Assembly: GCA_938045585.1 (NCBI GenBank)
Contig: CALIAU010000011.1
Span: 248,001-312,000 of the forward strand
DNA length: 64,000 nt
Reading direction: 5' to 3'
Source of the DNA: an uncultured Saprospiraceae bacterium
GTDB taxonomy: Bacteria; Bacteroidota; Bacteroidia; Chitinophagales; Saprospiraceae
A program made the translations under genes and the position numbers. The notes below the pieces were generated by a model, which had not been told where the DNA came from, searched no databases, and saw only the letters and a list, made by a program, of their open reading frames with translations. Within the stretch, counting starts at the first letter, position 1; the number at the start of each line of letters is the position of its first letter. This document shows, piece after piece, positions 1 to 64,000 of the stretch.

Positions 1-551
1 TCTATGGTTTGATGTACTTTTCCTTCTTTTATATACTTCTCAGTAGATCCACACCAGACCATTACCAAACGATTACATTTGTTGTCTTTTTGGAACTTCT
101 TGATGTCACGCATTAACTGCTTAGCTAAGTCCATTTTGTCCTTACCTTTCTTAACATGCTTTCCATCTAACTTAGATACATAGGCTTTGTCAAATACAGC
201 CTTCATTGGTTTGATCTTAGAAAGTTGTGGCTTTAATTTTTTTAATGTTGCTTCATCTAGAACTTTTGCGTTCATAGCAGCTTCATAGACATTATCCTTG
301 TAAAGGTCCCATCCACCAAATGCAACTTTCTTTAAGTCTTGAATTGGAATCACATCTTTGATTAAAGGCTTATTTACCTTTGTTCTTTTTCCAATTCTGA
401 TACGTCCCATTTGAGTTAGGGCACCAGTTGGAGAAGCAATGCCTTTATTAGCAGCAACTACACCTGCAATAAATGTTGTGGCAACTGCACCCATTCCAGG
501 TAACAATATTCCTAATTTACCAACTGGTTTTTTGATTAAAGTTTTTCCCAT
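1..551 (-). CDS. ino1: Inositol-3-phosphate synthase (5' part; gene runs off the left edge)
   Basis: This is a myo-inositol-1-phosphate synthase, which converts glucose-6-phosphate to inositol-3-phosphate using NAD. The visible 183 residues start at the ATG at 551. They contain the N-terminal dinucleotide-binding stretch (LLPGMGAVATT, near residues 17-27), a GGWDLY motif near residue 80 and VMVWCGSTEKY near residue 166, the pattern of bacterial Ino1-type synthases. The C-terminal half lies outside the window. It sits 12 bases downstream of the NAD-dependent reductase gene, on the same strand, as the last visible member of the lipid operon. The neighbouring CDP-alcohol phosphotransferase would use its product to make an inositol lipid. 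Identity is confident; operon membership is inferred from spacing and strand. Confidence 0.92.
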   Translation of the reverse strand, partial: MGKTLIKKPVGKLGILLPGMGAVATTFIAGVVAANKGIASPTGALTQMGRIRIGKRTKVNKPLIKDVIPIQDLKKVAFGGWDLYKDNVYEAAMNAKVLDEATLKKLKPQLSKIKPMKAVFDKAYVSKLDGKHVKKGKDKMDLAKQLMRDIKKFQKDNKCNRLVMVWCGSTEKYIKEGKVHQTI

Positions 552-563
552 AATTGTCTTTTG

Positions 564-1553
564 TTAAAGATTTCTTTTTTCAATATTCCATTTAATTGTC
601 TCGACAATTCCTTCTTCAAGATAGAATTTGGGTGAAAAGCCGAGGTCCTCAACGAGAGGGCTAATATCACATTCCCAACTTTTAGATGCAAGCTCGTTTA
701 GCTTATCTGTATTGAACATAGAGGGTTGCTTTAGGAGTTTACTGTATATCTCAGAGAAACCTGCTGCAATGCGCGCTATTTTCATTGGGAGCACAAATTT
801 ATAAGTTTTTTTACCAAGCACTCCCTTTATGAGAGAATTATAATACTCAGAGCTGTATTTTTTACCATCTGAGGCAAAGTATGCACGTCTTGAGTGCTTA
901 GAACTCAGTGATTTATATATAATTCGCACCAAATCGTGAATATAAATAAAACTGAGCTGTTGGTCCTTATTTGCAATATATAGCTCTAAACCTCTTTTTA
1001 TGTTTTTATATAAAAGGCTAAGTTCCCTTTCTCTTGGTCCATATATTATACTTGGTCTGAATGTTATATAATTTAAATCTTTAAACAGTTCTAGAAATTG
1101 CTCTGCCTGCAGTTTGCTCTTGCCATATTCTGTTATTGGGTGGGGAATACTATCATTTCTAATAATACCATTGACCTGGAAGTCAGCTGGACCGTAACTT
1201 GCTAAACTGCTGATGAATATAAATTTTTCTGGAAGGACCTGTTCCTCATGAAGAAGTTTTATAAGCTTTCTTGTATATCCCGAATTTACCTTATAATAAC
1301 TTTCTTTGTGTATAGATTTCGTTAAACCAGCAGCATGAATAATGTAGTCATATTGTTCATGCTTTAAAATATCTCTTAGTCGATCTTCTTTGTCAAAATC
1401 AATGTATTTAATAATAGGAGAACAATTATTTAAATTAGATAGATCGCTATTTTTACGTACAGCGGCGTGCGTTTCATATCCTAGCTGCATTCCTTGTTCA
1501 ACTAAGTGACTTCCCAAAAAACCATTGGCCCCAGTAATTAGAATCTTTTTCAT
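564..1553 (-). CDS. NAD-dependent epimerase/reductase, putative ceramide reductase (CerR-like)
   Basis: This is an extended short-chain dehydrogenase of 329 residues. It has an N-terminal Rossmann motif (GANGFLG, residues 8-14) and a YxxxK catalytic pair at Tyr143/Lys147 within TEYGKSK. The family includes 3-beta-HSD-like and epimerase enzymes. Its ATG overlaps the stop of the GNAT-like gene by 4 bases (ATGA), so the two are probably translationally coupled. In Caulobacter, a reductase of this superfamily (CerR) reduces the 3-oxo group during ceramide synthesis, and genome context beside serine palmitoyltransferase makes that the best guess here. The sequence alone shows only an NAD(P)-dependent sugar- or steroid-type reductase; the substrate is inferred. 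Confidence 0.82.
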   Translation of the reverse strand: MKKILITGANGFLGSHLVEQGMQLGYETHAAVRKNSDLSNLNNCSPIIKYIDFDKEDRLRDILKHEQYDYIIHAAGLTKSIHKESYYKVNSGYTRKLIKLLHEEQVLPEKFIFISSLASYGPADFQVNGIIRNDSIPHPITEYGKSKLQAEQFLELFKDLNYITFRPSIIYGPRERELSLLYKNIKRGLELYIANKDQQLSFIYIHDLVRIIYKSLSSKHSRRAYFASDGKKYSSEYYNSLIKGVLGKKTYKFVLPMKIARIAAGFSEIYSKLLKQPSMFNTDKLNELASKSWECDISPLVEDLGFSPKFYLEEGIVETIKWNIEKRNL

Positions 1554-2680
1554 GCATCCACATTGTACGAAAATAGCCTATAAGTCTTGTATAACTCACC
1601 ATTCAAATTTTCTGCAGCTTTTTTCATCATGGTGTTGGTTTCTAAAACCCAAGATGCTTCTCCGCCCACAATTCCACGCTTTTTAGCCTCTTGAATTGTT
1701 TTGGAAAAGAAGATAGCCTCAATACCCTTCTTTCTATATGCATTTGTAACTCCCATCGCTAAAATGCGAATGAACTTAGTTTTCTTTTTTCTAAATAGAA
1801 GTGAAAGTAAGTTAAATGGTAGAAGTTTTCCATTTTTAAACTTTCGTGTAATTTCATTTATGTTTGGTAAGGAGATAGAAAAACCTATTGGTTCTCCCTT
1901 GTGTTCTGCAATAAAGGCAAAGTCTTCATCCAGTAAGAGTTTTAAATTATTTGCTAAATATTCAAATTCATTATCTGTAAATGGTACAAAACCCCAATTG
2001 CTTTCCCATGCTGCGTTATAGATTGCTTTAATTTTTTTGGCCTCAGCTTCAAAGGCATGTAAGCGTACCTTACGAACCTCAATGTTTTGTTTAGCCAATC
2101 GATCTTCTATTAAATTTGAAATGCGAACAGATTTTTCAGATACTTTGTCTGTCTCTATCATGTAAGCAAATAAATCCATTTCTTTTTCGAGACCTAATTT
2201 ATGAATGATCTCTTGGTAATAAGGAAAATTATAAGTCATCATAATAAAAGGAGAGGAATCATACCCCTCTATTAAGTATCCTGCAGTTTCATTTGTCGTA
2301 AAATTAGTGGGACCTATAATTTTATTGTACCCAAATTGAGCAAGCCAGTCTAATGCAGCATTGAATAATGCTTCAGCTACCTCAAAAGATTCAATAAAAT
2401 CAAAGAAGCCAAAAAATCCAACATGACTGTTGTGATAACTGTTATATCTGGGATTACTTATTGCAGAAATCCGACCAACAATTTTATTGTTTTGGTAGGC
2501 CAGAAAGTGTGCTATTTTCCCGTACTTATAAAATGGGAATTTAACAGTATCAAACATCTCTTTTTGAGCAATATATAGTTCAGGAACGTAAAACGGATCA
2601 TCCCGATATAAGTCATGCTGAAACTGGATGAACTGTTTTACGTCTCCGTTTGTATTGACTCTCTTAACTTCTATATGCAT
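1550..2680 (-). CDS. GNAT-fold acyltransferase, putative bacterial ceramide synthase
   Basis: This is a protein of 376 residues from the acyl-CoA N-acyltransferase superfamily. A GNAT-like region lies around residues 40-200 (HFLAYQNNKIVGRISAI, GFFDFIES, IIGPTNFTTNE), followed by a second acyltransferase-like half. I choose the ATG at 2680 rather than an in-frame ATG at 2710. It has AAGGAAT directly upstream, and the protein then begins MHIEVKRV, a usual start for this family. The gene overlaps the serine palmitoyltransferase stop by 17 bases and the next gene by 4. In Caulobacter the ceramide synthase bCerS is an acyltransferase of this superfamily. Acylation of the long-chain base is therefore the likely role, but this is inferred from context. 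Confidence 0.75.
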   Translation of the reverse strand: MHIEVKRVNTNGDVKQFIQFQHDLYRDDPFYVPELYIAQKEMFDTVKFPFYKYGKIAHFLAYQNNKIVGRISAISNPRYNSYHNSHVGFFGFFDFIESFEVAEALFNAALDWLAQFGYNKIIGPTNFTTNETAGYLIEGYDSSPFIMMTYNFPYYQEIIHKLGLEKEMDLFAYMIETDKVSEKSVRISNLIEDRLAKQNIEVRKVRLHAFEAEAKKIKAIYNAAWESNWGFVPFTDNEFEYLANNLKLLLDEDFAFIAEHKGEPIGFSISLPNINEITRKFKNGKLLPFNLLSLLFRKKKTKFIRILAMGVTNAYRKKGIEAIFFSKTIQEAKKRGIVGGEASWVLETNTMMKKAAENLNGELYKTYRLFSYNVDA

Positions 2681-3875
2681 ATTCCTTTTTTTGGATATCA
2701 AGAATGCCAAGTTGAAGAGCGATAGTGTGAATCTTGGCTATTGATTCAGCAATTTGATCCTTTGTATGTGTAGCCATCAGTGAGTATCTAATCATGGAAG
2801 AACTACTTGGTACTGCAGGAGAAACTACTGGATTCACGAAAACACCTGCAGCAAGTAATCGTTTTGTGAGTTCAAAGGTTTTGTAGTCATCACCGATGAT
2901 AATAGGAATGATAGGAGTTTCTGAATGTCCTGTGTTGAACCCGAGCTCAGTTAAAAATTGTTTTGCAAAATATGTATTTGACCAAAGCGCTTGAATGCGT
3001 TCAGGTTCCTCTTCAATAATATCTAGAGCTGCAATAACGCTGGCTGCATTTGAAGGTGCTAGGCTAGCACTAAATATGAGGGAGCGTGCATTGTGTTTGA
3101 GGTAATTTATTGTGTCCTTATCCGAAGCAATAAAACCACCTATTGAAGCAAGTGATTTACTGAATGTGCCCATGAGTAAGTCCACTTTATCTTGTATTCT
3201 AAAATGATGACCCGTGCCCTTGCCACCCTTGCCCATTACACCCAAACCATGAGCGTCATCAACCATTATGTTAGCATTATACTGTTTTGCAAGAGCTACA
3301 ATCTGAGGTAGCTTGGCTAAATCACCTTCCATACTAAAAACACCGTCAACTACAATTAACTTTATTTTATCAGCTGGAAGTTTAGAAAGTAGCTTTTCTA
3401 ATGCAACCATATCGTTGTGTTTGTACTTCAGTGTTTTTGCAAATGACAATCTTGCTCCATCAATAATGCAAGCGTGATCTAAATCGTCTAAAATTATATA
3501 ATCATGGCGACCTGGAATAGAAGAGATAACACCCAAGTTAACTTGAAAACCTGTACTGAAAACTAAGGCAGCTTCTTTCTCTACATAAGAAGCAAGTCTT
3601 TCTTCTAATTCTAAGTGTACATCCAGAGTTCCATTTAAAAATCGGGAACCTGCACAGCCTGTTCCATACTTATCAATAGCAGCTTTTGCAGCCTCTTTGA
3701 GTTTAGGGTGGTTTGTAAGACCTAAATAACTATTGGACCCAAACATGAGCACTTCTTTTCCATTTATTCTTACTACTGTGTCTTGTTCTGACTCAATAGT
3801 TCTAAAGTAAGGATATAAACCCATTTGTTGTATGCGCTGTGGCGTGTCGTAGGATTGCATTTTTTTCTTTAGCAT
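2664..3875 (-). CDS. spt: Serine palmitoyltransferase (alpha-oxoamine synthase family)
   Basis: This is a PLP enzyme of 403 residues that condenses serine with a long-chain acyl-CoA to 3-ketosphinganine, the first step of sphingolipid synthesis. Visible hallmarks are GSNSYLGL (46-53), TGCAGSRFLNGT (72-83), His134 expected to stack on PLP, DDAHG (206-210) and the Schiff-base lysine Lys240 in TFSKSLAS. The family also contains 8-amino-7-oxononanoate synthase (BioF) and glycine C-acetyltransferase. The TGCAGSRFLNG segment and the neighbouring ceramide-type genes favour SPT. A second in-frame ATG six codons in (3860) is an alternative start. It lies 147 bases downstream of the AUR1-like gene and overlaps the acyltransferase gene. 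Confidence 0.88.
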   Translation of the reverse strand: MLKKKMQSYDTPQRIQQMGLYPYFRTIESEQDTVVRINGKEVLMFGSNSYLGLTNHPKLKEAAKAAIDKYGTGCAGSRFLNGTLDVHLELEERLASYVEKEAALVFSTGFQVNLGVISSIPGRHDYIILDDLDHACIIDGARLSFAKTLKYKHNDMVALEKLLSKLPADKIKLIVVDGVFSMEGDLAKLPQIVALAKQYNANIMVDDAHGLGVMGKGGKGTGHHFRIQDKVDLLMGTFSKSLASIGGFIASDKDTINYLKHNARSLIFSASLAPSNAASVIAALDIIEEEPERIQALWSNTYFAKQFLTELGFNTGHSETPIIPIIIGDDYKTFELTKRLLAAGVFVNPVVSPAVPSSSSMIRYSLMATHTKDQIAESIAKIHTIALQLGILDIQKKEYAYRS

Positions 3876-4022
3876 AATTGATTATTTAATCCAAAACTCA
3901 AGCTAAATGAAATATAAAATAGAAATTATATGTGAAATTGCCGAGGTTGATTTCATAAAGTATAAATCAAAATACTTCACTAGCCAATAGGTTTACAAAT
4001 CGTAAATTCGAGTAATAGCAGT

Positions 4023-4949
4023 TTACTTGATTGAAAAATTGGGTGTAATACTTGAACCCTTGCTTTTAAGTATCCACTCACTGAGCATTATACCTAAAAC
4101 ACCACAGATTATTCCTAAGATTACATCAAGCATATAATGGTGTGTAGTATAGATAGCTGCAAACCAAATTCCCACCATGCTCGTAAGAAATACTAAGCTT
4201 AATATGCGGTTTTTGTTTTTAAAACTATAGTAAGAAAGGATCATAGGATAAGCTGCATGTAAAGAAGGGACTGCTCCAAACACGTTTGCACTTTGGCTAT
4301 ACATATTTGTAAAGATTGGGTAGCCAATAATTTGATCAAAGCTAGCGAGTCCTGCAGCTTGTCCTAGGGTCGATTTTATAATTTCTGCTCCGTACTCCAA
4401 ATAGTACCAAGGAGGTGCAGCAGGATAAAATATATAACCAAGGAAGCCGATAAGATTTGTTATAAGGAAGCTCATCCAAAAATTAAAAACAAGTGTGTGC
4501 TTTCTTTGCAGAAACATAGATATCCCAAACAGGATTGGGAACGGTATCCAGCTTAAATAAAATGCACCAGATAAGAAATCAAGAATACTATGACGATGCT
4601 CCAAAAAATATTCGTTTAAAGAGACGGAATTCCCTTCATGCATAAGTCCAAATAGTGATTTGTCTAAGGCATACAAGTCCTCAGAATGGATTTCAAATAG
4701 ATTGAGATCATGCAAAATGCGTAAGGAATCATATAGGATAAGAAAAAGTATAAAAGGAGAAAAACTAAAAAGAAATTTTCTGGTACTACTATTCAAAAAG
4801 TATAGTAATGCTATCAGTAAAAACAGTCCTATGTTATTTTGTTGAATACCAATAATGAAAACGAACCATAAGAAGTATACAAGCGAAAAAATGAAAAAGG
4901 GTGAAAGGGAGCTTTTTGAAAAACGATGGAAGCTAGTAGAGGTAGGCAT
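4023..4949 (-). CDS. AUR1-like PAP2 membrane protein, probable inositol phosphorylceramide synthase
   Basis: This is a polytopic membrane protein of 308 residues with about six or more hydrophobic segments. It carries the AUR1-type signature APPW (178-181), the PSLHAAYP motif with His231, and HHYMLD with His270/His271 and Asp275. These are the residues of the His-His-Asp active site in lipid phosphotransferases. The classic KxxxxxxRP motif of PAP2 phosphatases is not apparent, which favours transfer of a head group onto ceramide over simple hydrolysis. It lies 8 bases after the DUF4833-like gene and upstream of the ceramide genes. By context it should move inositol phosphate from phosphatidylinositol to ceramide at the membrane. 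Specificity is inferred. Confidence 0.82.
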   Translation of the reverse strand: MPTSTSFHRFSKSSLSPFFIFSLVYFLWFVFIIGIQQNNIGLFLLIALLYFLNSSTRKFLFSFSPFILFLILYDSLRILHDLNLFEIHSEDLYALDKSLFGLMHEGNSVSLNEYFLEHRHSILDFLSGAFYLSWIPFPILFGISMFLQRKHTLVFNFWMSFLITNLIGFLGYIFYPAAPPWYYLEYGAEIIKSTLGQAAGLASFDQIIGYPIFTNMYSQSANVFGAVPSLHAAYPMILSYYSFKNKNRILSLVFLTSMVGIWFAAIYTTHHYMLDVILGIICGVLGIMLSEWILKSKGSSITPNFSIK

Positions 4950-4957
4950 GCAATAGG

Positions 4958-5470
4958 CTAGAAGTATGTTTTTTCATAAATAAATTTCTCTGTCTCTTTG
5001 TCTTTGCCGTAGAGTTCATAAAATCTTCCTAAAGGAAAAATTCCTGAAAAATCTAAGTCAACATAGATCTTGTTTAATATAGCATCTTTTCCTTGGATTT
5101 TGCAGACGACTTTAAAACCATCATCTTCCCTAACAAGAAATAAGTTAAGTTTGTTATATGCCTTAAATTGAAAACTAAATGCATCCGAGTTTATAATCTG
5201 TGCATCATACCCATAAGCAAGATTTGTTTGTAAGACATTGAGTTCTTGAATTTGTCCCTGTTCTTCAAAACGCTTCCAGTATATACGAAGAGGTTTGTGC
5301 ATGTTTATATCTCCATGCACATTAGTATTTAAGGAATACACGACTGTGTTCTGGTCTAGATTCCTTTGTATATAAAAGACGTAATTTTCTTTTGCTTCAA
5401 GGCTGGGATAATTTTGCGGTAAAGCAAAAGTTGTATTATTAAATTTTACTTGATTATACTTTTTTGCCAT
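4958..5470 (-). CDS. DUF4833-like protein of unknown function in the lipid operon
   Basis: This protein of 170 residues has no signal peptide and no obvious membrane segment, and it is rich in beta-strand-like hydrophobic/polar alternation. Features include FYIQRNLDQNTVVYSLN near residues 32-48, RIYWKRFEEQG near 62-72 and DLDFSGIFPLG near 138-148. I believe it belongs to the DUF4833 group, which I recall beside inositol-lipid genes of gut Bacteroides; this is from memory. The function is unknown. Its ATG overlaps the end of the CDP-alcohol phosphotransferase by 17 bases, so it is probably translationally coupled to it. A role in lipid binding, assembly or phosphatase activity is possible but not shown by the sequence. 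Confidence 0.7.
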   Translation of the reverse strand: MAKKYNQVKFNNTTFALPQNYPSLEAKENYVFYIQRNLDQNTVVYSLNTNVHGDINMHKPLRIYWKRFEEQGQIQELNVLQTNLAYGYDAQIINSDAFSFQFKAYNKLNLFLVREDDGFKVVCKIQGKDAILNKIYVDLDFSGIFPLGRFYELYGKDKETEKFIYEKTYF

Positions 5471-6161
5471 TTTCCATTACTTTTTTAGCATGTAGTAAAC
5501 GTTTTATTGCAGTATGATTTGCAAGGATAGCAACTATGAAAATCGGGAAGGTGAAAAAAGTGATTGTTTCAAACAATGGAAATGGTAGCCAATTTACATC
5601 AATCTTGTAATCACCTCCTAAAAATGAGGAGATGATACCACATAGGCCAGCAGCTGTTCCAATAGTAATAATGCGTTCTGGTCTTTGCATCAAACCTACA
5701 CTTGCATTTACCCCAAGTCCTTCTGCTCGTGCACGTGTATAACTCACCATAATAGATCCTACCATAGCTAGAAAGGCAAATAAAGAACTTAGGAAATAAT
5801 CATTTTCCACAAGGTAGTAGCAGATGCCGAGAAACATTATCAATTCGCTATATCTATCTAGTACGGAGTCAAACAGTGCACCATAATCACTGGCAAGGTT
5901 GCCTACGCGTGCCATACGTCCATCAACCATGTCCATAAGACCAGCTAGTAAAATGATAAAACCTGCCCAAAAGACATAAATGTGATTGTCTCTAATTCCT
6001 TTTTCGGCACCATAAATTAGAATAACAGTTGCTAAGATGTTAAGCAATAAACCAAACCCTGTTACCATGTTTGGAGTTACTCCAATTCTTATCAAAAACC
6101 GAATAGAGGGATCTAATACACTATAGGCAAAATTTTGACCTGTTTTTTTCCACGCACACAT
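5454..6161 (-). CDS. CDP-alcohol phosphatidyltransferase, probable phosphatidylinositol-phosphate synthase
   Basis: This is an integral membrane enzyme of 235 residues with about five or six hydrophobic helices. The CDP-alcohol phosphotransferase signature is complete: Asp77, Asp80, Gly81, Ala84, Arg85, Gly94, Asp98 and Asp102 (D-x2-DG-x2-AR-x8-G-x3-D-x3-D). The family makes phospholipids by joining CDP-diacylglycerol to an alcohol. An inositol-phosphate synthase gene in the same locus suggests inositol phosphate as the acceptor, giving phosphatidylinositol phosphate. It is the first gene of the minus-strand lipid run and diverges from mqnA across only 74 bases, so both promoters must lie in that short stretch. 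The exact alcohol substrate is inferred. Confidence 0.85.
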   Translation of the reverse strand: MCAWKKTGQNFAYSVLDPSIRFLIRIGVTPNMVTGFGLLLNILATVILIYGAEKGIRDNHIYVFWAGFIILLAGLMDMVDGRMARVGNLASDYGALFDSVLDRYSELIMFLGICYYLVENDYFLSSLFAFLAMVGSIMVSYTRARAEGLGVNASVGLMQRPERIITIGTAAGLCGIISSFLGGDYKIDVNWLPFPLFETITFFTFPIFIVAILANHTAIKRLLHAKKVMENGKKV

Positions 6162-6235
6162 TATTCCTGTTAAATGTTGTTACTTTGAAGGCAATATAAA
6201 CAAAATTGATGTTTATTTTGTTTTGTTAGTAGATC

Positions 6236-6973
6236 ATGAGTACAAAAGTTACACTAGTAAGCTATATCAATACTTTTCCTTATCTGGAAGTTTTGCAAAA
6301 TAGAGATAGGTATCAGCTCGATTTAAAAGTACCCTCCGATTGTGCGTCAGCCTTCGAGTCTGGCTATAGTGATATAGCATTGGTTCCAGTGGGTAGCCTT
6401 TCTAGTATAAATAGACCATATAAACGTATAAATAGTTTTGGAATTGGTGGGGATGGGGAAGTACGCACTGTAAAACTATTGTCGCAACAGCCTAGAGAAA
6501 ATATATCAAAAATATTTTTAGACAGTCAATCTGCTACCTCCGTACAACTTGTTAAAATTTTAGCTGATCAATATTGGAACTTAGATATTGATTATGATGC
6601 ATTTCATTTAGGAGATGAGTTGCCAGAGTCCGTCTTACTTATAGGCGATAAAGTATTTGAACTGGAGTCTCAATACTCTTATTCCTATGACTTATCTGCT
6701 GAGTGGAAACATTACACAGGATTACCTTTCGCTTTTGCTGTTTGGATTATAAGTGAAGATGTAAGAAAAAAGGAAGAAGAGTTATTTGTACAAGATTTGT
6801 CTCAAGTGTCACAAGTGCTTGATCATGTAATTGAATCGAAGCAGTCTGATTATCCAAAATATGATTTGAAGAGTTACTTAAAGAAATATATTAAATATGC
6901 TCTAAATGATGATTATACAAAAGCTATTGACATGTTTCTTAAATATCAAACTGTTATGACAGCAGACATTTAA
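6236..6973 (+). CDS. mqnA: Chorismate dehydratase of the futalosine menaquinone pathway
   Basis: This protein of 245 residues matches MqnA, which dehydrates chorismate to 3-enolpyruvyl-benzoate in the futalosine route to menaquinone. Typical features are the N-terminal SYINTFPY segment (9-16), the DIALVPVGSL loop (46-55), and a two-lobed periplasmic-binding-protein-like fold with a DSQSATSVQL loop in the middle. There is no signal peptide, as expected for a cytosolic enzyme. It is divergent from the lipid operon, and its stop overlaps the stop of the convergent TerB-like gene by 4 bases. A second pathway gene, mqnB, lies 33 kb away, which supports use of the futalosine route. Confidence 0.92.
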   Translation: MSTKVTLVSYINTFPYLEVLQNRDRYQLDLKVPSDCASAFESGYSDIALVPVGSLSSINRPYKRINSFGIGGDGEVRTVKLLSQQPRENISKIFLDSQSATSVQLVKILADQYWNLDIDYDAFHLGDELPESVLLIGDKVFELESQYSYSYDLSAEWKHYTGLPFAFAVWIISEDVRKKEEELFVQDLSQVSQVLDHVIESKQSDYPKYDLKSYLKKYIKYALNDDYTKAIDMFLKYQTVMTADI

Positions 6974-7365
6974 TTGTTATGTCTGATAATTATCTGTAAT
7001 AATTCTTCCGGTGGAATTTTTGAATCTTTTTTAGATTCAATTATTTCTATCATCTCTTTTACCATTAGTTCGGAAAATCCTAATTTGAAACCATAGTGAT
7101 AAATAGCCTTTTTTTCTTCTAGGTCAATGTGTTTATCTGCTTTCATCAGGAATAACAAATAGTACAGAATTGTCATTCTATCTTTTTCTTCTTTTGGGTA
7201 GTCTGGCGAAAGTTCCACGTTTTGATTCTTGATGTCATCAAGAGTCAGGTGGTCAGCTCCAATCTGTTTTGCAATGCCGACAATAAATGAAATTTCTTCC
7301 TGAGCTATTTGGCCATCTGCAGATGATAATCTAAAGAGTATATGTAGTAATTCTTGCGCTTTCAT
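6970..7365 (-). CDS. TerB-like (tellurite-resistance/DnaJ-adjacent fold) protein
   Basis: This small acidic, helical protein of 131 residues resembles the TerB domain. It carries repeated acidic helix-loop segments (SSADGQIAQEEISFI near residues 13-27 and KADKHIDLEEKKAIYH near 74-89), the duplicated metal-binding-like motif of TerB. The function of such stand-alone proteins is not known. I start it at the ATG at 7365, not at an in-frame upstream ATG (7425), because a perfect TATATTTG promoter box ends only 5 bases before it. The longer start would lie upstream of transcription. The 3' end overlaps the mqnA stop. Confidence 0.7.
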   Translation of the reverse strand: MKAQELLHILFRLSSADGQIAQEEISFIVGIAKQIGADHLTLDDIKNQNVELSPDYPKEEKDRMTILYYLLFLMKADKHIDLEEKKAIYHYGFKLGFSELMVKEMIEIIESKKDSKIPPEELLQIIIRHNN

Positions 7366-7370
7366 TGTGT

Positions 7371-7378
7371 CAAATATA
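7371..7378 (-). promoter_or_regulatory. Promoter -7 box (TATATTTG) for the TerB-like gene
   Basis: Read on the minus strand this is TATATTTG, a full match to the Bacteroidota -7 element TAnnTTTG. Only 5 bases separate it from the ATG at 7365, so the transcript may begin at the start codon. I see no good upstream TTG partner at the usual distance. Confidence 0.5.
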
Positions 7379-7429
7379 AGTTCATTTACACGTAAAAATT
7401 TATATCTTGGAAAAAAAGTATTCACTTAC

Positions 7430-8488
7430 ATGAAGAACAGTAAAATAGCTGGAATTGGGTACTATGTTCCAGATAAAATTTATACGAATGACGATTTGTC
7501 AAAATTTATGGATACTTCAGATGAATGGATTACCGAACGTACTGGTATCAAAGAGAGAAGATTCGCAGAAAAACATAAAGAGACTAGCTCTACTATGGGT
7601 ACCAGAGCAGCTCAGATGGCAATTGATAATGCTGGAATCAATAAAGAAGATATTGACTTTATAGTATTTGCGACCCTGAGTGCTGATTATTATTTTCCTG
7701 GAGCTGGCGTTTTATTACAACGACAACTTGGAATAACACATTTAGAAGCTCCCGCTTTAGATATAAGGAATCAGTGTTCAGGTTTTGTATATGGCTTATC
7801 TGTAGCTGACCAATATATTAAAACGGGAAAGTATAAAAACATTCTCTTAGTAGGTGCTGAGATGCACTCCATGGGCATGGATTTTACAACCAATGGAAGA
7901 TCCGTATCTGTAATTTTTGGTGATGGAGCAGGTGCGGTTGTATTGCAACCGACTGAAGAAGAAGGGCGGGGGATATTAACTACGCATATTCATTCTAACG
8001 GAACACATGCAGAAGAATTAGCAATGATAAATCCTGGTTCGCATGGTGGGGTTTGGCTAGGGACAGAAAAATTTGGTTATCCGGATGCAGAAGAAATGGG
8101 AGGTGTTTTTGTAACACAGAAAATGTTGGATGACGGATTACTTGCACCAAATATGACAGGACAATTAGTGTTTAAAACTGCAGTCAAAAAGTTTCCGGAA
8201 GTGATAAATGCTGCTTTGTATGAAGTAGGATTAACGAGTAAGGATATCAGTTTATTTATTCCACATCAAGCTAATTTAAGGATTAGTCAATTCGTGCAAA
8301 AACTTTTAAAATTAGAAGATAGTCAAGTATACAATAACATTCAAAAGTACGGAAATACAACTGCTGCATCAATACCAATTGCTTTGTATGAAGCATTCGA
8401 AGAAGGTAAGATTAAGGATGGAGATTTGATATGTCTTGCTGCCTTTGGGAGTGGTTTTACATGGGGGAGTGCTTTGATAAGATGGTAA
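7430..8488 (+). CDS. FabH-like 3-oxoacyl-ACP synthase III
   Basis: This is a ketoacyl-ACP synthase III family enzyme of 352 residues with the full Cys-His-Asn triad: Cys116 in RNQCSGF, His279 in IPHQANLR and Asn309 in KYGNTTAAS. I choose the ATG at 7430 (MKNSKIAGIG) because an in-frame upstream ATG adds 21 residues not seen in the family. It is longer than standard FabH (about 320-335 residues), with extra sequence around residues 188-228 (NGTHAEELAMINPG, then GTEKFGYPDA). The active-site context QCSGF differs from the common ACAGF. It may be the housekeeping initiator of fatty-acid synthesis or a paralog that condenses other acyl groups. It lies 6 bases before bshB1, probably as one transcript. 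Confidence 0.85.
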   Translation: MKNSKIAGIGYYVPDKIYTNDDLSKFMDTSDEWITERTGIKERRFAEKHKETSSTMGTRAAQMAIDNAGINKEDIDFIVFATLSADYYFPGAGVLLQRQLGITHLEAPALDIRNQCSGFVYGLSVADQYIKTGKYKNILLVGAEMHSMGMDFTTNGRSVSVIFGDGAGAVVLQPTEEEGRGILTTHIHSNGTHAEELAMINPGSHGGVWLGTEKFGYPDAEEMGGVFVTQKMLDDGLLAPNMTGQLVFKTAVKKFPEVINAALYEVGLTSKDISLFIPHQANLRISQFVQKLLKLEDSQVYNNIQKYGNTTAASIPIALYEAFEEGKIKDGDLICLAAFGSGFTWGSALIRW

Positions 8489-8494
8489 ATAATT

Positions 8495-9220
8495 ATGGAA
8501 ATTAATAAAGTAGATATTTTAGCAGTTGGAGTTCATCCAGATGATATTGAATTGGCCTGTGCAGGGACGTTACTTTCCCATATAGACATGGGGAAGTCTG
8601 TGGCAATTCTTGATTTGACACGTGGTGAGTTAGGGACACGGGGGTCTATAGATACTAGAAAGGAAGAGGCGCATGTATCTAAAGAAAAAATGGGTGCTAA
8701 GTATAGGGAGAATGTTGGTTTAAAAGATGGCTTGTTCCAATACAATGAAGAAAGTATTCTTAGGATTGTAGCTTTTATTCGAAAATTTCAACCAGAAATT
8801 ATTCTCTGTAATTCTATTACAGATAGGCATCCTGACCATGGTAGATCAGCAAAGCTAGTTAGCGATGCTGCTTATTATTCTGGTCTTGTGAAAATGGAAA
8901 CTGAAGAAGATGGGAAAGGACAAAAACCATGGAGGCCAAAGGCTGTATATCATTATATTCAAGACAGACACATTGAACCAGATTTTGTTGTTGATGTAAC
9001 CGCACATTGGGATAAGAAATTAGAATTAATTAAATGTTTTAAAACTCAATTTGGTATCGAAAAAGGAGATGGGCCACAGACACCTATATCGTCTAATGAT
9101 TTTCTAGACTATGTCCGTTCGCATGATAGATTAATGGGGCGTCACATTGGTGCAAAATATGGTGAGGGATTTACGGTTGAAAGGTATTTAGGAGTTAGAA
9201 ATTTGTTTGACCTACAATAA
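8495..9220 (+). CDS. bshB1: Bacillithiol biosynthesis deacetylase BshB1
   Basis: This is a PIG-L family zinc deacetylase of 241 residues. It has the zinc/catalytic motif HPDD (14-17) and the second metal motif HPDH (112-115), with FKTQF near residue 187 and a C-terminal VERYLGVRNLFD typical of BshB1. It removes the acetyl group from N-acetylglucosaminyl-malate in bacillithiol synthesis, a thiol used in redox defence. The length fits the family. It begins 6 bases after the FabH-like gene and ends 13 bases before a convergent small gene. The other bacillithiol genes (bshA, bshC) are not in the window. Confidence 0.88.
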   Translation: MEINKVDILAVGVHPDDIELACAGTLLSHIDMGKSVAILDLTRGELGTRGSIDTRKEEAHVSKEKMGAKYRENVGLKDGLFQYNEESILRIVAFIRKFQPEIILCNSITDRHPDHGRSAKLVSDAAYYSGLVKMETEEDGKGQKPWRPKAVYHYIQDRHIEPDFVVDVTAHWDKKLELIKCFKTQFGIEKGDGPQTPISSNDFLDYVRSHDRLMGRHIGAKYGEGFTVERYLGVRNLFDLQ

Positions 9221-9233
9221 CTTGGCTTAAAAA

Positions 9234-9572
9234 TTAGTAGGGTGTATGAGACTTTCCTTCAAGTCTATCAACATATTCTAAAGACCCAAGTCTGAATTTT
9301 ACAGGTACTTTTATTTTCTTTTCTAAGTTAAACTCAAGTTTGCAAATAGATCCCCAATTTTGAATAGGTTGTTGGAACATGAGCTTGGCTTTTTGAGGAG
9401 TAGAAAAGTAATTTTTATGGGTTTTTGATCTGAGGTCTGGGAATACTTGATGTGAGATACTTTGTGCAGTATCCCGTATTGTTTGTGCATGGACTTCATT
9501 ATTGAAAGTAGTACACAGTGCGCACATCAAAACAAGATGAATAGTAAATGATTGCATTCGTTTAGTTTGCAT
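9234..9572 (-). CDS. Small secreted protein of unknown function
   Basis: This protein of 112 residues begins MQTKRMQSF with a hydrophobic signal-peptide-like stretch (about residues 10-22) ending near VHAQT. The mature part is basic, with no domain I recognise. I use the ATG at 9572, directly after the stop of the RNA methyltransferase gene (9574). A longer in-frame start would overlap that gene by 56 bases and bury the signal peptide. It probably shares the methyltransferase transcript. Confidence 0.6.
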   Translation of the reverse strand: MQTKRMQSFTIHLVLMCALCTTFNNEVHAQTIRDTAQSISHQVFPDLRSKTHKNYFSTPQKAKLMFQQPIQNWGSICKLEFNLEKKIKVPVKFRLGSLEYVDRLEGKSHTPY

Positions 9573-9573
9573 T

Positions 9574-10707
9574 TTACTTTTTCTTTCTTGTACCTGCATA
9601 CATTTCAAATTTGTGGAATTTACAGTCAATAGGGCCGTTTTTAAAACTCAACTTTCGACTTGTTCGTAAACCTAACGATTTTAAGGCATCTTTGTTGCCA
9701 CTAAATATCCAAGCCTCACAATTTTGCCATTTCTTCTTAAAGGTGTCGCCAATCTGACGATAGAATGCGTTCAGATCATCACTTTTTATTCTTTGATCGT
9801 AGGGTGGATTCAGTAGGAGTAAGGAGTTTTCTCTTCCTTCTGATAAGAAAAAATCATCTTTTTTGACAATTATATTTTTAAAAACTGCACTTTGAAGAAT
9901 GTTTGATTTTGTTGCTTGTATAGCATCTTGTGATTTATCTGAGGCATAAATCTTTACAGGATTATCTATCATTTTTGCGTTTTCTTCTGTTTTGACCTCC
10001 TGGAAAAGATTCTTATCATAGTTCTTCCAGTACATGAACCCAAATTCATCTCTCATAAATTGTGCAGGTATATTCGAGGCTATCAAAGCGGCTTCCATGG
10101 CTAGAGTACCTGAGCCACACATAGGATCAACAAAATCTTTTTTCTTGTCCCATCCAGTTGACAGGATTAAACCAGCTGCTAAGACTTCACTTAGAGGTGC
10201 TATCCCAGATTTCTTTTTGTAATTTCTTTTGTGCAATGAAAAGTCAGAACTGTCCAAAGAAATAGTTACCTCGTCTTTTCTTAAAAGTACATCAAATCGT
10301 ACGTCAGGAGTTTCAATATTTACATTTGGGCGAGCACCTGTTTTGTTTCGGAAAAAATCAACAATACCATCCTTTGTTTTTAAGGCTAAGTATTTACTAT
10401 GGGTAAATATTTCAGAAGAGCAGGTAGCGTTTACAGCAAAGCTTAATTCATTATCTAAATATTTATCCCAAGGTATTGTTAATAATGTTTTGTAAAAGGA
10501 CTCCTGTGATCGGATATTGAATCTTACAAAAGGCTTTATTACGCGTATTGCAGTTCTGAGACAATAATTTGCCCTGTACATTAGTTTTAAATCTCCTTTA
10601 AAAGCTACAGCACGGGTAAATATTTCTATGTCAGTACCACCGATATCCCTAATTTCATCGGCTAGTATCTGTTCAAATCCTTCTAGGGTTTTTGCTACTA
10701 ATTCCAT
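9574..10707 (-). CDS. THUMP-domain class I SAM-dependent RNA methyltransferase (RlmL/RlmK-N-like)
   Basis: This protein of 377 residues has an N-terminal THUMP/ferredoxin-like RNA-binding region (about 1-160) and a C-terminal Rossmann methyltransferase. The latter has DPMCGSGTLAMEAALIA near residues 193-209 as the SAM-binding motif I and NPPYDQR near residue 299 as the catalytic N6/N2-type motif. Relatives methylate guanine N2 in 23S rRNA (RlmL N-terminal half). The RlmK half found in enterobacterial fusions is missing, which is usual in Bacteroidota. Its ATG overlaps the stop of the carboxyltransferase gene by one base (TAATG), indicating coupling. The exact target base is inferred. Confidence 0.85.
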   Translation of the reverse strand: MELVAKTLEGFEQILADEIRDIGGTDIEIFTRAVAFKGDLKLMYRANYCLRTAIRVIKPFVRFNIRSQESFYKTLLTIPWDKYLDNELSFAVNATCSSEIFTHSKYLALKTKDGIVDFFRNKTGARPNVNIETPDVRFDVLLRKDEVTISLDSSDFSLHKRNYKKKSGIAPLSEVLAAGLILSTGWDKKKDFVDPMCGSGTLAMEAALIASNIPAQFMRDEFGFMYWKNYDKNLFQEVKTEENAKMIDNPVKIYASDKSQDAIQATKSNILQSAVFKNIIVKKDDFFLSEGRENSLLLLNPPYDQRIKSDDLNAFYRQIGDTFKKKWQNCEAWIFSGNKDALKSLGLRTSRKLSFKNGPIDCKFHKFEMYAGTRKKK

Positions 10708-12341
10708 TATGTTTGAATTACACCTACGTTAAATTTCTCAATAGGTGCATTGTTTGCCATTTCAATTCCTTTTGAAATAAATTCTCTTGTCTCCTTAGGA
10801 TCAATGATGGCATCTATCCAAAGGCGTGAAGCTGCATAGTAAGGCGTTGTTTGTTCATCGTATCTCGATTTGATTTTATCAAAAAGTTCTTTTTCTTTTT
10901 TAGGATCTGCGGGTTCTCCCTTTCTCTTCATTGAGCCAACCTGAATTTGTGTAAGTACTTTGGCAGCTTGTGTACCTCCCATGACCGCAATTTTTGCTGT
11001 AGGCCAACCAACAATCATTCTGGGGTCATATGCTTTTCCACACATTGCATAATTTCCAGCGCCGTACGAATTTCCCATAACAACAGAAAACTTAGGAACA
11101 GTGGAGTTAGAAACGGCACTTACCATTTTTGCACCATCTTTAATGATTCCTCCGTGTTCTGATCGTTTACCTACCATAAAACCAGAAACATCATGAAAGA
11201 ATATAAGAGGTATCTTTTTTTGATTGCAGTTCATAATAAATCGTGCGGCCTTGTCTGCGGAGTCAGAATATATTACACCTCCAAACTGCATTTCTCCTTT
11301 TTTGTTTTTAACAACCTCTCTGCTATTTGCGACTATTCCTACTGACCATCCATCAATTCTTGCATAGGCACAGATTATAGTTTTTCCATAATCTTTTTTA
11401 TAATACGTGAGTTCGGAATCATCTACTATACAATGCAAAATTTCTTCGGTGTTGTAGGGCTTTGTCCGATCTTCAGGAAAGAGGCCATAGATTTCTCCGG
11501 GATCGCGCTTAGGCGCTTTGGCTTTAATTCTATCAATTCCAGCAGGCGGATTTGAGCCTATTTTTGAAATGATATCCCGTATTGTTTCCAGACAGGTTTT
11601 GTCGTCTGGCATTTTGTAATCTGTAACACCAGAAATTTCGCATTGAGTTTCAGCTCCGCCAAGCGTTTCTTTATCTACAACTTCACCTATTGCTGCCTTG
11701 ACTAAATGCGGACCTGCAAGAAAAATAGAACCTGTACCTTCCACTATAAGCGCTTCATCAGACATAATTGGTAGATAAGCACCTCCTGCTACACAACTAC
11801 CCATGATTGCTGATATTTGAATGATTCCTTTACTAGACATAACTGCATTATTGCGAAATATACGGCCAAAGTGTTCCTTATCAGGAAATATTTCGTCTTG
11901 TAAAGGGAGGAACACACCCGCAGAGTCAACGAGATAAATAATGGGGATTTCATTTTCAATAGCAATCTCTTGTGCTCTTAGATTCTTTTTACCTGTGATT
12001 GGAAACCAGGCACCTGCTTTTACTGTCGCATCATTTGCCACAATCATACATAGTCTTCCATGAATTTTTCCCAAGCCCGTAATTACTCCACCGGCCGGAC
12101 ATCCTCCGTATTCTTCATACATTTTGAAACCTACAAAAGCACCTATTTCAAAAAACTCTTTTGGATCATCTACTAAGGCGTTGACACGTTCTCGCGCTGT
12201 CATTTTGCCTTTGCTGTGTTGTTTTTCAATTTTCTTTTGGCCTCCACCCAAATAAATCTTTTCCAGTCGTTGATTCATTTTACTCAGTGCAAGCTTCATT
12301 GCATCCTCATTCTTATTAAACTCCAAGTCTACTTTAGCCAT
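10707..12341 (-). CDS. Acyl-CoA carboxylase carboxyltransferase (beta) subunit, MCC/PCC type
   Basis: This is a biotin-dependent carboxyltransferase of 544 residues with two crotonase-like halves. The N half shows GKMTARERV (45-53), GGVITGLG and DSAGVFLPLQDEIFPDKEHFG. The C half shows FHDVSGFMVG, SYGAGNYAMCG and KIAVMGG. The FPDKEHFGRIF segment resembles methylcrotonyl-CoA carboxylase beta (family length about 535-560) more than propionyl-CoA carboxylase. It transfers CO2 from carboxybiotin to an acyl-CoA. No biotin carboxylase subunit gene lies in the window, so the partner is elsewhere. A TAnnTTTG box lies 21 bases before the ATG. The acyl substrate is uncertain. Confidence 0.85.
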   Translation of the reverse strand: MAKVDLEFNKNEDAMKLALSKMNQRLEKIYLGGGQKKIEKQHSKGKMTARERVNALVDDPKEFFEIGAFVGFKMYEEYGGCPAGGVITGLGKIHGRLCMIVANDATVKAGAWFPITGKKNLRAQEIAIENEIPIIYLVDSAGVFLPLQDEIFPDKEHFGRIFRNNAVMSSKGIIQISAIMGSCVAGGAYLPIMSDEALIVEGTGSIFLAGPHLVKAAIGEVVDKETLGGAETQCEISGVTDYKMPDDKTCLETIRDIISKIGSNPPAGIDRIKAKAPKRDPGEIYGLFPEDRTKPYNTEEILHCIVDDSELTYYKKDYGKTIICAYARIDGWSVGIVANSREVVKNKKGEMQFGGVIYSDSADKAARFIMNCNQKKIPLIFFHDVSGFMVGKRSEHGGIIKDGAKMVSAVSNSTVPKFSVVMGNSYGAGNYAMCGKAYDPRMIVGWPTAKIAVMGGTQAAKVLTQIQVGSMKRKGEPADPKKEKELFDKIKSRYDEQTTPYYAASRLWIDAIIDPKETREFISKGIEMANNAPIEKFNVGVIQT

Positions 12342-12361
12342 AATCTTAATTAATTGAACTA

Positions 12362-12369
12362 CAAAAGTA
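12362..12369 (-). promoter_or_regulatory. Promoter -7 box (TACTTTTG) for the carboxyltransferase-methyltransferase operon
   Basis: Minus-strand TACTTTTG matches TAnnTTTG exactly and ends 20 bases before the ATG at 12341. The same spacing to the start codon is seen for the aminotransferase and purK boxes in this window, which supports it. Confidence 0.5.
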
Positions 12370-12593
12370 TGAAAATGTAAGCGCGTAAAGGTCTACTTAT
12401 AGAGTCATATCTATCACTAAATTGAAATTAACTCTATGTTTTCCCGTATTTCCTTTTACTCATGGTTTTCATAGAGGTTTTGGACAAAGGTATTCATTAC
12501 ATTTATACTAGGGACGTATCCCTTTTGCGATCCTCAATATAGTAGATATGAGTATGAATACATTAGGAATAATTCTTGGGTAAGGCTAAGGCT

Positions 12594-12782
12594 ATGTATA
12601 TTCAGGAGTATATAGATGAAGAATGCAAGCGTATTAAACTAGAGTTGAAAAAAGAGTTTGATGCGATATTAGCTCCTTTAGAGGCTAGTTTAAAAACAAT
12701 GGAGATGGATATAGCAGAATTAGACAAAATCACTAGCTATAGCTTTATACTTGATCTGATCGAAAAGGGTATAAAAAAATAG
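12594..12782 (+). CDS. Possible small coiled-coil protein
   Basis: This is an open frame of 62 codons beginning ATG at 12594 (MYIQEYIDEE). It is charged and heptad-like, with many Glu/Lys/Leu, which predicts a short coiled coil. No family is recognised. A longer version would need a TTG start at 12576. It precedes the histidine kinase by 40 bases on the same strand and could be co-transcribed with it. The rest of the 12342-12593 gap shows no other gene. Coding status is uncertain. Confidence 0.4.
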   Translation: MYIQEYIDEECKRIKLELKKEFDAILAPLEASLKTMEMDIAELDKITSYSFILDLIEKGIKK

Positions 12783-12822
12783 TATTTATGCTATATAGGA
12801 TTGAATAATTATAGAACAGTTT

Positions 12823-14715
12823 ATGTTGTCAAAATGCCAGATTATGTGTTTTGTTTTTGTCTTTTTGACTCAGCTAAATAACCTTGGTGCACAAGCTGAA
12901 CAGGTCGATAATCTAATTGACCATGCTTTTGCCATGCGAGCCTCAAAACCTGATAGTTCTCTTATATTGCTTATGCAAGCGGAATCCTTAGCGCAAGAGA
13001 CTAATTATTTAGCAGGAGAAATAAAAGCAGCTTTTTTACAAGTAAGGCAACAATTGACTACGTTACCTTATGAGGCCTTACGGCCAAAAATAGAAAGTAT
13101 TCAAAAGAAAGTGCGTGGGAAAGAAGTTGAATTGGAAAAGTATGCTGCGGAGTTAAATTTTTTAACTGGCACTAAATTGATGCAGTCTGATAGATTGGAT
13201 TCAACACTTTTTTATTTTAAAAAATCAATTGCTTGGTATCTAACACATGATATGAAAGCCAGTACATCTGCTCCATACACAAATCTAGCCAAGATATATC
13301 TACGCCAACATAATTTGCCCTTGGTGAAAGAGTATATATTAAAAGCAGATGAAGCTTCGTCCTTAGGAACAAAGCTGTCAAGATATATCACTTTAATGAG
13401 TTTAACCCGTATTTCATTTTCTATAGGTGATTATGAAGAATACGCAAAGTATTTAATAGAGGGACAAAAACTTGCTGAAGGTTTTGGAATGTCTCCTAAT
13501 GACCAAATTTCAGAGCACTCATTAGCCAAGCAAATATTTCAAATAGAAGGAGATAGTCTCTTATTCAGATTAGAGGAAAGTCTCCCTATTCTAAAAAAGC
13601 AAAGCAGTAATTTCCCTTTGCTTATTGCCTATACTGCTATTGGGAATCTTTATAGAAAAAATGGAGATTATGAAAATGCAGTTAAAAATTTTCTAACAAG
13701 ATTAGAATTAGAAGATGATATTGAAGGCAAATATTTAAGCTATAGTTATTTATATGAAGTTAGTAAAGAAGCACAAAATTCTGCAGAGGCACTTGAATAC
13801 TTAGAATCGTATCACGCACTCAAGGATAGTTTATTTCGATCAGAAGTGAACCAAAATATTTCTAAACTGCAAGTGGAGTTGGAAACTGTAGAGAAGGATT
13901 TTAAAATTAGAGAACAAAAGAGGCAAAGGAACTACCTAGTGTCTGCCTTTGTAGTCTTGGGCATTTTTGGAAGCTATGTGTTATTTAATCTTAAAAAGAA
14001 AAACTCTTTAAATAGAAGAATATTTGAACAAAAGAAGCAATTAGATTCTCAAAAAATTGATAAATTAAAGAAGGAGATGCAACTCACCCGCACACAGGCT
14101 GTTTTAGAGGGCCAAGAGCTTGAAAGAAAGCGGATAGCAAGTGACCTGCATGATGGTCTGGGTGGATTGCTGACAACAGTAAAAGCGCATTATGGAAATA
14201 TCAAAAATGATATTTCGGAAATAGGGCAATTGAAAAATTCAGGTAGAGTAGAAGCGATGATTGATGAAGCCTGTGTAGAGGTAAGGCGTATTTCGCATGA
14301 TTTGATGCCAAATGTTTTGCGCTTAGATGGACTACAATCAGCTATAGAGGAGATTGCCTTAAATTTGAAAGTTGTACATAAATTAGAAGTACACTTGGAT
14401 GTAAATAATTTAAATCCCAAGTTAGATAACAAAAGAGAAACATTTATTTTCCGTATTATCCAAGAACTGGCAAATAATATAGTTAAGTATGCAAATGCGC
14501 AGCATGTTATATTGCAAGTGAACAGATTTAAGACAGAGATTGTTATTCTAGTGGAAGATGATGGAATTGGCTTTGATCTTTCTAAAATAGAAAGAAATAG
14601 GGGCTTAGGAATAGATTCAACTCGATCGAGAGTTGATTACTTGAATGGAGAGATTGATATTAATACTGCTCCAGGGAATGGGACCTCAATAACAATAAAT
14701 ATACCATTGGACTAA
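12823..14715 (+). CDS. TPR sensor histidine kinase (NarL/LytS-like HisKA_3 type)
   Basis: This is a two-component kinase of 630 residues. An N-terminal signal-like hydrophobic stretch (5-22) leads to a tetratricopeptide-type helical periplasmic sensor region (about 30-345). Next come one transmembrane helix near residues 370-388, a coiled-coil linker, a HisKA_3 dimerisation domain with phospho-acceptor His443 in SDLHDG, and a HATPase domain (NNIVKYANA, EDDGIGFD, GLGIDSTRSRV). Such TPR kinases are common in Bacteroidota and sense unknown cues. The response regulator starts 41 bases downstream, so the pair is very likely cognate. Confidence 0.9.
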   Translation: MLSKCQIMCFVFVFLTQLNNLGAQAEQVDNLIDHAFAMRASKPDSSLILLMQAESLAQETNYLAGEIKAAFLQVRQQLTTLPYEALRPKIESIQKKVRGKEVELEKYAAELNFLTGTKLMQSDRLDSTLFYFKKSIAWYLTHDMKASTSAPYTNLAKIYLRQHNLPLVKEYILKADEASSLGTKLSRYITLMSLTRISFSIGDYEEYAKYLIEGQKLAEGFGMSPNDQISEHSLAKQIFQIEGDSLLFRLEESLPILKKQSSNFPLLIAYTAIGNLYRKNGDYENAVKNFLTRLELEDDIEGKYLSYSYLYEVSKEAQNSAEALEYLESYHALKDSLFRSEVNQNISKLQVELETVEKDFKIREQKRQRNYLVSAFVVLGIFGSYVLFNLKKKNSLNRRIFEQKKQLDSQKIDKLKKEMQLTRTQAVLEGQELERKRIASDLHDGLGGLLTTVKAHYGNIKNDISEIGQLKNSGRVEAMIDEACVEVRRISHDLMPNVLRLDGLQSAIEEIALNLKVVHKLEVHLDVNNLNPKLDNKRETFIFRIIQELANNIVKYANAQHVILQVNRFKTEIVILVEDDGIGFDLSKIERNRGLGIDSTRSRVDYLNGEIDINTAPGNGTSITINIPLD

Positions 14716-14756
14716 TTTTGGAAAGACTTTGTAATTATGAAAAACACACTATTATT

Positions 14757-15389
14757 ATGATATCAGTACTTATAGTAGACGATCATAAACTCGTTGTAGA
14801 AGGAATTAGTTTGATGCTTTCGGATTTGGAGGACATTAAAATTATTGGAACAGCGTCAAATGGTATAGAAGCCTTAGAGCTAATACAATTAAAGAAACCA
14901 GACATAGTCCTTTTGGATTTAAACATGCCAAAGATGAATGGCTTAGAGTTATGTAAGAAATTACATCCAATGCAGTTAGACACCAAGATTATCATATTGT
15001 CTATGATGGATGAAATTAAGTTAATTCAGAGATTGATTCAAAAAGGTGCAGATGGATACTTATTAAAAAATAGTGGGAAAGATGAGGTTGTAGGCGCCAT
15101 ACGAAAGGTGCATAATGGAGAAAAGCATTTTGATCAAAGTGTACTTATTCAACTTATGACCAACGCTCCTAAAACACGTTCTTCACATAGCTTGATGCCA
15201 AAAATATCAAAACGAGAAAATGAAATTTTGAGGCTAATTATGGATGAACTCACTTCTAATGAAATTGCCAGTAAGTTATTTATTAGTTTAGGAACTGTAG
15301 AAACCCATAGGCGTAACTTAATTAATAAGCTAGGAGTCCGAAATACAGCAGGATTGGTTAAAAAATCAATAGAAATGGGACTTGTTTAA
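14757..15389 (+). CDS. NarL/FixJ-family response regulator
   Basis: This protein of 210 residues has a receiver domain (MISVLIVDDH start, phospho-acceptor Asp54 in LLDLNMP, Lys near residue 104) and a C-terminal LuxR-type helix-turn-helix (SKRENEILRLI, then GTVETHRRNL). It should be phosphorylated by the upstream kinase and bind DNA. I use the ATG at 14757. An earlier TTG at 14718 would add residues unlike the family. Its stop is 6 bases from the stop of the convergent degQ gene. The target genes are not evident. Confidence 0.9.
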   Translation: MISVLIVDDHKLVVEGISLMLSDLEDIKIIGTASNGIEALELIQLKKPDIVLLDLNMPKMNGLELCKKLHPMQLDTKIIILSMMDEIKLIQRLIQKGADGYLLKNSGKDEVVGAIRKVHNGEKHFDQSVLIQLMTNAPKTRSSHSLMPKISKRENEILRLIMDELTSNEIASKLFISLGTVETHRRNLINKLGVRNTAGLVKKSIEMGLV

Positions 15390-15395
15390 TTGTCT

Positions 15396-16817
15396 CTATT
15401 TGTAAAATGTGTATGGATATTTACCAGGGTAGTTTTCATAATACCCTTCTAAATAAACCCTACCTGCGCTTTTGTTTAGTTCAGTGAGTAACTCATCTAC
15501 ATTCCTAACATTCTTATCATTTATCGTGGTGATGATATAGCCAGGATCCATATTAGTTTTATCAATCTTACTACTTTCTTTTATAGTGACAACAATGACT
15601 CCTTCTTTAGCCATTCGGGTCTTTTCATTAGAATCCATATCACGCAATTCAAATCCAAGGTCCACAAGTACTTTATCCTTTCGAACGGCGATAAAATCCG
15701 TTGTATTTAATTGATTTCGAAGTATTGCCTTGGTAGACATTCTTTCACTATTTCGAATAAAAGCAAGTTCGACTTCATCACCAGGACGATAGCGTGCAAT
15801 TTGCTCTAAGAACTCCGGCGTTGTATTTGTTTCAACACCATTTACTCCATAGATTACATCTGCATTTCTTAATCCAGCATCTGCCGCTGCAGTATTTGCA
15901 TTTACCATATCTACTAGAATGCCCTTCACTTCATCTAATCTTAAAGCAGCAGCTTTTTGATCATCAATATTTGAAATTGTGATACCTAGCCATCCACGTT
16001 GAACAGCTCCATACTGACGGATGTCATACACAACTTTGCTAACTAGATTAGAGGGAATAGCGAAAGAAAATCCTTCATATTTTCCTGAGGTAGATAGGAT
16101 TGCTGTATTAATGCCAAGTAATTCACCGTTTGTATTTACCAAAGCTCCTCCGCTATTGCCAGGGTTAACTGCTGCATCTGTTTGAATAAATGATTCTATC
16201 CCGATTCGACTTTCTAGGATATTTATATTTCTTGCTTTAGCGCTTACGATTCCAGCGGTAACTGTGGAGTTAAGCATAAAGGGATTTCCAATAGCAAGTA
16301 CCCATTCTCCAATTCTTAAGCTGTCAGAATTTCCAAGAACTAAGAAGGGAAGACCCTCTGCTTCAATTTTTAATATGGCGAGGTCCGTATTGGTATCAGT
16401 CCCCAAGACCTTGGCCTTATACTCTCTCTTATCATCTAACATAACGATTATCTCCTCATAGTCTTCAATGACATGATTATTTGTCACAATAACTCCATCA
16501 GGAGATACTACTACACCAGAACCCGTGGAATTTGATTGGCGAATCAAAGATTCAGAACCATTTGAACCTGTAATTGTTCTTATCGAAGTAACAGCAGGTA
16601 AACTTTTAGAAGCAGCAGAAATGAAGTTAGTTGGAGAAGATGAAGTGAAGAGTCTTTTTAGGTCTTTTGATAGAAGAAGTTCTTTGTCACTAACAAGTTT
16701 TGAATAATTTGTTTTGTCTTCTTCAATAATTCTTTCTTGTCTATTATGATCATAGATCTTGAGGCTAATAAGTGAGCTAACTATGCAGCAGATAATTAGA
16801 ATAAGACCATTTTTCAT
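15396..16817 (-). CDS. degQ: DegQ/HtrA-family periplasmic serine protease
   Basis: This is a trypsin-fold Do-like protease of 473 residues. It has an N-terminal membrane-anchor or signal stretch (4-19), catalytic His115 (TNNHVI), Asp145 (NTDLAIL) and Ser222 (GNSGGAL), then a PDZ domain near residues 270-360 and a shorter, degenerate second PDZ-like region (about 385-465). It degrades or refolds misfolded envelope proteins. It is transcribed away from dapF and converges on the response regulator with only 6 bases between the stops. Confidence 0.9.
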   Translation of the reverse strand: MKNGLILIICCIVSSLISLKIYDHNRQERIIEEDKTNYSKLVSDKELLLSKDLKRLFTSSSPTNFISAASKSLPAVTSIRTITGSNGSESLIRQSNSTGSGVVVSPDGVIVTNNHVIEDYEEIIVMLDDKREYKAKVLGTDTNTDLAILKIEAEGLPFLVLGNSDSLRIGEWVLAIGNPFMLNSTVTAGIVSAKARNINILESRIGIESFIQTDAAVNPGNSGGALVNTNGELLGINTAILSTSGKYEGFSFAIPSNLVSKVVYDIRQYGAVQRGWLGITISNIDDQKAAALRLDEVKGILVDMVNANTAAADAGLRNADVIYGVNGVETNTTPEFLEQIARYRPGDEVELAFIRNSERMSTKAILRNQLNTTDFIAVRKDKVLVDLGFELRDMDSNEKTRMAKEGVIVVTIKESSKIDKTNMDPGYIITTINDKNVRNVDELLTELNKSAGRVYLEGYYENYPGKYPYTFYK

Positions 16818-16927
16818 TTAGATATATTTGAATTATATATTAAAAATAAATGTAATTTGTTATTTATTCTCAATTTGGATGTTTATTATATAATCATTAA
16901 CGGAAAAATCTTGCTTTTAGTTGAATT

Positions 16928-17749
16928 ATGGAATTAAAGTTTTCAAAATATCAAGGCACAGGGAATGATTTTGTTATTGTAGATGCAATAGCGGAAACCA
17001 AGCTTAATCTAGAGCTTTTGTCTCATTCGGTGGCTAAAATGTGCGATCGAAGGTTTGGTATTGGCGCTGATGGTCTTATTATTATCAAGCAGCATAAAGA
17101 CTATGATTTTGAAATGATTTACTATAACTCGGATGGCAAGTTGAGTAGTATGTGTGGCAATGGAGGAAGATGTATAGTACATTTTGCCTACAGCAAATCT
17201 TATATTCAGGAAAGATGTAGATTTTTAGCAGTGGATGGTGAACACATAGCAGTCGCTAGTAACACAGAGGTCGATTTAAAAATGAGTGATGTTAGTACAG
17301 TTTCAAAAGATGGTTCTGCCTATGTTTTAGATACAGGCAGTCCACACTATGTTTTTAAGTCGGAAATTCCCAAAGACGAAGATTTTATTCATGAAGCCCG
17401 TCAGATTCGATACGGTGAAAAATATGGAGCTAAGGGAATAAATGTAAACTGTATAGAATTAAATGAGGAGGGTGATTTATATGTTTTGACTTATGAACGT
17501 GGGGTGGAAGATATAACTTATTCATGCGGAACTGGTGTGGTAGCTGCAACAATAGCACATGCAATTGAGTCTGGTGATGAAAAGGATTTCCAATCGAGTA
17601 TAATTACAAAAGGTGGGAGATTGTCTGTGCGCGGTAAAAAAAGTATACGCGGTTTTGAAGAGCTTTGGTTGCGTGGACCTGCTCGTCTTGTATTTGAAGG
17701 AACTGTTACTCTTCAAAGTGCTCACCTAGACTTTCCAAAGCTCCATTAA
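16928..17749 (+). CDS. dapF: Diaminopimelate epimerase
   Basis: This enzyme of 273 residues interconverts LL- and meso-diaminopimelate for lysine and peptidoglycan. The two catalytic cysteines are clear: Cys76 in MCGNGGRC and Cys200 in SCGTGVVA. The N-terminal FSKYQGTGNDFV is a family hallmark, and the length is normal. A TATATTTG match lies at 16823-16830, about 97 bases upstream, but is too far and weak to assign firmly. The last 44 bases overlap the convergent TPR gene. Confidence 0.95.
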   Translation: MELKFSKYQGTGNDFVIVDAIAETKLNLELLSHSVAKMCDRRFGIGADGLIIIKQHKDYDFEMIYYNSDGKLSSMCGNGGRCIVHFAYSKSYIQERCRFLAVDGEHIAVASNTEVDLKMSDVSTVSKDGSAYVLDTGSPHYVFKSEIPKDEDFIHEARQIRYGEKYGAKGINVNCIELNEEGDLYVLTYERGVEDITYSCGTGVVAATIAHAIESGDEKDFQSSIITKGGRLSVRGKKSIRGFEELWLRGPARLVFEGTVTLQSAHLDFPKLH

Positions 17750-18032
17750 GTTCTGAGGCGGAATGAAAGTCTTTCTCTTTTTTTGCTAAGTGGATACCTG
17801 CCTTATAAATTTCTATTGCTTTCTTGTTCTCATTATTTCGTTCGAAAAGTTTTCCAAGATGATAATACAAACCTATGTAGTTTTCATCCTTTGTTTTTAA
17901 TATCTCATAGTAACTCTGCGCTTTAGAAAATTCTTCCTTCTTTTCATATTCTTTGGCAATTGCAAACAATAAGAAGCTATCATCTGGATCATCTTTAAGA
18001 TGCTGTTTGAGTAATTCTAATCTTTCATTCAT
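17706..18032 (-). CDS. Small tetratricopeptide-repeat protein
   Basis: This helical protein of 108 residues has about two and a half TPR units (SFLLFAIAKEYEKKEEFSKA, then GLYYHLGKLFERNNENKKAIE). There is no signal peptide, so it is probably a cytosolic protein-protein adaptor. Its 3' end overlaps the end of dapF on the other strand by 44 bases, so both C-termini are encoded by the same DNA. The partner is unknown. Confidence 0.75.
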   Translation of the reverse strand: MNERLELLKQHLKDDPDDSFLLFAIAKEYEKKEEFSKAQSYYEILKTKDENYIGLYYHLGKLFERNNENKKAIEIYKAGIHLAKKEKDFHSASELNGALESLGEHFEE

Positions 18033-18267
18033 ATTCTTAATAATATTACTATACTTCCTCCAAGTTTTGTCTGATAGAGTAATATATTTACATTCTATCG
18101 TCTATTTAAGTCAGGAATTTAACACATGAAACTCATTTATAACTGAGGATGGGCTAAAATTAATGATTTGTCCGATTTATCTAGCTTTGATAGTGGCAAA
18201 AGGGATAAAAAACTCTTGACTTTGAAGAAATATTGTATTTTCGGCAAACCCTTTTTTGCATAGGAAA

Positions 18268-18858
18268 ATGGAAAAGATAGAACTCGACATAGTAGCCTTA
18301 TCACACAGTGTAACTCAGTCGCACAACTACGCGGTAGTACTAGGTGAATTAGATGGAAACAGAAGATTACCAATAGTTATTGGTGGATTTGAAGCTCAGG
18401 CGATTGCTGTTGCCATGGAGAACATGACGCCTAATAGACCGCTTACACACGATCTGTTTAAAAACACTTTAGAGACTTTTGAAATTACGCTTAAGGAGGT
18501 CATTATTAATAATCTTCTAGAAGGCATATTTTATGCCCAACTTATATGTCAGGGAGCAAAAGGAGAAGAGCTCATTGTAGATAGTAGGACATCTGATGCA
18601 ATAGCAATGGCAGTTCGTTTTAATTGCCCAATTTATACTTTTGAGTTTATAATGGAAGAGGCAGGTGTTGTATTAGAAGAGTCAGAAGAAAAGAAACTAA
18701 AATCCACAAAGGTTTCTAAAAAAGAACCAAGTGATATTAAAGGGTATTCAACAGAGGCATTAAACAAGTTACTTGCGAAGGTGCTTGCAGAAGAGAATTA
18801 CGAAAAAGCGGCTAAAATAAGAGACGAGTTAAATAAACGGGAATCTGGTTCTGAGTAA
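18268..18858 (+). CDS. Bifunctional nuclease (DUF151) family protein with UVR motif
   Basis: This protein of 196 residues has the bifunctional nuclease domain (residues about 5-130: LPIVIGGFEAQAIA, DSRTSDAIAMAVR) and a C-terminal UvrB/UvrC-type helical motif (NKLLAKVLAEENYEKAAKIR, about residues 162-181). The family is named from a plant protein with RNase and DNase activity; the bacterial role is unclear. I use the ATG at 18268 preceded by AGGAAA; the in-frame TTG at 18256 is less likely. It reads in the same direction as the following Nudix-type regulator. Confidence 0.85.
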   Translation: MEKIELDIVALSHSVTQSHNYAVVLGELDGNRRLPIVIGGFEAQAIAVAMENMTPNRPLTHDLFKNTLETFEITLKEVIINNLLEGIFYAQLICQGAKGEELIVDSRTSDAIAMAVRFNCPIYTFEFIMEEAGVVLEESEEKKLKSTKVSKKEPSDIKGYSTEALNKLLAKVLAEENYEKAAKIRDELNKRESGSE

Positions 18859-18895
18859 TCACTACAAGTTATAATTAGAAAACCTCAATACATCC

Positions 18896-19585
18896 ATGTC
18901 AATCGGAAATACATTTTTCAAAACAGCTTTTTCTGTTGACAATGTCATTTTTGGATTTGACCAATCCTTACTAAAAATACTACTCATAAAACGCGCAGAA
19001 AGACCCTTTAAGGATGAATGGGCCTTACCTGGTGATTTAGTATACCCTGATGAACATCTCGATAATGCTCCTAAACGTGTACTTAAGGAATTGACTGGCT
19101 TAGAAAATGTATTTCTGGAGCAAGTAGCTACCTTTGGAAAGGTAGATAGGCATCCTAAGGGACGGGTAATTACAGTTGCCTATTATTCTTTGGTGAATAG
19201 TGCAAATTTGAATCCTAAGGCCTATTCTTTTGCAGAAGATATAGCCTGGCATGAAGTAAGTAAGATTACTACTTTGGCCTTTGACCATAAGCTGATAATG
19301 GATAGATGTTTAGAAACATTAAAATCTAAAGTACGGTCCCAACCTATTGGTTTTGAGCTCTTACCTCAAAAGTTTACTTTATCAGAATTGCAAGATTTGT
19401 ATGAGGCTGTACTTGGTAAGTCACTTGATAAAAGAAATTTTAGGAAGAAGATTATGTCATTAGGTGTTTTGCTAGATCAAGAGGAATACCAACAGGGTGT
19501 GGCACATAGACCAGCCAAACTTTTTCAGTTTGACAGACTGCGCTATGAAGATGCAAAATCTAGAGGATTTATATTCGAAATTTAA
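18896..19585 (+). CDS. Nudix-domain winged-helix transcriptional regulator (NrtR/AraR-like)
   Basis: This protein of 229 residues has an N-terminal Nudix fold (about 12-140) and a C-terminal winged helix (about 155-225: FTLSELQDLYEAVLGKSLDKR). The Nudix box is degenerate: after GDLVYPDE the catalytic REUxEE reads RVLKEL, so hydrolysis is probably lost. This is the pattern of NrtR-type and Bacteroides AraR-type regulators, in which the Nudix fold senses a sugar nucleotide or ADP-ribose. No metabolic operon of an obvious target sits next to it. Its stop overlaps the stop of the convergent lipoprotein gene by 4 bases. Confidence 0.8.
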   Translation: MSIGNTFFKTAFSVDNVIFGFDQSLLKILLIKRAERPFKDEWALPGDLVYPDEHLDNAPKRVLKELTGLENVFLEQVATFGKVDRHPKGRVITVAYYSLVNSANLNPKAYSFAEDIAWHEVSKITTLAFDHKLIMDRCLETLKSKVRSQPIGFELLPQKFTLSELQDLYEAVLGKSLDKRNFRKKIMSLGVLLDQEEYQQGVAHRPAKLFQFDRLRYEDAKSRGFIFEI

Positions 19586-20361
19586 ATTCTGTGGTGTTGT
19601 CCGTTGTAGTTCTGAATGAACAGGGAGGTACTTGAATTAAAATCTAGATTAGCCGCGTTCTCAATGATTTGATCCCAATCAGATTGATCTTTATACTGCA
19701 CAATAAAACCTTTCACTTGACTGTCTCGATCCAATATGGTGACAGTGCCGTTTTCTTCAACAGTAAAATACGAATAGGATCCAGATGATAAATTTGTGTT
19801 TAGAACTAATTCTACATCACTTAGTAAGTTATGTGTTAATTCTTCCTGATTATTGGCATCAATGAGGTATCCCCAGGCAGTGTTATCTGGAATGCGATGC
19901 ATAACTGCATTCCGATGTTTTATCCCGTCTGAAGAATTGAGTTGAATTTCAATTTGCTCTCTATTTATTTGAAGACTGCCCTCATTAGATACTAAGTCAC
20001 CTATGGTTATATGTAGGTCATAAACACCATCCATGAGTTCTAGTGAATAGGCATTTGTCAAGTAAACTGGGTCAGTGTGCGTGCAATTTTCTGGAATTTC
20101 GATCGCCTCAAGTGCTAGCGTCAAGCGTTGTTGATTATTTAGGCTAAAATTGGAAATAATTTTAGCGTCTGAACAATTATATGTTTCCGTAGAAACTAGT
20201 TGTATTTGAGGGACAGCTCCATTTTCAGTGAGTTGCTGCCAAAGGTTCAGTTCAACATCTTCTTGAAGTTGTATATGTGTCACTGGTGGTGTATCTAGTG
20301 AACAGCCAGCAAAAAGCAAACAGCAAGCAACAACAATTGCTATGTAGTGGGTTTTCTTCAT
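19582..20361 (-). CDS. Lipoprotein of unknown function
   Basis: This protein of 259 residues has a lipoprotein signal (residues 1-20, lipobox LFAGC, Cys20). The mature part is rich in beta-type segments and acidic/asparagine residues, with no domain I recognise. The N-terminus after the Cys (SLDTPPVTH) looks like a surface-lipoprotein linker. It lies 60 bases downstream of the C1 peptidase gene on the same strand and may be co-transcribed. Its 3' end overlaps the convergent regulator by 4 bases. Confidence 0.65.
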   Translation of the reverse strand: MKKTHYIAIVVACCLLFAGCSLDTPPVTHIQLQEDVELNLWQQLTENGAVPQIQLVSTETYNCSDAKIISNFSLNNQQRLTLALEAIEIPENCTHTDPVYLTNAYSLELMDGVYDLHITIGDLVSNEGSLQINREQIEIQLNSSDGIKHRNAVMHRIPDNTAWGYLIDANNQEELTHNLLSDVELVLNTNLSSGSYSYFTVEENGTVTILDRDSQVKGFIVQYKDQSDWDQIIENAANLDFNSSTSLFIQNYNGQHHRI

Positions 20362-20421
20362 AAAATCATCCTAATATCCCTAGAAACGCACGAATACAGT
20401 ATTCGCTGCTTTAGAAATAGA

Positions 20422-21534
20422 CTATTCTCCTGAGAAACTGTATAATCGCTTGGTCTGATCAGGTAAACCATCCTTATTTACCATAATAGCTACTGTTTTC
20501 ATTAGAAAATATGCTTCAGACATGTATAAATAACCTTGTTTCTCATTCTTGTCACCCCATGAATTCTTAATCAAATAGTATACTGTTCCATTTTGATCCT
20601 CAGATTTGCCTACTAAATGCATTAGATGGTCATCTGTTGTGGACCAACTTTCAAAGGCCTCTTGTCTATTTTCTTGATTCACCTGAATCTCTTCTCCGGG
20701 CACTTCAAACAAGTCTTCACGGGCTTCATCTACAGGAAGCACTGCGATTCCGTTTTTATGTGAAAATCCTTTTTCGCTCACATCTCCATCCCAGGCTACA
20801 GAATATCCCTTTGAAAGTGCATGATCCACAACGGATTTTAATTCTGATAGCGGTACATTTTTGAATTTTCCATTTGAATAGTTATCTGGAATTTCGAGAA
20901 TAAAATCAGTGTAAAAAGGATGATGCGTGAATGAACTCAAACTTACAAAGTCTTCATCTTTTAACTGAAGCATATCACGTAGAGCCAGAGCATTATATTT
21001 TTTGCCGTGAATATTAAATTCTTGAGGAATTGCGCCGAGGTAAACATCAAGAACAGCAGCAACTGCCTTCTTCCATTTTGGTGTGGGATGCTTAGCAGAA
21101 ATTACACCATCAAGAAAGCCTTTTAAACCCTTTTCCATTTCTGAATGGTTGTATGATTGTGCTGTAGATTCTCTTCCCATGTAGTCTTTCTCAGGCACAA
21201 TTCCTTCTCTTGCAACAGTCCGTATTAAATCATGAGAGAGACTGCCTTGCGAGAAATTTGCTTTTCCTTGACGCATAACATAATTGAATGCTTTGTCTTC
21301 ATATACTTTGCGCACGATGAACATCTCACTTATATCGACATCCAGGCCTTTTCGTTTGAGTTCGGATTCTATAAACGAGGAGGTAGCGAAGCTCCAACAT
21401 GTACCAGTTCTTTGTTGGTTTTTAATTTCAGAACAGGCTACGCGATTTACTTCTTTGAATTGATATTGTGCTTGTATTCCGACCTGTACAAGTAGAAAAG
21501 CACTGAGAATGCTTATGAGCGTATGTATTTTCAT
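20422..21534 (-). CDS. Secreted C1-family cysteine aminopeptidase (PepC/bleomycin-hydrolase-like)
   Basis: This papain-fold peptidase of 370 residues has an N-terminal signal peptide (to about residue 22, GIQAQ). Catalytic residues are Cys46 in GTCWSF, His303 in DDHLM and Asn324 in KNSWG, with an oxyanion Gln near residue 40. The family includes cytosolic aminopeptidase C; the signal peptide indicates export to the periplasm or beyond, as seen in Bacteroidota relatives. It has no T9SS domain. The lipoprotein gene follows in the same direction. Confidence 0.87.
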   Translation of the reverse strand: MKIHTLISILSAFLLVQVGIQAQYQFKEVNRVACSEIKNQQRTGTCWSFATSSFIESELKRKGLDVDISEMFIVRKVYEDKAFNYVMRQGKANFSQGSLSHDLIRTVAREGIVPEKDYMGRESTAQSYNHSEMEKGLKGFLDGVISAKHPTPKWKKAVAAVLDVYLGAIPQEFNIHGKKYNALALRDMLQLKDEDFVSLSSFTHHPFYTDFILEIPDNYSNGKFKNVPLSELKSVVDHALSKGYSVAWDGDVSEKGFSHKNGIAVLPVDEAREDLFEVPGEEIQVNQENRQEAFESWSTTDDHLMHLVGKSEDQNGTVYYLIKNSWGDKNEKQGYLYMSEAYFLMKTVAIMVNKDGLPDQTKRLYSFSGE

Positions 21535-21619
21535 GATGTGGCTTTATGAATAGCTAAAATACGACATTTTTGTTCTAAAAATATCTGAGGTGAGAGGAAA
21601 GTCTTGTTCATTTATGGAG

Positions 21620-21627
21620 TATCTTTG
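21620..21627 (+). promoter_or_regulatory. Promoter -7 box (TATCTTTG) for lepA
   Basis: TATCTTTG matches TAnnTTTG fully and ends 6 bases before the lepA ATG at 21634. Transcription would start at or next to the ATG. This also argues against an in-frame TTG start at 21604, which lies upstream of the box. Confidence 0.5.
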
Positions 21628-21633
21628 CAGCTT

Positions 21634-23430
21634 ATGGAGTTTATAAGGAATTTTAGTGTTATAGCCCACATTGACCACGGGAAGAGTACTCTATCAGATA
21701 GGCTGTTAGAACATACAAAAACTATCTCTGAACGCGATATGACGAATCAGGCATTAGATGACATGGATATCGAACGCGAGCGAGGTATTACTATAAAAAG
21801 TCATGCTATTCAGTTGTACTATAATGCTAAGGATGGTAATAAGTATACATTTAATCTCATAGACACACCTGGGCATGTAGATTTCTCTTATGAGGTCTCT
21901 CGTTCTATTGCAGCATGTGAGGGTGTCTTATTGTTAGTAGATGCTAGTCAGGGTATTCAGGCCCAAACTATTTCAAACCTGTATTTAGCGTTAGAACATG
22001 ATCTAGAAATCATCCCTGTTCTAAACAAGGTAGATATGGAATCGGCAATGATTGAAGAAGTGTCTGATCAAATCATAGATCTTATAGGATGTGAATTGGA
22101 GGACATTGTACATGCTTCAGGTAAAACAGGTTTTGGAGTAGAAAATATTCTTGAAGAGATAGTGAAAAAGATTCCTGCTCCCAAAGGAGATACAGAGGCT
22201 CCTTTGCAAGCACTTATCTTTGATTCTGTTTTTAACTCGTTTAGAGGTGTCATAGCATATTTCAGAATTTTAAATGGAGTCATAAATAAAGGGGATGCTG
22301 TACGATTCGTAAACACGGGAAAGGAGTATCATGCAGATGAAATTGGAGTGCTACAATTAGATCAAATTCCTAAGAAGAAATTAAGTGCAGGTAATGTAGG
22401 TTACATTATAACTGGTATTAAACAATCCAAAGAAATAAAGGTAGGAGATACGATTACGCGTGTAGATAATCCTTGTGCAGAGGCAATTGATGGATTTGAA
22501 AATGTAAAGCCAATGGTCTTTGCAGGTTTGTATCCAATCGAAAATGAAGACTTTGAAGATTTAAGAGAAAGTTTAGAGAAGTTGCAATTGAATGATGCTT
22601 CATTAGTATACGAACCAGAATCATCCATTGCCTTAGGATTTGGTTTTCGTTGTGGGTTTTTAGGCATGCTTCATTTAGAAATAATTCAAGAACGACTCAG
22701 TAGAGAGTTTGATCAAGAAGTTATAACAACAGTACCGAATGTATCCTACAAGGCAGGAACAAAGAAAGGAGAAAAGTTGGAGATTAACACTCCAAATGAT
22801 CTTCCAGATATGACAATCCTTGATTATGTAGAGGAACCCTATATCAAGGCACAGATAATAACGAAGCCAGAATATATTGGAAGTATCATGACGCTCTGTT
22901 TAGACAAACGTGGCACCTTAGGTAAACAAACTTATTTAACTCCTGAACGTATTGAACTTACGTTTGAATTACCGCTGGCGGAAATTGTGTTTGATTTTTA
23001 TGATAAATTAAAATCCATATCTAAAGGATATGCATCCTTTGATTATGTCCCTATAGATTATAGGAAGTCAGATTTAGTCAAACTAGATATAAAACTAAAT
23101 GGAGAACCCGTAGATGCTTTGAGTTCACTTGTGCACAGAGGCAAAGCAGATTCGTTTGGTAGAAAAATATGTAAACGTCTAAAAGAGTTATTGCCACGCC
23201 AGCAGTTTATGATAGCAATACAGGCAGCCATTGGTGCCAAGATAATTGCGCGAGAAACAATTTCAGCACTACGTAAAGATGTAACATCCAAGTGTTACGG
23301 TGGTGATATTACGCGTAAGCGAAAGCTTTTAGAAAAGCAAAAGAAGGGTAAGAAGAAGATGCGATCAATTGGAACAGTGCAGGTACCTCAAAAGGCATTT
23401 TTAGAGGTGCTTAAGCTGAATGAAAATTAA
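21634..23430 (+). CDS. lepA: Elongation factor 4 (LepA)
   Basis: This is a translational GTPase of 598 residues. Its G1 motif AHIDHGKST and the G3 DTPGHVDF and G4 NKVD motifs are intact. It has the EF-G-like domain II, the LepA-specific linkers ([18 protein letters not shown]) and the C-terminal domain ending in basic [14 protein letters not shown]4 back-translocates or remodels stalled ribosomes. The start is the ATG at 21634, ten codons into the longer frame, because the family begins just before [14 protein letters not shown]. It converges on the DUF1573 gene with 6 bases between stops. Confidence 0.96.
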
Positions 23431-23436
23431 AAGAGA

Positions 23437-23874
23437 TTACAAGTCTAATTGGTAGGTGTATTCGACGAGCTTAAACACTGGTTCGCCCTCTTCATCTGTA
23501 TTCATAAAAAAGATTTCTATATCGATTGTTTCAGATTCCGTTTTTGAACTACTGTCAAAGGTGAATTGAATGAAGCCTTCTTCATTAGGCATTATCTTTC
23601 CTCGAGACCAATCTAGGGTAGTACATTCACATGAGCTGACTAGATCTATTTGAACGATCTCAGTTCCTATGTTGGTAAAGCTAAATGTTTCTGAGACTTT
23701 TTCCCCTTTTTTAACAGAGCCTAAATCAATTGATTCAGAACTGAATTTTATCTCAAATTCCTTTTCTGTAGAGCTTTGGGCGAGTGTGCTAAAGCTAATG
23801 GATATACCAATTAATATTAGGGTTAAATACTTCACAATTATTATAATCACAAAATTGCAAAATTTGTTTCCCAA
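23437..23874 (-). CDS. DUF1573 domain secreted protein
   Basis: This protein of 145 residues has a hydrophobic signal stretch (about 8-32) and one DUF1573 immunoglobulin-like domain (about 45-140). The domain is marked by DLGSVKKGEKVSETFSFTN and by SSCECTT, the conserved Cys-x-Cys-T. Such proteins are common, secreted and uncharacterised in Bacteroidota. The ATG at 23874 gives a long N-terminus; a GTG at 23835 (VKYLTLILIG) would give a more standard signal peptide and is a real alternative. Confidence 0.75.
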   Translation of the reverse strand: MGNKFCNFVIIIIVKYLTLILIGISISFSTLAQSSTEKEFEIKFSSESIDLGSVKKGEKVSETFSFTNIGTEIVQIDLVSSCECTTLDWSRGKIMPNEEGFIQFTFDSSSKTESETIDIEIFFMNTDEEGEPVFKLVEYTYQLDL

Positions 23875-23930
23875 TTATTGCTAATAAAAAGTTAAAGAAG
23901 GATCTAAATTGAATGAAAGGAATTAAAAGA

Positions 23931-23967
23931 AGGGCTATATCTCTTGGTATAGATATAGCCCTTTTTC
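23931..23967 (-). terminator. Rho-independent terminator after the SprB-repeat gene
   Basis: A perfect 12-bp inverted repeat (arms 23931-23942 and 23951-23962, 8-base loop) lies just past the stop at 23969 on the minus strand and is followed there by a T-rich run. It should end transcription of the large gene before the DUF1573 gene. Confidence 0.85.
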
Positions 23968-23968
23968 A

Positions 23969-26900
23969 TTAGATTTTAAGGAATCTCTTAATAATAATTG
24001 CTTCCTTAGTTTGTATTCTTATTAAATACAGACCGGCTTGCCATTGCACAACTTGTATTTGTTGTGAATCTAGGAGTTCTTTTGTATCCCTTATTTTTTT
24101 ACCTGCAGCATTAAATATTTCATACTCTGCCTGGGTGTCAAGAAGTGAGATCAGATTTAAATTATCATGTACTGGATTGGGATTCAAATATATTTCTAGC
24201 TTGTCATTGTCTAGGTTTCCTGTTGATGAGATAACGTCAATTTCATAACTAATAGAAAACGTTTCGCAGTCATCTTGAAGAGTTAAGACATAGGTTCCAG
24301 CTGTTAGATTTGAAATATCTTCAAAGTCAGATACAAATATACCATCCGCATCTGTCCATTCGACAGTAACGTCTCCTACACCTCCTAAGATTTCAATATC
24401 AATGGCGCCGTCTGAAATCCCAGAACCTGATTCATCTGTGATCGAGATTAATTCAGCAGACAGATTGGGAATGTCAATGATAGCGTCTTCGAAACTAAAA
24501 TTACAGCTTGCGGCATCTTCAATAATCAGGGTATAGTTTCCAGGACCTAAATTTGTAATTTCAATTGTTTCTCCATCATTTTGAATAGTTCCTTCTGTAC
24601 CTGTTGGGCTAATCATGTAGCTATAAGGTGCTGTCCCTCCCGTAGGGGTAAAGCTTAATGTGCCATCTTCAGCACCAGGACAGGACATTTGTGTGATTTC
24701 TGCTGTTGCATTAAAGTTTATATCTACCGTTACGGTAAAACTACAAGTAGAACTATAGCCACAATCATCTGTGGCTGTGTATTCTACAAAGGTGGTTCCG
24801 CTAGGGAAGATCGCCCCACTTTCTAAGCCCGCAGTAAGTTCTAAACTACTTACAACACAATTATCTGATGCGGTAGGCAAATCATAGAAAAAGGCATCAC
24901 AGTTATTAATTGTCACATCGGATTGTGCACAGCTGATTGTTGGTGCTAGGGTGTCGATTACAGTCACTAAAAATGAATCTACAGTCATATTTCCTGAAGA
25001 GTCAATAAGTGTTGCTGACATATGAAATAAGCTTATGTCCGAGCATGTAAACGCCCCACTCACAAAAAGTACTTGCTCAATACCACAATTATCAGAACTG
25101 TTACCAATGAAATCACTTTCGAATACAGGATTCGCTACGCCATCTTCATCTAAATAGATGTTGACATCATTAAAATCAGCAATCGGTGGCATGCCATCAA
25201 AAAAGTTTATATCTAGTGTATCAAATACCATACAGCCATTGCCATCTGTTAGTATATAACTGTATTCTCCAACAGCAAGACCAGAAATAGTGTCCGGTAT
25301 ATTGACAATGGTATCAATAATATTTAAGGGCGTATCAACAATTATAAACGTACTATCATTTGTAATTCCATTAGACCATAAGAGGGTGTAGTCATTAGCG
25401 CCTCCTTCAATATCTAACTGTATTTCACCATCTTGGTCTGCGTTACATTGTACATCTTGAACAGTATGATCCACCTGGATAGAATCTGGTTGTGTTATGC
25501 TTATTGATAAGGTTTCTTCACAGGGGCCATCCGTTACGACAACCGTATAATCGCCCACTGGTACATTTACTAAATCTTCAGATATTGCTCCATTATCCCA
25601 TGCAAATTGTGTGGATGCAGAACCACCCGTCACAACAAGATCGATGGTGCCGGAGCTTTCACCATGGCAGGGTACGTTTGTAGCTGTAGCAGTGAGACTG
25701 AGATTACATCCTCCAGGATTTACCACTACTGTTGCAGTAGTCTGGCAAAGATTATCATCCGTTACAACAACGGTATATGTATCCGGAGCTAGATTATTTA
25801 TAGTAGGTGTTACGGAACCAGTACTCCAAAGATAATTATACAGTGGGGTACCACCCATTCCTTCTACAGTTGCAGAGCCGTCATTTGCCCCAGCAGCTGA
25901 TTCGTCAACTACGGTTGTATTTGCTGTTAGTACTGTAGGTTCTGTTATGGTATAGGTTTGTGATGCAGAACACATATTTTGGTCTGTAACTATGACTGTG
26001 TAATCCCCTGGAGCAAGATTAGCGGTGGTTGGTGAGTTGTCACCATTAGACCACATGAATGAATATCCAGGCGTTCCTCCAGCTCCACTTACATCTATAA
26101 CCCCATCATCAGCTCCATTACAACTAACGTTATTCTCCGTATTCGTAATTATTTCGACAGCTGTAGGACCACCGATGGTCACTTCTAGCATGGTAGTACA
26201 GTTTGTAGCGTCTGTTACAGTTGCAAAATAGGTCCCTGCAGGAACATTATTAATACTGTTTCCAGAAGCTGGTATGGACCAATTATAACTATAGTTAGGT
26301 ACTCCACCTGAAGGCGTTATAGTAGCTGAGCCATCAGAGGCTCCAAGGCAAGAAACATCACTTGTATTTATAGTTGTTGTGATTTCTGTAGGTTCTGGAA
26401 TAAATACGGTTTCTGTACAGGTCATATTCGTATCATCAGTCACCATTACAGTATGGGTTCCACCACTTAAGTTTACAGCTATTGCAGTTACTTCTCCATT
26501 ATCCCATAAGTAATTATACGGGCTCTGTCCTCCAGAAACAACTACTTCTGCAGATCCATCTTCTACGCCAAAACAAGAGACGCCTACATCATTTGCAATA
26601 CTACAGCTCAGCATGTTACCTGAACCAGTTACAGTAGTTGTTTCTTGTACAAACTTAATTCTATCTCCACCAGAGCCACTTCCGTTTGCAAAGTTTGCAA
26701 CCCCATAAAATGTGACATCCATATTTGTAGCAGGGGAGGTCCAGTCTACATCCCAACTTACCATGGTGTTACCCATGAACATAACTGCTGGTTGGTGTCC
26801 AAAGTATTCTTTTCCACTGGCAGTTTTCAAACTACTGTTAGCGCTATTATTAGTCATATCACCTGCATTTGCATTATTTGCATCATTTAGAGCAACTACT

Positions 26901-27169
26901 TGAAATCCGGTTCTAACTGGATTACCTGAGGTGACTGTATTTGTTACAGTCAGGTTATAAGTAGTGTTAGGAGAAACAGTGGCAGGTAAGCCATTAACGG
27001 TAATGACCCCATTAATGCTAGAACTCTGTGAACCATGACACTGGCTGCAAACACCATCTCCAGGTGCTCCTGTGTAACCTGCTGGTCCAGTAGGATGACT
27101 CCCCGAAAATGCAAGGAATAAAATTCCAGTTATAAGAAAAGTGAAGATTACGATTTTACGATTACCCAT
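23969..27169 (-). CDS. Large SprB-repeat T9SS-sorted surface protein with N-terminal anchor-V domain
   Basis: This is a secreted protein of 1066 residues. An N-terminal signal or membrane stretch (6-22) is followed by a choice-of-anchor V-type domain (about 30-185) holding a CxxCH haem-type motif (Cys41, Cys44, His45). Next come at least six SprB-type repeats of about 75-80 residues (each with a Cys-x-G-x-DG start, a YxYxWSNG or YxYxWDNG core and a DYTVxVTD end). An HYR domain follows at about residues 740-820, then further repeats, and last a T9SS type A sorting domain (YLNPNPVHDNLNL near 990; end GLYLIRIQTKEAIIIKRF). It probably forms an adhesive or motility-related surface fibre. A terminator follows the gene. 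Confidence 0.88.
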   Translation of the reverse strand: MGNRKIVIFTFLITGILFLAFSGSHPTGPAGYTGAPGDGVCSQCHGSQSSSINGVITVNGLPATVSPNTTYNLTVTNTVTSGNPVRTGFQVVALNDANNANAGDMTNNSANSSLKTASGKEYFGHQPAVMFMGNTMVSWDVDWTSPATNMDVTFYGVANFANGSGSGGDRIKFVQETTTVTGSGNMLSCSIANDVGVSCFGVEDGSAEVVVSGGQSPYNYLWDNGEVTAIAVNLSGGTHTVMVTDDTNMTCTETVFIPEPTEITTTINTSDVSCLGASDGSATITPSGGVPNYSYNWSIPASGNSINNVPAGTYFATVTDATNCTTMLEVTIGGPTAVEIITNTENNVSCNGADDGVIDVSGAGGTPGYSFMWSNGDNSPTTANLAPGDYTVIVTDQNMCSASQTYTITEPTVLTANTTVVDESAAGANDGSATVEGMGGTPLYNYLWSTGSVTPTINNLAPDTYTVVVTDDNLCQTTATVVVNPGGCNLSLTATATNVPCHGESSGTIDLVVTGGSASTQFAWDNGAISEDLVNVPVGDYTVVVTDGPCEETLSISITQPDSIQVDHTVQDVQCNADQDGEIQLDIEGGANDYTLLWSNGITNDSTFIIVDTPLNIIDTIVNIPDTISGLAVGEYSYILTDGNGCMVFDTLDINFFDGMPPIADFNDVNIYLDEDGVANPVFESDFIGNSSDNCGIEQVLFVSGAFTCSDISLFHMSATLIDSSGNMTVDSFLVTVIDTLAPTISCAQSDVTINNCDAFFYDLPTASDNCVVSSLELTAGLESGAIFPSGTTFVEYTATDDCGYSSTCSFTVTVDINFNATAEITQMSCPGAEDGTLSFTPTGGTAPYSYMISPTGTEGTIQNDGETIEITNLGPGNYTLIIEDAASCNFSFEDAIIDIPNLSAELISITDESGSGISDGAIDIEILGGVGDVTVEWTDADGIFVSDFEDISNLTAGTYVLTLQDDCETFSISYEIDVISSTGNLDNDKLEIYLNPNPVHDNLNLISLLDTQAEYEIFNAAGKKIRDTKELLDSQQIQVVQWQAGLYLIRIQTKEAIIIKRFLKI

Positions 27170-27258
27170 AGCGGTACTAATTTGTTAATTAATGTGTTTC
27201 CCAAGTGATTGTTGCTGAATAGCAATGGAAGTATGTATATCCGATGATTAATTACAAA

Positions 27259-27276
27259 GTAATCAATTCTGATTAC
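27259..27276. repeat. Short perfect inverted repeat (gtaatca-N4-tgattac)
   Basis: Arms 27259-27265 and 27270-27276 are exact complements with a 4-base spacer. They lie in the 172-base gap between the ftsY stop (27342) and the start of the SprB-repeat gene (27169), upstream of the latter on the minus strand. It could be an operator or a weak hairpin; no poly-T follows. Confidence 0.35.
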
Positions 27277-27341
27277 ATCAAAGTAGGGTTTCTCCTGATT
27301 TTTAAAATAGCTGTTTTATACGACAGAAATGAGATGGGTTG

Positions 27342-28292
27342 CTATTTGAATAAAGAATTTACAAAGGCCATGCGGTTAAAAACTTGTAATTGTTCAATAC
27401 CTTCTCCGACGCCTACATATTTAATAGGAATTTTGAATTGATCAGAGATTCCAAGAGCAACACCTCCTTTAGCAGATCCATCCAGTTTAGTAAGAGCAAT
27501 TGCGGTAACATCTGTAGCTTGTGTGAAATGTCTAGCTTGTTCGATGGCATTTTGGCCTGTAGTTGCATCGAGCACAAGTAATACTTCATGCGGCGCACCG
27601 GGCATTTTCTTCGAAATAGAATTCTTAATTTTAGTGAGTTCGTCCATCAAGTGTTTTTTCGTGTGGAGTCGGCCCGCTGTATCAATAATTGCAACATCTA
27701 TATAATTGCTTTGTGCAAATTGAACAGTTTCGTAAGCAACAGCAGCAGGGTCCGTATGCATACCCTTACTAAAGAAGAATGTATTCGCTCTGTTTGCCCA
27801 AATCTCTAGTTGGTCCACAGCTGCCGCTCTAAAGGTATCTCCTGCGCCAAGAACGATTAGTTTATTTTGTTTTTTGTACTGGTGAGAGAGTTTTCCGATA
27901 GTTGTTGTTTTACCTACACCATTCACACCGACAACAAGAATTACATGCGGTGTGTTTGTATCAGGGATAGAAAAGTCGACTATATCTTCTGTATTATTTT
28001 CACCTAGTATATCTACGATAACTTCACGCAAGAGTCTGTTGAGTTCATCCACTGAAAAGAATTTTTCAGCTTCGACTTTAGCCTCTAGTCTGTCAATTAT
28101 TTTGACAGTTGTTTCTAAGCCAACATCTGCAGAGATAAGTATTTGTTCGAGTTCATCAAGGAACTCTACATCCACCTTTGATTTTCCTGCGACAGCTTTG
28201 GCAATTTTTCCAAAGAAACTTTGTTTAGTTTTTTCTAAACCTTTGTCTAGTTCTGCTTCTTTTTCTTTTGAAAACTTATCGAAAAAACTCAT
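27342..28292 (-). CDS. ftsY: Signal recognition particle receptor FtsY
   Basis: This SRP GTPase of 316 residues has an N-domain (about 20-95) and a G-domain with GVNGVGKTTT, GAGDTFRAAA, DTAGR, TKLDGSAKGG and a GVGEGIEQL end. It docks SRP-ribosome complexes at the membrane. The acidic A domain is very short, as in many Bacteroidota. The ATG lies only 23 bases downstream of the terminator that follows the rpmB operon. Confidence 0.95.
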   Translation of the reverse strand: MSFFDKFSKEKEAELDKGLEKTKQSFFGKIAKAVAGKSKVDVEFLDELEQILISADVGLETTVKIIDRLEAKVEAEKFFSVDELNRLLREVIVDILGENNTEDIVDFSIPDTNTPHVILVVGVNGVGKTTTIGKLSHQYKKQNKLIVLGAGDTFRAAAVDQLEIWANRANTFFFSKGMHTDPAAVAYETVQFAQSNYIDVAIIDTAGRLHTKKHLMDELTKIKNSISKKMPGAPHEVLLVLDATTGQNAIEQARHFTQATDVTAIALTKLDGSAKGGVALGISDQFKIPIKYVGVGEGIEQLQVFNRMAFVNSLFK

Positions 28293-28315
28293 TGATTTGT
28301 TTTTTGTAAAAATAA

Positions 28316-28342
28316 AAAAGGCTTCCTGTAGAGAAGCCTTTT
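28316..28342 (-). terminator. Terminator of the rpmB-rpmG-DUF4295 operon
   Basis: A perfect 10-bp stem (arms 28316-28325 and 28333-28342, 7-base loop) stands 20 bases after the DUF4295 stop (28363). On the minus strand it is followed by a T-rich tract at about 28303-28319. Its downstream end is only 23 bases from the ftsY start. Confidence 0.8.
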
Positions 28343-28362
28343 AGATATAATTTTTGAATAGA

Positions 28363-28539
28363 TTATTTATGAGCAGCAAGGAATTCTTTTACCTTGTCCT
28401 TGTGGATCATAACCTCTTTGTAGCTGTACTTTCCTGTATCAGGATTTTTAATGCTTTGAACAACTTTAACAAAATCTCTACCCGAACCTGCGTTAGCCGC
28501 TCTTTGTGCGACTCTGGCGTTTTTACTTACTTTTCCCAT
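28363..28539 (-). CDS. DUF4295 family small basic protein
   Basis: This is a gene of 58 codons between rpmG and ftsY, beginning MGKVSKNARVAQRA and ending EFLAAHK. It is basic, lacks a signal peptide and matches the short DUF4295 proteins that follow rpmB-rpmG in Bacteroidota. Its position in a ribosomal-protein operon suggests a ribosome-associated role, but none is established by the sequence. Stop TAA at 28363; start ATG at 28539, 3 bases after the rpmG stop. A terminator follows. Confidence 0.85.
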   Translation of the reverse strand: MGKVSKNARVAQRAANAGSGRDFVKVVQSIKNPDTGKYSYKEVMIHKDKVKEFLAAHK

Positions 28540-28542
28540 GGC

Positions 28543-28731
28543 TTACTTAATTTCTTTGTGAATAGTATATTTTCTAAGAATAGGATTGTATTTCTTTAGC
28601 TCAATTCTTTCAGGTGTGTTCTTCCTGTTTTTTTGAGTTACATATCTAGAAGTACCTGGCTGGCCAGTAGCCTTATGCTCAGTGCATTCTAATATTATCT
28701 GGTTTCTATTGCCTTTTGATTTCTTTGCCAT
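28543..28731 (-). CDS. rpmG: Ribosomal protein bL33
   Basis: This 50S protein of 62 residues begins [16 protein letters not shown] and contains [20 protein letters not shown], the usual bL33 core. It keeps a single Cys and no zinc-ribbon CxxC pairs, so it is the zinc-free form. It lies 12 bases after rpmB and 3 bases before DUF4295 in the same operon. Confidence 0.95.
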
Positions 28732-28743
28732 TGTACTATGCTT

Positions 28744-28992
28744 TTAGTATTTAACCCCGTGGTCAAATCCTTTTTTCTCTAATTTTTTAAGGTAGGTATA
28801 TAGACCTAACTTGTCTATTGTTCTTAAGGCCTTACTGCTAATCTTTAGCGTAACCCATTTATCTACTTCAGGCATGTAGAACTTCTTTGTGTGCAAATTA
28901 GGCAAGAATCTTCTCTTAGTCCTATTTTTTGCGTGAGACACGTTATTTCCTGCTATTGGTCTCTTTCCTGTTAATTGACAAACTCTAGACAT
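28744..28992 (-). CDS. rpmB: Ribosomal protein bL28
   Basis: This 50S protein of 82 residues begins MSRVCQLTGKRPIAGNNVSHA and contains TKRRFLPNLH. The true start is the ATG at 28992; an in-frame ATG at 29058 would precede the promoter box at 29028-29035 and adds unrelated residues. It is the first gene of the rpmB-rpmG-DUF4295 operon. Confidence 0.95.
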   Translation of the reverse strand: MSRVCQLTGKRPIAGNNVSHAKNRTKRRFLPNLHTKKFYMPEVDKWVTLKISSKALRTIDKLGLYTYLKKLEKKGFDHGVKY

Positions 28993-29279
28993 CTTTCTTT
29001 GTTTTATGCTGTTTTCACTAGCGGCTGCAAAGATAGGGTAAAAATTATGAAATTTCAATTGTTGATTAAGAATTGTGCTACTAATAGGAATATTTAAATA
29101 TTCAGCACAAGTTATTGCATAACAATAACTTATGTATGAATTAAGTCTTTATATGATCATTTTTTATTTCTAAAAAGGGCCATATAGCTATAAAGATTAA
29201 GGATATAGGAGTATTCATTCGCAAATATCCCTCTGGTAATACTCGGGCATATCCCTAAAAAGGTGAATTCCTGCGCTTA
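28993..29279. other. Intergenic region upstream of the rpmB operon
   Basis: 287 bases without a gene. It carries the rpmB promoter (29028-29058) and a perfect 9-bp inverted repeat with a 5-base loop (arms 29109-29117 and 29123-29131) lacking a T tract. Nothing else is recognised. Confidence 0.6.
29028..29058 (-). promoter_or_regulatory. Promoter of the rpmB operon (TTG -N20- TATCTTTG)
   Basis: On the minus strand a TTG (29056-29058) is followed after 20 bases by TATCTTTG (29035-29028), the complete Bacteroidota -33/-7 consensus. It lies 35 bases before the rpmB ATG. This is the best promoter in the window. Confidence 0.75.
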
Positions 29280-29552
29280 TTAATGCATGCCATCCAAGTC
29301 ATCAATAATATCCGTATAGTCAATCTCTAAATTGGAAAGGTCAAAACAAAATTTGAGTCCACTTATTACGTACTGCACTGGGAGGTATAACAAGGCAAAT
29401 AATATTGGCCAAGATTTAAATACAAGTGCAGTTAGTAATATAGAAAGCACTGGTGTTAATTTAATCAATAGTTCAGCCTTTGGTAGTTTGGAATTATAAG
29501 TAGGCTTAGAAGTTGGTAGTTTTAATACAGAATTATGGAAGTTAAGTTTCAT
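29280..29552 (-). CDS. Small two-helix membrane protein, unknown
   Basis: This frame of 90 residues has two hydrophobic segments (about 30-44 and 46-65) and an acidic C-terminal tail (DLSNLEIDYTDIIDDLDG). No family is recognised. The start ATG at 29552 has no evident promoter. It stands alone between non-coding stretches, so the coding call is moderate. Confidence 0.45.
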   Translation of the reverse strand: MKLNFHNSVLKLPTSKPTYNSKLPKAELLIKLTPVLSILLTALVFKSWPILFALLYLPVQYVISGLKFCFDLSNLEIDYTDIIDDLDGMH

Positions 29553-29734
29553 GATTTAGGTTTTTATTATAATGATTTATCAAGAAGAATTGGGAATTGT
29601 GACAGTCTGAACACATTTTTCAGGAATAAAATTAAACTAGGAATAAGAATTAGGCATCTATGTAAACCTAGAATATGGGATTATCTATGTTTTTGATGAG
29701 GGTAGGAAGGCGATAGGCATTTGAATCAAGATAT

Positions 29735-29875
29735 CGAATGCTTCAAAAGACCTTAGTGAAACGAAGTGTAACGTGCGTGAGTGGTGGTAGCAGGCCGAAG
29801 GCGTCCGTAGGACCTGGCTGCGGACGACACGACCGTATCCTGAGCATCGCGAGGGATGGGGTCACGCCCAAATAT
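29735..29875. repeat. GC-rich structured intergenic element A
   Basis: A conspicuously GC-rich block in an AT-rich genome, with no frame that looks like a protein. It holds several hairpins: arms 29802-29807/29821-29826 (6 bp) and 29831-29840/29854-29863 (8 of 10 pairs). It ends in GGGGTCACGCCCA. The element near 54.3 kb ends in GGGGCACGCCCA, also right after a hairpin, so the two may be diverged copies of one repeat family. It lies about 40 bases from tRNA-Arg. The rest of 29553-30080 apart from the tRNA shows nothing. Confidence 0.5.
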
Positions 29876-29914
29876 AGTACTACAGTAATTAGATTATGAA
29901 TAGAGTTGGAAAAG

Positions 29915-29988
29915 TGACCTCGACAGGATTCGAACCTGTAATCGCTTGATTCGTAGTCAAGTGCATTATCCAGTTATGCTACGAGGCC
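29915..29988 (-). tRNA. tRNA-Arg (anticodon ACG)
   Basis: A cloverleaf can be folded on the minus strand. The acceptor stem is GGCCTCG with CGAGGTC (one G-U pair), the D arm holds GCATAACTGGATAATGC, the anticodon stem CTTGA/TCAAG has loop CTACGAA (anticodon ACG), and the T arm is ACAGG-TTCGAAT-CCTGT. The discriminator base is A and CCA is not encoded. It decodes CGN arginine codons. Confidence 0.95.
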
Positions 29989-30080
29989 AATCTAAGAGGG
30001 CGCAAGTTACAATTGAAAATCGAAATAGTGAAAGAAAAATCAGAATCACTGGGATTTGGGAAATTACTTGAGGCTTATAA

Positions 30081-31349
30081 TTAAATGCTTTTTAAGCTTT
30101 GAACAGCATACTTAGGTTTACGGATGAAGAGTAAACTTATACATAAAGACAATACAAGATAAGCGAGTATCGCGATTGTAGCGCCTGGCAAAATTTCATC
30201 TATTGCAAACCAGCCTTGCAAATTGTAAGTAATAATAAGACCTAGTATGCATCTGATACTTTCTGCTAGTATACTAATGTTGTGTGCATCCATCAAGCTA
30301 GTAAATGAAAAAATGCTGATGAATAGAAAGATCCCATAAGTTAGAATTTCAAAAAATGTAAATGTGGCATACTGCGAGAGAAGATGGTACATAAATAAAA
30401 ATGAAATGCTCAGTTGGATCCAAGACCATATGGCCAACAAATCGGATTCATTTGAGTCATATTTTTTCATTGTATACACATCTTCCACACTAGTTACTGG
30501 ATAACGTAACTTTACATCTTCTGGTCTCCATCCTGTAGGCATAAACCAAATTCTAAGCTTATCCTTCCACGCTTGCGTTCTCCATGCATCGCTGAGAAGT
30601 GTCCAAAAATGTTGATAGTTGATTATGAATGGGTTCCAGGTATTTACAGGTCTTTTCACACCATAGACAGGAGGCACCTCAGTAAGTTCTTCTTGGAACG
30701 TACCGAACCATTTGTCCCAAATAATAAAGATGGCAGCATAATTTTTATCTAGATACTGTTCATTAATAGCATGATGGACGCGATGATGGGAGGGGGTCAC
30801 TAGGATATGTTCTAGGGGTCCCAGTGTTTTTATCAATTTAGTATGATACCAGAACTGAGCAAATAAATGGATAGGCGTTGTTATTGCAACTATCTCTGGG
30901 GGAACTCCTATGATGGCAATAGGAATAAAAAGGAAAAAGAAAACGCCTATGATATCGGATACAGGCTGACGTAGGGCACAGGCTAAATTGAATTCCTCAC
31001 TGCTGTGATGTACAATATGCCTATTCCAAAAAACATTGATCACATGGTTCCATCTGTGCGACCAATACTGAGCAAAATCAAGTCCAATAAAACACAGCAG
31101 GTACATCCAAAACTTAGATTGTATTTCGAACACTGCTAGATGCTTCTGCATATATGCATAACTGATGATTACCAAACTTAGACCTAACAAGTCTCGCAAT
31201 ATATTAGACATTCCCGAACTTAAACTAGATATAGTATCGAAGGATCTACTAATTTTCTTACCCCTGAGATATCCAATTACTGACTCTAAAATTATTAAGA
31301 CCAAGAACGCTGGAATTGCGTAAGTTAATACTTGAGCGTACTGTTCCAA
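30081..31349 (-). CDS. Sterol desaturase/fatty-acid hydroxylase family membrane enzyme
   Basis: This di-iron membrane oxygenase of 422 residues has three histidine boxes: HRWNH (98-102), HIVHH (111-115) and HHRVHH (188-193). Several transmembrane helices lie at the N-terminus and C-terminus. The extended C-terminal hydrophobic part recalls alkylglycerol-monooxygenase-like members. It probably hydroxylates or cleaves a lipid. Sphingolipid or fatty-acid hydroxylation is plausible given the lipid locus elsewhere, but unproven. The start is a TTG at 31349, 4 bases past the protease stop; the next Met is 47 codons in and would cut the first membrane helix. Confidence 0.83.
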   Translation of the reverse strand: MEQYAQVLTYAIPAFLVLIILESVIGYLRGKKISRSFDTISSLSSGMSNILRDLLGLSLVIISYAYMQKHLAVFEIQSKFWMYLLCFIGLDFAQYWSHRWNHVINVFWNRHIVHHSSEEFNLACALRQPVSDIIGVFFFLFIPIAIIGVPPEIVAITTPIHLFAQFWYHTKLIKTLGPLEHILVTPSHHRVHHAINEQYLDKNYAAIFIIWDKWFGTFQEELTEVPPVYGVKRPVNTWNPFIINYQHFWTLLSDAWRTQAWKDKLRIWFMPTGWRPEDVKLRYPVTSVEDVYTMKKYDSNESDLLAIWSWIQLSISFLFMYHLLSQYATFTFFEILTYGIFLFISIFSFTSLMDAHNISILAESIRCILGLIITYNLQGWFAIDEILPGATIAILAYLVLSLCISLLFIRKPKYAVQSLKSI

Positions 31350-31353
31350 AGTA

Positions 31354-32958
31354 TTAGTTTTGGTAAAACTTTTTGGTGATTACATTGCTGTCATTATAAA
31401 GCATTGCCACGTACATGCCTGAAGGAAGAAAGGGTGCTATTGCATCCGTTCCAATACCATTCGGTGTGGTATTTATAATTATTCTTTTATCTCCAAAAAG
31501 CGGCGGTGATATTTTTTGTGTATGAATTAATCTACCTGTTATGTCTATGATGTCCAGCGTGTATTCTGAAAAATCTGGTGTCTCATAAAATATGGAGAGG
31601 AAGTCTGAATTAGGAGCAACATACAACTCAATGACACCAACGCTACTTTCACAAATTTCCTGAACCTCAGCAGTAGCTTCTATTAAATCTATACGTCCAC
31701 CAGAAACGGTTTTATCCGCTAGTTCTGTTATGGGTTGCACGTTTGCCATGATTGCCGCTTTCATGCTCGCTGCAATATTGTCAGGGTTTTCAAAAATTCC
31801 ATCCTCTATTTGTGGACAGGGAAGCGAATACAATAAACCTATAGCACCTGCTATATGTGGACAGGAAAAGGATGTTCCGCTGCCAAATCTATATTCTTCT
31901 GTGTCTCTTGTGACTAAGACATCTTCACCTGGAGCGCCTATGTCAACATGAATATTTCCAAAGCCAGCTTGCGTGCTAAAGTCATCTGTTTCTGTTGTAT
32001 TTGTTGTTGTAATTAAGAAGGGACTATCACAGGTAGTGGGTAGATCACCTTCGATATCAACGTTTATTGCAGAGTTAGGAACAGCGGACACACTTAAAAC
32101 ACCAACTTCACCTAAGTCATTATAGAGATCACACCATATGGGCCAATCTTCACCAAACTGATTTGAGATACCTGCTGAGAAATTTGTAACTACTACAAAG
32201 GCACCTTCTTCACCATTCGATTGATTAAAACGGGACCTTTGATCGATGATATATTCATAGGCCTCAACAATTTCAGAAATGCTTTTTGCTTCACTAATCA
32301 ACATGACTTTGACATCCATGTTTATTCCTGTTATCCCTTTGTTATTATCTCCTTTCGCACCTAAGATACTTGCTACTTGGGTTCCATGATCTACGCGTGT
32401 ATGTTGGTCATTTCCCGTTTCAATATTCAGACCACCATAATCATCTATATAGCCGTTGTTGTCATCGTCAATATTGTTATTTGCAATTTCTCCTGTGTTA
32501 AGCCAAATATTATCTTCCAAGTCATCATGTAACTCGAAGCCTTCATCAATTACAGCTATTACTATTTCTTTGCCTTCAAAGGTGCTGCCGCCCCTTGTTA
32601 TTTCCCATACGTCTTCTGTACCAATAATTTCTAGATTCCACTGTTCACTGTACCTAGTATCATTTGGGACATATCGCAATTCTGATTCCATGTCATTCTT
32701 CACGAAAAGAACCTGCTGTCTTTTTTCTATTTGTGTTTTAAGTTTCTGGGTTGCTTTTTCATTTGCACATTGTATCATGTACAGGTTTTGCTTTTTAGAG
32801 ATGCGCTTTATGTCAATAATATCGTCCGCTTGTTTGTTTACAATTCTATCGATAGAATACTCTTGACTAAGCTGAACAATTAACTGATCATCAATCTGCT
32901 TTTGAGCAATTAATCCCGAAGAACATATGAGTATGGTTAGTAACAGAAAATTCTTCAT
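31354..32958 (-). CDS. T9SS-exported subtilisin-family (S8) protease
   Basis: This subtilase of 534 residues has a signal peptide (1-18), a propeptide-like region (about 20-100), catalytic Asp138 (AVIDEGF), His191 (DHGTQVASI) and Ser362 (GTSFSCP). A C-terminal T9SS sorting domain (about 450-534) carries LDIIDITGRLIH and LPSGMYVAMLY. It is a secreted protease that may act on host or environmental protein or mature other surface proteins. The hydroxylase gene follows with a 4-base gap and is likely coupled. Confidence 0.9.
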   Translation of the reverse strand: MKNFLLLTILICSSGLIAQKQIDDQLIVQLSQEYSIDRIVNKQADDIIDIKRISKKQNLYMIQCANEKATQKLKTQIEKRQQVLFVKNDMESELRYVPNDTRYSEQWNLEIIGTEDVWEITRGGSTFEGKEIVIAVIDEGFELHDDLEDNIWLNTGEIANNNIDDDNNGYIDDYGGLNIETGNDQHTRVDHGTQVASILGAKGDNNKGITGINMDVKVMLISEAKSISEIVEAYEYIIDQRSRFNQSNGEEGAFVVVTNFSAGISNQFGEDWPIWCDLYNDLGEVGVLSVSAVPNSAINVDIEGDLPTTCDSPFLITTTNTTETDDFSTQAGFGNIHVDIGAPGEDVLVTRDTEEYRFGSGTSFSCPHIAGAIGLLYSLPCPQIEDGIFENPDNIAASMKAAIMANVQPITELADKTVSGGRIDLIEATAEVQEICESSVGVIELYVAPNSDFLSIFYETPDFSEYTLDIIDITGRLIHTQKISPPLFGDKRIIINTTPNGIGTDAIAPFLPSGMYVAMLYNDSNVITKKFYQN

Positions 32959-33044
32959 ATATGCATTTTCCTAAAGATAAGAGCATGTGCTAATAATCTC
33001 AAATAAAAAGCTTTAAAAACTAAGGTTTTTAGCATTATTTGGTC

Positions 33045-33836
33045 CTAAGTGTCTTGATGTAGAGATTGACGAAGTTTTCTAGCATATTTTAATCCAGGCA
33101 ATGTTTTAGCACCATACCAGGAGAACATTTCACCATCTACTAAAATAATCTTAGGCGAATAGTCTAAGTTTTGCTTAAGTTCTACAATATGATTGTCGGA
33201 AAAGGGAAAGGGCTCTGAGGAAAGCAGTATTATCTCGGGTCTATAACTATTGATCTGTTCAACTGTGATCTTGGGGTAGCGAGTTTTAGGCGCAATACAG
33301 TTACTAAAGCCAGATGTAGTCATTATGTCGTGAATATAGGTGTATGTTCCAACAGTCATATAGGGGTCCTTCCAGATTAAATAGAGAGCAGATTTTTGAG
33401 AAGTATTGGATGTGTTAGATATTTCATTTTGTATTTCAGAGATGAGATTCGATGCAATGGTTGTCTTTGAAAAGATATCGCCTAAGTCTGATATGAAATC
33501 CTTACATGAGTCCAGATTGTGAATATCTGAAACATAGGTAGGAAAGTTGTTTGCGAGTTCATCTATCTGCACTTTATTATTTTCTTCTTTATTTGCAATG
33601 ATAAGATCTGGTTTGAGAGCTTTAATACGTTCTAAATGCAATGTTTTGGTGCCTCCAATTTTGGGAATTCTGGAAATTATATGTTTTGGATGAATGCAAA
33701 ATTTTGTTCTTGCGATGATATGTTCGGCAGGAATAAATAAGAATAAAAGTTCGGTAATAGAGGGTACGCAGGAAACAACACGTATAGGTGTTTTGCTTAA
33801 TTCTATCTGGCGCTTGAGTTGATCGACTATAATCAT
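33045..33836 (-). CDS. BtuF/FecB-like helical-backbone metal-receptor protein without signal peptide
   Basis: This protein of 263 residues is of the substrate-binding fold used for vitamin B12 and iron chelates. It has the N-terminal VVSCVPSITELLF (20-32) and IPKIGGTKT (57-65) motifs, followed by the long backbone helix (ISDLGDIFSKTTIASNLIS). No signal peptide or lipobox is seen, so it is cytosolic as written, which is unusual for a binding protein but known in Bacteroidota. It overlaps the preceding gene by 4 bases and forms a run with lepB. No ABC transporter gene is nearby. The ligand is unknown. Confidence 0.72.
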   Translation of the reverse strand: MIIVDQLKRQIELSKTPIRVVSCVPSITELLFLFIPAEHIIARTKFCIHPKHIISRIPKIGGTKTLHLERIKALKPDLIIANKEENNKVQIDELANNFPTYVSDIHNLDSCKDFISDLGDIFSKTTIASNLISEIQNEISNTSNTSQKSALYLIWKDPYMTVGTYTYIHDIMTTSGFSNCIAPKTRYPKITVEQINSYRPEIILLSSEPFPFSDNHIVELKQNLDYSPKIILVDGEMFSWYGAKTLPGLKYARKLRQSLHQDT

Positions 33837-34714
33837 TCAGAGACTGTAATAAGAATATTCTTTTGCATAATGAGACGGGTGATGTTTTTGAGGCCAAAAG
33901 GAGATAGGTCCACGTAGGGTAGCCATTCTTCAGAATTTTTCTTCCTGTTGTAGATTAAAATTTGCGCATTTTTTCCGCAGATGATTGTGCCGTCTTGCAG
34001 TAGTTCAAAATCCTCTACACCAGGTGGCATTTCTAGAATCCTAGTTTTTTTTCCGGTATTGAGGTCATAGCTTTTAAGTTCCCAGGTGTCATCACTGAGT
34101 TTGTGAACATAGTAAAAGGTATCGTCGTTTATGCGTTTAAAACATCTCCCAATTTTGGAATCAAGTACTTTAAACGAACCATCTTCGGGATATGCAAGTG
34201 CCATAAAGTTGGGCTGATCTACGAGAAATAAGATCAGTTTTTCTTCATCCAACCAAAGGTGATACCCAATGTTGTCAAGATTATGTAAGAGTCGTTGTTC
34301 TGGATATTCTTTGTTTTCAAAATTATACTCCCAAAGTCCTTGGTCCTTTCCGTCTTTTTCTACGCGCACACAGGTGAAAGCATCTGCTGCAATGGGGGTT
34401 GGAGAGTATTCACTTTCTGAAGTTAGGGTCATACGTTCTAAACTCAGATCGTTAAAATCTAATAACAGTACATCATTGGTGCTGTCTGGATAATATGCAT
34501 TTGAGGATATCAGCAATTTATCAACGTCTCCCATGAACTGCATTTGATTGTTGTAGCCTGTCTTATTGAAATTGTTGAGATACAAAGCCTCTGTCACTTC
34601 TACACCCTTGCCTTGAGAGCTTAGGCTAAATCTGTGCATATGTGTCGTAGGCAACTGTGCTTGGAGTAGTTGGCTGCATAAAATGAATAGTATTAGGAAG
34701 CGATTCCTGTGCAT
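33833..34714 (-). CDS. Secreted beta-propeller-like protein of unknown function
   Basis: This protein of 293 residues has a signal peptide (1-19, ending LLQAQ). It has beta-rich repeats of the PD40/TolB kind (DVLLLDFNDLSL, ELKSYDLNTGKKTRIL, GTIICGKNAQILIYNRKK), suggesting a propeller. No catalytic motif is seen. It lies between lepB (23-base gap) and the BtuF-like gene (4-base overlap), probably in one operon. Function unknown. Confidence 0.68.
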   Translation of the reverse strand: MHRNRFLILFILCSQLLQAQLPTTHMHRFSLSSQGKGVEVTEALYLNNFNKTGYNNQMQFMGDVDKLLISSNAYYPDSTNDVLLLDFNDLSLERMTLTSESEYSPTPIAADAFTCVRVEKDGKDQGLWEYNFENKEYPEQRLLHNLDNIGYHLWLDEEKLILFLVDQPNFMALAYPEDGSFKVLDSKIGRCFKRINDDTFYYVHKLSDDTWELKSYDLNTGKKTRILEMPPGVEDFELLQDGTIICGKNAQILIYNRKKNSEEWLPYVDLSPFGLKNITRLIMQKNILITVSE

Positions 34715-34737
34715 CTGGATGAAATTTCTGTTTAAAA

Positions 34738-36351
34738 TCAGAAAATATCAGCAGACTTAAAAATTCTATTCCAACGTATTCCTTGGCCTATGTTACCGTT
34801 ATTGGTTGAAAACCAAATAAATAAAGGCTTTCCTACGATATGATCATGTGGAACAAATCCCCAAGATCTGCTGTCTTCAGAGTTATGTCTATTATCTCCC
34901 ATTGCCCAGTAATAATCTTGTTTAAAAGTATATTGGGTAGCAGGTTCTCCATTTATTTTGATTGTACCGCCATTTATTTCTAAATCATTGTGTTCATAGG
35001 TGCCAATTATTCTCTTGTATAAAGCAATGTTAGATCTGCTAATGTCAACAGTAATCCCTTTTTTGGGAATCCATATAGGACCATAATCATCTATCGTCCA
35101 ACCAGGAAAGTGTTTCGGGTCGTGCGGGAATTCTTTTTTGGACCCATTTTCAGGTTTATTTTCTATGGCTTTGAACTGAACTCCAGGATCTACTTTTTTG
35201 ATATCCTCTTTCATTTGCTCACTGAGATGTAGACCTACTTGATTGGCTTGTGTAGGTGCAAACAGCATATCCTTTTCGAAAATATTTAATTTCTCAAAGA
35301 CCTTACGGATGTTGGTAGTACGTGAAAATTGAATAATATAACCATACTGAAGATTAGAAGGATTTTCTGCTGGACTTCCGTTAATATATACCTGTTTGTC
35401 AATGATTTGTAGTGTGTCGCCGGGAATAGCAATGCAGCGCTTAATATAGTGATCTTTCTTATCGAGAGGTCTAACCACATAATCTTTGTTTTTGACCTGT
35501 TTTCTAAGTTGTGAGTCATTACTCACTAGTCCTGGATTTAGTCGGATTTGGTTTACAGTCCAAGATCTTCTATTCGTTATATACACTGAATCTCCAACTG
35601 GCCAATTGAATACAAAGGGAACATTGTTTTTAATTTCTCTCAGAGCAGGTAGTCGTTTGTAAGGTAAGCTTGGCTTCTTAAGATAGGACTCCTTGTTAAA
35701 GAACGGCAATCTGTTATGCAGAAGAGGAAACATCGCCACCGTCATGGGTGTACGAATGCCATAAGAAGATTTAGAAACAAAAAGAAAATCTCCAACTAGA
35801 AGAGAACCCTCCATAGATGGCGTTGGGATAACATAGGCTTCAATTAGAAACATACGAATGAATGCTGCTGCGAATACGGCGAAGAAAATCGATTCAATCC
35901 ATTCCCGCATAGGAGATTTTTTAAATGGATTATTCTTAACCAGCTTCTCTAGCTCTCTTTTTTTTCCGGCCTTACGAGCCGCTTCAATCTTTGCATTATA
36001 TTCTTCTTCACGCTGCACTATAGGACCCTCATATTTTGAATCCTTGTCCATAGCAAGCCAGGCTAGGCTCGCTGGGGCGTAAGCGACTGCACCAGCACTG
36101 TGTCTCAATTTATATTTGCCAAAGGATCTAACAAGACGCACTACCATTTCGGCAAAGGTGAAGAAACCAACGATAGGTACTAATAATAGAGCAGCCCACC
36201 AGGTAGGTTTGCCTATCAATTTACACACTTCGATGAAGTTTACACCTGGAATAAGTCCTTTTATAGCTGGAACACCTGCTTTTGGGAAAAGCAAGTACAA
36301 GCTGATGCTAAATAAGACATACGAAATAAGAAAAAATATAAGTACTCCCAC
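34738..36351 (-). CDS. lepB: Signal peptidase I with N-terminal membrane extension
   Basis: This leader peptidase of 537 residues is much longer than E. coli LepB (324). The N-terminal region (about 1-75) has two extra hydrophobic helices around SLYLLFPKAG. The S26 core has catalytic Ser179 (PTPSMEGSLL), Lys304 (HYIKRCIAIPGD) and the GDNRHNSEDSRSWG box near the C-terminus, separated by a large insert. It removes signal peptides at the inner membrane. The start is a GTG at 36351; no upstream ATG exists in frame before the promoter box. It heads an operon of three genes. Confidence 0.92.
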   Translation of the reverse strand: MGVLIFFLISYVLFSISLYLLFPKAGVPAIKGLIPGVNFIEVCKLIGKPTWWAALLLVPIVGFFTFAEMVVRLVRSFGKYKLRHSAGAVAYAPASLAWLAMDKDSKYEGPIVQREEEYNAKIEAARKAGKKRELEKLVKNNPFKKSPMREWIESIFFAVFAAAFIRMFLIEAYVIPTPSMEGSLLVGDFLFVSKSSYGIRTPMTVAMFPLLHNRLPFFNKESYLKKPSLPYKRLPALREIKNNVPFVFNWPVGDSVYITNRRSWTVNQIRLNPGLVSNDSQLRKQVKNKDYVVRPLDKKDHYIKRCIAIPGDTLQIIDKQVYINGSPAENPSNLQYGYIIQFSRTTNIRKVFEKLNIFEKDMLFAPTQANQVGLHLSEQMKEDIKKVDPGVQFKAIENKPENGSKKEFPHDPKHFPGWTIDDYGPIWIPKKGITVDISRSNIALYKRIIGTYEHNDLEINGGTIKINGEPATQYTFKQDYYWAMGDNRHNSEDSRSWGFVPHDHIVGKPLFIWFSTNNGNIGQGIRWNRIFKSADIF

Positions 36352-36368
36352 GAGGTCTAAGTTTTGCG

Positions 36369-36403
36369 CAAATATACTAAGAGCAAATGTTATAGAAATC
36401 CAA
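36369..36403 (-). promoter_or_regulatory. Promoter candidate for lepB
   Basis: Minus-strand TTG (36403-36401) and TATATTTG (36376-36369) are separated by 24 bases, slightly longer than ideal. The -7 box ends 17 bases before the GTG start of lepB. Confidence 0.5.
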
Positions 36404-36570
36404 AATAGGATGGTATCGTCAAATATATGGATGAGTTATCACTAATTATCTATAGAAAAGCGCACTTTCCGGAAAATAGAATGGATGACAATCGCTTTCT
36501 AGCGGACATAATTGTCTTGAATAGTAGAATTCAAGAGTGTAATAGACTAATAATTTCTTTAAATTCGGTC

Positions 36571-36963
36571 ATGAAATCTTTAGCTCTTCGAATAACCCAA
36601 CTCTTGCTCATACTAGGCGTATTTTTATTTATGATGGCATGTTCCTCTAAGACGAGAGTAGCACAAATTAGCCCAATAGAAAAAGGACCAGATATGGTAG
36701 AGATTTTTATGGCTAAAAGCATAACGATGAAGCAAATCGAACAAGAATTTTCTTCCTATGAATTGAAGTCTAAAGGGCTTGCAAGCCGCAGTCAAAATAT
36801 TGCCATTTTTAACTTTAATACAGCAAAAATATCAGGAACAGAATTGTTGTCTATATTAATTGACTCTGAGATGATCTTAGCAGCTAAGTTAGTCGACGGT
36901 ACAATGTCTGGGATTCAATCTGGGGAAAGTGAAAAGAAAAAAACAGTAATTTTAAAACAATAA
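36571..36963 (+). CDS. Small lipoprotein of unknown function
   Basis: This protein of 130 residues has a lipoprotein signal (lipobox FMMAC, Cys at residue 27). The mature part is mostly helical with charged residues (QIEQEFSSYELKSKG), and no domain is recognised. The ATG at 36571 is chosen because it begins the signal peptide; the longer frame from 36427 has no signal. The T9SS gene starts 9 bases after its stop. Confidence 0.6.
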   Translation: MKSLALRITQLLLILGVFLFMMACSSKTRVAQISPIEKGPDMVEIFMAKSITMKQIEQEFSSYELKSKGLASRSQNIAIFNFNTAKISGTELLSILIDSEMILAAKLVDGTMSGIQSGESEKKKTVILKQ

Positions 36964-36972
36964 ATAAAGTAT

Positions 36973-39900
36973 ATGCGAAATCTTTTATGTCTAGTCTTTC
37001 TAATACTCTTTGTCTTTTCTGCCCAAGCGCAGAGTAAAAAAAAGGTGGAAGGAGTAAAAGTTCAAACAAGTTTTGCTGAAAAAGTAGGGACGACTCCAGA
37101 ACTGAGAGACCTTATTGCTAAGGATCATATCAGTATTGAGAAAAAACAAGCTTGGAAAAAGAATAGAGCTGTCCCTCCTAATTTTAAGAATAGGGGTAGG
37201 AACAGTAGCATCATTCCTGAGTTAGAACATCAGGGAGAAGATCCAGTGTGGCAAAAAGAAGTTATAAAATCGCGCATGATGCCAAATGAGCCCTTGGTAA
37301 ATATTGATGGTCTTTCCAGTGGAGGACCGCCTCAAGATCCAACGGGAGCGGTTGGAAGAGATCATTATTTACAAGCAATAAATGCAACTCGAATTGCTAT
37401 CTATGATAAAGAAGGAACGTTAGAAGCGAGTATCAATGCGAACACCTTATGGAATTCACTTGGTTTTTCATCAGGAGGAGATCCTATTGTTTTATATGAT
37501 CAATCTGTAGATAGATGGATCATCACTGAATTTCCTTCCTTCGGTCAAGCTCAATTATTATTCGGAATTTCAGAGTCTAGCGACCCTTTGGGGTCCTATG
37601 ATGTTTATAATTTCGCAACGCCTGTGTTTCCTGATTATCCAAAATGGGGGATATGGTCAAATTCTTATACAGTATCTACAAATGAACGTGACCCAGGAAC
37701 TGATCCTGGCGGTATGAAAATATATGCAATCAATAGAGAAGAGATGATCGCTGGTGCAGATATGGTTAGCATTCAGAGGTTGGAAGTTCCAAGACCAACA
37801 GGAACTGAACAAGGTTTTTTAACAGCAACACCTGTACATTGGACCGGTAAGACTGCACCTCCTATACAGGATGGTCCTTATTATCTAAAAATTGAAGATT
37901 CTAGTTGGGGAACAGTGGCACAGGATCAGGTTCAAATTTATAGTCTGGATGTAGATTTTGACGATGCTTCTAATTCAGCACTGACATTAACAGAAATTGA
38001 GACGACACCCTTTGATGCCTTTCCATGTGTGCCCGGTCCTGGGTTTGCTTGCGTGCCACAAAGAGGTGGTGATGCCTTAGATGGTATTCCTGAGGTGATA
38101 ATGAATCTACCTCAGTATAGGAACTTTGGTTCGCATGAAAGTATTGTCCTAAACTTTATAACGGATGTCACAGATGGTGATAATTTTTCTGGTATACGAT
38201 GGATGGAATTGCGCAAGTCAGGCACTGAAGACTGGTCCTTATACCAAGAAGGTACCTTTGCACCAGAAGATGGTAAACAACGATTCATGGCTGGTATTTC
38301 CATTGCGGGCAATGGGGCGATTGGTTTAGCCTATAATTTTGCTGGAGTGGATGAATTTGCTGGTGTAGCGTATACAGGAAGACAGGCAGGAGATCCTTTA
38401 GGGCAGATGACTTTAGAAGAAGTGATTGTTAAAGAAGGAGAGGGGACTATTAATTCGGGTGGAAGATTTTCTGATTATTCCCAGATGACGATTGATCCAA
38501 TTAATGAAAAGACCTTTTGGTTTACCACTGAATATGCGAGCAGTTCGGGTGGTACAGATACCCGAATAGTGGCTTTTGAAATGAATAAGGACACGGTAGA
38601 TTTACAGATGGCAAATATTCTAAGTCCTACTAGCCAATCCGATTTGACAGCAACTGAAGAGATACGCGTTGAGGTAAGAAATGTTGGACTGGATTCCGTC
38701 GAACGATTTAAAGTAGGTTACATTTTTGATAATGGACTCAAGATTGTAGAAGATGTAGATTTTTTATTAAAAAGTGATAGTGTGTACAATCATACGTTTA
38801 CGAGTACAGTTGACATGTCTGCTATAGGTGAGTATAATCTAACGACCTTTACTTCATTGGAATTAGATAAAAGTACCTTCAATGATACGCTGAAGCAAAA
38901 AATCCAAAATATTGCGCCACTGGATGTAGCAGTTATTCAAATTTCTAATTTAGAAGGAGCAAGTTGTGATTTTAGTAGAGATATTGATGTGACAATCCAG
39001 AACCAAGGTTTTGAAAATTTAACGTCCGTGGATATAGTTGTTAACTTAAATGGCATGGAAAATCAGATTATTCCATGGACTGGATCTTTAGAATATTTGG
39101 CGGAAGAAACAATATCGGTGAGCTTAACGGATAATGTAAATGCAGGTGTAAACGATGTAGAAGTTACTGTGCAGATGCCAAATGGTCAGGTAGATCAATT
39201 TACAAGTAATAATTCAAGGACAGGTCAGTTTGAAGTCTTAGGAAATTCAGTGACTGTTACACTAGAACTACAACTCGATTTCTTTTCAGGTGAAACATCT
39301 TGGACGCTAGCCGATGAACAAGGCAACCTAGTTGGAGAGGGTGGAAATTATAATGGAATGCCTAATGCCTTGATAACAGAGTCATTCTGTTTAGATCCAG
39401 AGGCCTGTTATGTATTTACCATCTTTGACACCTATGGTGATGGTCTTACATCAAATGGAAATGCAGATGGTAGCTATGTATTTTTTGATGACCAAGGCTT
39501 AGAATTAGCATCAATCCTGCAGGCAAATTTTGGAAGCGAAGAAGTCAATAATTTCTGCGCGACCTTTGAATGCTCTCTAGATGCAGAGGGCGTTGGATTA
39601 TCTGTTAGTGAAGATGGTGCAGCAGATGGGGTTTTAGTTATTGATGTCCTTTCTGGTTCTGGTCCATTTTCTTATAGTATTGACGGTGGAGTTAGCTTTC
39701 AGTCTGATAATACCTTTACTGGCTTAGAGGCGGGTGATTATGATTTTGTAGTTCTTGGAGGCGGAGACTGTAGCTTTGAAGGAAGTGCGACTATAGATGT
39801 TTGTATGCTTTCAGCAACTTTTGAAGTGACAGCTGCAAGTTCAGCTTCAGCTTCAGATGGTTCTATCACTATAATTGCTGAAAACACAACAGGGGAAGTA

Positions 39901-40320
39901 GAGTATAGTATATTGGCTGGTATTGAATTTCAAAGCAGTAATTTTTTCGGAGGATTACAAAACGGTACATATCCGATTGTGGTTAGAGATGAGAGTGGTT
40001 GCGAATTCAGAACTACAGTGGATGTAGATATTGTATCTTCTTCTGACGATGAGACTCTATTATATGGAATGGAAATATTTCCGAATCCAACAGAGGGTGT
40101 TTTCCAAATAAATGTACACGGTCTAAAAGACGCTGGAACCTTCCTTCCCATATCTATTTATAGTGGGTCAGGACAACGTATTCAGAATAGTACTTTAGTT
40201 CGATATGATAAAACGCATACTGCTCAATTAAGCCTGTATGCGTATCCTGCGGGTACCTACTACTTTAGAGTGCATCATGATAGTATGAAGCGCTTGTACA
40301 GAATTATCAAACAGGATTAA
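36973..40320 (+). CDS. Large T9SS-sorted secreted protein with CARDB-like and SprB-like domains
   Basis: This is a secreted protein of 1115 residues with a signal peptide (1-19, SAQAQ). A conserved N-terminal region (about 95-520) contains GPPQDPTGAVGRDHYLQ and a beta-propeller-like stretch (GGDPIVLYDQSVDRWIITEF). A CARDB-like immunoglobulin domain lies around residues 650-760, then SprB-like repeats (about 860-1020) and a T9SS type A sorting domain (MEIFPNPTEGVFQINV near 1035; end AGTYYFRVHHDSMKRLYRI). No catalytic motif is seen. It probably acts on the cell surface or as a secreted adhesin. A strong terminator follows. Confidence 0.85.
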   Translation: MRNLLCLVFLILFVFSAQAQSKKKVEGVKVQTSFAEKVGTTPELRDLIAKDHISIEKKQAWKKNRAVPPNFKNRGRNSSIIPELEHQGEDPVWQKEVIKSRMMPNEPLVNIDGLSSGGPPQDPTGAVGRDHYLQAINATRIAIYDKEGTLEASINANTLWNSLGFSSGGDPIVLYDQSVDRWIITEFPSFGQAQLLFGISESSDPLGSYDVYNFATPVFPDYPKWGIWSNSYTVSTNERDPGTDPGGMKIYAINREEMIAGADMVSIQRLEVPRPTGTEQGFLTATPVHWTGKTAPPIQDGPYYLKIEDSSWGTVAQDQVQIYSLDVDFDDASNSALTLTEIETTPFDAFPCVPGPGFACVPQRGGDALDGIPEVIMNLPQYRNFGSHESIVLNFITDVTDGDNFSGIRWMELRKSGTEDWSLYQEGTFAPEDGKQRFMAGISIAGNGAIGLAYNFAGVDEFAGVAYTGRQAGDPLGQMTLEEVIVKEGEGTINSGGRFSDYSQMTIDPINEKTFWFTTEYASSSGGTDTRIVAFEMNKDTVDLQMANILSPTSQSDLTATEEIRVEVRNVGLDSVERFKVGYIFDNGLKIVEDVDFLLKSDSVYNHTFTSTVDMSAIGEYNLTTFTSLELDKSTFNDTLKQKIQNIAPLDVAVIQISNLEGASCDFSRDIDVTIQNQGFENLTSVDIVVNLNGMENQIIPWTGSLEYLAEETISVSLTDNVNAGVNDVEVTVQMPNGQVDQFTSNNSRTGQFEVLGNSVTVTLELQLDFFSGETSWTLADEQGNLVGEGGNYNGMPNALITESFCLDPEACYVFTIFDTYGDGLTSNGNADGSYVFFDDQGLELASILQANFGSEEVNNFCATFECSLDAEGVGLSVSEDGAADGVLVIDVLSGSGPFSYSIDGGVSFQSDNTFTGLEAGDYDFVVLGGGDCSFEGSATIDVCMLSATFEVTAASSASASDGSITIIAENTTGEVEYSILAGIEFQSSNFFGGLQNGTYPIVVRDESGCEFRTTVDVDIVSSSDDETLLYGMEIFPNPTEGVFQINVHGLKDAGTFLPISIYSGSGQRIQNSTLVRYDKTHTAQLSLYAYPAGTYYFRVHHDSMKRLYRIIKQD

Positions 40321-40343
40321 GAATACATGAAGTAAGTTTATTA

Positions 40344-40377
40344 AATACGGTTGGGTTTCTCAACCGTATTTTTTTTG
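40344..40377 (+). terminator. Rho-independent terminator after the large T9SS gene
   Basis: A perfect 10-bp stem (arms 40344-40353 and 40361-40370, 7-base loop) followed by seven T. It lies 23 bases past the stop and 20 bases before the convergent mqnB stop. Confidence 0.92.
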
Positions 40378-40397
40378 TAGAAAAGAGTAGAGTTGAT

Positions 40398-41072
40398 TTA
40401 AGCGATGCTAGATTGTATCAGCTTGAAAAAAGCGCTATGAAGACTAGTAAGTGCTTCGCCAATTGCCCAGTTTTCTCTGTTACGCGGCTCTATTAGATTC
40501 GATATGGATCTAATTTGGTAACAGTCTATGTCCAGAATTTTACAGGCATAAAAGAAGGCAGCTCCCTCCATGCTTTCTACTTCGAAATCGTATTTACTCA
40601 TTAGTTTTGCAATACTTTCTACATTACCATGTGTCGTATTTACAGTAATTCCTTTTGCAGTCTTAAATAGTCGAGAGATGTTCTTATCGTTTAAGATTTT
40701 ACCATCTTGGAATGGAGCGGCGTTTTTATCTTCCAGTTCTAATTCAAAGAGATCCGTGAATGCACCGGACTGTTCTTCCACACCTAGGTCTGCAAAACAT
40801 TCTTCTACTATTTCTACAACATCTCCAGGATTATTTTTTCCAGGGACGGTGCCTGCTAAGCCAAGGTTTATTGCTAGGTCAAATTCTTTATTTTGGCATA
40901 TGCGGGCTATTGCAAAGGCAGTTTTCATACACCCTATTCCTGTTACTAATGGATAGATAGTATGCCCAAAGTATTCGAATTCGAAAAAGGATTTTTTACT
41001 GCCTTTCTCTTCTAATTCTTTTATAATCGATGCAATTTCAAAGGTGGTTGCAGACACAAGTAAAATCTTCAT
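40398..41072 (-). CDS. mqnB: Futalosine hydrolase
   Basis: This protein of 224 residues is of the purine nucleosidase/MTA-nucleosidase family. MqnB hydrolyses futalosine to dehypoxanthine futalosine in menaquinone synthesis. Motifs include ITGIG-type VTGIGCMKTAFA (43-54), NLGLAGTVPG (70-79) and VESMEGAAFFYAC (176-188) with the nucleosidase-type Glu. It shares a pathway with mqnA at 6.2 kb. It follows the PorV-like gene with a 2-base gap on the same strand, so the two are co-transcribed although unrelated in function. Confidence 0.9.
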   Translation of the reverse strand: MKILLVSATTFEIASIIKELEEKGSKKSFFEFEYFGHTIYPLVTGIGCMKTAFAIARICQNKEFDLAINLGLAGTVPGKNNPGDVVEIVEECFADLGVEEQSGAFTDLFELELEDKNAAPFQDGKILNDKNISRLFKTAKGITVNTTHGNVESIAKLMSKYDFEVESMEGAAFFYACKILDIDCYQIRSISNLIEPRNRENWAIGEALTSLHSAFFKLIQSSIA

Positions 41073-41074
41073 TC

Positions 41075-41890
41075 TTATTTCTCTTTAAAGTATTTGACAC
41101 TGGCTGCTGGTGTGATACCTAGCGTCTCATGTTGACTAAATGCCCCATCAAAATATAGTGCATTTTGAAGCGCATATCCTAGGCCAAAGCTAAAGGTCGT
41201 TTCCCCCGTACTAACTCCAGCTCTGAGAATAAACTGCTCAGCGAAGGCATAACTTACTCCTCCTCTAAAGGCGAAGTCCAGATCTACTATTTTTTCGACT
41301 TCAGCCCCAATGATTAATTTATCCGAGGGTATATACGCAAAGCCAAGATTCATGCGTGTTGGTATATTGCTTTCTGTTCCTTGGCTAACCTGTCCAGGAC
41401 TGAACATATGAAAACCCATCATTATTTCATCATTGAACTTTGACTGAAGACCAAATTCGAAGGTGATACTATTAGAACTGCCGTAGCCTTGAATGCGTGT
41501 AGTCAAATAATCTAATTGCCCTCCAATACTTAATTGGTCTAAGAGTTTACGTGCATAGGCGAGAGCAAATTTTTGTTCTTTATATTCCGCAATTCCGAAA
41601 CTACTTACTAGAAGTCCCACTGTACCAAAATCTTTCTTTTCATAACTTGCACCAAAAGATACTGTACGGAGTTCATCTAATAAAAACCTTTGTTCAGCAG
41701 TAGCAATGAGACCATAACCATCCATAGATGCAAGACCAGCTTGGTTATTCAGTATAGCATCTATTTCTGTTGAAACGGACACGAGGCCACCCATACTCAA
41801 GCTTTTGGCACCACGAGCCGGTGTGAAACCACGCTGAGCGCTTAATAATAGTGGGAAAAAGCATAAAAATGCTAGTAGATACTTTATCAA
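41075..41890 (-). CDS. PorV/PorQ-like outer-membrane beta-barrel protein
   Basis: This protein of 271 residues has a signal peptide (1-18, LLLSAQ). The mature N-terminus GFTPARGAKSLSMGG and ILNNQAGLA resemble the PorV/PorQ group of FadL-like barrels associated with T9SS. About fourteen amphipathic strands can be traced. The start is a TTG at 41890 (MIKYLLAF), as no upstream ATG fits. The window has four T9SS cargo genes, so a role in cargo handling is possible but inferred. It is coupled to mqnB by 2 bases. Confidence 0.65.
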   Translation of the reverse strand: MIKYLLAFLCFFPLLLSAQRGFTPARGAKSLSMGGLVSVSTEIDAILNNQAGLASMDGYGLIATAEQRFLLDELRTVSFGASYEKKDFGTVGLLVSSFGIAEYKEQKFALAYARKLLDQLSIGGQLDYLTTRIQGYGSSNSITFEFGLQSKFNDEIMMGFHMFSPGQVSQGTESNIPTRMNLGFAYIPSDKLIIGAEVEKIVDLDFAFRGGVSYAFAEQFILRAGVSTGETTFSFGLGYALQNALYFDGAFSQHETLGITPAASVKYFKEK

Positions 41891-41960
41891 TGTATATAAA
41901 TTATGCTAATAAGATTCAAGGTAGTAATTTTATCCATTGAAAATTAGTTTCAAAAAGAAT

Positions 41961-42881
41961 ATGACGGAATTTAGAAGGAATCATGGTGCAGGGCGCGGAC
42001 AAAGGAATAAGGGATTTGGTGGCTTTATAATACGAGCTGTTCTTTTCGTTGTATTTCTTTTGATTCTACTTTTTATGCTGTACAGTAAAATTACGGAGTT
42101 TACAGGAGAGGGTGTGACAGAGACAATCAGTCCTGTTACTACAGATTCTGGCGATCGGTTTTTTCTTCCCAGTGGTTCCAAAGGACAGCTAGTCCATCAT
42201 ACATATTATAGTTTGTCGTATAATGAAGAAAATGAACAGGCGGACTGGGTTGCGTATGTTTTAAAGAAAGACGAACTAAAAATCAAGAATGTTAAACGAG
42301 CGAAGCGCTTTAAACCCGATTATGCAGTAAAGACTAAATCTGCAATGCATAAGGATTATACCCATTCCGGATATACACGCGGGCACATGGCACCAGCTGG
42401 TGATATGGCTTTTAATACAGAGGCTATGCAGGAGAGTTTTTTAATGAGTAATATGAGTCCTCAATTGCGGGGATGTAATAATGGGATTTGGAAAGAGTTA
42501 GAAGAGGATGTACGAGACTGGGCTTATGATAACAAAGAGCTCATAGTTGTGAGTGGTCCATTGTTTACTTCAGAAAACCCAAAAAAAATTGGCAAGAATC
42601 AGGTAGCCGTTCCGGATGCCTTTTTTAAAGTACTATTGGATATTACAAAGCCTGAAACAAAGGGTATTGCTTTTCGAATTCCAAATGCTACTTCAGATGT
42701 GCATTTGCAAGAGTTTGCAGTCTCCATTGATGCCATTGAAGAGGAGACAAATTTTGATTTCTTCAATCTACTTTTGAGTGAAGAAGAACAAGAGAAGTTA
42801 GAGTCAAGTTTTGATGTAAGCAAATGGGACTTTGATAAGAAGCGTTTTAATGACCGTATTAAGCATTGGAATAAGCAATAA
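41961..42881 (+). CDS. Membrane-anchored DNA/RNA non-specific endonuclease
   Basis: This protein of 306 residues has one transmembrane helix (about 22-41) near a basic N-terminus, followed by an EndoG/NucA-type beta-beta-alpha-metal nuclease domain. The catalytic box reads TRGH (139-142, His142) where the family usually has DRGH, and it is followed by MAPAGDM and the metal-binding NN near GCNNGIW. The domain should face the periplasm. The ATG at 41961 is used; an upstream TTG at 41937 adds eight residues. A HerA-like ATPase gene starts 39 bases downstream. Confidence 0.85.
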   Translation: MTEFRRNHGAGRGQRNKGFGGFIIRAVLFVVFLLILLFMLYSKITEFTGEGVTETISPVTTDSGDRFFLPSGSKGQLVHHTYYSLSYNEENEQADWVAYVLKKDELKIKNVKRAKRFKPDYAVKTKSAMHKDYTHSGYTRGHMAPAGDMAFNTEAMQESFLMSNMSPQLRGCNNGIWKELEEDVRDWAYDNKELIVVSGPLFTSENPKKIGKNQVAVPDAFFKVLLDITKPETKGIAFRIPNATSDVHLQEFAVSIDAIEEETNFDFFNLLLSEEEQEKLESSFDVSKWDFDKKRFNDRIKHWNKQ

Positions 42882-42920
42882 TTAGAGAAAATATTTAAAC
42901 AAAAGAAGTTAATTGAGAAT

Positions 42921-45389
42921 ATGATTACGTTACCTACAGAAAAATTAGGTTCCTTCTATTTAGGAGCAGAGTACGATACTGAACAAGATAGTCTAACAGA
43001 TATTCCAGTGAATTATGATGCCCGCGATTTGACCACACATGCAGTCTGCGTAGGAATGACAGGAAGTGGGAAGACGGGCTTATGTATTGGACTTCTTGAG
43101 GAAGCGGCCATGGATAAGGTGCCCGCACTTATAATTGATCCAAAGGGAGATATGACAAACTTATTATTGCAGTTTGAAAATTTGAGCCCTGAAGAGTTTG
43201 CTCCATGGATTAATGCTGATGATGCTGCTAGAAAGGGATTAAGTGTAGAAGAGTATACGAAGGCTACGGCAGATAAATGGAAGAATGGTCTCGCAGAATG
43301 GGGGCAATCAGCGGAACGTATTAGGACCTTGAAGAATACAACAGACTTTACTATTTACACTCCTGGATCAACAGCAGGGATGCCTATAAATATTATGGGG
43401 TCATTTTCTGCGCCCGGAATAGATTTTGAAAGTAATGCTGAAATGATTCGCGAACGAATCCAAGGGACGGTAGGTGCCTTGCTTGGTATGATAGGAAGTA
43501 AGGAAGATCCTATCCGCAGCCGAGAGGGTATACTCCTATCAAATTTGTTTGAACATTACTGGTCCAATAATGAGGATTTGGATTTAACCAAGTTGATTAT
43601 GGGTATACAGCAACCGCCTATGACCAAGTTAGGCGTGTTTGATTTAGAAACATTTTATCCAGAAAAAGATCGATTTGATTTAGCGATGGACTTCAATACC
43701 TTGGTTGCTTCTCCTTCGTTTCGGAATTGGTTGACTGGAGAAGAATTGGATATAGATAAGCTATATTTTACAGCTGAGGGCAAACCTAGACATAGCATAT
43801 TTTATATAGCGCATTTGTCAGAAACGGAGCGCATGTTTTTTGTGACACTCTTGTTAAATAATCTGATTACATGGATGCGTAGACAGTCGGGTACATCCAG
43901 TTTACGCAGTCTTTTATATTTCGATGAGATCTTTGGATATTTTCCACCTACAGCAAATCCTCCTTCAAAGAAACCTTTATTGACTATCCTGAAGCAGGGA
44001 AGAGCCTTTGGTATGGGGGCCGTTCTTGTTACTCAAAATCCAGTGGACATAGATTACAAGGGTCTTGCAAATGCAGGAACCTGGTTTATAGGAAAGATGC
44101 AAACAGAAAGAGATAAGGCAAGAGTATTAGATGGTTTGCAGGGAGCAATTGCAGAAGCTGGACAGTCTGGTGATATGGACTTTGATGCGCTTATTTCCTC
44201 TTTGTCAACACGCAAGTTTCTTTTACATAATGTGCATGCAGATGGACCAGTGGTATTTAATACCCGCTGGGTTATGTCATATCTGAGAGGACCAATGACC
44301 AGACCGCAGATCAAGTCTCTCATGTCCAATAGAAAAAAGGAAAGATCAAGAATAAATAATGCTGCACCAGTAGCGGCAAATGCAATGAGCAATGCGGCGA
44401 GTGCAGTAGGTGCAGCAGCTGTTCCTCCTTCAGTGGACCCTTCTGTCGAGCAGAAATTCTTTGCCGTTTGGAAAACACCATCAGAAGCGGGTCTATCGAG
44501 TAGTGCGGAAAAAGAGCTTAAGTATGAGCCACATGTTCTTGCCATAGGCAAGGTGCGCTTTAATGATGATAAGAGAGATGTGGATATGGTCAAAGACATA
44601 GCGGTGCTAACACATGCACCTGATGAATTTGGTCGGGTCAACTGGGATGAGGCAAAAACAGTGGAGAATTGGTCAAAAGCATTATTTGATAATCCTGATC
44701 ATCCGGATAATGTGCCTGTCATGTATAATGATGTGCCGGAATCCATGAATACAGCTAAAGAGTTACGCTCGGTGGAGAAAGAATTTGCTAATTGGTTATA
44801 TGATGAACAGCGGCATCAGGTATTGGAACACTCTAAGTTGAAATTTGTTAGAGGAAAGGATGAGTCCGTAAATGCATTTTTGATGCGTGTAGAAACCGCT
44901 TCCAAAGAAATGCGTGATGAGGATATGGACGAATTACAAGAGAAGTACGAAAAGAAGCTAGATAGGATAGAGGATAAGATTAGGAAAGAAGAAAGAGACT
45001 TAAGTGAGGCAGAAGCAGAAAAAGCAGATAGAAGAAATGATGAATTATTAAATGTAGCTTCTACCGTTTTCGGAGCTGTGTTTGGGGGAAGGCGAAGTAG
45101 AAGAGGATTTAGTTCGGTTACTTCTAAGCGCAGAATGTCAAGAAGAGCAAGTGAAAAGATAGAAGAAAGTAAGGAAGATTTAAAAGAGTTAGAAATCGAC
45201 TATGATGAAATGAAGAGAGAGATGTCAGAAAAGCTAAACTTGATTAAAGAGAAGTATGAGGAATTTGCGAATGATCTATCTAAGGTAGAAGTGAAACCAC
45301 GTAAGGCGGATATTAAGGTAGATAAGGTAATGTTAGTTTGGTATCCATATTGGATAAGTGGAGGTGAGCGGTTTTCAGCTGTTCAATAG
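42921..45389 (+). CDS. HerA/FtsK-like ATPase with C-terminal coiled coil
   Basis: This protein of 822 residues has an N-terminal DUF87-type P-loop ATPase: Walker A GMTGSGKT (45-52), Walker B LLYFDEIF near residue 340, and LVTQNPVDIDYKG. An Ala/Met-rich linker (about 475-510) leads to a charged coiled-coil region (about 660-800). Relatives are annotated as HerA-like helicases or ATP-binding proteins of unclear role, with the fold of DNA translocases. It follows the nuclease gene in the same direction. Action on DNA is inferred from the fold. Confidence 0.8.
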   Translation: MITLPTEKLGSFYLGAEYDTEQDSLTDIPVNYDARDLTTHAVCVGMTGSGKTGLCIGLLEEAAMDKVPALIIDPKGDMTNLLLQFENLSPEEFAPWINADDAARKGLSVEEYTKATADKWKNGLAEWGQSAERIRTLKNTTDFTIYTPGSTAGMPINIMGSFSAPGIDFESNAEMIRERIQGTVGALLGMIGSKEDPIRSREGILLSNLFEHYWSNNEDLDLTKLIMGIQQPPMTKLGVFDLETFYPEKDRFDLAMDFNTLVASPSFRNWLTGEELDIDKLYFTAEGKPRHSIFYIAHLSETERMFFVTLLLNNLITWMRRQSGTSSLRSLLYFDEIFGYFPPTANPPSKKPLLTILKQGRAFGMGAVLVTQNPVDIDYKGLANAGTWFIGKMQTERDKARVLDGLQGAIAEAGQSGDMDFDALISSLSTRKFLLHNVHADGPVVFNTRWVMSYLRGPMTRPQIKSLMSNRKKERSRINNAAPVAANAMSNAASAVGAAAVPPSVDPSVEQKFFAVWKTPSEAGLSSSAEKELKYEPHVLAIGKVRFNDDKRDVDMVKDIAVLTHAPDEFGRVNWDEAKTVENWSKALFDNPDHPDNVPVMYNDVPESMNTAKELRSVEKEFANWLYDEQRHQVLEHSKLKFVRGKDESVNAFLMRVETASKEMRDEDMDELQEKYEKKLDRIEDKIRKEERDLSEAEAEKADRRNDELLNVASTVFGAVFGGRRSRRGFSSVTSKRRMSRRASEKIEESKEDLKELEIDYDEMKREMSEKLNLIKEKYEEFANDLSKVEVKPRKADIKVDKVMLVWYPYWISGGERFSAVQ

Positions 45390-45492
45390 GATTATTCATT
45401 TGGTTTTGAAGGCATAGATTATAATATGCAATCATCAGGCTTCGCAAGAAGACGCGTCAGCAATTGTATTTTAAATATCAAATAGAAATATC

Positions 45493-46038
45493 CTAGTTAG
45501 ATTTAACTGGTACAGCTAATTGTGATTGATATGATCTTTGATAGGTTTTCCAAGGAGTCGTCTTGAAATGATCACCTGCAAAGTAGGTCATAATCAACTC
45601 AAAATTATCTGCGTTTTGAAAACCTGGGATTGCTTGGATTACATTTCCCATTTCGTCTAAGAAGGCTACAGTAGGATAGCTCATTTTTCCTTGCATGAGA
45701 GCTGCTGGTAATTCATGGTATCCACGACGGCCGCTTCTTTGGTACTTGTAGACCTCACCATTAAATTTGATTTCTTGTTTAGACTCACCATCTAATTTGA
45801 TAGCATAGTAGTTTTCATTAATGTATCGTGCTATCCTATCATTTTGGAAGGTCGCCTTATCCATCTTTTTACACCAACCACACCAATCTGTGTAGATGTC
45901 TACTACAAATTTTCTCTTTTCTACTTTATTCTTTTCCATTGCCTGTTCCCACGAAAGCCATTGGACCCTATTTTGAGTGTTTCCTATGACAGTAAAGGAG
46001 ACTAAAAAAAGAACTATTGCTGCAAATCTGATATTCAT
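45493..46038 (-). CDS. Secreted thioredoxin-family protein (CGWC)
   Basis: This protein of 181 residues has a signal peptide (1-21) and a thioredoxin-like domain with redox motif CGWC (53-56) in TDWCGWCKKM, and the cis-Pro loop MSYPTVAF. It belongs to the periplasmic DUF255/thioredoxin_7 group, which probably reduces or isomerises envelope disulfides. I use the ATG at 46038 (MNIRFAAIV) because it opens the signal peptide; the longer frame from 46101 has none. Confidence 0.82.
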   Translation of the reverse strand: MNIRFAAIVLFLVSFTVIGNTQNRVQWLSWEQAMEKNKVEKRKFVVDIYTDWCGWCKKMDKATFQNDRIARYINENYYAIKLDGESKQEIKFNGEVYKYQRSGRRGYHELPAALMQGKMSYPTVAFLDEMGNVIQAIPGFQNADNFELIMTYFAGDHFKTTPWKTYQRSYQSQLAVPVKSN

Positions 46039-46148
46039 CTGGCTGTAAATGTTAAGTTCGAACGTAATAACAAAATAACACTTTTGAAACATCAAATTCA
46101 AACCTCTAATGCCCTCCAGAGGTACATTTAAATGAAATTTAACGCTTT

Positions 46149-47192
46149 TTAGTAGTATTTGGGATATCCATAGCTTATCTGGTCCATTCCTAGACGAAGA
46201 TGCCTTGTCTCAAGACCATGCAGTATAGGTGCTTTTATCCCTGACCCAAGGATTGTGTCTGTAGTAAAAATGCGGTATTCATCCCATAGATTAGCCTTGA
46301 TAAATGAGTCAAGCACTGATTTACCACCTTCAATAATAAGGGAGTATATTTCATTCTCGTAAGCAGCCTTTAGAATATGCTCTAAAGCCCATTCATTCAA
46401 AACAATTACTTGCTTATTAGCGGGTGCTTTATAGCTAGCTTTTGTTGTAAATATTAGGGTTGGAAATTCATCTGATAAGAGCTGATGCGATTTAGGAATT
46501 CGTTCTTGTCTGTCTAAAACAATCCGTTTAGGTGAGTCGCCTGAATAGAGCCTGGTGTTTAATTTGGGGTTATCTATGATGGCAGTTTGTGTACCTACTA
46601 GAATTCCATCTACTTCAGATCTCCATTTGTGACTTAGGGTTTTGGAGTAAGAATTTGTTAGCCAAACTGCTTCTGATTCTTTACCTATAAAACCATCTTT
46701 ACTTTGGGCAAATTTTAGAATCACATAGCTTCGTTTATCGATAGTATTGACAATGAATTTCTTAATGAGATCTTTACCTTCCTGTTCTAAGATCTGCGAC
46801 TCCACATGAACACCGTGCTCTTTTAGTTTAGTTATACTTTGGCCAGCTACTTTTTCAAATGGATCTAGGGTAGATATATATACGTTTTTAATACCATGTT
46901 GGATAATGGCATCTACACAGGGTGGAGTCTTCCCCTGGTGGAAGCAGGGTTCTAAACTAATATAGATAGATGCGTCGGGAATTAGATGTTTGTGTGTATC
47001 CTTGACAGAATGGATGGCATTTATTTCAGCGTGTGCTGCACCATATTTTTTGTGGTATCCTTCACCGATGATTTTATTTTTGTGCACTAGAACAGCTCCG
47101 ACCGTTGGGTTTTTCTTAGTCTCTTTACCGCCCAATTTTGCCAGTTCAAAACAGCGTTGCATGAAAAAAGTATGTGTAGGTGCTGTCGTCAT
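46149..47192 (-). CDS. ribD: Bifunctional riboflavin deaminase/reductase RibD
   Basis: This enzyme of 347 residues catalyses the second and third steps of riboflavin synthesis. The N-terminal deaminase domain (1-145) has the zinc motif HAE (54-56) and PCFHQGKTPPC (82-92). The C-terminal reductase (about 150-345) has AQSKDGFIG and GGKSVLDSF. The length is typical. It follows the cysteine desulfurase gene by 3 bases; no other riboflavin gene is present in the window. Confidence 0.94.
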   Translation of the reverse strand: MTTAPTHTFFMQRCFELAKLGGKETKKNPTVGAVLVHKNKIIGEGYHKKYGAAHAEINAIHSVKDTHKHLIPDASIYISLEPCFHQGKTPPCVDAIIQHGIKNVYISTLDPFEKVAGQSITKLKEHGVHVESQILEQEGKDLIKKFIVNTIDKRSYVILKFAQSKDGFIGKESEAVWLTNSYSKTLSHKWRSEVDGILVGTQTAIIDNPKLNTRLYSGDSPKRIVLDRQERIPKSHQLLSDEFPTLIFTTKASYKAPANKQVIVLNEWALEHILKAAYENEIYSLIIEGGKSVLDSFIKANLWDEYRIFTTDTILGSGIKAPILHGLETRHLRLGMDQISYGYPKYY

Positions 47193-47195
47193 AAT

Positions 47196-48320
47196 TTAGC
47201 TACAAAGTTCAGTTAGGGTTTTTATAAGATAATCCAAATCATCTGTGGTATGTAAGTGTGAAAGGGATACACGTAAACTCTGCCCAGGAACATCTTTAGC
47301 AATTGCTTCTAATACATGGGATGCTTGTTCGACTCCACTGCTGCAGGCACTCCCTGCAGATGCACTAATGCCGGCTATGTCAAGATTGAAAACAAGCATT
47401 TCAGTTTTTCTAGTTTCAGGCAATCGTAAACTTAAAATGTTAGGAAGGTAGAATTCTGTGGCGTTTCCATTCAATTGAATTTGAGGAATACTATCCTTTA
47501 GTTTTGTTAAGAGGTAACTGCGCAGCTCTCTTATTTTTTTATCTCTAGTTTCCATTTCTGCACCGGCCAACTCACTCGCTTTTGCAAAGCCAGCTATACT
47601 AATCAGGTTTTCTGTACCCGCACGCATATTACGTTCTTGTGCACCACCATAAAATAAAGGAGAGATACTATTGTTATTGTTTATGTACACAAGACCAATT
47701 CCCTTAGGGCCATAAATCTTATGCGCAGACACTGCAAGAAAATCAATCTGCAATGCATCGAGATCAATTGGGATTTTACCATAGGTCTGTGCTGCGTCTA
47801 CATTTAAGTAAGCATTGTTTGCCTTACAAATCTCACCAATAGTTTTTAGATCATGCAGTGTCCCAATTTCATTATTCCCGTGCATAAGACTTACAAGAGT
47901 TGTTAGCTCGGATTCTTTTAAGACCCGTTCCAGTTCGGAATGATCAATATTACCATGTGCATCTACATGTAAAAGATCGATTGTTATCTCATCTTTTAAT
48001 GCCTCTAGGGTATGGGTAATGCAATGGTGTTCTGTGGGCGAACTGATAATCCTTTTGACTCCAAGGTCTTGTATGGATTTATGAATCACCATGTTGTTAG
48101 ATTCCGTTGCCCCTGATGTAAAAAATATTTCACCTAAGGATGCCTTTAGTAAGTTTGCACATATTTTACGTGCTTCTTCCACTTCGGCTTTTGCGATGCG
48201 ACCATGATAGTGTACGGATGAAGGATTCCCATAAACATGTTCCATGACACCTTGCATCTTCTCCTTTACTTCGGGTAGAAGGGGAGTTGTAGCAGCGTAA
48301 TCAAAGTAGTAGCGTTGCAT
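47196..48320 (-). CDS. Cysteine desulfurase (NifS/IscS family)
   Basis: This PLP enzyme of 374 residues releases sulfur from cysteine. It has TSGATESNN (68-76), His99 in EHHC, the Schiff-base Lys201 in SAHKIYGPKG, and the catalytic Cys326 in SAGSACSSG. The ATG at 48320 overlaps the preceding stop (TAATG), so translation is coupled to the upstream PLP enzyme gene. It could serve Fe-S or tRNA thiolation; no scaffold gene (iscU) lies next to it. Confidence 0.9.
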   Translation of the reverse strand: MQRYYFDYAATTPLLPEVKEKMQGVMEHVYGNPSSVHYHGRIAKAEVEEARKICANLLKASLGEIFFTSGATESNNMVIHKSIQDLGVKRIISSPTEHHCITHTLEALKDEITIDLLHVDAHGNIDHSELERVLKESELTTLVSLMHGNNEIGTLHDLKTIGEICKANNAYLNVDAAQTYGKIPIDLDALQIDFLAVSAHKIYGPKGIGLVYINNNNSISPLFYGGAQERNMRAGTENLISIAGFAKASELAGAEMETRDKKIRELRSYLLTKLKDSIPQIQLNGNATEFYLPNILSLRLPETRKTEMLVFNLDIAGISASAGSACSSGVEQASHVLEAIAKDVPGQSLRVSLSHLHTTDDLDYLIKTLTELCS

Positions 48321-49822
48321 TAACTTAAGCAGGTAAACCAATCATTAACAATGGCCATCTCATCTAAAGGAAGTCGCTTATGAGTGAACTCATTTGTCTT
48401 AGAATTATAGGAATAATCCTGCGACCACTCTCTGTGGTTTTCTGCTAAGCTCTTAATAGCGTCTAGGACAAATAAGGCTTCTTTGTTTGTCATGGTCGGA
48501 TGTAAAGAAAGTCTTACCCAACCTGGTTTATGTGTTAGATCACCTGTGTTGATTTGATCTGTTATATTCTTAGAGTATTCTTGAGAGACGGCTAAGAGAT
48601 AATGTCCATAGGTACCTGCACAACTACATCCACCTCTTACCTGGATACCAAATCTATCATTCAAAATTTGTACAGCGAGGTTGTAATGCAGATCGTCAAT
48701 GTAAAATGAAATTACTCCCAGTCTATCCTTGATATGATTTGCAAGTACGTTGACATTTTCGATGGCATTCAACTTATCCCAGATAAGATCAATCAACTCT
48801 TCTTCGCGTTGATGAATCTTTTTTGTTGTCATGATCTCCTTGAGTTGAATGCTAAGAGCTACACGTATTGTCTGCAAGAATGCTGGTGTCCCTCCGTCTT
48901 CTCTCGCTTCAATATGGTCATGGTATTTATGTTCGCCCCATGGGTTAGTCCAGTCTACTGTACCACCTCCTGGGTTGTCAGGGATTTTGTTGGAGTACAA
49001 GCTTTGACAGAAAATGAGTATGCCTGTACTGGATGGACCTCCTAGGAATTTATGCGGCGAAAAATAAATAGCGTCGAGTTTTTGTGCTGGGTTTTCAGGA
49101 TGCATGTCAATGTCGATGTAGGGCGCTGAGCAGGCAAAATCTACAAAGCAATAGCCGTTAGACGCATGGATCTTTTCGGCGATATCATGATAGGGTGTGC
49201 TTATGCCTGTTACATTGGAACAGGAGGTAATAGCAGCAATTTTGGTTTTACGGTGTGCGTATGTTTCCAATAAACTATCAAAGTGGTCTAGGTCGACCAA
49301 GCCATTAGCATCTGCATTAATAATTTCTACATCAGCAATTGTTTCTAGCCAAGATGTTTGGTTAGAGTGATGTTCCATATGTGTAATAAACACGATGGGT
49401 TTGTCAGCCTCATCTACCTGAACGTGTTCACAATATTTTTCATGTACACGCATGCCTAAAATTCTTTGGAACTTATTGACCACACCGGTCATCCCAGAAT
49501 TTGAAGAGATGAGAATATCATTTTCGTTTGCGTTCACGTGTTTTCTTATGACCTCCTTCGCTTCGTGATAGGCGTTGGTCATCGTGCAACCCGTAATCGT
49601 AGTTTCCGTATGTGTGTTTGCTACGAATGGATAGATTTTGTTTAGTAGTAAATCTTCTATGTCTTGATACATGCGACCGCTGGCAATCCAGTCAGCATAG
49701 AGGATTTTTTTTCGGCCGTAAGGCGAATCAAACTCCTGATCAATTCCAATTATTTTATTTCTGAATTGACAGAAATAGTCTTCTAGTGAAGTGTCAGTTT
49801 TAGATTCAATACTATTGTTCAT
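48320..49822 (-). CDS. Class V aminotransferase-fold PLP protein, function unclear
   Basis: This protein of 500 residues has the class V aminotransferase fold. The PLP lysine is Lys258 in YFSPHKFLGG, His149/His152 lie in THMEHHSN, the Asp is in FVDFACSAP, and the C-terminal RGGCSCAGTYGHYLL holds two cysteines. It is about 100 residues longer than typical desulfurases. It may be a cysteine desulfurase/selenocysteine lyase relative. The gene ends in the start codon of the NifS-like gene, so two related PLP enzymes are made together. Substrate unknown. Confidence 0.75.
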   Translation of the reverse strand: MNNSIESKTDTSLEDYFCQFRNKIIGIDQEFDSPYGRKKILYADWIASGRMYQDIEDLLLNKIYPFVANTHTETTITGCTMTNAYHEAKEVIRKHVNANENDILISSNSGMTGVVNKFQRILGMRVHEKYCEHVQVDEADKPIVFITHMEHHSNQTSWLETIADVEIINADANGLVDLDHFDSLLETYAHRKTKIAAITSCSNVTGISTPYHDIAEKIHASNGYCFVDFACSAPYIDIDMHPENPAQKLDAIYFSPHKFLGGPSSTGILIFCQSLYSNKIPDNPGGGTVDWTNPWGEHKYHDHIEAREDGGTPAFLQTIRVALSIQLKEIMTTKKIHQREEELIDLIWDKLNAIENVNVLANHIKDRLGVISFYIDDLHYNLAVQILNDRFGIQVRGGCSCAGTYGHYLLAVSQEYSKNITDQINTGDLTHKPGWVRLSLHPTMTNKEALFVLDAIKSLAENHREWSQDYSYNSKTNEFTHKRLPLDEMAIVNDWFTCLS

Positions 49823-49823
49823 C

Positions 49824-51200
49824 TTAGCTTAAGGATTTTACATCATTTATGATCATTTCTGCTAGTTGATCTGCTTCTTCTGCTGAACTACTTTCAGAAT
49901 ATACCCTCAAGATAGGTTCCGTATTTGATTTTCTCAAGTGAACCCAACCATTTTTCATGTCTATTTTGAGTCCATCAATGGTATTTATTTGCTCAGCAGC
50001 ATATTTTGATTTTAGTTCGGAGAAAATCTTATCCAAATCCATACTTTCAGCTAGCTGGATCTTGTGTTTTCTAATCTCATACTTAGGATAGCTGGCATGG
50101 AGTTCCGAGCAAGAAATATTGCGATCGCAGAGTAGGTTTAAAAACAGAGCAATGCCGACAAGTGCATCTCTTCCATAATGCAGATCTGGCAAAATAACTC
50201 CACCATTTCCTTCACCACCGATGACTGCATTCGTCTCTTTCATTTTATTCACCACATTTACTTCACCGACTGCAGAAGCCGAATACGAACCGCCATGTTT
50301 TTCTGTAATATCCGATAAGGCACGTGTTGAAGATAAATTGGAAACTGTATTTCCTTTCTTCTTAGACAATACAAAATCAGCAACTGCTACAAGGGTATTT
50401 TCTTCACCAAAGAAGACGCCGTTATCAGATACAAAGGCAAGACGATCTACATCTGGGTCCACAACGATTCCTAAGTCCGCATTTGTAGCGGCTACTTTTT
50501 CACATAGATCTACTAAATGTGCAGGTAGGGGTTCAGGGTTGTGTGCAAATTCACCAGTTACTTCACCATTAATTAATTCATAGCTGCAATCCAATTTATC
50601 TAAGAGAGGTGGAATAGAGATGGCACCGGTGGAATTGATGCAGTCAACAATAACATGAAATTTACGCGCTTTAATTTTGTCGACATCTAAATAATCAAGA
50701 GCAAGAATTTGATTTATATGCTCTTCCATTGCGTTATCATAAGTAGAGTAGGAGCCCATTTCATCTACAGGGGCAAACTCAAATTTGCTCTCCGCTTCAT
50801 ATTGTAGGACTGTTTTTCCTATGTCAGCCGAAATGAATTCACCCTTATGATTTAGAAACTTTAAGGCATTCCATTGTTTTGGATTATGGCTGGCAGTAAA
50901 AATGATTCCAGCACCTGCAGAAAGTTTGGGAACCATTACTTCAACAGTAGGTGTTGTAGAAAGTCCTAAATCCACCACATCAATACCAAGGGCAAGCAGG
51001 GTATTGCAAGAGAGAGCACTGACGAGTTCTCCAGAAATCCTTCCGTCTCTACCTATAATTACCTTTCTAGGTACATCACAGCTGAGAATCCATTGTCCAA
51101 ATGCAGCAGTGCAAGCCACTATGTCTAAGGGAGTGAGGTTATTACTTGGTTCGCCTCCAATAGTTCCTCTAAAGCCTGAGATTGTTTTAATTAACGCCAC
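49824..51200 (-). CDS. glmM: Phosphoglucosamine mutase / phosphohexomutase
   Basis: This alpha-D-phosphohexomutase of 458 residues has the phosphoserine loop FTASHNPKQWNA (Ser104), metal loop DPDVDRLA, sugar loop GEGNGGVI and phosphate-binding SNTEPILRVY at the C-terminus. It supplies glucosamine-1-phosphate for cell-wall precursors (GlmM), though phosphomannomutase activity cannot be excluded. The start is a GTG at 51200. The stop is one base before the start of the next gene. Confidence 0.85.
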   Translation of the reverse strand: MALIKTISGFRGTIGGEPSNNLTPLDIVACTAAFGQWILSCDVPRKVIIGRDGRISGELVSALSCNTLLALGIDVVDLGLSTTPTVEVMVPKLSAGAGIIFTASHNPKQWNALKFLNHKGEFISADIGKTVLQYEAESKFEFAPVDEMGSYSTYDNAMEEHINQILALDYLDVDKIKARKFHVIVDCINSTGAISIPPLLDKLDCSYELINGEVTGEFAHNPEPLPAHLVDLCEKVAATNADLGIVVDPDVDRLAFVSDNGVFFGEENTLVAVADFVLSKKKGNTVSNLSSTRALSDITEKHGGSYSASAVGEVNVVNKMKETNAVIGGEGNGGVILPDLHYGRDALVGIALFLNLLCDRNISCSELHASYPKYEIRKHKIQLAESMDLDKIFSELKSKYAAEQINTIDGLKIDMKNGWVHLRKSNTEPILRVYSESSSAEEADQLAEMIINDVKSLS

Positions 51201-51224
51201 GATTCGTATATTTTGTTTAGGCTA

Positions 51225-51232
51225 CAAATGTA
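51225..51232 (-). promoter_or_regulatory. Promoter -7 box (TACATTTG) for glmM
   Basis: Minus-strand TACATTTG matches TAnnTTTG and ends 24 bases before the GTG start at 51200. An upstream TTG partner at the usual distance is not clear. Confidence 0.45.
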
Positions 51233-51286
51233 CTATTATGACTGCTTTTAAGGGCTTAATATTCCTATATTCGTCAGATAATTATA

Positions 51287-51865
51287 ATGACAGCAGATCT
51301 AGCAATATTGGCCATTGATGTTATTAAATACGACATGCAATTGTTCGAATTTATTAACAGTGGTATGAGTAATCCCATCTTTGATGCTGTGTTGACCCCT
51401 GCAAGGAATAAATACATTTGGATACCCTTTTACATCTTTATACTTGCTTTTGTAGGCTTTAATTACAAAGAGAATAAGCTCTATTTCTATGTATTTGCGG
51501 CATTAACTGTCATCAGTTCCGATCAGTTATCCAGTAATCTCATCAAGAAAACAGTAAAGCGTATAAGACCCTGCAATGAGATTCAATTAGAACAAGTTGT
51601 AGTAGAACGGGTCCATTGCAGTACGGGCTATAGTTTTACTTCCTCCCACGCAACCAACCATTTTGCGGTTGCTACCTTCCTTTTTCTTTCTTTGTCTCGT
51701 TATCTTCTTTTATTTCGCTGGCCCATACTTGTATGGGCAGGGGTTATTGCCTTTGCTCAAATCTATGTGGGGGTGCATTATCCCATTGATATTCTGTGTG
51801 GGACGATACTAGGTATTATAGTAGGATATATTTTTGGTACTATTCTTGCAAGCATAAATCGTTAA
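51287..51865 (+). CDS. PAP2-family membrane phosphatase
   Basis: This protein of 192 residues has about five or six hydrophobic helices and the phosphatase triad motifs: KTVKRIRP (109-116, a Kx6RP type), SSHATNH and VGVHYPIDI with the final His and Asp. It probably dephosphorylates undecaprenyl pyrophosphate or a lipid phosphate at the membrane. Unlike the protein at 4.0 kb, it keeps the Kx6RP motif. It is divergent from glmM with 86 bases between the starts. Confidence 0.83.
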   Translation: MTADLAILAIDVIKYDMQLFEFINSGMSNPIFDAVLTPARNKYIWIPFYIFILAFVGFNYKENKLYFYVFAALTVISSDQLSSNLIKKTVKRIRPCNEIQLEQVVVERVHCSTGYSFTSSHATNHFAVATFLFLSLSRYLLLFRWPILVWAGVIAFAQIYVGVHYPIDILCGTILGIIVGYIFGTILASINR

Positions 51866-51899
51866 TAAACAGTAATTTAAATATTACTGAAATATTTAA

Positions 51900-51907
51900 T
51901 ATATTTG
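51900..51907 (+). promoter_or_regulatory. Promoter -7 box (TATATTTG) for the P-domain T9SS gene
   Basis: A full TAnnTTTG match ending 26 bases before the ATG at 51934. It supports that start over any upstream in-frame codon. Confidence 0.5.
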
Positions 51908-51933
51908 TCCTTAGTACCAAAAATCGTTTTATT

Positions 51934-54162
51934 ATGAGAAAAAATCTGAATACTACACTTCAGCTAATAACCCCAATATTACTGATGTTTTTAAGCGTAA
52001 ATCTCAGTTTTGCACAAAAAGGAATGGACTTACAAGATGATGATGTGTGTACCACACAAAATCTAGAAGTGAGCGTTTTCCCCTTTGACAATGATGATTT
52101 AACAGCAACAGGAGTTGACTTAAGCTCTTTTAACATTATTTCAGCGCCTAATTTTGGAACGGCTGTCTGGGATGCCTATAGATATATCCTTACATATACA
52201 CCTAATGCAGGTGTTGTGGGTCCGGATCAACTTATCTATGAACTTTGTAACAGCTCAGGCGACTGTTCAGAAGCTACTATTACCATTGATGTACAAGATA
52301 TATCTATAGTACCGATGGTGGATATCTTTACCTATGAAACAGCAAGTTTTTCTGGTAATGTAATATCTAATGATAATATTAATGGACTAAGTAGCAGTGA
52401 CTATACTGTTGTACTTGTGAGCGGACCTACGAATGGTTCAGTTGTCTTACAAACGAATGGAGATTTTACCTATACGCAGAATCCTAATTATCTTGGTAAG
52501 GATTATTTTGTGTATGAAGTGTGTGATGTAACGACTAGTTACTGTGCTGAATCTACTGTAGCCTTACACGCAATGGAAATTCCAGCGGATGCAGATAACT
52601 ATGCACTTATTAATGACTTTGGATTAACCTTTAATGGAAATACAAATCTTATCAATTATTCACTAGATAGAAATAATTCTATAGTGAATACAGATGGTTT
52701 TCCGGTCGTATATAATCTTCTAAGCACTACCAGCAATGGTTCGCTTTTCTTCAATGCAAATGGAACCTTTAGCTATCTTACGGCTTATGACTATGTAGGT
52801 AAAGATGCGTTTAGCTATGAGGTATGTATTGATGGAAATTGTACTACTGCTCAAGTGTTTATTGATGTATTACCAGAAAACTTTTCTTGCAGAAGGCATT
52901 TTCCAGTAGCATTAAACAATACAGTGGGTGTTTGTAATATAGAGTCATTAGAAGAAAACTTTAGATTCAATGATTTATATTTTGGTTATTATGATGACTT
53001 AGAGATATCCATCTTAAATGGACCGGAACATGGTACATTGCATTTTGACCAAGAAGGAAATTTCACATACCTGCCTGTTCCTGAATTTGAGGGAATAGAT
53101 CGTATTGAATATGAGATTTGTGAAGAAGATATTTCTGTGATGACGTATGATTATACAGAGATGAACACTGATTTGGATATTGCACTTGGTACTAGCTCTG
53201 ATATGCTGGAAGAATCTATAATGATAACTGAAGCAGGTGTATTATCTGATTTCAATATTACTGTAGAGCTAACGCATGATGCTTTGGAAGAATTACAATT
53301 GAACCTGGTACATCCAAATGGTACTGTAATTCCACTTGCAAGTAATATATGCACTGGATCTGGAACTCTACATCTTATATTTAAAGATGGAGCTGCTACA
53401 AATGTCAATTGTGGATTAGCAGCAGCGCAGGAAGTGTCACCACTCAGTCCATTGGCTGATGTATTAGGGACACAAATTGCTGGAGAATGGAAATTGCAGT
53501 TGATTGATAATACAGAAAATGATAATCAGGGAGTCTTAAGTTCTTGGGGAATGGAAACCGTTCTTAATCCAACAAAAGAAAGAGATTGCAGAACTGCATG
53601 GATAGAAATTCCAGTAATTAGTAAGACCGTCATAAGTTTGGATTTAGAATTACTAGATTTCAAAGCACAATTAGCAGGAGATAATACTGTGGAACTGCAG
53701 TGGATATCGAATGAATATGGTGAAGCTTCTGATTTCTTAGTTGAACGTTCACAAACTGGATTCTCTGATTGGAAAGTTATAGGGAAAGTAGATGCAAAGA
53801 ATGTACTAGCAGCTTCTTATGCTTTTAGCGATAAGGAGGCAGCATCAGGAAAGAACTACTACAGATTATTGAAAAGAGAAAATAACGGGGCTCAGTTTTA
53901 TTCTGACATACGTGTTGTAGAAATAAACGACAGAGGAAGAAACGGACTTTTGTCATCACTTACGGATAATAGATTAATCTATAGTTTAGATGAAACTCAG
54001 GTGGTAGAAATAGAAATATTCAATACTGCTGGTCAGCGCGTACGTCAGTTACAAGTGCACGGAACTACTGAAATAAACATTGAAGAATTACAAACAGGTA
54101 TGTATATATCTGTTATGCACACTGCAACAGGAATTGTCAGTGAGAAATTCTTTGTAAAATAA
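51934..54162 (+). CDS. T9SS-sorted surface protein with cadherin-like repeats and a P-domain
   Basis: This protein of 742 residues has a signal peptide (about 1-27, NLSFAQ). Four cadherin/VCBS-like immunoglobulin repeats of about 90-110 residues follow (each with a GPxxGxxxxxxxGxFxYxPxxxYxGxDxFxYExC pattern), then a proprotein-convertase P-domain (about 410-545: LTHDALEELQLNLVHPNG, GEWKLQLIDNTE, GVLSSWGME). A T9SS type A sorting domain (EIFNTAGQRVRQL, LQTGMYISVM) ends it. The P-domain normally accompanies a protease, but no protease domain is present. It probably acts in adhesion. A terminator lies 24 bases past the stop. Confidence 0.85.
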   Translation: MRKNLNTTLQLITPILLMFLSVNLSFAQKGMDLQDDDVCTTQNLEVSVFPFDNDDLTATGVDLSSFNIISAPNFGTAVWDAYRYILTYTPNAGVVGPDQLIYELCNSSGDCSEATITIDVQDISIVPMVDIFTYETASFSGNVISNDNINGLSSSDYTVVLVSGPTNGSVVLQTNGDFTYTQNPNYLGKDYFVYEVCDVTTSYCAESTVALHAMEIPADADNYALINDFGLTFNGNTNLINYSLDRNNSIVNTDGFPVVYNLLSTTSNGSLFFNANGTFSYLTAYDYVGKDAFSYEVCIDGNCTTAQVFIDVLPENFSCRRHFPVALNNTVGVCNIESLEENFRFNDLYFGYYDDLEISILNGPEHGTLHFDQEGNFTYLPVPEFEGIDRIEYEICEEDISVMTYDYTEMNTDLDIALGTSSDMLEESIMITEAGVLSDFNITVELTHDALEELQLNLVHPNGTVIPLASNICTGSGTLHLIFKDGAATNVNCGLAAAQEVSPLSPLADVLGTQIAGEWKLQLIDNTENDNQGVLSSWGMETVLNPTKERDCRTAWIEIPVISKTVISLDLELLDFKAQLAGDNTVELQWISNEYGEASDFLVERSQTGFSDWKVIGKVDAKNVLAASYAFSDKEAASGKNYYRLLKRENNGAQFYSDIRVVEINDRGRNGLLSSLTDNRLIYSLDETQVVEIEIFNTAGQRVRQLQVHGTTEINIEELQTGMYISVMHTATGIVSEKFFVK

Positions 54163-54185
54163 AATGTTTGCATAAACATGCTTGG

Positions 54186-54216
54186 AGGGCTTGCAGTATA
54201 TGCAGGCCCTTTTTTT
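54186..54216 (+). terminator. Rho-independent terminator after the P-domain T9SS gene
   Basis: A 10-bp stem with one G-U pair (arms 54186-54195 and 54201-54210, 5-base loop) followed by a T run of about seven. Confidence 0.88.
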
Positions 54217-54235
54217 ATGTATGCATATTATAGTA

Positions 54236-54385
54236 TTACGTCAAGCCTCGCGTGAGCTGCCTGGAAGGTGGACGGAGTCCAGACCCTGCCTGCGTGCGTA
54301 AGCAGGTAGGCCATTTAGGGGCCGACCGAATAGGGAGCCTAGAAGGGAGCGACCTATATCTGTAAAGATATGGGGCACGCCCAAT
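54236..54385. repeat. GC-rich structured intergenic element B
   Basis: A GC-rich non-coding block between the terminator and the convergent aminotransferase stop. It contains a 9-bp hairpin (54285-54293/54302-54310, one G-T pair) and a second 9-bp hairpin (54353-54361/54366-54374). After the second comes CACGCCC (54376-54382), the same tail as element A (29863-29869). No frame looks like a protein. Confidence 0.5.
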
Positions 54386-54405
54386 TCAATAAAAAAGATA
54401 TTGTC

Positions 54406-55614
54406 TTACTTAAAGTTTTGAAGGACATCCTTCATTCTAGCAAGTGCTTCTACTAATTGTTCGTCCGCTGCTGCATAGGATAATCTAAAGCACTGATCAT
54501 CTCCAAACGCTGCACCGGCGACAACTGCTACATGGGCTTCGCTTAAAATGATGTTAGAAAAATCGTTACTATTATTTATGGTTAGAAGACCATTTGATCT
54601 ACCATATAATTTACTGATGTTAGGGAAGATGTAAAAGGCACCATCTGGGTTATTGCATGTAATACCTGGGATGTCATTAATCAAGGACAAGACAAGTTCT
54701 TTACGTCTTAGGAAAGCAGCCTTCATGTTTTGGGTGGGTCCCATGTCACCAGAAAGTGCTTCTGCTGCCGCCTTCTGACCAAAGGCATTTGCACCTGAAG
54801 TAAATTGGCCTTGTACCTTCGCACAGGCCTTGGCTAACCAGTCTGGCGCACCCATATAACCTAGTCTCCAACCCGTCATTGCAAAGCCTTTGGAGAAACC
54901 GTTTACTGTAATAGTTTGGTCTTTGACAATGTCAAATTCACCGATGCTGGTATGCTTTCCTAGAAAATTAATGTGTTCGTAAATTTCGTCCGAAACGACA
55001 AAGAGATTATCATATTTGTCGATCACTTTAGCCAATGCAAGTAATTCATCATGACTATATACCGAGCCCGTAGGATTACATGGAGATGAAAATAAGACAA
55101 TCTTAGATTTAGGATTTATTGCAGCCTCTAACTGGTCTGGTGTTACTTTAAAATCTTTTTCAATACCAGCTTTCACAAATACAGGAGTTCCTCCTGCGAA
55201 GCGTACGATATCATTATAGGAGACCCAATAGGGTGTAAAAATGATAACCTCATCACCTGGATTAAGAAGGCTTAGCATGATGTTAGCAATGGTTTGCTTG
55301 GCACCATTAGAAACAACAATTTGATCTTTGGAATAATCTAGATTATTGTCACGCTTAAATTTTTGCGAGATGGCCTCACGTAAATCAGGGAGTCCTGGTA
55401 CAGGTGTATATTTAGTAAAGCCCTCATCCAGTGCTTTTTTCGCATATTCTTTAATATGTTCTGGAGTATCAAAGTCGGGTTGACCAATACTTAGGCTTAT
55501 AACATCCTTCCCTTGAGCGCGTAGGTCTCTTGCCTTTTGAGCCATTTTTAAAGTAGCTGACTCAGACATATTTTGCAATTTCTTGGAAAGGTACTTTGTT
55601 TTATCTATTGCCAT
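54406..55614 (-). CDS. Aspartate-type aminotransferase (class I/II)
   Basis: This PLP aminotransferase of 402 residues has IGQPDFDTP, the SPCNPTGSVY loop, the PLP-contact VSDEIYEH and the Schiff-base Lys242 in FSKGFAMTGWRLGY. It is most like the aspC subgroup common in Gram-positives and Bacteroidota. The substrates are probably aspartate and 2-oxoglutarate, but prephenate or alanine types cannot be excluded. The ATG at 55614 is chosen; the earlier in-frame codon at 55632 lies where transcription would begin, given the promoter box at 55635-55642. Confidence 0.88.
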   Translation of the reverse strand: MAIDKTKYLSKKLQNMSESATLKMAQKARDLRAQGKDVISLSIGQPDFDTPEHIKEYAKKALDEGFTKYTPVPGLPDLREAISQKFKRDNNLDYSKDQIVVSNGAKQTIANIMLSLLNPGDEVIIFTPYWVSYNDIVRFAGGTPVFVKAGIEKDFKVTPDQLEAAINPKSKIVLFSSPCNPTGSVYSHDELLALAKVIDKYDNLFVVSDEIYEHINFLGKHTSIGEFDIVKDQTITVNGFSKGFAMTGWRLGYMGAPDWLAKACAKVQGQFTSGANAFGQKAAAEALSGDMGPTQNMKAAFLRRKELVLSLINDIPGITCNNPDGAFYIFPNISKLYGRSNGLLTINNSNDFSNIILSEAHVAVVAGAAFGDDQCFRLSYAAADEQLVEALARMKDVLQNFK

Positions 55615-55634
55615 TTCTAATTTTTTAAGCAAAT

Positions 55635-55642
55635 CAAAAGTA
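55635..55642 (-). promoter_or_regulatory. Promoter -7 box (TACTTTTG) for the aminotransferase
   Basis: A full minus-strand TAnnTTTG match ending 20 bases before the ATG at 55614, the same spacing as for the carboxyltransferase and purK genes. It is divergent from the asparaginase promoter at 55677-55684. Confidence 0.55.
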
Positions 55643-55676
55643 AGTTATCTAAGAAACATATTTAGTTTTTTAAATA

Positions 55677-55684
55677 TATATTTG
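55677..55684 (+). promoter_or_regulatory. Promoter -7 box (TATATTTG) for the asparaginase-like gene
   Basis: A plus-strand TATATTTG ends 17 bases before the ATG at 55702. It is paired divergently with the aminotransferase box, so the 87-base gap carries both promoters. Confidence 0.5.
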
Positions 55685-55701
55685 GAGATATAATAGAAGA
55701 C

Positions 55702-56199
55702 ATGTCAAAAACGATACAGGTCTATGTGACTGGAGGGACTTTCGATAAGGATTACGATTTCATTAGTGGCGAACTCTACTTTAAGGATACCCATCTCAAG
55801 GCTATGTTTGAGCGCGGTAGGTGTAATCTAGATATCGATATCAAAACCCTCATGATGATAGACAGTCTAGAAATGACGGAAGAGGATAGAGATATCATAG
55901 TGCACTCATGTAAAAAGACGAAGAATTCTATGATCATTCTTACCCATGGTACAGATACTATGGTGGATACGGCTAAACGCCTAGCTGAAGCCGATATAAA
56001 GGATAAAACGATCGTGCTTACCGGTGCTATGATACCCTATGCCTTTGGTACTTCCTCTGACGGGTTCTTTAATTTGGGAAGTGCATTGGCATTTGTACAG
56101 CTTCTACGACCGGGTGTATTTATAGCTATGAATGGCAGATTCTACAACTGGGATAGGGTACGTAAGAACAGATCTACGGGTTATTTTGAGCAGATTTGA
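55702..56199 (+). CDS. Single-domain asparaginase-like protein
   Basis: This protein of 165 residues matches only the N-terminal domain of type I/II L-asparaginase. The catalytic threonine motif TGGTFD (10-15), THGTDT (81-86) and Lys102 in DKTIVLTGAM are all present. The C-terminal domain, which supplies contacts at the active site and dimer interface in the 330-residue enzymes, is missing. The end of the frame looks natural (STGYFEQI and stop) with no nearby continuation. Such half-length proteins occur in other Bacteroidota. Whether it hydrolyses asparagine is uncertain. Confidence 0.8.
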   Translation: MSKTIQVYVTGGTFDKDYDFISGELYFKDTHLKAMFERGRCNLDIDIKTLMMIDSLEMTEEDRDIIVHSCKKTKNSMIILTHGTDTMVDTAKRLAEADIKDKTIVLTGAMIPYAFGTSSDGFFNLGSALAFVQLLRPGVFIAMNGRFYNWDRVRKNRSTGYFEQI

Positions 56200-56286
56200 A
56201 AATAATCCGTTGTTATACAGTGTATTAACATATATAAGAAATTTTAAATATTTATTTACATATTAAAGATTTTTGTAATAAATAAC

Positions 56287-56294
56287 TACCTTTG
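56287..56294 (+). promoter_or_regulatory. Promoter -7 box (TACCTTTG) for the OmpA-family gene
   Basis: A TAnnTTTG match ending 33 bases before the ATG at 56328, in a strongly AT-rich 128-base gap. Confidence 0.5.
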
Positions 56295-56327
56295 GCATAG
56301 ATTAGGATCTTAAGAACTATATATGCT

Positions 56328-57920
56328 ATGAATAAGATTATTGTAATAACCGCAATCTTCCTCACACTCACACTCACTACAACACAGGCGCAAAATCCAT
56401 ATTATAACAATGGAATCAGTGTAAAATCTCTCTTTATGGACTATCAATCGCAGAATGGTGGCTCATTAACAGATTTTAAATCCTATCACCATGGCTTTGA
56501 AATAGGCTATATGGAGAATTTGCAAAGAAATATAAACTTGGTTGTCCCAATAAAAGTGGGCGTTGTATCAAGTCACAATAACCCTGTAGGCGATCTAGAT
56601 AGATGTCTGCATAAGACGGTTTATGGTATAGATGCCATTTTACAGTATCAATGGTATAAGCCCGAATCCCAAATAACTCCATATATTATGGGAGGTCTTG
56701 GTGGTGTTTCTGAGGTTGAAGGCAATTTTAATATTCAGGCTCCCATAGGAGCAGGTTTATTTTTTAAAGTAGCAGAAAACGCATATATCAATTGGCAGTC
56801 AGAGTATCGTCTCTCTTTTGCAGACGATAGAAATAATTTACATCACGGTCTAGGTTTCGTCTATTTAATGAACAAGAGAGGGAAATCTGATCTGATGGAT
56901 AAGATGAAAGAAAAGAAGACTTTGAAGGGCGATTCAGATGGTGATGGTATTGCAGATGATTTAGATCTATGTCCTCAGTCATTTGGCCCAAGAGAGTTGA
57001 ATGGTTGTCCAGATGGAGATATGGATGGCATAGCTGATTATAAAGATGCCTGTCCTTCCACACCGGGTCTAAAAGCATTTAATGGTTGTCCAGATACGGA
57101 TGGCGATGGAATATCTGATAAAGACGATGAATGTCCAAATATGGCAGGCGTGCTTTCAAATAACGGTTGTCCAGATAATGATAGAGATAATGATGGTATT
57201 CCAGATAACTTGGATAATTGTCCAAACATAGCAGGAACGCCTGCGAATAATGGTTGTCCTAGTACATCAAGACCAGTGACGCCTCCACCAACAACTCCAG
57301 CAATTCAGGATAGAGATGGTGATGGAGTTATTGATTCACAGGATAGATGTCCAGATCAATGGGGACCTGCATCCAGCTTTGGTTGTGCAGATTCTGATAA
57401 TGATGGTATTCCAGATTACGATGATAAATGTCCAAATGCTCCTGGTATTTCTGTATACAATGGTTGTCCGGATTCTGATGGAGATGGATTAGATGATAGT
57501 AGAGATAAGTGTCCTGGAACCTATGGTTCAGTTGCGAATGGTGGATGTCCAGACATAGCAGCGGAAGATAGAGAAGTCTTAGAGCTAGCAATGCGTGCAG
57601 TACAGTTTGATACAGGAAGAGCGACGCTTAAATCAGAGTCTAACAGAATTCTAAATCAAATTGCAGATATCATGCGAAGATATCCTGGATTTGCATTAAC
57701 TATAGAAGGACACACAGATAATACTGGATCTGCTGGTGCAAACCAAGCATTATCACAGAGAAGAGCCAAGGCTTGCTACGATTATTTAGCGAAGCGTGGA
57801 ATCTCAACAGCTAATATGAAATATGTAGGACATGGTGAGGCTAAACCGATATCTGATAACAACACACTAAGAGGTCGGTCACTCAACAGAAGAGTAGAAT
57901 TTAACTTGTCTCCGAGATAA
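56328..57920 (+). CDS. OmpA-family outer-membrane protein with thrombospondin type 3 repeats
   Basis: This protein of 530 residues has a signal peptide (1-21, TTTQAQ) and an N-terminal beta-barrel-like domain (about 25-185). Seven calcium-binding TSP3 repeats follow (about 200-410, each DxDxDGIxDxxDxCP and a GCPD link), with a Pro/Thr spacer (RPVTPPPTTPA) between the fourth and fifth. The C-terminal OmpA peptidoglycan-binding domain holds FDTGRATL, IEGHTDNTG and SQRRAKACYDYL. It ties the outer membrane to the cell wall. A hairpin terminator follows. Confidence 0.92.
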   Translation: MNKIIVITAIFLTLTLTTTQAQNPYYNNGISVKSLFMDYQSQNGGSLTDFKSYHHGFEIGYMENLQRNINLVVPIKVGVVSSHNNPVGDLDRCLHKTVYGIDAILQYQWYKPESQITPYIMGGLGGVSEVEGNFNIQAPIGAGLFFKVAENAYINWQSEYRLSFADDRNNLHHGLGFVYLMNKRGKSDLMDKMKEKKTLKGDSDGDGIADDLDLCPQSFGPRELNGCPDGDMDGIADYKDACPSTPGLKAFNGCPDTDGDGISDKDDECPNMAGVLSNNGCPDNDRDNDGIPDNLDNCPNIAGTPANNGCPSTSRPVTPPPTTPAIQDRDGDGVIDSQDRCPDQWGPASSFGCADSDNDGIPDYDDKCPNAPGISVYNGCPDSDGDGLDDSRDKCPGTYGSVANGGCPDIAAEDREVLELAMRAVQFDTGRATLKSESNRILNQIADIMRRYPGFALTIEGHTDNTGSAGANQALSQRRAKACYDYLAKRGISTANMKYVGHGEAKPISDNNTLRGRSLNRRVEFNLSPR

Positions 57921-57949
57921 GCGAGAATATACCTGAAATTCAAAAAAGG

Positions 57950-57978
57950 AGCTGCAATTTTATTGCGGCTTTCTTTTT
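57950..57978 (+). terminator. Probable terminator after the OmpA-family gene
   Basis: An 8-bp stem with one G-T pair (arms 57950-57957 and 57963-57970) followed by a T-rich run. Confidence 0.7.
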
Positions 57979-58030
57979 GTCCCATGGTTTCATTGAATTG
58001 TTTAATTTACGCGAGGAATTAGAATTGTGT

Positions 58031-59464
58031 ATGCAAAGTAAGCACTCAAGTCTTAGTTATTATGCGTTAATAGTTGCAGCAGTTATTTTGTTTGCACTCA
58101 CAGTCTATCGCGCAGCAAATCTCTCGATGACACATGATGAGAGTGGTACCTATCTCTTTTTTATCCAAGAGAATGTGATGGATTATTTCCACGAAAAGAA
58201 ACTGTGGAAATCGGCTAATAATCATTTGTTAAATACGGTAGGCATGCAAGCGAGTGTCCATGCATTTGGCCAGAGCGATTTGACTGTACGACTTCCCAAT
58301 GTCTTGTCAGGTTTATTGTATCTCGTTTCTATTCTGGGTCTTATTCGGATTTCATTTAAACGATGGGAGATACAGCTCTTAGCCTTTGCCTTGCTGGCTC
58401 TGAATCCATTTGTGAACGATTTCTTCTCGCTGGCGCGTGGCTATGGCATGAGTGTAGGATTCCAATTATTCGCCCTGTATCAATTTGTCTTATTCTTTAA
58501 GAAGCAGCAAAACTTACATCTTGTCTTAGCCTATCTAGGACTGGGTTTTGCCTCACTATCTTTATTTACGAATCTTTTATTTATTCCAGCCTGCACAGCT
58601 GCACTCTGGTTAATCTACTTTCTTGATCGAGAGAGGTATAAGGATTCTGTCTTAGAAATTTTTGCAACACCTATAGTAGCAAGTGTAGCAATAGCTATTC
58701 TGGTCTATGTCCCTATATATGCTCTTAGTAGCTTGGACGAATTTAAATGGGGTGCTAAGAGTCTTTTTAAAACGAATATAAATCTCACTAAGGATAGTTT
58801 GTATGGGAAAGCTTATTTAGGAGGGGATACTGCGGATATCTTATCCGTGCTCTTAGCAGCAACAGTTATGCTGGGAGCCTTCTTTTCAATTTTTTATGAG
58901 AAACTTAGGTCGAGCTATGAAAACCACAGGTCTTATTTTTTTGTGAGCGTTTCTTTTTTAATGTTAATCTTCGGGATGATCTGTGCCTATTTTATTCTAG
59001 GCAGTAAATATCCCGATGGAAGAAAAAGTACCATGCTTATTCCAATTATGGCCTTAGTTATTGCTTACTTTTTTGATAGTATTTCTTGGAAGCACATGAA
59101 ATATATAACATGGGTCGTAAGTCTTGCATTGGTTTATCATTTCTTCGCATCCTTCAAAATGGGACAGGTTAAAGAATGGTGGTATGATAGGAATACCAAG
59201 GATTTTGTCGAAATTATTAAGGCCGATGCACAGGGTGCTGAAGCGAAGGTAGCTACACACTGGTTGTTTCATCCAACCTTAAAGTATTATATCAATACTA
59301 ATCAATACGAGAATCTAGTCTTACAACGCTATAGCAAAAAATTACTGTCTGAAGAGGTCTATGATTATTTTATCGCAACAGGGTCAGACTGGAAGCAATT
59401 AGAGGATAAGTATACAAAGTTGCATACAGACAATCATGGGATGCTGGTGTTGAAGAAGAAGTGA
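58031..59464 (+). CDS. GT39/ArnT-like membrane glycosyltransferase
   Basis: This protein of 477 residues has about ten or more transmembrane helices. An early acidic catalytic motif in the first periplasmic loop (THDESGTYLFF, Asp-Glu) and the SDLTVRLPNVLSG segment are typical of the GT-C (PMT/ArnT) fold. It would use a polyprenyl-phosphate sugar to modify a surface lipid or glycan. The ATG at 58031 is chosen; the upstream in-frame start at 57977 lies within the terminator. Acceptor unknown. Confidence 0.78.
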   Translation: MQSKHSSLSYYALIVAAVILFALTVYRAANLSMTHDESGTYLFFIQENVMDYFHEKKLWKSANNHLLNTVGMQASVHAFGQSDLTVRLPNVLSGLLYLVSILGLIRISFKRWEIQLLAFALLALNPFVNDFFSLARGYGMSVGFQLFALYQFVLFFKKQQNLHLVLAYLGLGFASLSLFTNLLFIPACTAALWLIYFLDRERYKDSVLEIFATPIVASVAIAILVYVPIYALSSLDEFKWGAKSLFKTNINLTKDSLYGKAYLGGDTADILSVLLAATVMLGAFFSIFYEKLRSSYENHRSYFFVSVSFLMLIFGMICAYFILGSKYPDGRKSTMLIPIMALVIAYFFDSISWKHMKYITWVVSLALVYHFFASFKMGQVKEWWYDRNTKDFVEIIKADAQGAEAKVATHWLFHPTLKYYINTNQYENLVLQRYSKKLLSEEVYDYFIATGSDWKQLEDKYTKLHTDNHGMLVLKKK

Positions 59465-59541
59465 TTTGTGGGTAGTTAATAGTATTGAATTCAGCTAATT
59501 CTACTTGCATTTATTCATTAGATTGAATATTTTGCATATAA

Positions 59542-59556
59542 TACCAGAATATGGTA
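59542..59556. promoter_or_regulatory. Possible ParD operator (TACCA-N5-TGGTA)
   Basis: A perfect 5-bp inverted repeat with a 5-base spacer, 20 bases before the parD ATG. A TATAAT-like hexamer overlaps its left side (59537-59542). ParD proteins repress their own operon by binding such sites; the binding here is inferred. Confidence 0.45.
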
Positions 59557-59575
59557 CTATCAATTATATAATATC

Positions 59576-59827
59576 ATGGCAAAAAACACATCCATAATTT
59601 TAGGAGATCATTTTGATAAATTTGTTCAAAATGAAATTAAATCCGGTCGCTATTCCTCGGCTAGTGAGGTGCTACGTAGTGGCTTAAGACTCTTAGAGAT
59701 TGAGAAAAATAAGATTAAAGCTATAAATAAAGCATTAGCTACAGGTGAAGAGAGTGGTAGGCCTCGGACTTTCGATAATGAGGAATTTAAAAATAGAATG
59801 CGCAAGAAGTACGATATAGATGCTTGA
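59576..59827 (+). CDS. ParD-like antitoxin
   Basis: This protein of 83 residues has a ribbon-helix-helix N-terminus (SIILGDHFDKFVQNEIKSGR, then SSASEVLRSGLRLLE) and an acidic or flexible C-terminus that would wrap the toxin. It is the usual layout of ParD: antitoxin first, overlapping the toxin gene by 8 bases. An inverted repeat at 59542-59556 is a candidate operator. Confidence 0.88.
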   Translation: MAKNTSIILGDHFDKFVQNEIKSGRYSSASEVLRSGLRLLEIEKNKIKAINKALATGEESGRPRTFDNEEFKNRMRKKYDIDA

Positions 59828-60113
59828 TCTATTATTAACTCCCAAGGCTGAAGTTGATTTAGAAGATATCTATGTATATACATTGCAGTCTTGGGGTGTA
59901 AAACAAGCGGAAAGTTATCAAGATGAACTGTTTAACTCCTTTATAACAATTTTGAATAATCCTCTTATTGGATCCATTTACTATTATAAGAAGGGGAATT
60001 ATAGAAAATTAAAAACAAACAGACATTTAGTATTCTATAGGACGACTAATAAGAAATGTATCATAGTCAGAATTTTACATGAAAGGATGGATTTAGAAAT
60101 AAACCTAGAATAA
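59820..60113 (+). CDS. ParE/RelE-superfamily toxin
   Basis: This protein of 97 residues has TPKAEVDLEDIYVYT, NPLIGSIYYYKKGNYRKLKTNRHLVFYR and IIVRILHERMDLE, matching ParE-type gyrase toxins. It overlaps the parD gene by 8 bases for translational coupling. Its stop is 6 bases from the convergent purE stop. ParE is inferred from the antitoxin partner and the RILHERMD end; RelE-type RNase action is less likely. Confidence 0.88.
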   Translation: MLDLLLTPKAEVDLEDIYVYTLQSWGVKQAESYQDELFNSFITILNNPLIGSIYYYKKGNYRKLKTNRHLVFYRTTNKKCIIVRILHERMDLEINLE

Positions 60114-60119
60114 AAAGTA

Positions 60120-60635
60120 CTACTTCTCGTAATCAGCCCAACCCTGATCTTCCAGATTCTTAGCCTTGGTAAGCACAGCATCTTTCATTGATGTATTATA
60201 TGCTTTTATTTTTTCAGCTATCGCACTATCTGCACTCCCTAAAATTCTTGCTGCTAATATGCCCGCATTCTTGGCGCCATTTAAAGCAACTGTAGCAACA
60301 GGAATACCATTCGGCATTTGAAGAATGGATAGGATAGAATCCCAACCATCAATGGAGTTTGAAGACTTGATAGGAACACCAATTACAGGTAGCGTAGTCA
60401 AAGAGGCTACCATGCCGGGTAGGTGAGCAGCACCGCCAGCACCAGCTATAATAACTTGGATGCCTCGATCAGCAGCATTCTGTGCATAGCTTACCATACG
60501 TTCAGCAGTACGATGTGCAGAAACAACCGTAAGTTCAAAGGGTATGTCCATTGATTCTAAAAATTCAGCTGCTGCCTTCATAACTGGAAGGTCAGAATCT
60601 GAACCCATTATTACACCTACTTTTGCTGTACTCAT
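60120..60635 (-). CDS. purE: N5-CAIR mutase PurE
   Basis: This enzyme of 171 residues of purine synthesis (class I PurE) rearranges N5-CAIR to CAIR. It has [28 protein letters not shown] and the [10 protein letters not shown] end. It overlaps the purK stop by 4 bases and is co-transcribed with it. Confidence 0.95.
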
Positions 60636-61771
60636 GCTATAATTGATATTTTTTCTTTGACCAAGTTAGCTTTCTCTATTGCATCCTCCAAATTACTTGC
60701 CAGAACTGTAATATGCCCCATCTTTCTGAAGGGTTTGGTTTCTGCTTTTCCATATAAATGTACATGAACACCAGATATAGAGAGGACATCTTCAAAACCT
60801 TTATAAATGGCCGGCCCCGTGTGGTCTTCCGCTCCTAACAGGTTAATCATAACCGCTGGAGTGATATTGTCTGTTGATCCCAATGGCATACCCGTAATTG
60901 CTCTTAAGAGTTGTTCATATTGGGATGTGTGCGCAGATTCAATAGTATGATGTCCACTATTGTGCGCTCGTGGAGCAGCTTCATTAATAAGAATCTCTCC
61001 AGATTTTGAGATAAAAAGTTCAACTGCAAGCAAACCAACCATGTCAAGTTCTTTGATTAAGCTAGTTGCTAATGCTGTTGCTTGTTCTGCTTGTTCTTTA
61101 GTTATACGGGCAGGCGCCGCAAGAAATTCTACTAGATTTGCCTTCGCATTGAATTCCATTTCAACAACTGGGTAAGCAACGATATCTCCTTGGATATTAC
61201 GCGCAACAATTACAGAAATTTCTTTGTGGATGTCGACAAGATCTTCGATTACAGAAGGACCTTCCAATAAATCTCCTAACTGTGTCATAGAAGATATGAC
61301 CTCAACTCCTTTGCCGTCATAGCCACCTTGACGTAATTTTTGGACAAATGGTAAGGTAATATTTCCAGCTAAAATTTCTTCTTTGATTTCTTTGGCTGAA
61401 TCTAGAAGTTGGAATTCAGAACTTGCAAGTCCATGGTCTTTGTAGAATTGTTTTTGCAATCCCTTGTCTTGGATAATTTCAATTACGCGAGCTTGCGGAT
61501 ATACAGTTTTGCCTTCTTTTTCTAAATCTTGAAGTGCTTTTAAATTTACAGATTCTATTTCTATAGTGATCACATCTTTATCCTGTCCGAAACGGTGTAC
61601 ATCTTCATGGATTTTGAAACTGCCAAGTTCTATCTTATCACAAGCGTATGCAGCTGGACATTCGCTACTTGCTTCTAAGCAAGATATATTCAAATTCCAC
61701 TTGGAGCCGGCTTGACACATCATCTTACCTAATTGGCCTCCGCCCAGTATGCCTATTTTTTTATCTAACAA
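60632..61771 (-). CDS. purK: N5-CAIR synthetase PurK
   Basis: This ATP-grasp enzyme of 379 residues makes N5-CAIR from AIR and bicarbonate. It starts (TTG) [17 protein letters not shown] and contains [29 protein letters not shown] and LGAEDHTG. I place the start at TTG 61771, not ATG 61801, because a consensus promoter box (61791-61798) sits inside the first codons of the longer frame. Its transcript would then start near 61784. The extra ten residues are also not family-like. Confidence 0.85.
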
Positions 61772-61790
61772 TGTCTCTCTGTTTGTAAGG

Positions 61791-61798
61791 CAAAAGTA
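61791..61798 (-). promoter_or_regulatory. Promoter -7 box (TACTTTTG) that decides the purK start
   Basis: Minus-strand TACTTTTG overlaps the first codons of the longer purK frame and ends 19 bases before TTG 61771, the spacing seen at two other genes here. Confidence 0.5.
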
Positions 61799-61959
61799 CA
61801 TATATGCCTTGTTATCTTCCCTTCTTTTAGACCATGATTTTCAGGATTAATTAGATTATAAAGATTTTGATTTTTTATAGTTAAGTACTTAGGCTACATT
61901 CATCTGAATATAGTAATCTTCATCCGAAATCGATTTCCATACTCTTTGTCTTTCCAATT

Positions 61960-62095
61960 TTTAGGCGGGCGGCATGATTCTCAAGAGTGGGTGGCGGGGG
62001 CGGCACTCGACGCTAGGCCTTTGAGAACCTCCTTCCGAGGAACGCAGGCAGGTCTTGATCTTTTTCGTTCTTTTTGATCAAGCAAAAAGAACATA
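61960..62095. repeat. GC-rich structured intergenic element C with overlapping hairpins
   Basis: A GC-rich block in the 412-base gap between the purK start and pyrC. Hairpin arms are 61978-61984/62021-62027, then 62054-62060/62076-62082 (perfect 7 bp) and 62067-62076/62083-62092 (perfect 10 bp). The last two share bases, so only one can form at a time. No protein frame is seen. Outside this block and the pyrC promoter, the gap holds nothing recognised. Confidence 0.5.
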
Positions 62096-62170
62096 ACGTA
62101 TTATATGAACAAATCCCTAGATATGGATAAAGAAGCTTGGGTTCATAGGCAAAGCTTAATTTCTAAACTT

Positions 62171-62178
62171 TATATTTG
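62171..62178 (+). promoter_or_regulatory. Promoter -7 box (TATATTTG) for pyrC
   Basis: A full match ending 5 bases before the ATG at 62184, as at the TerB-like gene. It suggests a leaderless or near-leaderless mRNA. Confidence 0.5.
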
Positions 62179-62183
62179 CCCTC

Positions 62184-63518
62184 ATGAGCAATATATGTAT
62201 AAAAAACGGACTAATAATCAACGAGGGAACATCTACAGAGGGAGATATCCTCATTGAGAATGGTCGAATCGCAAAAATAGATACACAATTAGATTCTGGG
62301 AATGCACGTGAAATCGTTGCAGAAGGAAAGTATATAATCCCTGGGATCATAGATGACCAAGTGCATTTTAGAGAACCTGGTCTGACATACAAAGCAGATA
62401 TTGCATCGGAATCACGAGCAGCCATAATGGGTGGTGTAACGACTTTTATGGAAATGCCTAATACCAAACCTTCTTGTTTGACCCAAGAGCTCTTGCAGGA
62501 TAAATATGACATTGCAGAAAAAACAGCATATGCCAACTACTCCTTTTTCATGGGAGCTTCCAATGATAACATTGAAGAGGTATTGAAAACAAACAAGTCC
62601 AATGTTTGTGGTTTGAAAATATTTATGGGTTCTAGCACAGGAAATATGCTTGTGGATAATGAGCAGGTGTTGGAAAATTTATTTTCCAAACATGATTTTC
62701 TTATTGCGACACATTGTGAAGATGAGGCAACGATTAGAAAAAACATGGAATTGTTTAAAGAACGGTATGGTGATAAATTAACTGCAGAGCATCACCCGCA
62801 AATTAGAAACCGAGAGGGATGTTATCTGTCTTCATCCTTAGCAGTAAGACTCGCTAAAAAACATGGGACGCGTTTACATATTCTGCACCTTTCCACAGCA
62901 GATGAACTATCGCTCTTTTCAAATGATGTACCCTTAAAAGATAAGCGCATTACAGCTGAGGCCTGTGTGCATCATATGTATTTTGATGAAACAATGTATC
63001 CAGAGCTAGGAAACAAAATCAAGTGTAATCCAGCTATTAAATCTGTTCAAGATAGAGAAGCAATTTTCGCAGCTGTCTTAGATGACCGCTTAGATATTAT
63101 TGCTACAGATCATGCACCGCATACGATGGAAGAGAAAGCAAAGCCTTACATGAGTGCACCGTCAGGCTTGCCATTGGTACAACATAGTTTAAATATTATG
63201 ATGGACTTTCATCAGCAGGGTAAGATTTCTATGGAACGCGTTATCGAAAAAATGTGCCACGCACCTGCCATCTGTTTCGATATAAAAGAGCGTGGATTTC
63301 TACGAGAGGGCTACCATGCAGATATAGTGCTTGTGGATCCGAATAAGCAATGGTCAGTAGACAAGTCGAATGTAGCTTATAAGTGCGGATGGTCACCCTT
63401 GGAAGGAAAGCAGTTTACAGGCAGTGTGGATAGCACTATTGTTAGCGGGGTAGAGGTGTATAATGGGAAGGAAACCTTACAAGGCTTTGGGAAACGGGTC
63501 TTGTTTGAAAGAGACTAG
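62184..63518 (+). CDS. pyrC: Dihydroorotase
   Basis: This amidohydrolase of 444 residues in pyrimidine synthesis has metal-binding DQVHFRE (58-64), the carboxylated-lysine region LKIFMGSSTG, a His pair in LHILHLS and ATDHAPH with the catalytic Asp. It cyclises carbamoyl-aspartate to dihydroorotate. The class of 440-450 residues (multi-functional/AllB-like) is usual in Bacteroidota. The gene downstream reads in the same direction 14 bases later. Confidence 0.9.
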   Translation: MSNICIKNGLIINEGTSTEGDILIENGRIAKIDTQLDSGNAREIVAEGKYIIPGIIDDQVHFREPGLTYKADIASESRAAIMGGVTTFMEMPNTKPSCLTQELLQDKYDIAEKTAYANYSFFMGASNDNIEEVLKTNKSNVCGLKIFMGSSTGNMLVDNEQVLENLFSKHDFLIATHCEDEATIRKNMELFKERYGDKLTAEHHPQIRNREGCYLSSSLAVRLAKKHGTRLHILHLSTADELSLFSNDVPLKDKRITAEACVHHMYFDETMYPELGNKIKCNPAIKSVQDREAIFAAVLDDRLDIIATDHAPHTMEEKAKPYMSAPSGLPLVQHSLNIMMDFHQQGKISMERVIEKMCHAPAICFDIKERGFLREGYHADIVLVDPNKQWSVDKSNVAYKCGWSPLEGKQFTGSVDSTIVSGVEVYNGKETLQGFGKRVLFERD

Positions 63519-63532
63519 AGATACGAATTCTT

Positions 63533-64000
63533 ATGGATATAGTCATATTAGGAGTTGCTGTTGTTCTTTATTTTGTACTACACAGTGTGTTTGCTGCGAA
63601 CAGAGTAAAGTCAAAACTATATCCATATATTCCCAAACAATACTATCGACTATTTTATAATTTCCAATCTGTGTTTTTGTTGATAGCTATTGCTTACTAT
63701 TATATCGAGATGTCAAGCAGCTACGTTTTTCCTCCTTACAAATTAGTTGGGAGCGTATTAGCTGGAGTAGGTGTCGTATTTATCTTGTTGGCTCTTAAGC
63801 AGTATAATCTTTCAGAATTTTCGGGGACCTACCAACTAAACAATCAGGGAAATGTTCCAAGTACTGGCTTACATACATCGGGATTAAATCGCTATGTTAG
63901 GCATCCCTTATATACAGCTTCTTATATGATTTTTATAGGTGCAGTACTTTTTAGTCCTACACTAAAAGCGATCGTTGTTATAAGTATTGCTTGTCTGTAC
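63533..64000 (+). CDS. NnrU/isoprenylcysteine-methyltransferase-like membrane protein (3' end beyond window)
   Basis: The visible 156 residues start MDIVILGVAVVLYFVLHS and hold about four hydrophobic helices. The motif LHTSGLNRYVRHPLYTASYM (about residues 112-131) is the SAM-binding signature of the phospholipid/isoprenylcysteine methyltransferase superfamily (the RHPxY box). The substrate is unknown. The gene follows pyrC by 14 bases and is cut by the window edge. Confidence 0.75.
   Translation, partial: MDIVILGVAVVLYFVLHSVFAANRVKSKLYPYIPKQYYRLFYNFQSVFLLIAIAYYYIEMSSSYVFPPYKLVGSVLAGVGVVFILLALKQYNLSEFSGTYQLNNQGNVPSTGLHTSGLNRYVRHPLYTASYMIFIGAVLFSPTLKAIVVISIACLY

Follow-up and report, generated by a model that had tools for sequence, protein, structure and literature searches.

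Can one short stretch of a bacterial chromosome hold a route to inositol phosphorylceramide (IPC), ceramide and head group alike? The question is raised by the first 6,161 nucleotides of a 64,000-nucleotide stretch (the window) of contig CALIAU010000011.1 from an uncultured Saprospiraceae bacterium. The original prediction placed there seven overlapping or nearly touching minus-strand genes joining ceramide synthesis to inositol-phosphate head-group synthesis, with a PgpA-like phosphatase that might lie past the left edge. The IPC pathway itself is already known. From gene families, motifs, order and conservation, all directly observed, we consider it very probable that the genes found here together encode IPC synthesis, their reactions being assigned by analogy with characterised relatives.

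A run of ten genes

All seven genes were present at their predicted positions, and Pfam puts each in the family named for it. Leftward extension of the locus (L002) gave a run of ten genes, not seven: left of position 1 lie the expected PgpA-like gene (L002 9758-10225), a GtrA-like gene (L002 9357-9767) and, at the end of the run, a YegS/DAGK lipid kinase gene (L002 8470-9348). The whole set spans <9 kb. The predicted close packing holds at eight of the nine junctions (between -17 and +12 nt) and fails between the genes for the AUR1-like protein and serine palmitoyltransferase (SPT), which are 147 nt apart. Family scores and synteny rule out chance or mis-annotation as an explanation of the run.

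The 147-nt gap makes two transcripts possible and, together with the swapped order of the gene blocks in Mucilaginibacter relative to L002, suggests two transcription blocks. A scan of the sequence found no excess of promoter-like (34 versus 38.1 in shuffles) or terminator-like sites (5 versus 5.5), although the sigma-70 consensus that it used says little for Bacteroidota. The "single regulated pathway" first proposed is thus supported only in part.

Head-group and ceramide genes

The inositol branch would begin with myo-inositol-phosphate synthase (MIPS), whose N-terminal part occupies positions 1..551 (minus strand), the C-terminal remainder continuing past the left edge (complete gene L002 10238-11551, 437 aa). 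The full protein matches PF07994 (330.9 bits) and PF01658 (114 bits), both above cut-off, and its top solved chain is 7nwr (536 bits), the structure of BT_1526 (PMC9246714). The CDP-alcohol phosphotransferase (5454..6161, minus strand) scores 57.9 bits with PF01066 against a cut-off of 22, carries the DxxDGxxAR..G..D..D signature at residues 77-102, and has the PI(P) synthases 5d92, 5d91 and 6h53 as its top solved chains in a sequence search. Since its score of 323.5 bits with NF052561 (PIPSynBT1523) is under the equivalog cut-off of 350, we name it PIP-synthase-like and do not put it in the equivalog. It is predicted to be a BT_1523-like phosphatidylinositol-phosphate synthase, which would use CDP-diacylglycerol to make phosphatidylinositol phosphate (PIP). 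The PgpA-like enzyme, of the BT_1525 type, would then dephosphorylate PIP to phosphatidylinositol (PI). Its PgpA domain is clear (PF04608, 150.7 bits), it is the sole PF04608 gene found in the genome (assembly 97.96% complete), and it scores 78 bits against 226 with the phosphatidylglycerophosphatase A model PRK11068, a score that hints at PIP, rather than phosphatidylglycerophosphate, as the substrate.

The AUR1-like PAP2 protein (4023..4949, minus strand; PF14378 (PAP2_3), 76.5 bits) is predicted to be a BT_1522-like IPC synthase, which would transfer phosphoinositol from PI to dihydroceramide and release diacylglycerol. It reaches 280.9 bits over residues 22-295 with NF052609 (phosphoinositol dihydroceramide synthase), under the cut-off of 480, so we call it AUR1-like and leave it outside the equivalog. 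PAP2 enzymes are functionally diverse and this score is far below the cut-off, two points that favour a different reading: ceramide and PI might be made side by side while the PAP2 protein either moves another head group, such as ethanolamine phosphate or mannose phosphate, or works instead as a phosphatase, the product not being IPC. We give this very little chance, given the similarity to the AUR1 chains 9vj3/9ivc (E about 1e-16, phmmer), which includes a PAAPPWY stretch and the aligned PSLH and HHYxxD motifs, and given that MIPS and the AUR1-like gene occur together in 36 of the 46 full-length loci among the best 80 of 231 SPT matches. In an 11-row alignment (A4), H231 is invariant, and H270 and D275 are each present in at least 90% of the rows. 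For the head-group reactions that we predict on the way to IPC, knock-outs in B. thetaiotaomicron support those of BT_1522, 1523, 1525 and 1526 (PMC8791184, PMC9246714), with PMC8791184 reporting that a BT1525 deletion was not obtained.

The ceramide branch starts from SPT (2664..3875, minus strand), which would condense serine with an acyl thioester. It scores 664 bits with NF047600 (Bacteroidota serine palmitoyltransferase), past the curated cut-off of 640, has the serine palmitoyltransferase 3a2b as its top solved chain (508 bits), and carries the DDAHG and TFSKSL motifs. The next gene (1550..2680, minus strand; PF00583, 38 bits) starts at an ATG at 2680, where the open-reading-frame list had a TTG at 2710. 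The closest PDB structures to its predicted structure (pLDDT 92.6) are tandem GNATs; the PDB sequence search returned no credible relative, only eight weak matches to unrelated proteins (best E 0.0007). This GNAT would add the second acyl chain, and an extended SDR (564..1553, minus strand; PF01370, 116 bits), with GxxGxxG at 8 and YGKSK (YxxxK) at 143, would reduce the ketone to yield dihydroceramide. All relatives of the SDR in the PDB sequence search at E<=1e-8 are epimerase-type. Neither protein matched a bCerS or CerR model among the curated models; we predict them to be the ceramide synthase bCerS and the 3-keto reductase CerR by context and co-occurrence, to which the GNAT adds its tandem fold. 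As a reference for either enzyme, the Methylocystis SPT locus (the one alphaproteobacterial record examined out of 103 plasmid records matched) proved useless, being polyketide-type.

Co-occurrence across genomes bears on whether these two genes instead serve another acyl-lipid pathway (e.g. N-acyl amino acid lipids), the true ceramide synthase and reductase lying elsewhere. The unmatched bCerS and CerR models would fit that reading, as would eight Mucilaginibacter loci that keep SPT-GNAT-MIPS without the SDR, two genomes (G419, G270) with no SDR match anywhere at E 1e-30, and two others (G002, G022) with GNAT scores of 314 and 221 bits despite best SPT-model scores no higher than those of other alpha-oxoamine synthases. 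We judge it quite improbable nonetheless. In a draw of genomes across the phylum, a GNAT orthologue (at least 364 bits) was present in all 15 SPT-positive genomes and adjoined SPT in 11; an SDR orthologue (at least 338 bits) was present in 12 and stood beside SPT-GNAT in eight. With the same 364-bit GNAT threshold, chosen after data inspection, a Saprospiraceae subset split into 8/8 SPT-positive genomes with the gene and 0/29 others. The SPT-GNAT-SDR trio also occurs with no inositol gene detected, in three full-length loci (L044, L051, L052) and three shorter stretches (L043, L053, L055), and in three genomes (G246, G415, G061) with no MIPS match anywhere. Moreover, clustering of spt, bcerS and cerR is reported to be common in bacteria (PMC11334938).

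Conservation and accessory genes

Synteny was compared in 80 named loci, a Mucilaginibacter-rich set made up of the top 80 among 231 SPT matches. The exact ten-gene order is found in L002 and recurs in five of these loci (L042, L045, L046, L047, L050), and all six core genes are present in 41; as 34 of the 80 loci are <21 kb, genes missing there may lie past the contig end. Among the 26 Saprospiraceae with both SPT and MIPS, 15 have them within 4 kb (relatedness uncorrected), while simple arithmetic gives about 0.2% for a pair placed at random in a genome of 4.3 Mb; the other 11 have the two genes on separate contigs, and in three of these SPT stands at a contig end. In the phylum draw, the two genes lie within 2.4 kb in 7 of the 12 genomes having both. 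Neither this closeness nor the ten-gene order is due to chance. No MIPS match was obtained in 12 of the 38 SPT-positive Saprospiraceae, nor in 3 of the 15 genomes with SPT drawn across the phylum. These missing matches, and the place of MIPS on another contig in part of the genomes, count against the IPC reading, as do the NCBIfam cut-offs missed by the AUR1-like and PIP-synthase-like proteins and the unmatched bCerS and CerR models.

Three uncharacterised partners can be named in the run: the GtrA-like protein, the lipid kinase and the DUF4833 protein. Their roles are the most speculative parts of our proposal, and for the first we suggest that of a putative lipid translocator. The DUF4833 protein (4958..5470, minus strand; PF16117, 113 bits) has a nearly all-beta predicted structure (pLDDT 87.2). 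A sequence search of the PDB gave no relative at E<=10, and Foldseek against the PDB gave 644 matches at E<=10 and none at E<=0.001; structural alignment (VIA-align) reached a best Z of 3.3, a value that establishes the fold neither as new nor as shared with another protein. A literature search of open-licence papers found no mention of DUF4833. The gene tracks SPT in Saprospiraceae, occurring in 22/38 SPT-positive and 0/28 SPT-negative genomes (relatedness uncorrected), the latter hand-picked from 112 below the cut-off for best scores resembling those of other alpha-oxoamine synthases, with intermediates left out. In 8 of 30 carriers no copy lies within 11 kb of SPT. An inositol-specific role is unsupported: SPT-positive Saprospiraceae carry the gene in 18/26 MIPS-positive and 4/12 MIPS-negative genomes (Fisher p 0.075, relatedness uncorrected), and four loci (L043, L055 and the full-length L044 and L052) combine it with ceramide genes and no detected inositol gene. 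We propose an accessory role in sphingolipid handling.

The lipid kinase is the sole PF00781 gene found in the genome. It could recycle the diacylglycerol released by IPC synthesis, converting it to phosphatidic acid and thus back towards CDP-diacylglycerol. This idea is weakened by loci without a detected inositol gene in which the kinase follows SPT-GNAT-SDR (L040, L049 and L048, the only full-length one) or SPT-SDR (L039). These loci would rather suit a sphingolipid kinase acting on ceramide or dihydrosphingosine, the locus then also making phosphorylated sphingolipids, as would the divergent DAGK-family gene beside SPT in Parabacteroides and the Caulobacter CpgB (LCB5/DAG kinase domain), which phosphorylates ceramide and diacylglycerol in vitro (PMC10331486). 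However, the closest solved relatives are diacylglycerol kinase or BmrU chains (96 bits; YegS 48 bits), and no other kinase of the family was found in the genome for diacylglycerol. We regard a sphingolipid kinase, which is compatible with IPC synthesis, as quite possible but short of probable.

A literature search of open-licence papers found no report of the one-locus form, although an earlier description may exist. Tentatively, and with more doubt than conviction, we propose a conserved one-locus IPC module in Saprospirales, Chitinophagales and Sphingobacteriales, with a diacylglycerol-recycling kinase in Saprospiraceae and DUF4833 as a hitherto unrecognised protein dedicated to sphingolipids and exported in certain lineages, with a fold for which no solved relative was found, perhaps a carrier or scaffold for the new lipid. 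The locus connects candidate genes for the ceramide synthase and the reductase of Bacteroidota with a defined head-group pathway and predicts fungus-type inositol sphingolipids in many free-living Bacteroidota. As its ten genes span so little DNA, the pathway could be transferred to E. coli as a single fragment and its steps tested singly.

Comparison with known systems

The predicted product has been reported in a free-living member of the phylum, as ceramide phosphoryl-myo-inositol from Sphingobacterium spiritivorum (Naka 2003, cited in PMC9246714), a report of lipid chemistry. Bacteroides vulgatus and Prevotella have a putative alternative cluster for inositol lipids (PMC9246714), which likewise implies a MIPS-linked route to inositol dihydroceramide, but its NTP transferase and HAD hydrolase are absent from the ten genes. 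Set side by side by gene type, Caulobacter crescentus spt/bcerS/cerR (PMC11087976, PMC10331486) likewise offers an SPT, an acyltransferase and a reductase, and its kinase CpgB acts on ceramide (PMC10331486). Its head group is phosphoglycerate, in contrast to the inositol phosphate predicted here, and its CerR is periplasmic (PMC11087976), whereas the N-terminus of our SDR has nothing signal-peptide-like, as judged by eye and hydropathy, a difference that may count against the IPC reading.

In sphingolipid-producing Bacteroidota the three ceramide genes are said not to be close together (PMC11334938, citing its ref. 38). This is true for four genomes of two other families (f30, f31), where the genes are scattered, but not for most of the Saprospiraceae, Mucilaginibacter and Segetibacter loci examined. 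The contrast first drawn with Bacteroides, where ceramide and inositol genes sit apart, proved right: in B. thetaiotaomicron, SPT (BT0870) lies away from BT1522-1526 (PMC8791184), and BT_0972, the reductase, lies elsewhere rather than in a cluster with SPT (PMC9278070). All five gene types of BT1522-1526 (AUR1-like PAP2, CDP-alcohol phosphotransferase, GtrA-like, PgpA-like and MIPS; PMC8791184, PMC9246714) are present in the Saprospiraceae run, in two blocks with the ceramide core between them; to these the run adds SPT, GNAT, SDR, DUF4833 and the lipid kinase.

Gene content of the locus and predicted pathway

The genes considered here belong to a minus-strand run of ten, encoding in order a PIP-synthase-like CDP-alcohol phosphotransferase, a DUF4833 protein, an AUR1-like PAP2 protein, serine palmitoyltransferase (SPT), a GNAT protein (candidate bCerS-like ceramide synthase), an SDR (candidate CerR-like 3-keto reductase), myo-inositol-phosphate synthase (MIPS), a PgpA-like phosphatase, a GtrA-like protein, and a YegS/DAGK lipid kinase. 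Successive junctions measure −17, 8, 147, −17, −4, 12, 12, −10, and 8 nt, and long reading frames of opposite direction flank the run on either side. The window itself corresponds to G000:C11:248001-312000. A phosphatase had been predicted beyond the left edge of the window and is indeed present, since the stretch including this leftward sequence (L002) carries the PgpA-like gene 12 nt downstream of MIPS. Coordinates on L002 are those of the window plus 11000. A second alpha-oxoamine synthase is encoded left of the window, ~26 kb from SPT (G000:C11:223747-224901); its protein shares 38% identity with SPT, scores under the SPT cut-off and is perhaps a 2-amino-3-ketobutyrate ligase.

SPT obtained 664 bits against the curated Bacteroidota SPT model, passing its cut-off of 640, and 508 bits against the solved serine palmitoyltransferase 3a2b. 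MIPS reached 536 bits against the solved chain 7nwr, the Bacteroides thetaiotaomicron enzyme BT_1526 according to PMC9246714. The PAP2 protein matched AUR1 chains (E ~1e-16) in an alignment that takes in the PAAPPWY, PSLH, and HHYxxD stretches; its score with the curated model for phosphoinositol dihydroceramide synthase, 281, is under the cut-off of 480. The CDP-alcohol phosphotransferase, in which we found the DxxDGxxAR...D...D signature, reached 323.5 with the BT_1523 model, whose cut-off is 350. Sequence search of the PDB retrieved no credible relative of the GNAT protein; its predicted structure (pLDDT 92.6) resembles tandem GNAT enzymes. The SDR carries GxxGxxG and YxxxK motifs.

The locus is real and conserved, and it is predicted to serve the synthesis of inositol phosphorylceramide (IPC). 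After characterised relatives, the inositol branch would lead from inositol phosphate through phosphatidylinositol (PI) phosphate to PI, and the ceramide branch from 3-ketosphinganine through N-acylation to reduction. Phosphoinositol would be moved from PI onto dihydroceramide, freeing diacylglycerol, which the lipid kinase could turn back into phosphatidic acid.

Distribution and variants of the locus

Among the best 80 of 231 SPT matches from one scan, the same strand as SPT carried a GNAT gene of this kind in 72 loci, the SDR in 60, AUR1-like in 59, PIP synthase in 56, MIPS in 53, DUF4833 in 30, GtrA in 28, PgpA in 25, and the lipid kinase in 10. The six core genes were complete in 41 of these best 80, MIPS and AUR1-like occurred together in 36 of the 46 full-length loci among them, and five (L042, L045, L046, L047, and L050) repeated the window's order exactly across all ten genes. 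Many Mucilaginibacter loci and one from Chitinophagaceae (L093) have swapped blocks, SPT-GNAT-SDR-MIPS-(PgpA-GtrA)-...-PIP synthase-(DUF4833)-AUR1, in agreement with the 147-nt gap that separates the blocks. Segetibacter loci L070, L075, and L082 lack MIPS and retain the rest. In the NCBI taxonomy, Mucilaginibacter belongs to Sphingobacteriales, Segetibacter to Chitinophagales, and Saprospiraceae to Saprospirales. For the six core proteins, pairwise distances across 42 loci correlated at 0.76–0.92, which is what shared descent alone would give and, taken alone, no proof of linkage.

Genomes drawn regardless of synteny showed that the union of SPT and MIPS is common, not universal. An even draw across the phylum gave 375 genomes, of which 15 passed the SPT cut-off; 12 of these had MIPS, within 2.4 kb of SPT in seven (G000, the window's genome, G309, G148, G156, G419, G317, and G270) and apart in five (by 0.81 Mb in G091; on different contigs in G294, G286, G407, and G403). 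All 15 possessed a GNAT orthologue (at least 364 bits), adjoining SPT in 11, and 12 an SDR orthologue (at least 338 bits); the SPT-GNAT-SDR trio was complete in eight. Families f30 and f31 contributed four genomes, in which SPT, GNAT, SDR, and MIPS were not adjacent; f30 is taken to be Bacteroidaceae or near because the MIPS of its member G294 scores 753 bits against BT_1526. Among 150 Saprospiraceae genomes, 38 passed the SPT cut-off, 26 with MIPS and 12 without; in 15 of the 26, MIPS shared the strand of SPT and followed it within 4 kb, and in eight it lay on another contig, the other three being undecidable with SPT at a contig end.

Eight Mucilaginibacter loci (L072, L081, L083, L086, L090, L097, L106, and L109) have SPT-GNAT-MIPS without the SDR, and G419, G317, and G270, whose SPT-MIPS gap is short, resemble them. 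An SDR search at E 1e-30 gave no match in G419 and G270 and one of 109 bits in G317. In such lineages a different reductase may act, or the ceramides may stay in the keto form. A fatty acid hydroxylase (PF04116), possibly acting on ceramide, adjoins AUR1-like or SPT at L075:18489-19109, L073:19003-19626, and L044:9262-9894; the window's run has none. The 848-aa product of L075:14662-17208, encoded between GtrA and PIP synthase, belongs to DUF5686 and contains a carboxypeptidase-regulatory-like domain, as does BT_1527, which PMC9246714 names as a neighbour near the B. thetaiotaomicron cluster. In Saprospirales bacterium GYS_P2D, the genes immediately after SPT-GNAT-SDR (L044:13404-14764) encode an ECF sigma factor and an anti-sigma factor, which possibly control the sphingolipid genes. 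The 343-aa protein at L064:7161-8192, between PIP synthase and AUR1-like, matches carotene hydroxylase and desaturase models weakly (best 30.6 bits) and is a possible lipid-tailoring enzyme.

Uncharacterised partners: DUF4833, lipid kinase and GtrA-like protein

Three uncharacterised partners in the locus are promising. DUF4833 occurred in 22 of 38 SPT-positive versus 0 of 28 hand-picked SPT-negative Saprospiraceae (Fisher p 1.3e-7, ignoring relatedness), in 8 of 14 SPT-positive genomes from other families, and in none of 14 control genomes. It lay within 11 kb of SPT in 22 of 30 carriers and not in the other eight; its presence in 4 of 12 MIPS-negative, SPT-positive Saprospiraceae shows that it is not confined to MIPS carriers. 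Apart from one short helix, the predicted structure (pLDDT 87.2) consists almost wholly of beta strands, and it had no significant match in the PDB. By eye, Mucilaginibacter proteins mostly have hydrophobic, signal-peptide-like N-termini, and the window's protein has none. We read DUF4833 as a putative sphingolipid-linked accessory protein.

The return of diacylglycerol to phosphatidic acid fits the observation that the lipid kinase is the sole PF00781 gene found in the window's genome. A sphingolipid kinase is nevertheless a serious rival, because the gene accompanies SPT-GNAT-SDR in L040, L048, and L049 and SPT-SDR in L039, loci with no inositol gene detected, and because the Parabacteroides SPT also neighbours a DAGK-family gene. 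In Parabacteroides distasonis, this diacylglycerol kinase family gene (L130:6825-7796) is divergent from and adjoins SPT, and the annotation within 8 kb lists neither a GNAT nor an epimerase-type SDR nor any inositol lipid gene.

Published knock-outs of the GtrA-like gene in B. thetaiotaomicron disagree: one lowered IPC and raised PI (PMC8791184), whereas the other made no difference by TLC (PMC9246714). If it acted as a translocator, the GtrA-like protein would fill the flippase gap pointed out in PMC11087976.

Comparison with characterised systems

Mutants described in PMC8791184 and PMC9246714 show that B. thetaiotaomicron makes PI and IPC by means of BT_1522, 1523, 1525, and 1526, the BT1525 deletion having been obtained in the latter study and not in the former. 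SPT (BT0870) lies away from BT_1522-1526, bearing out the original statement that ceramide genes lie apart from the inositol cluster in Bacteroides. The BT_0972 reductase is likewise described as not clustered with SPT (PMC9278070), and the three ceramide genes are said to be not close in Bacteroidota (PMC11334938); the list alongside that statement does not include Saprospiraceae, Mucilaginibacter, or Segetibacter. The chemistry is known; for the gene organisation, we found neither a description nor a report of a united ceramide and inositol locus in the open-licence literature. In B. thetaiotaomicron SPT lies apart from the inositol cluster, whereas the ten-gene run holds both together.
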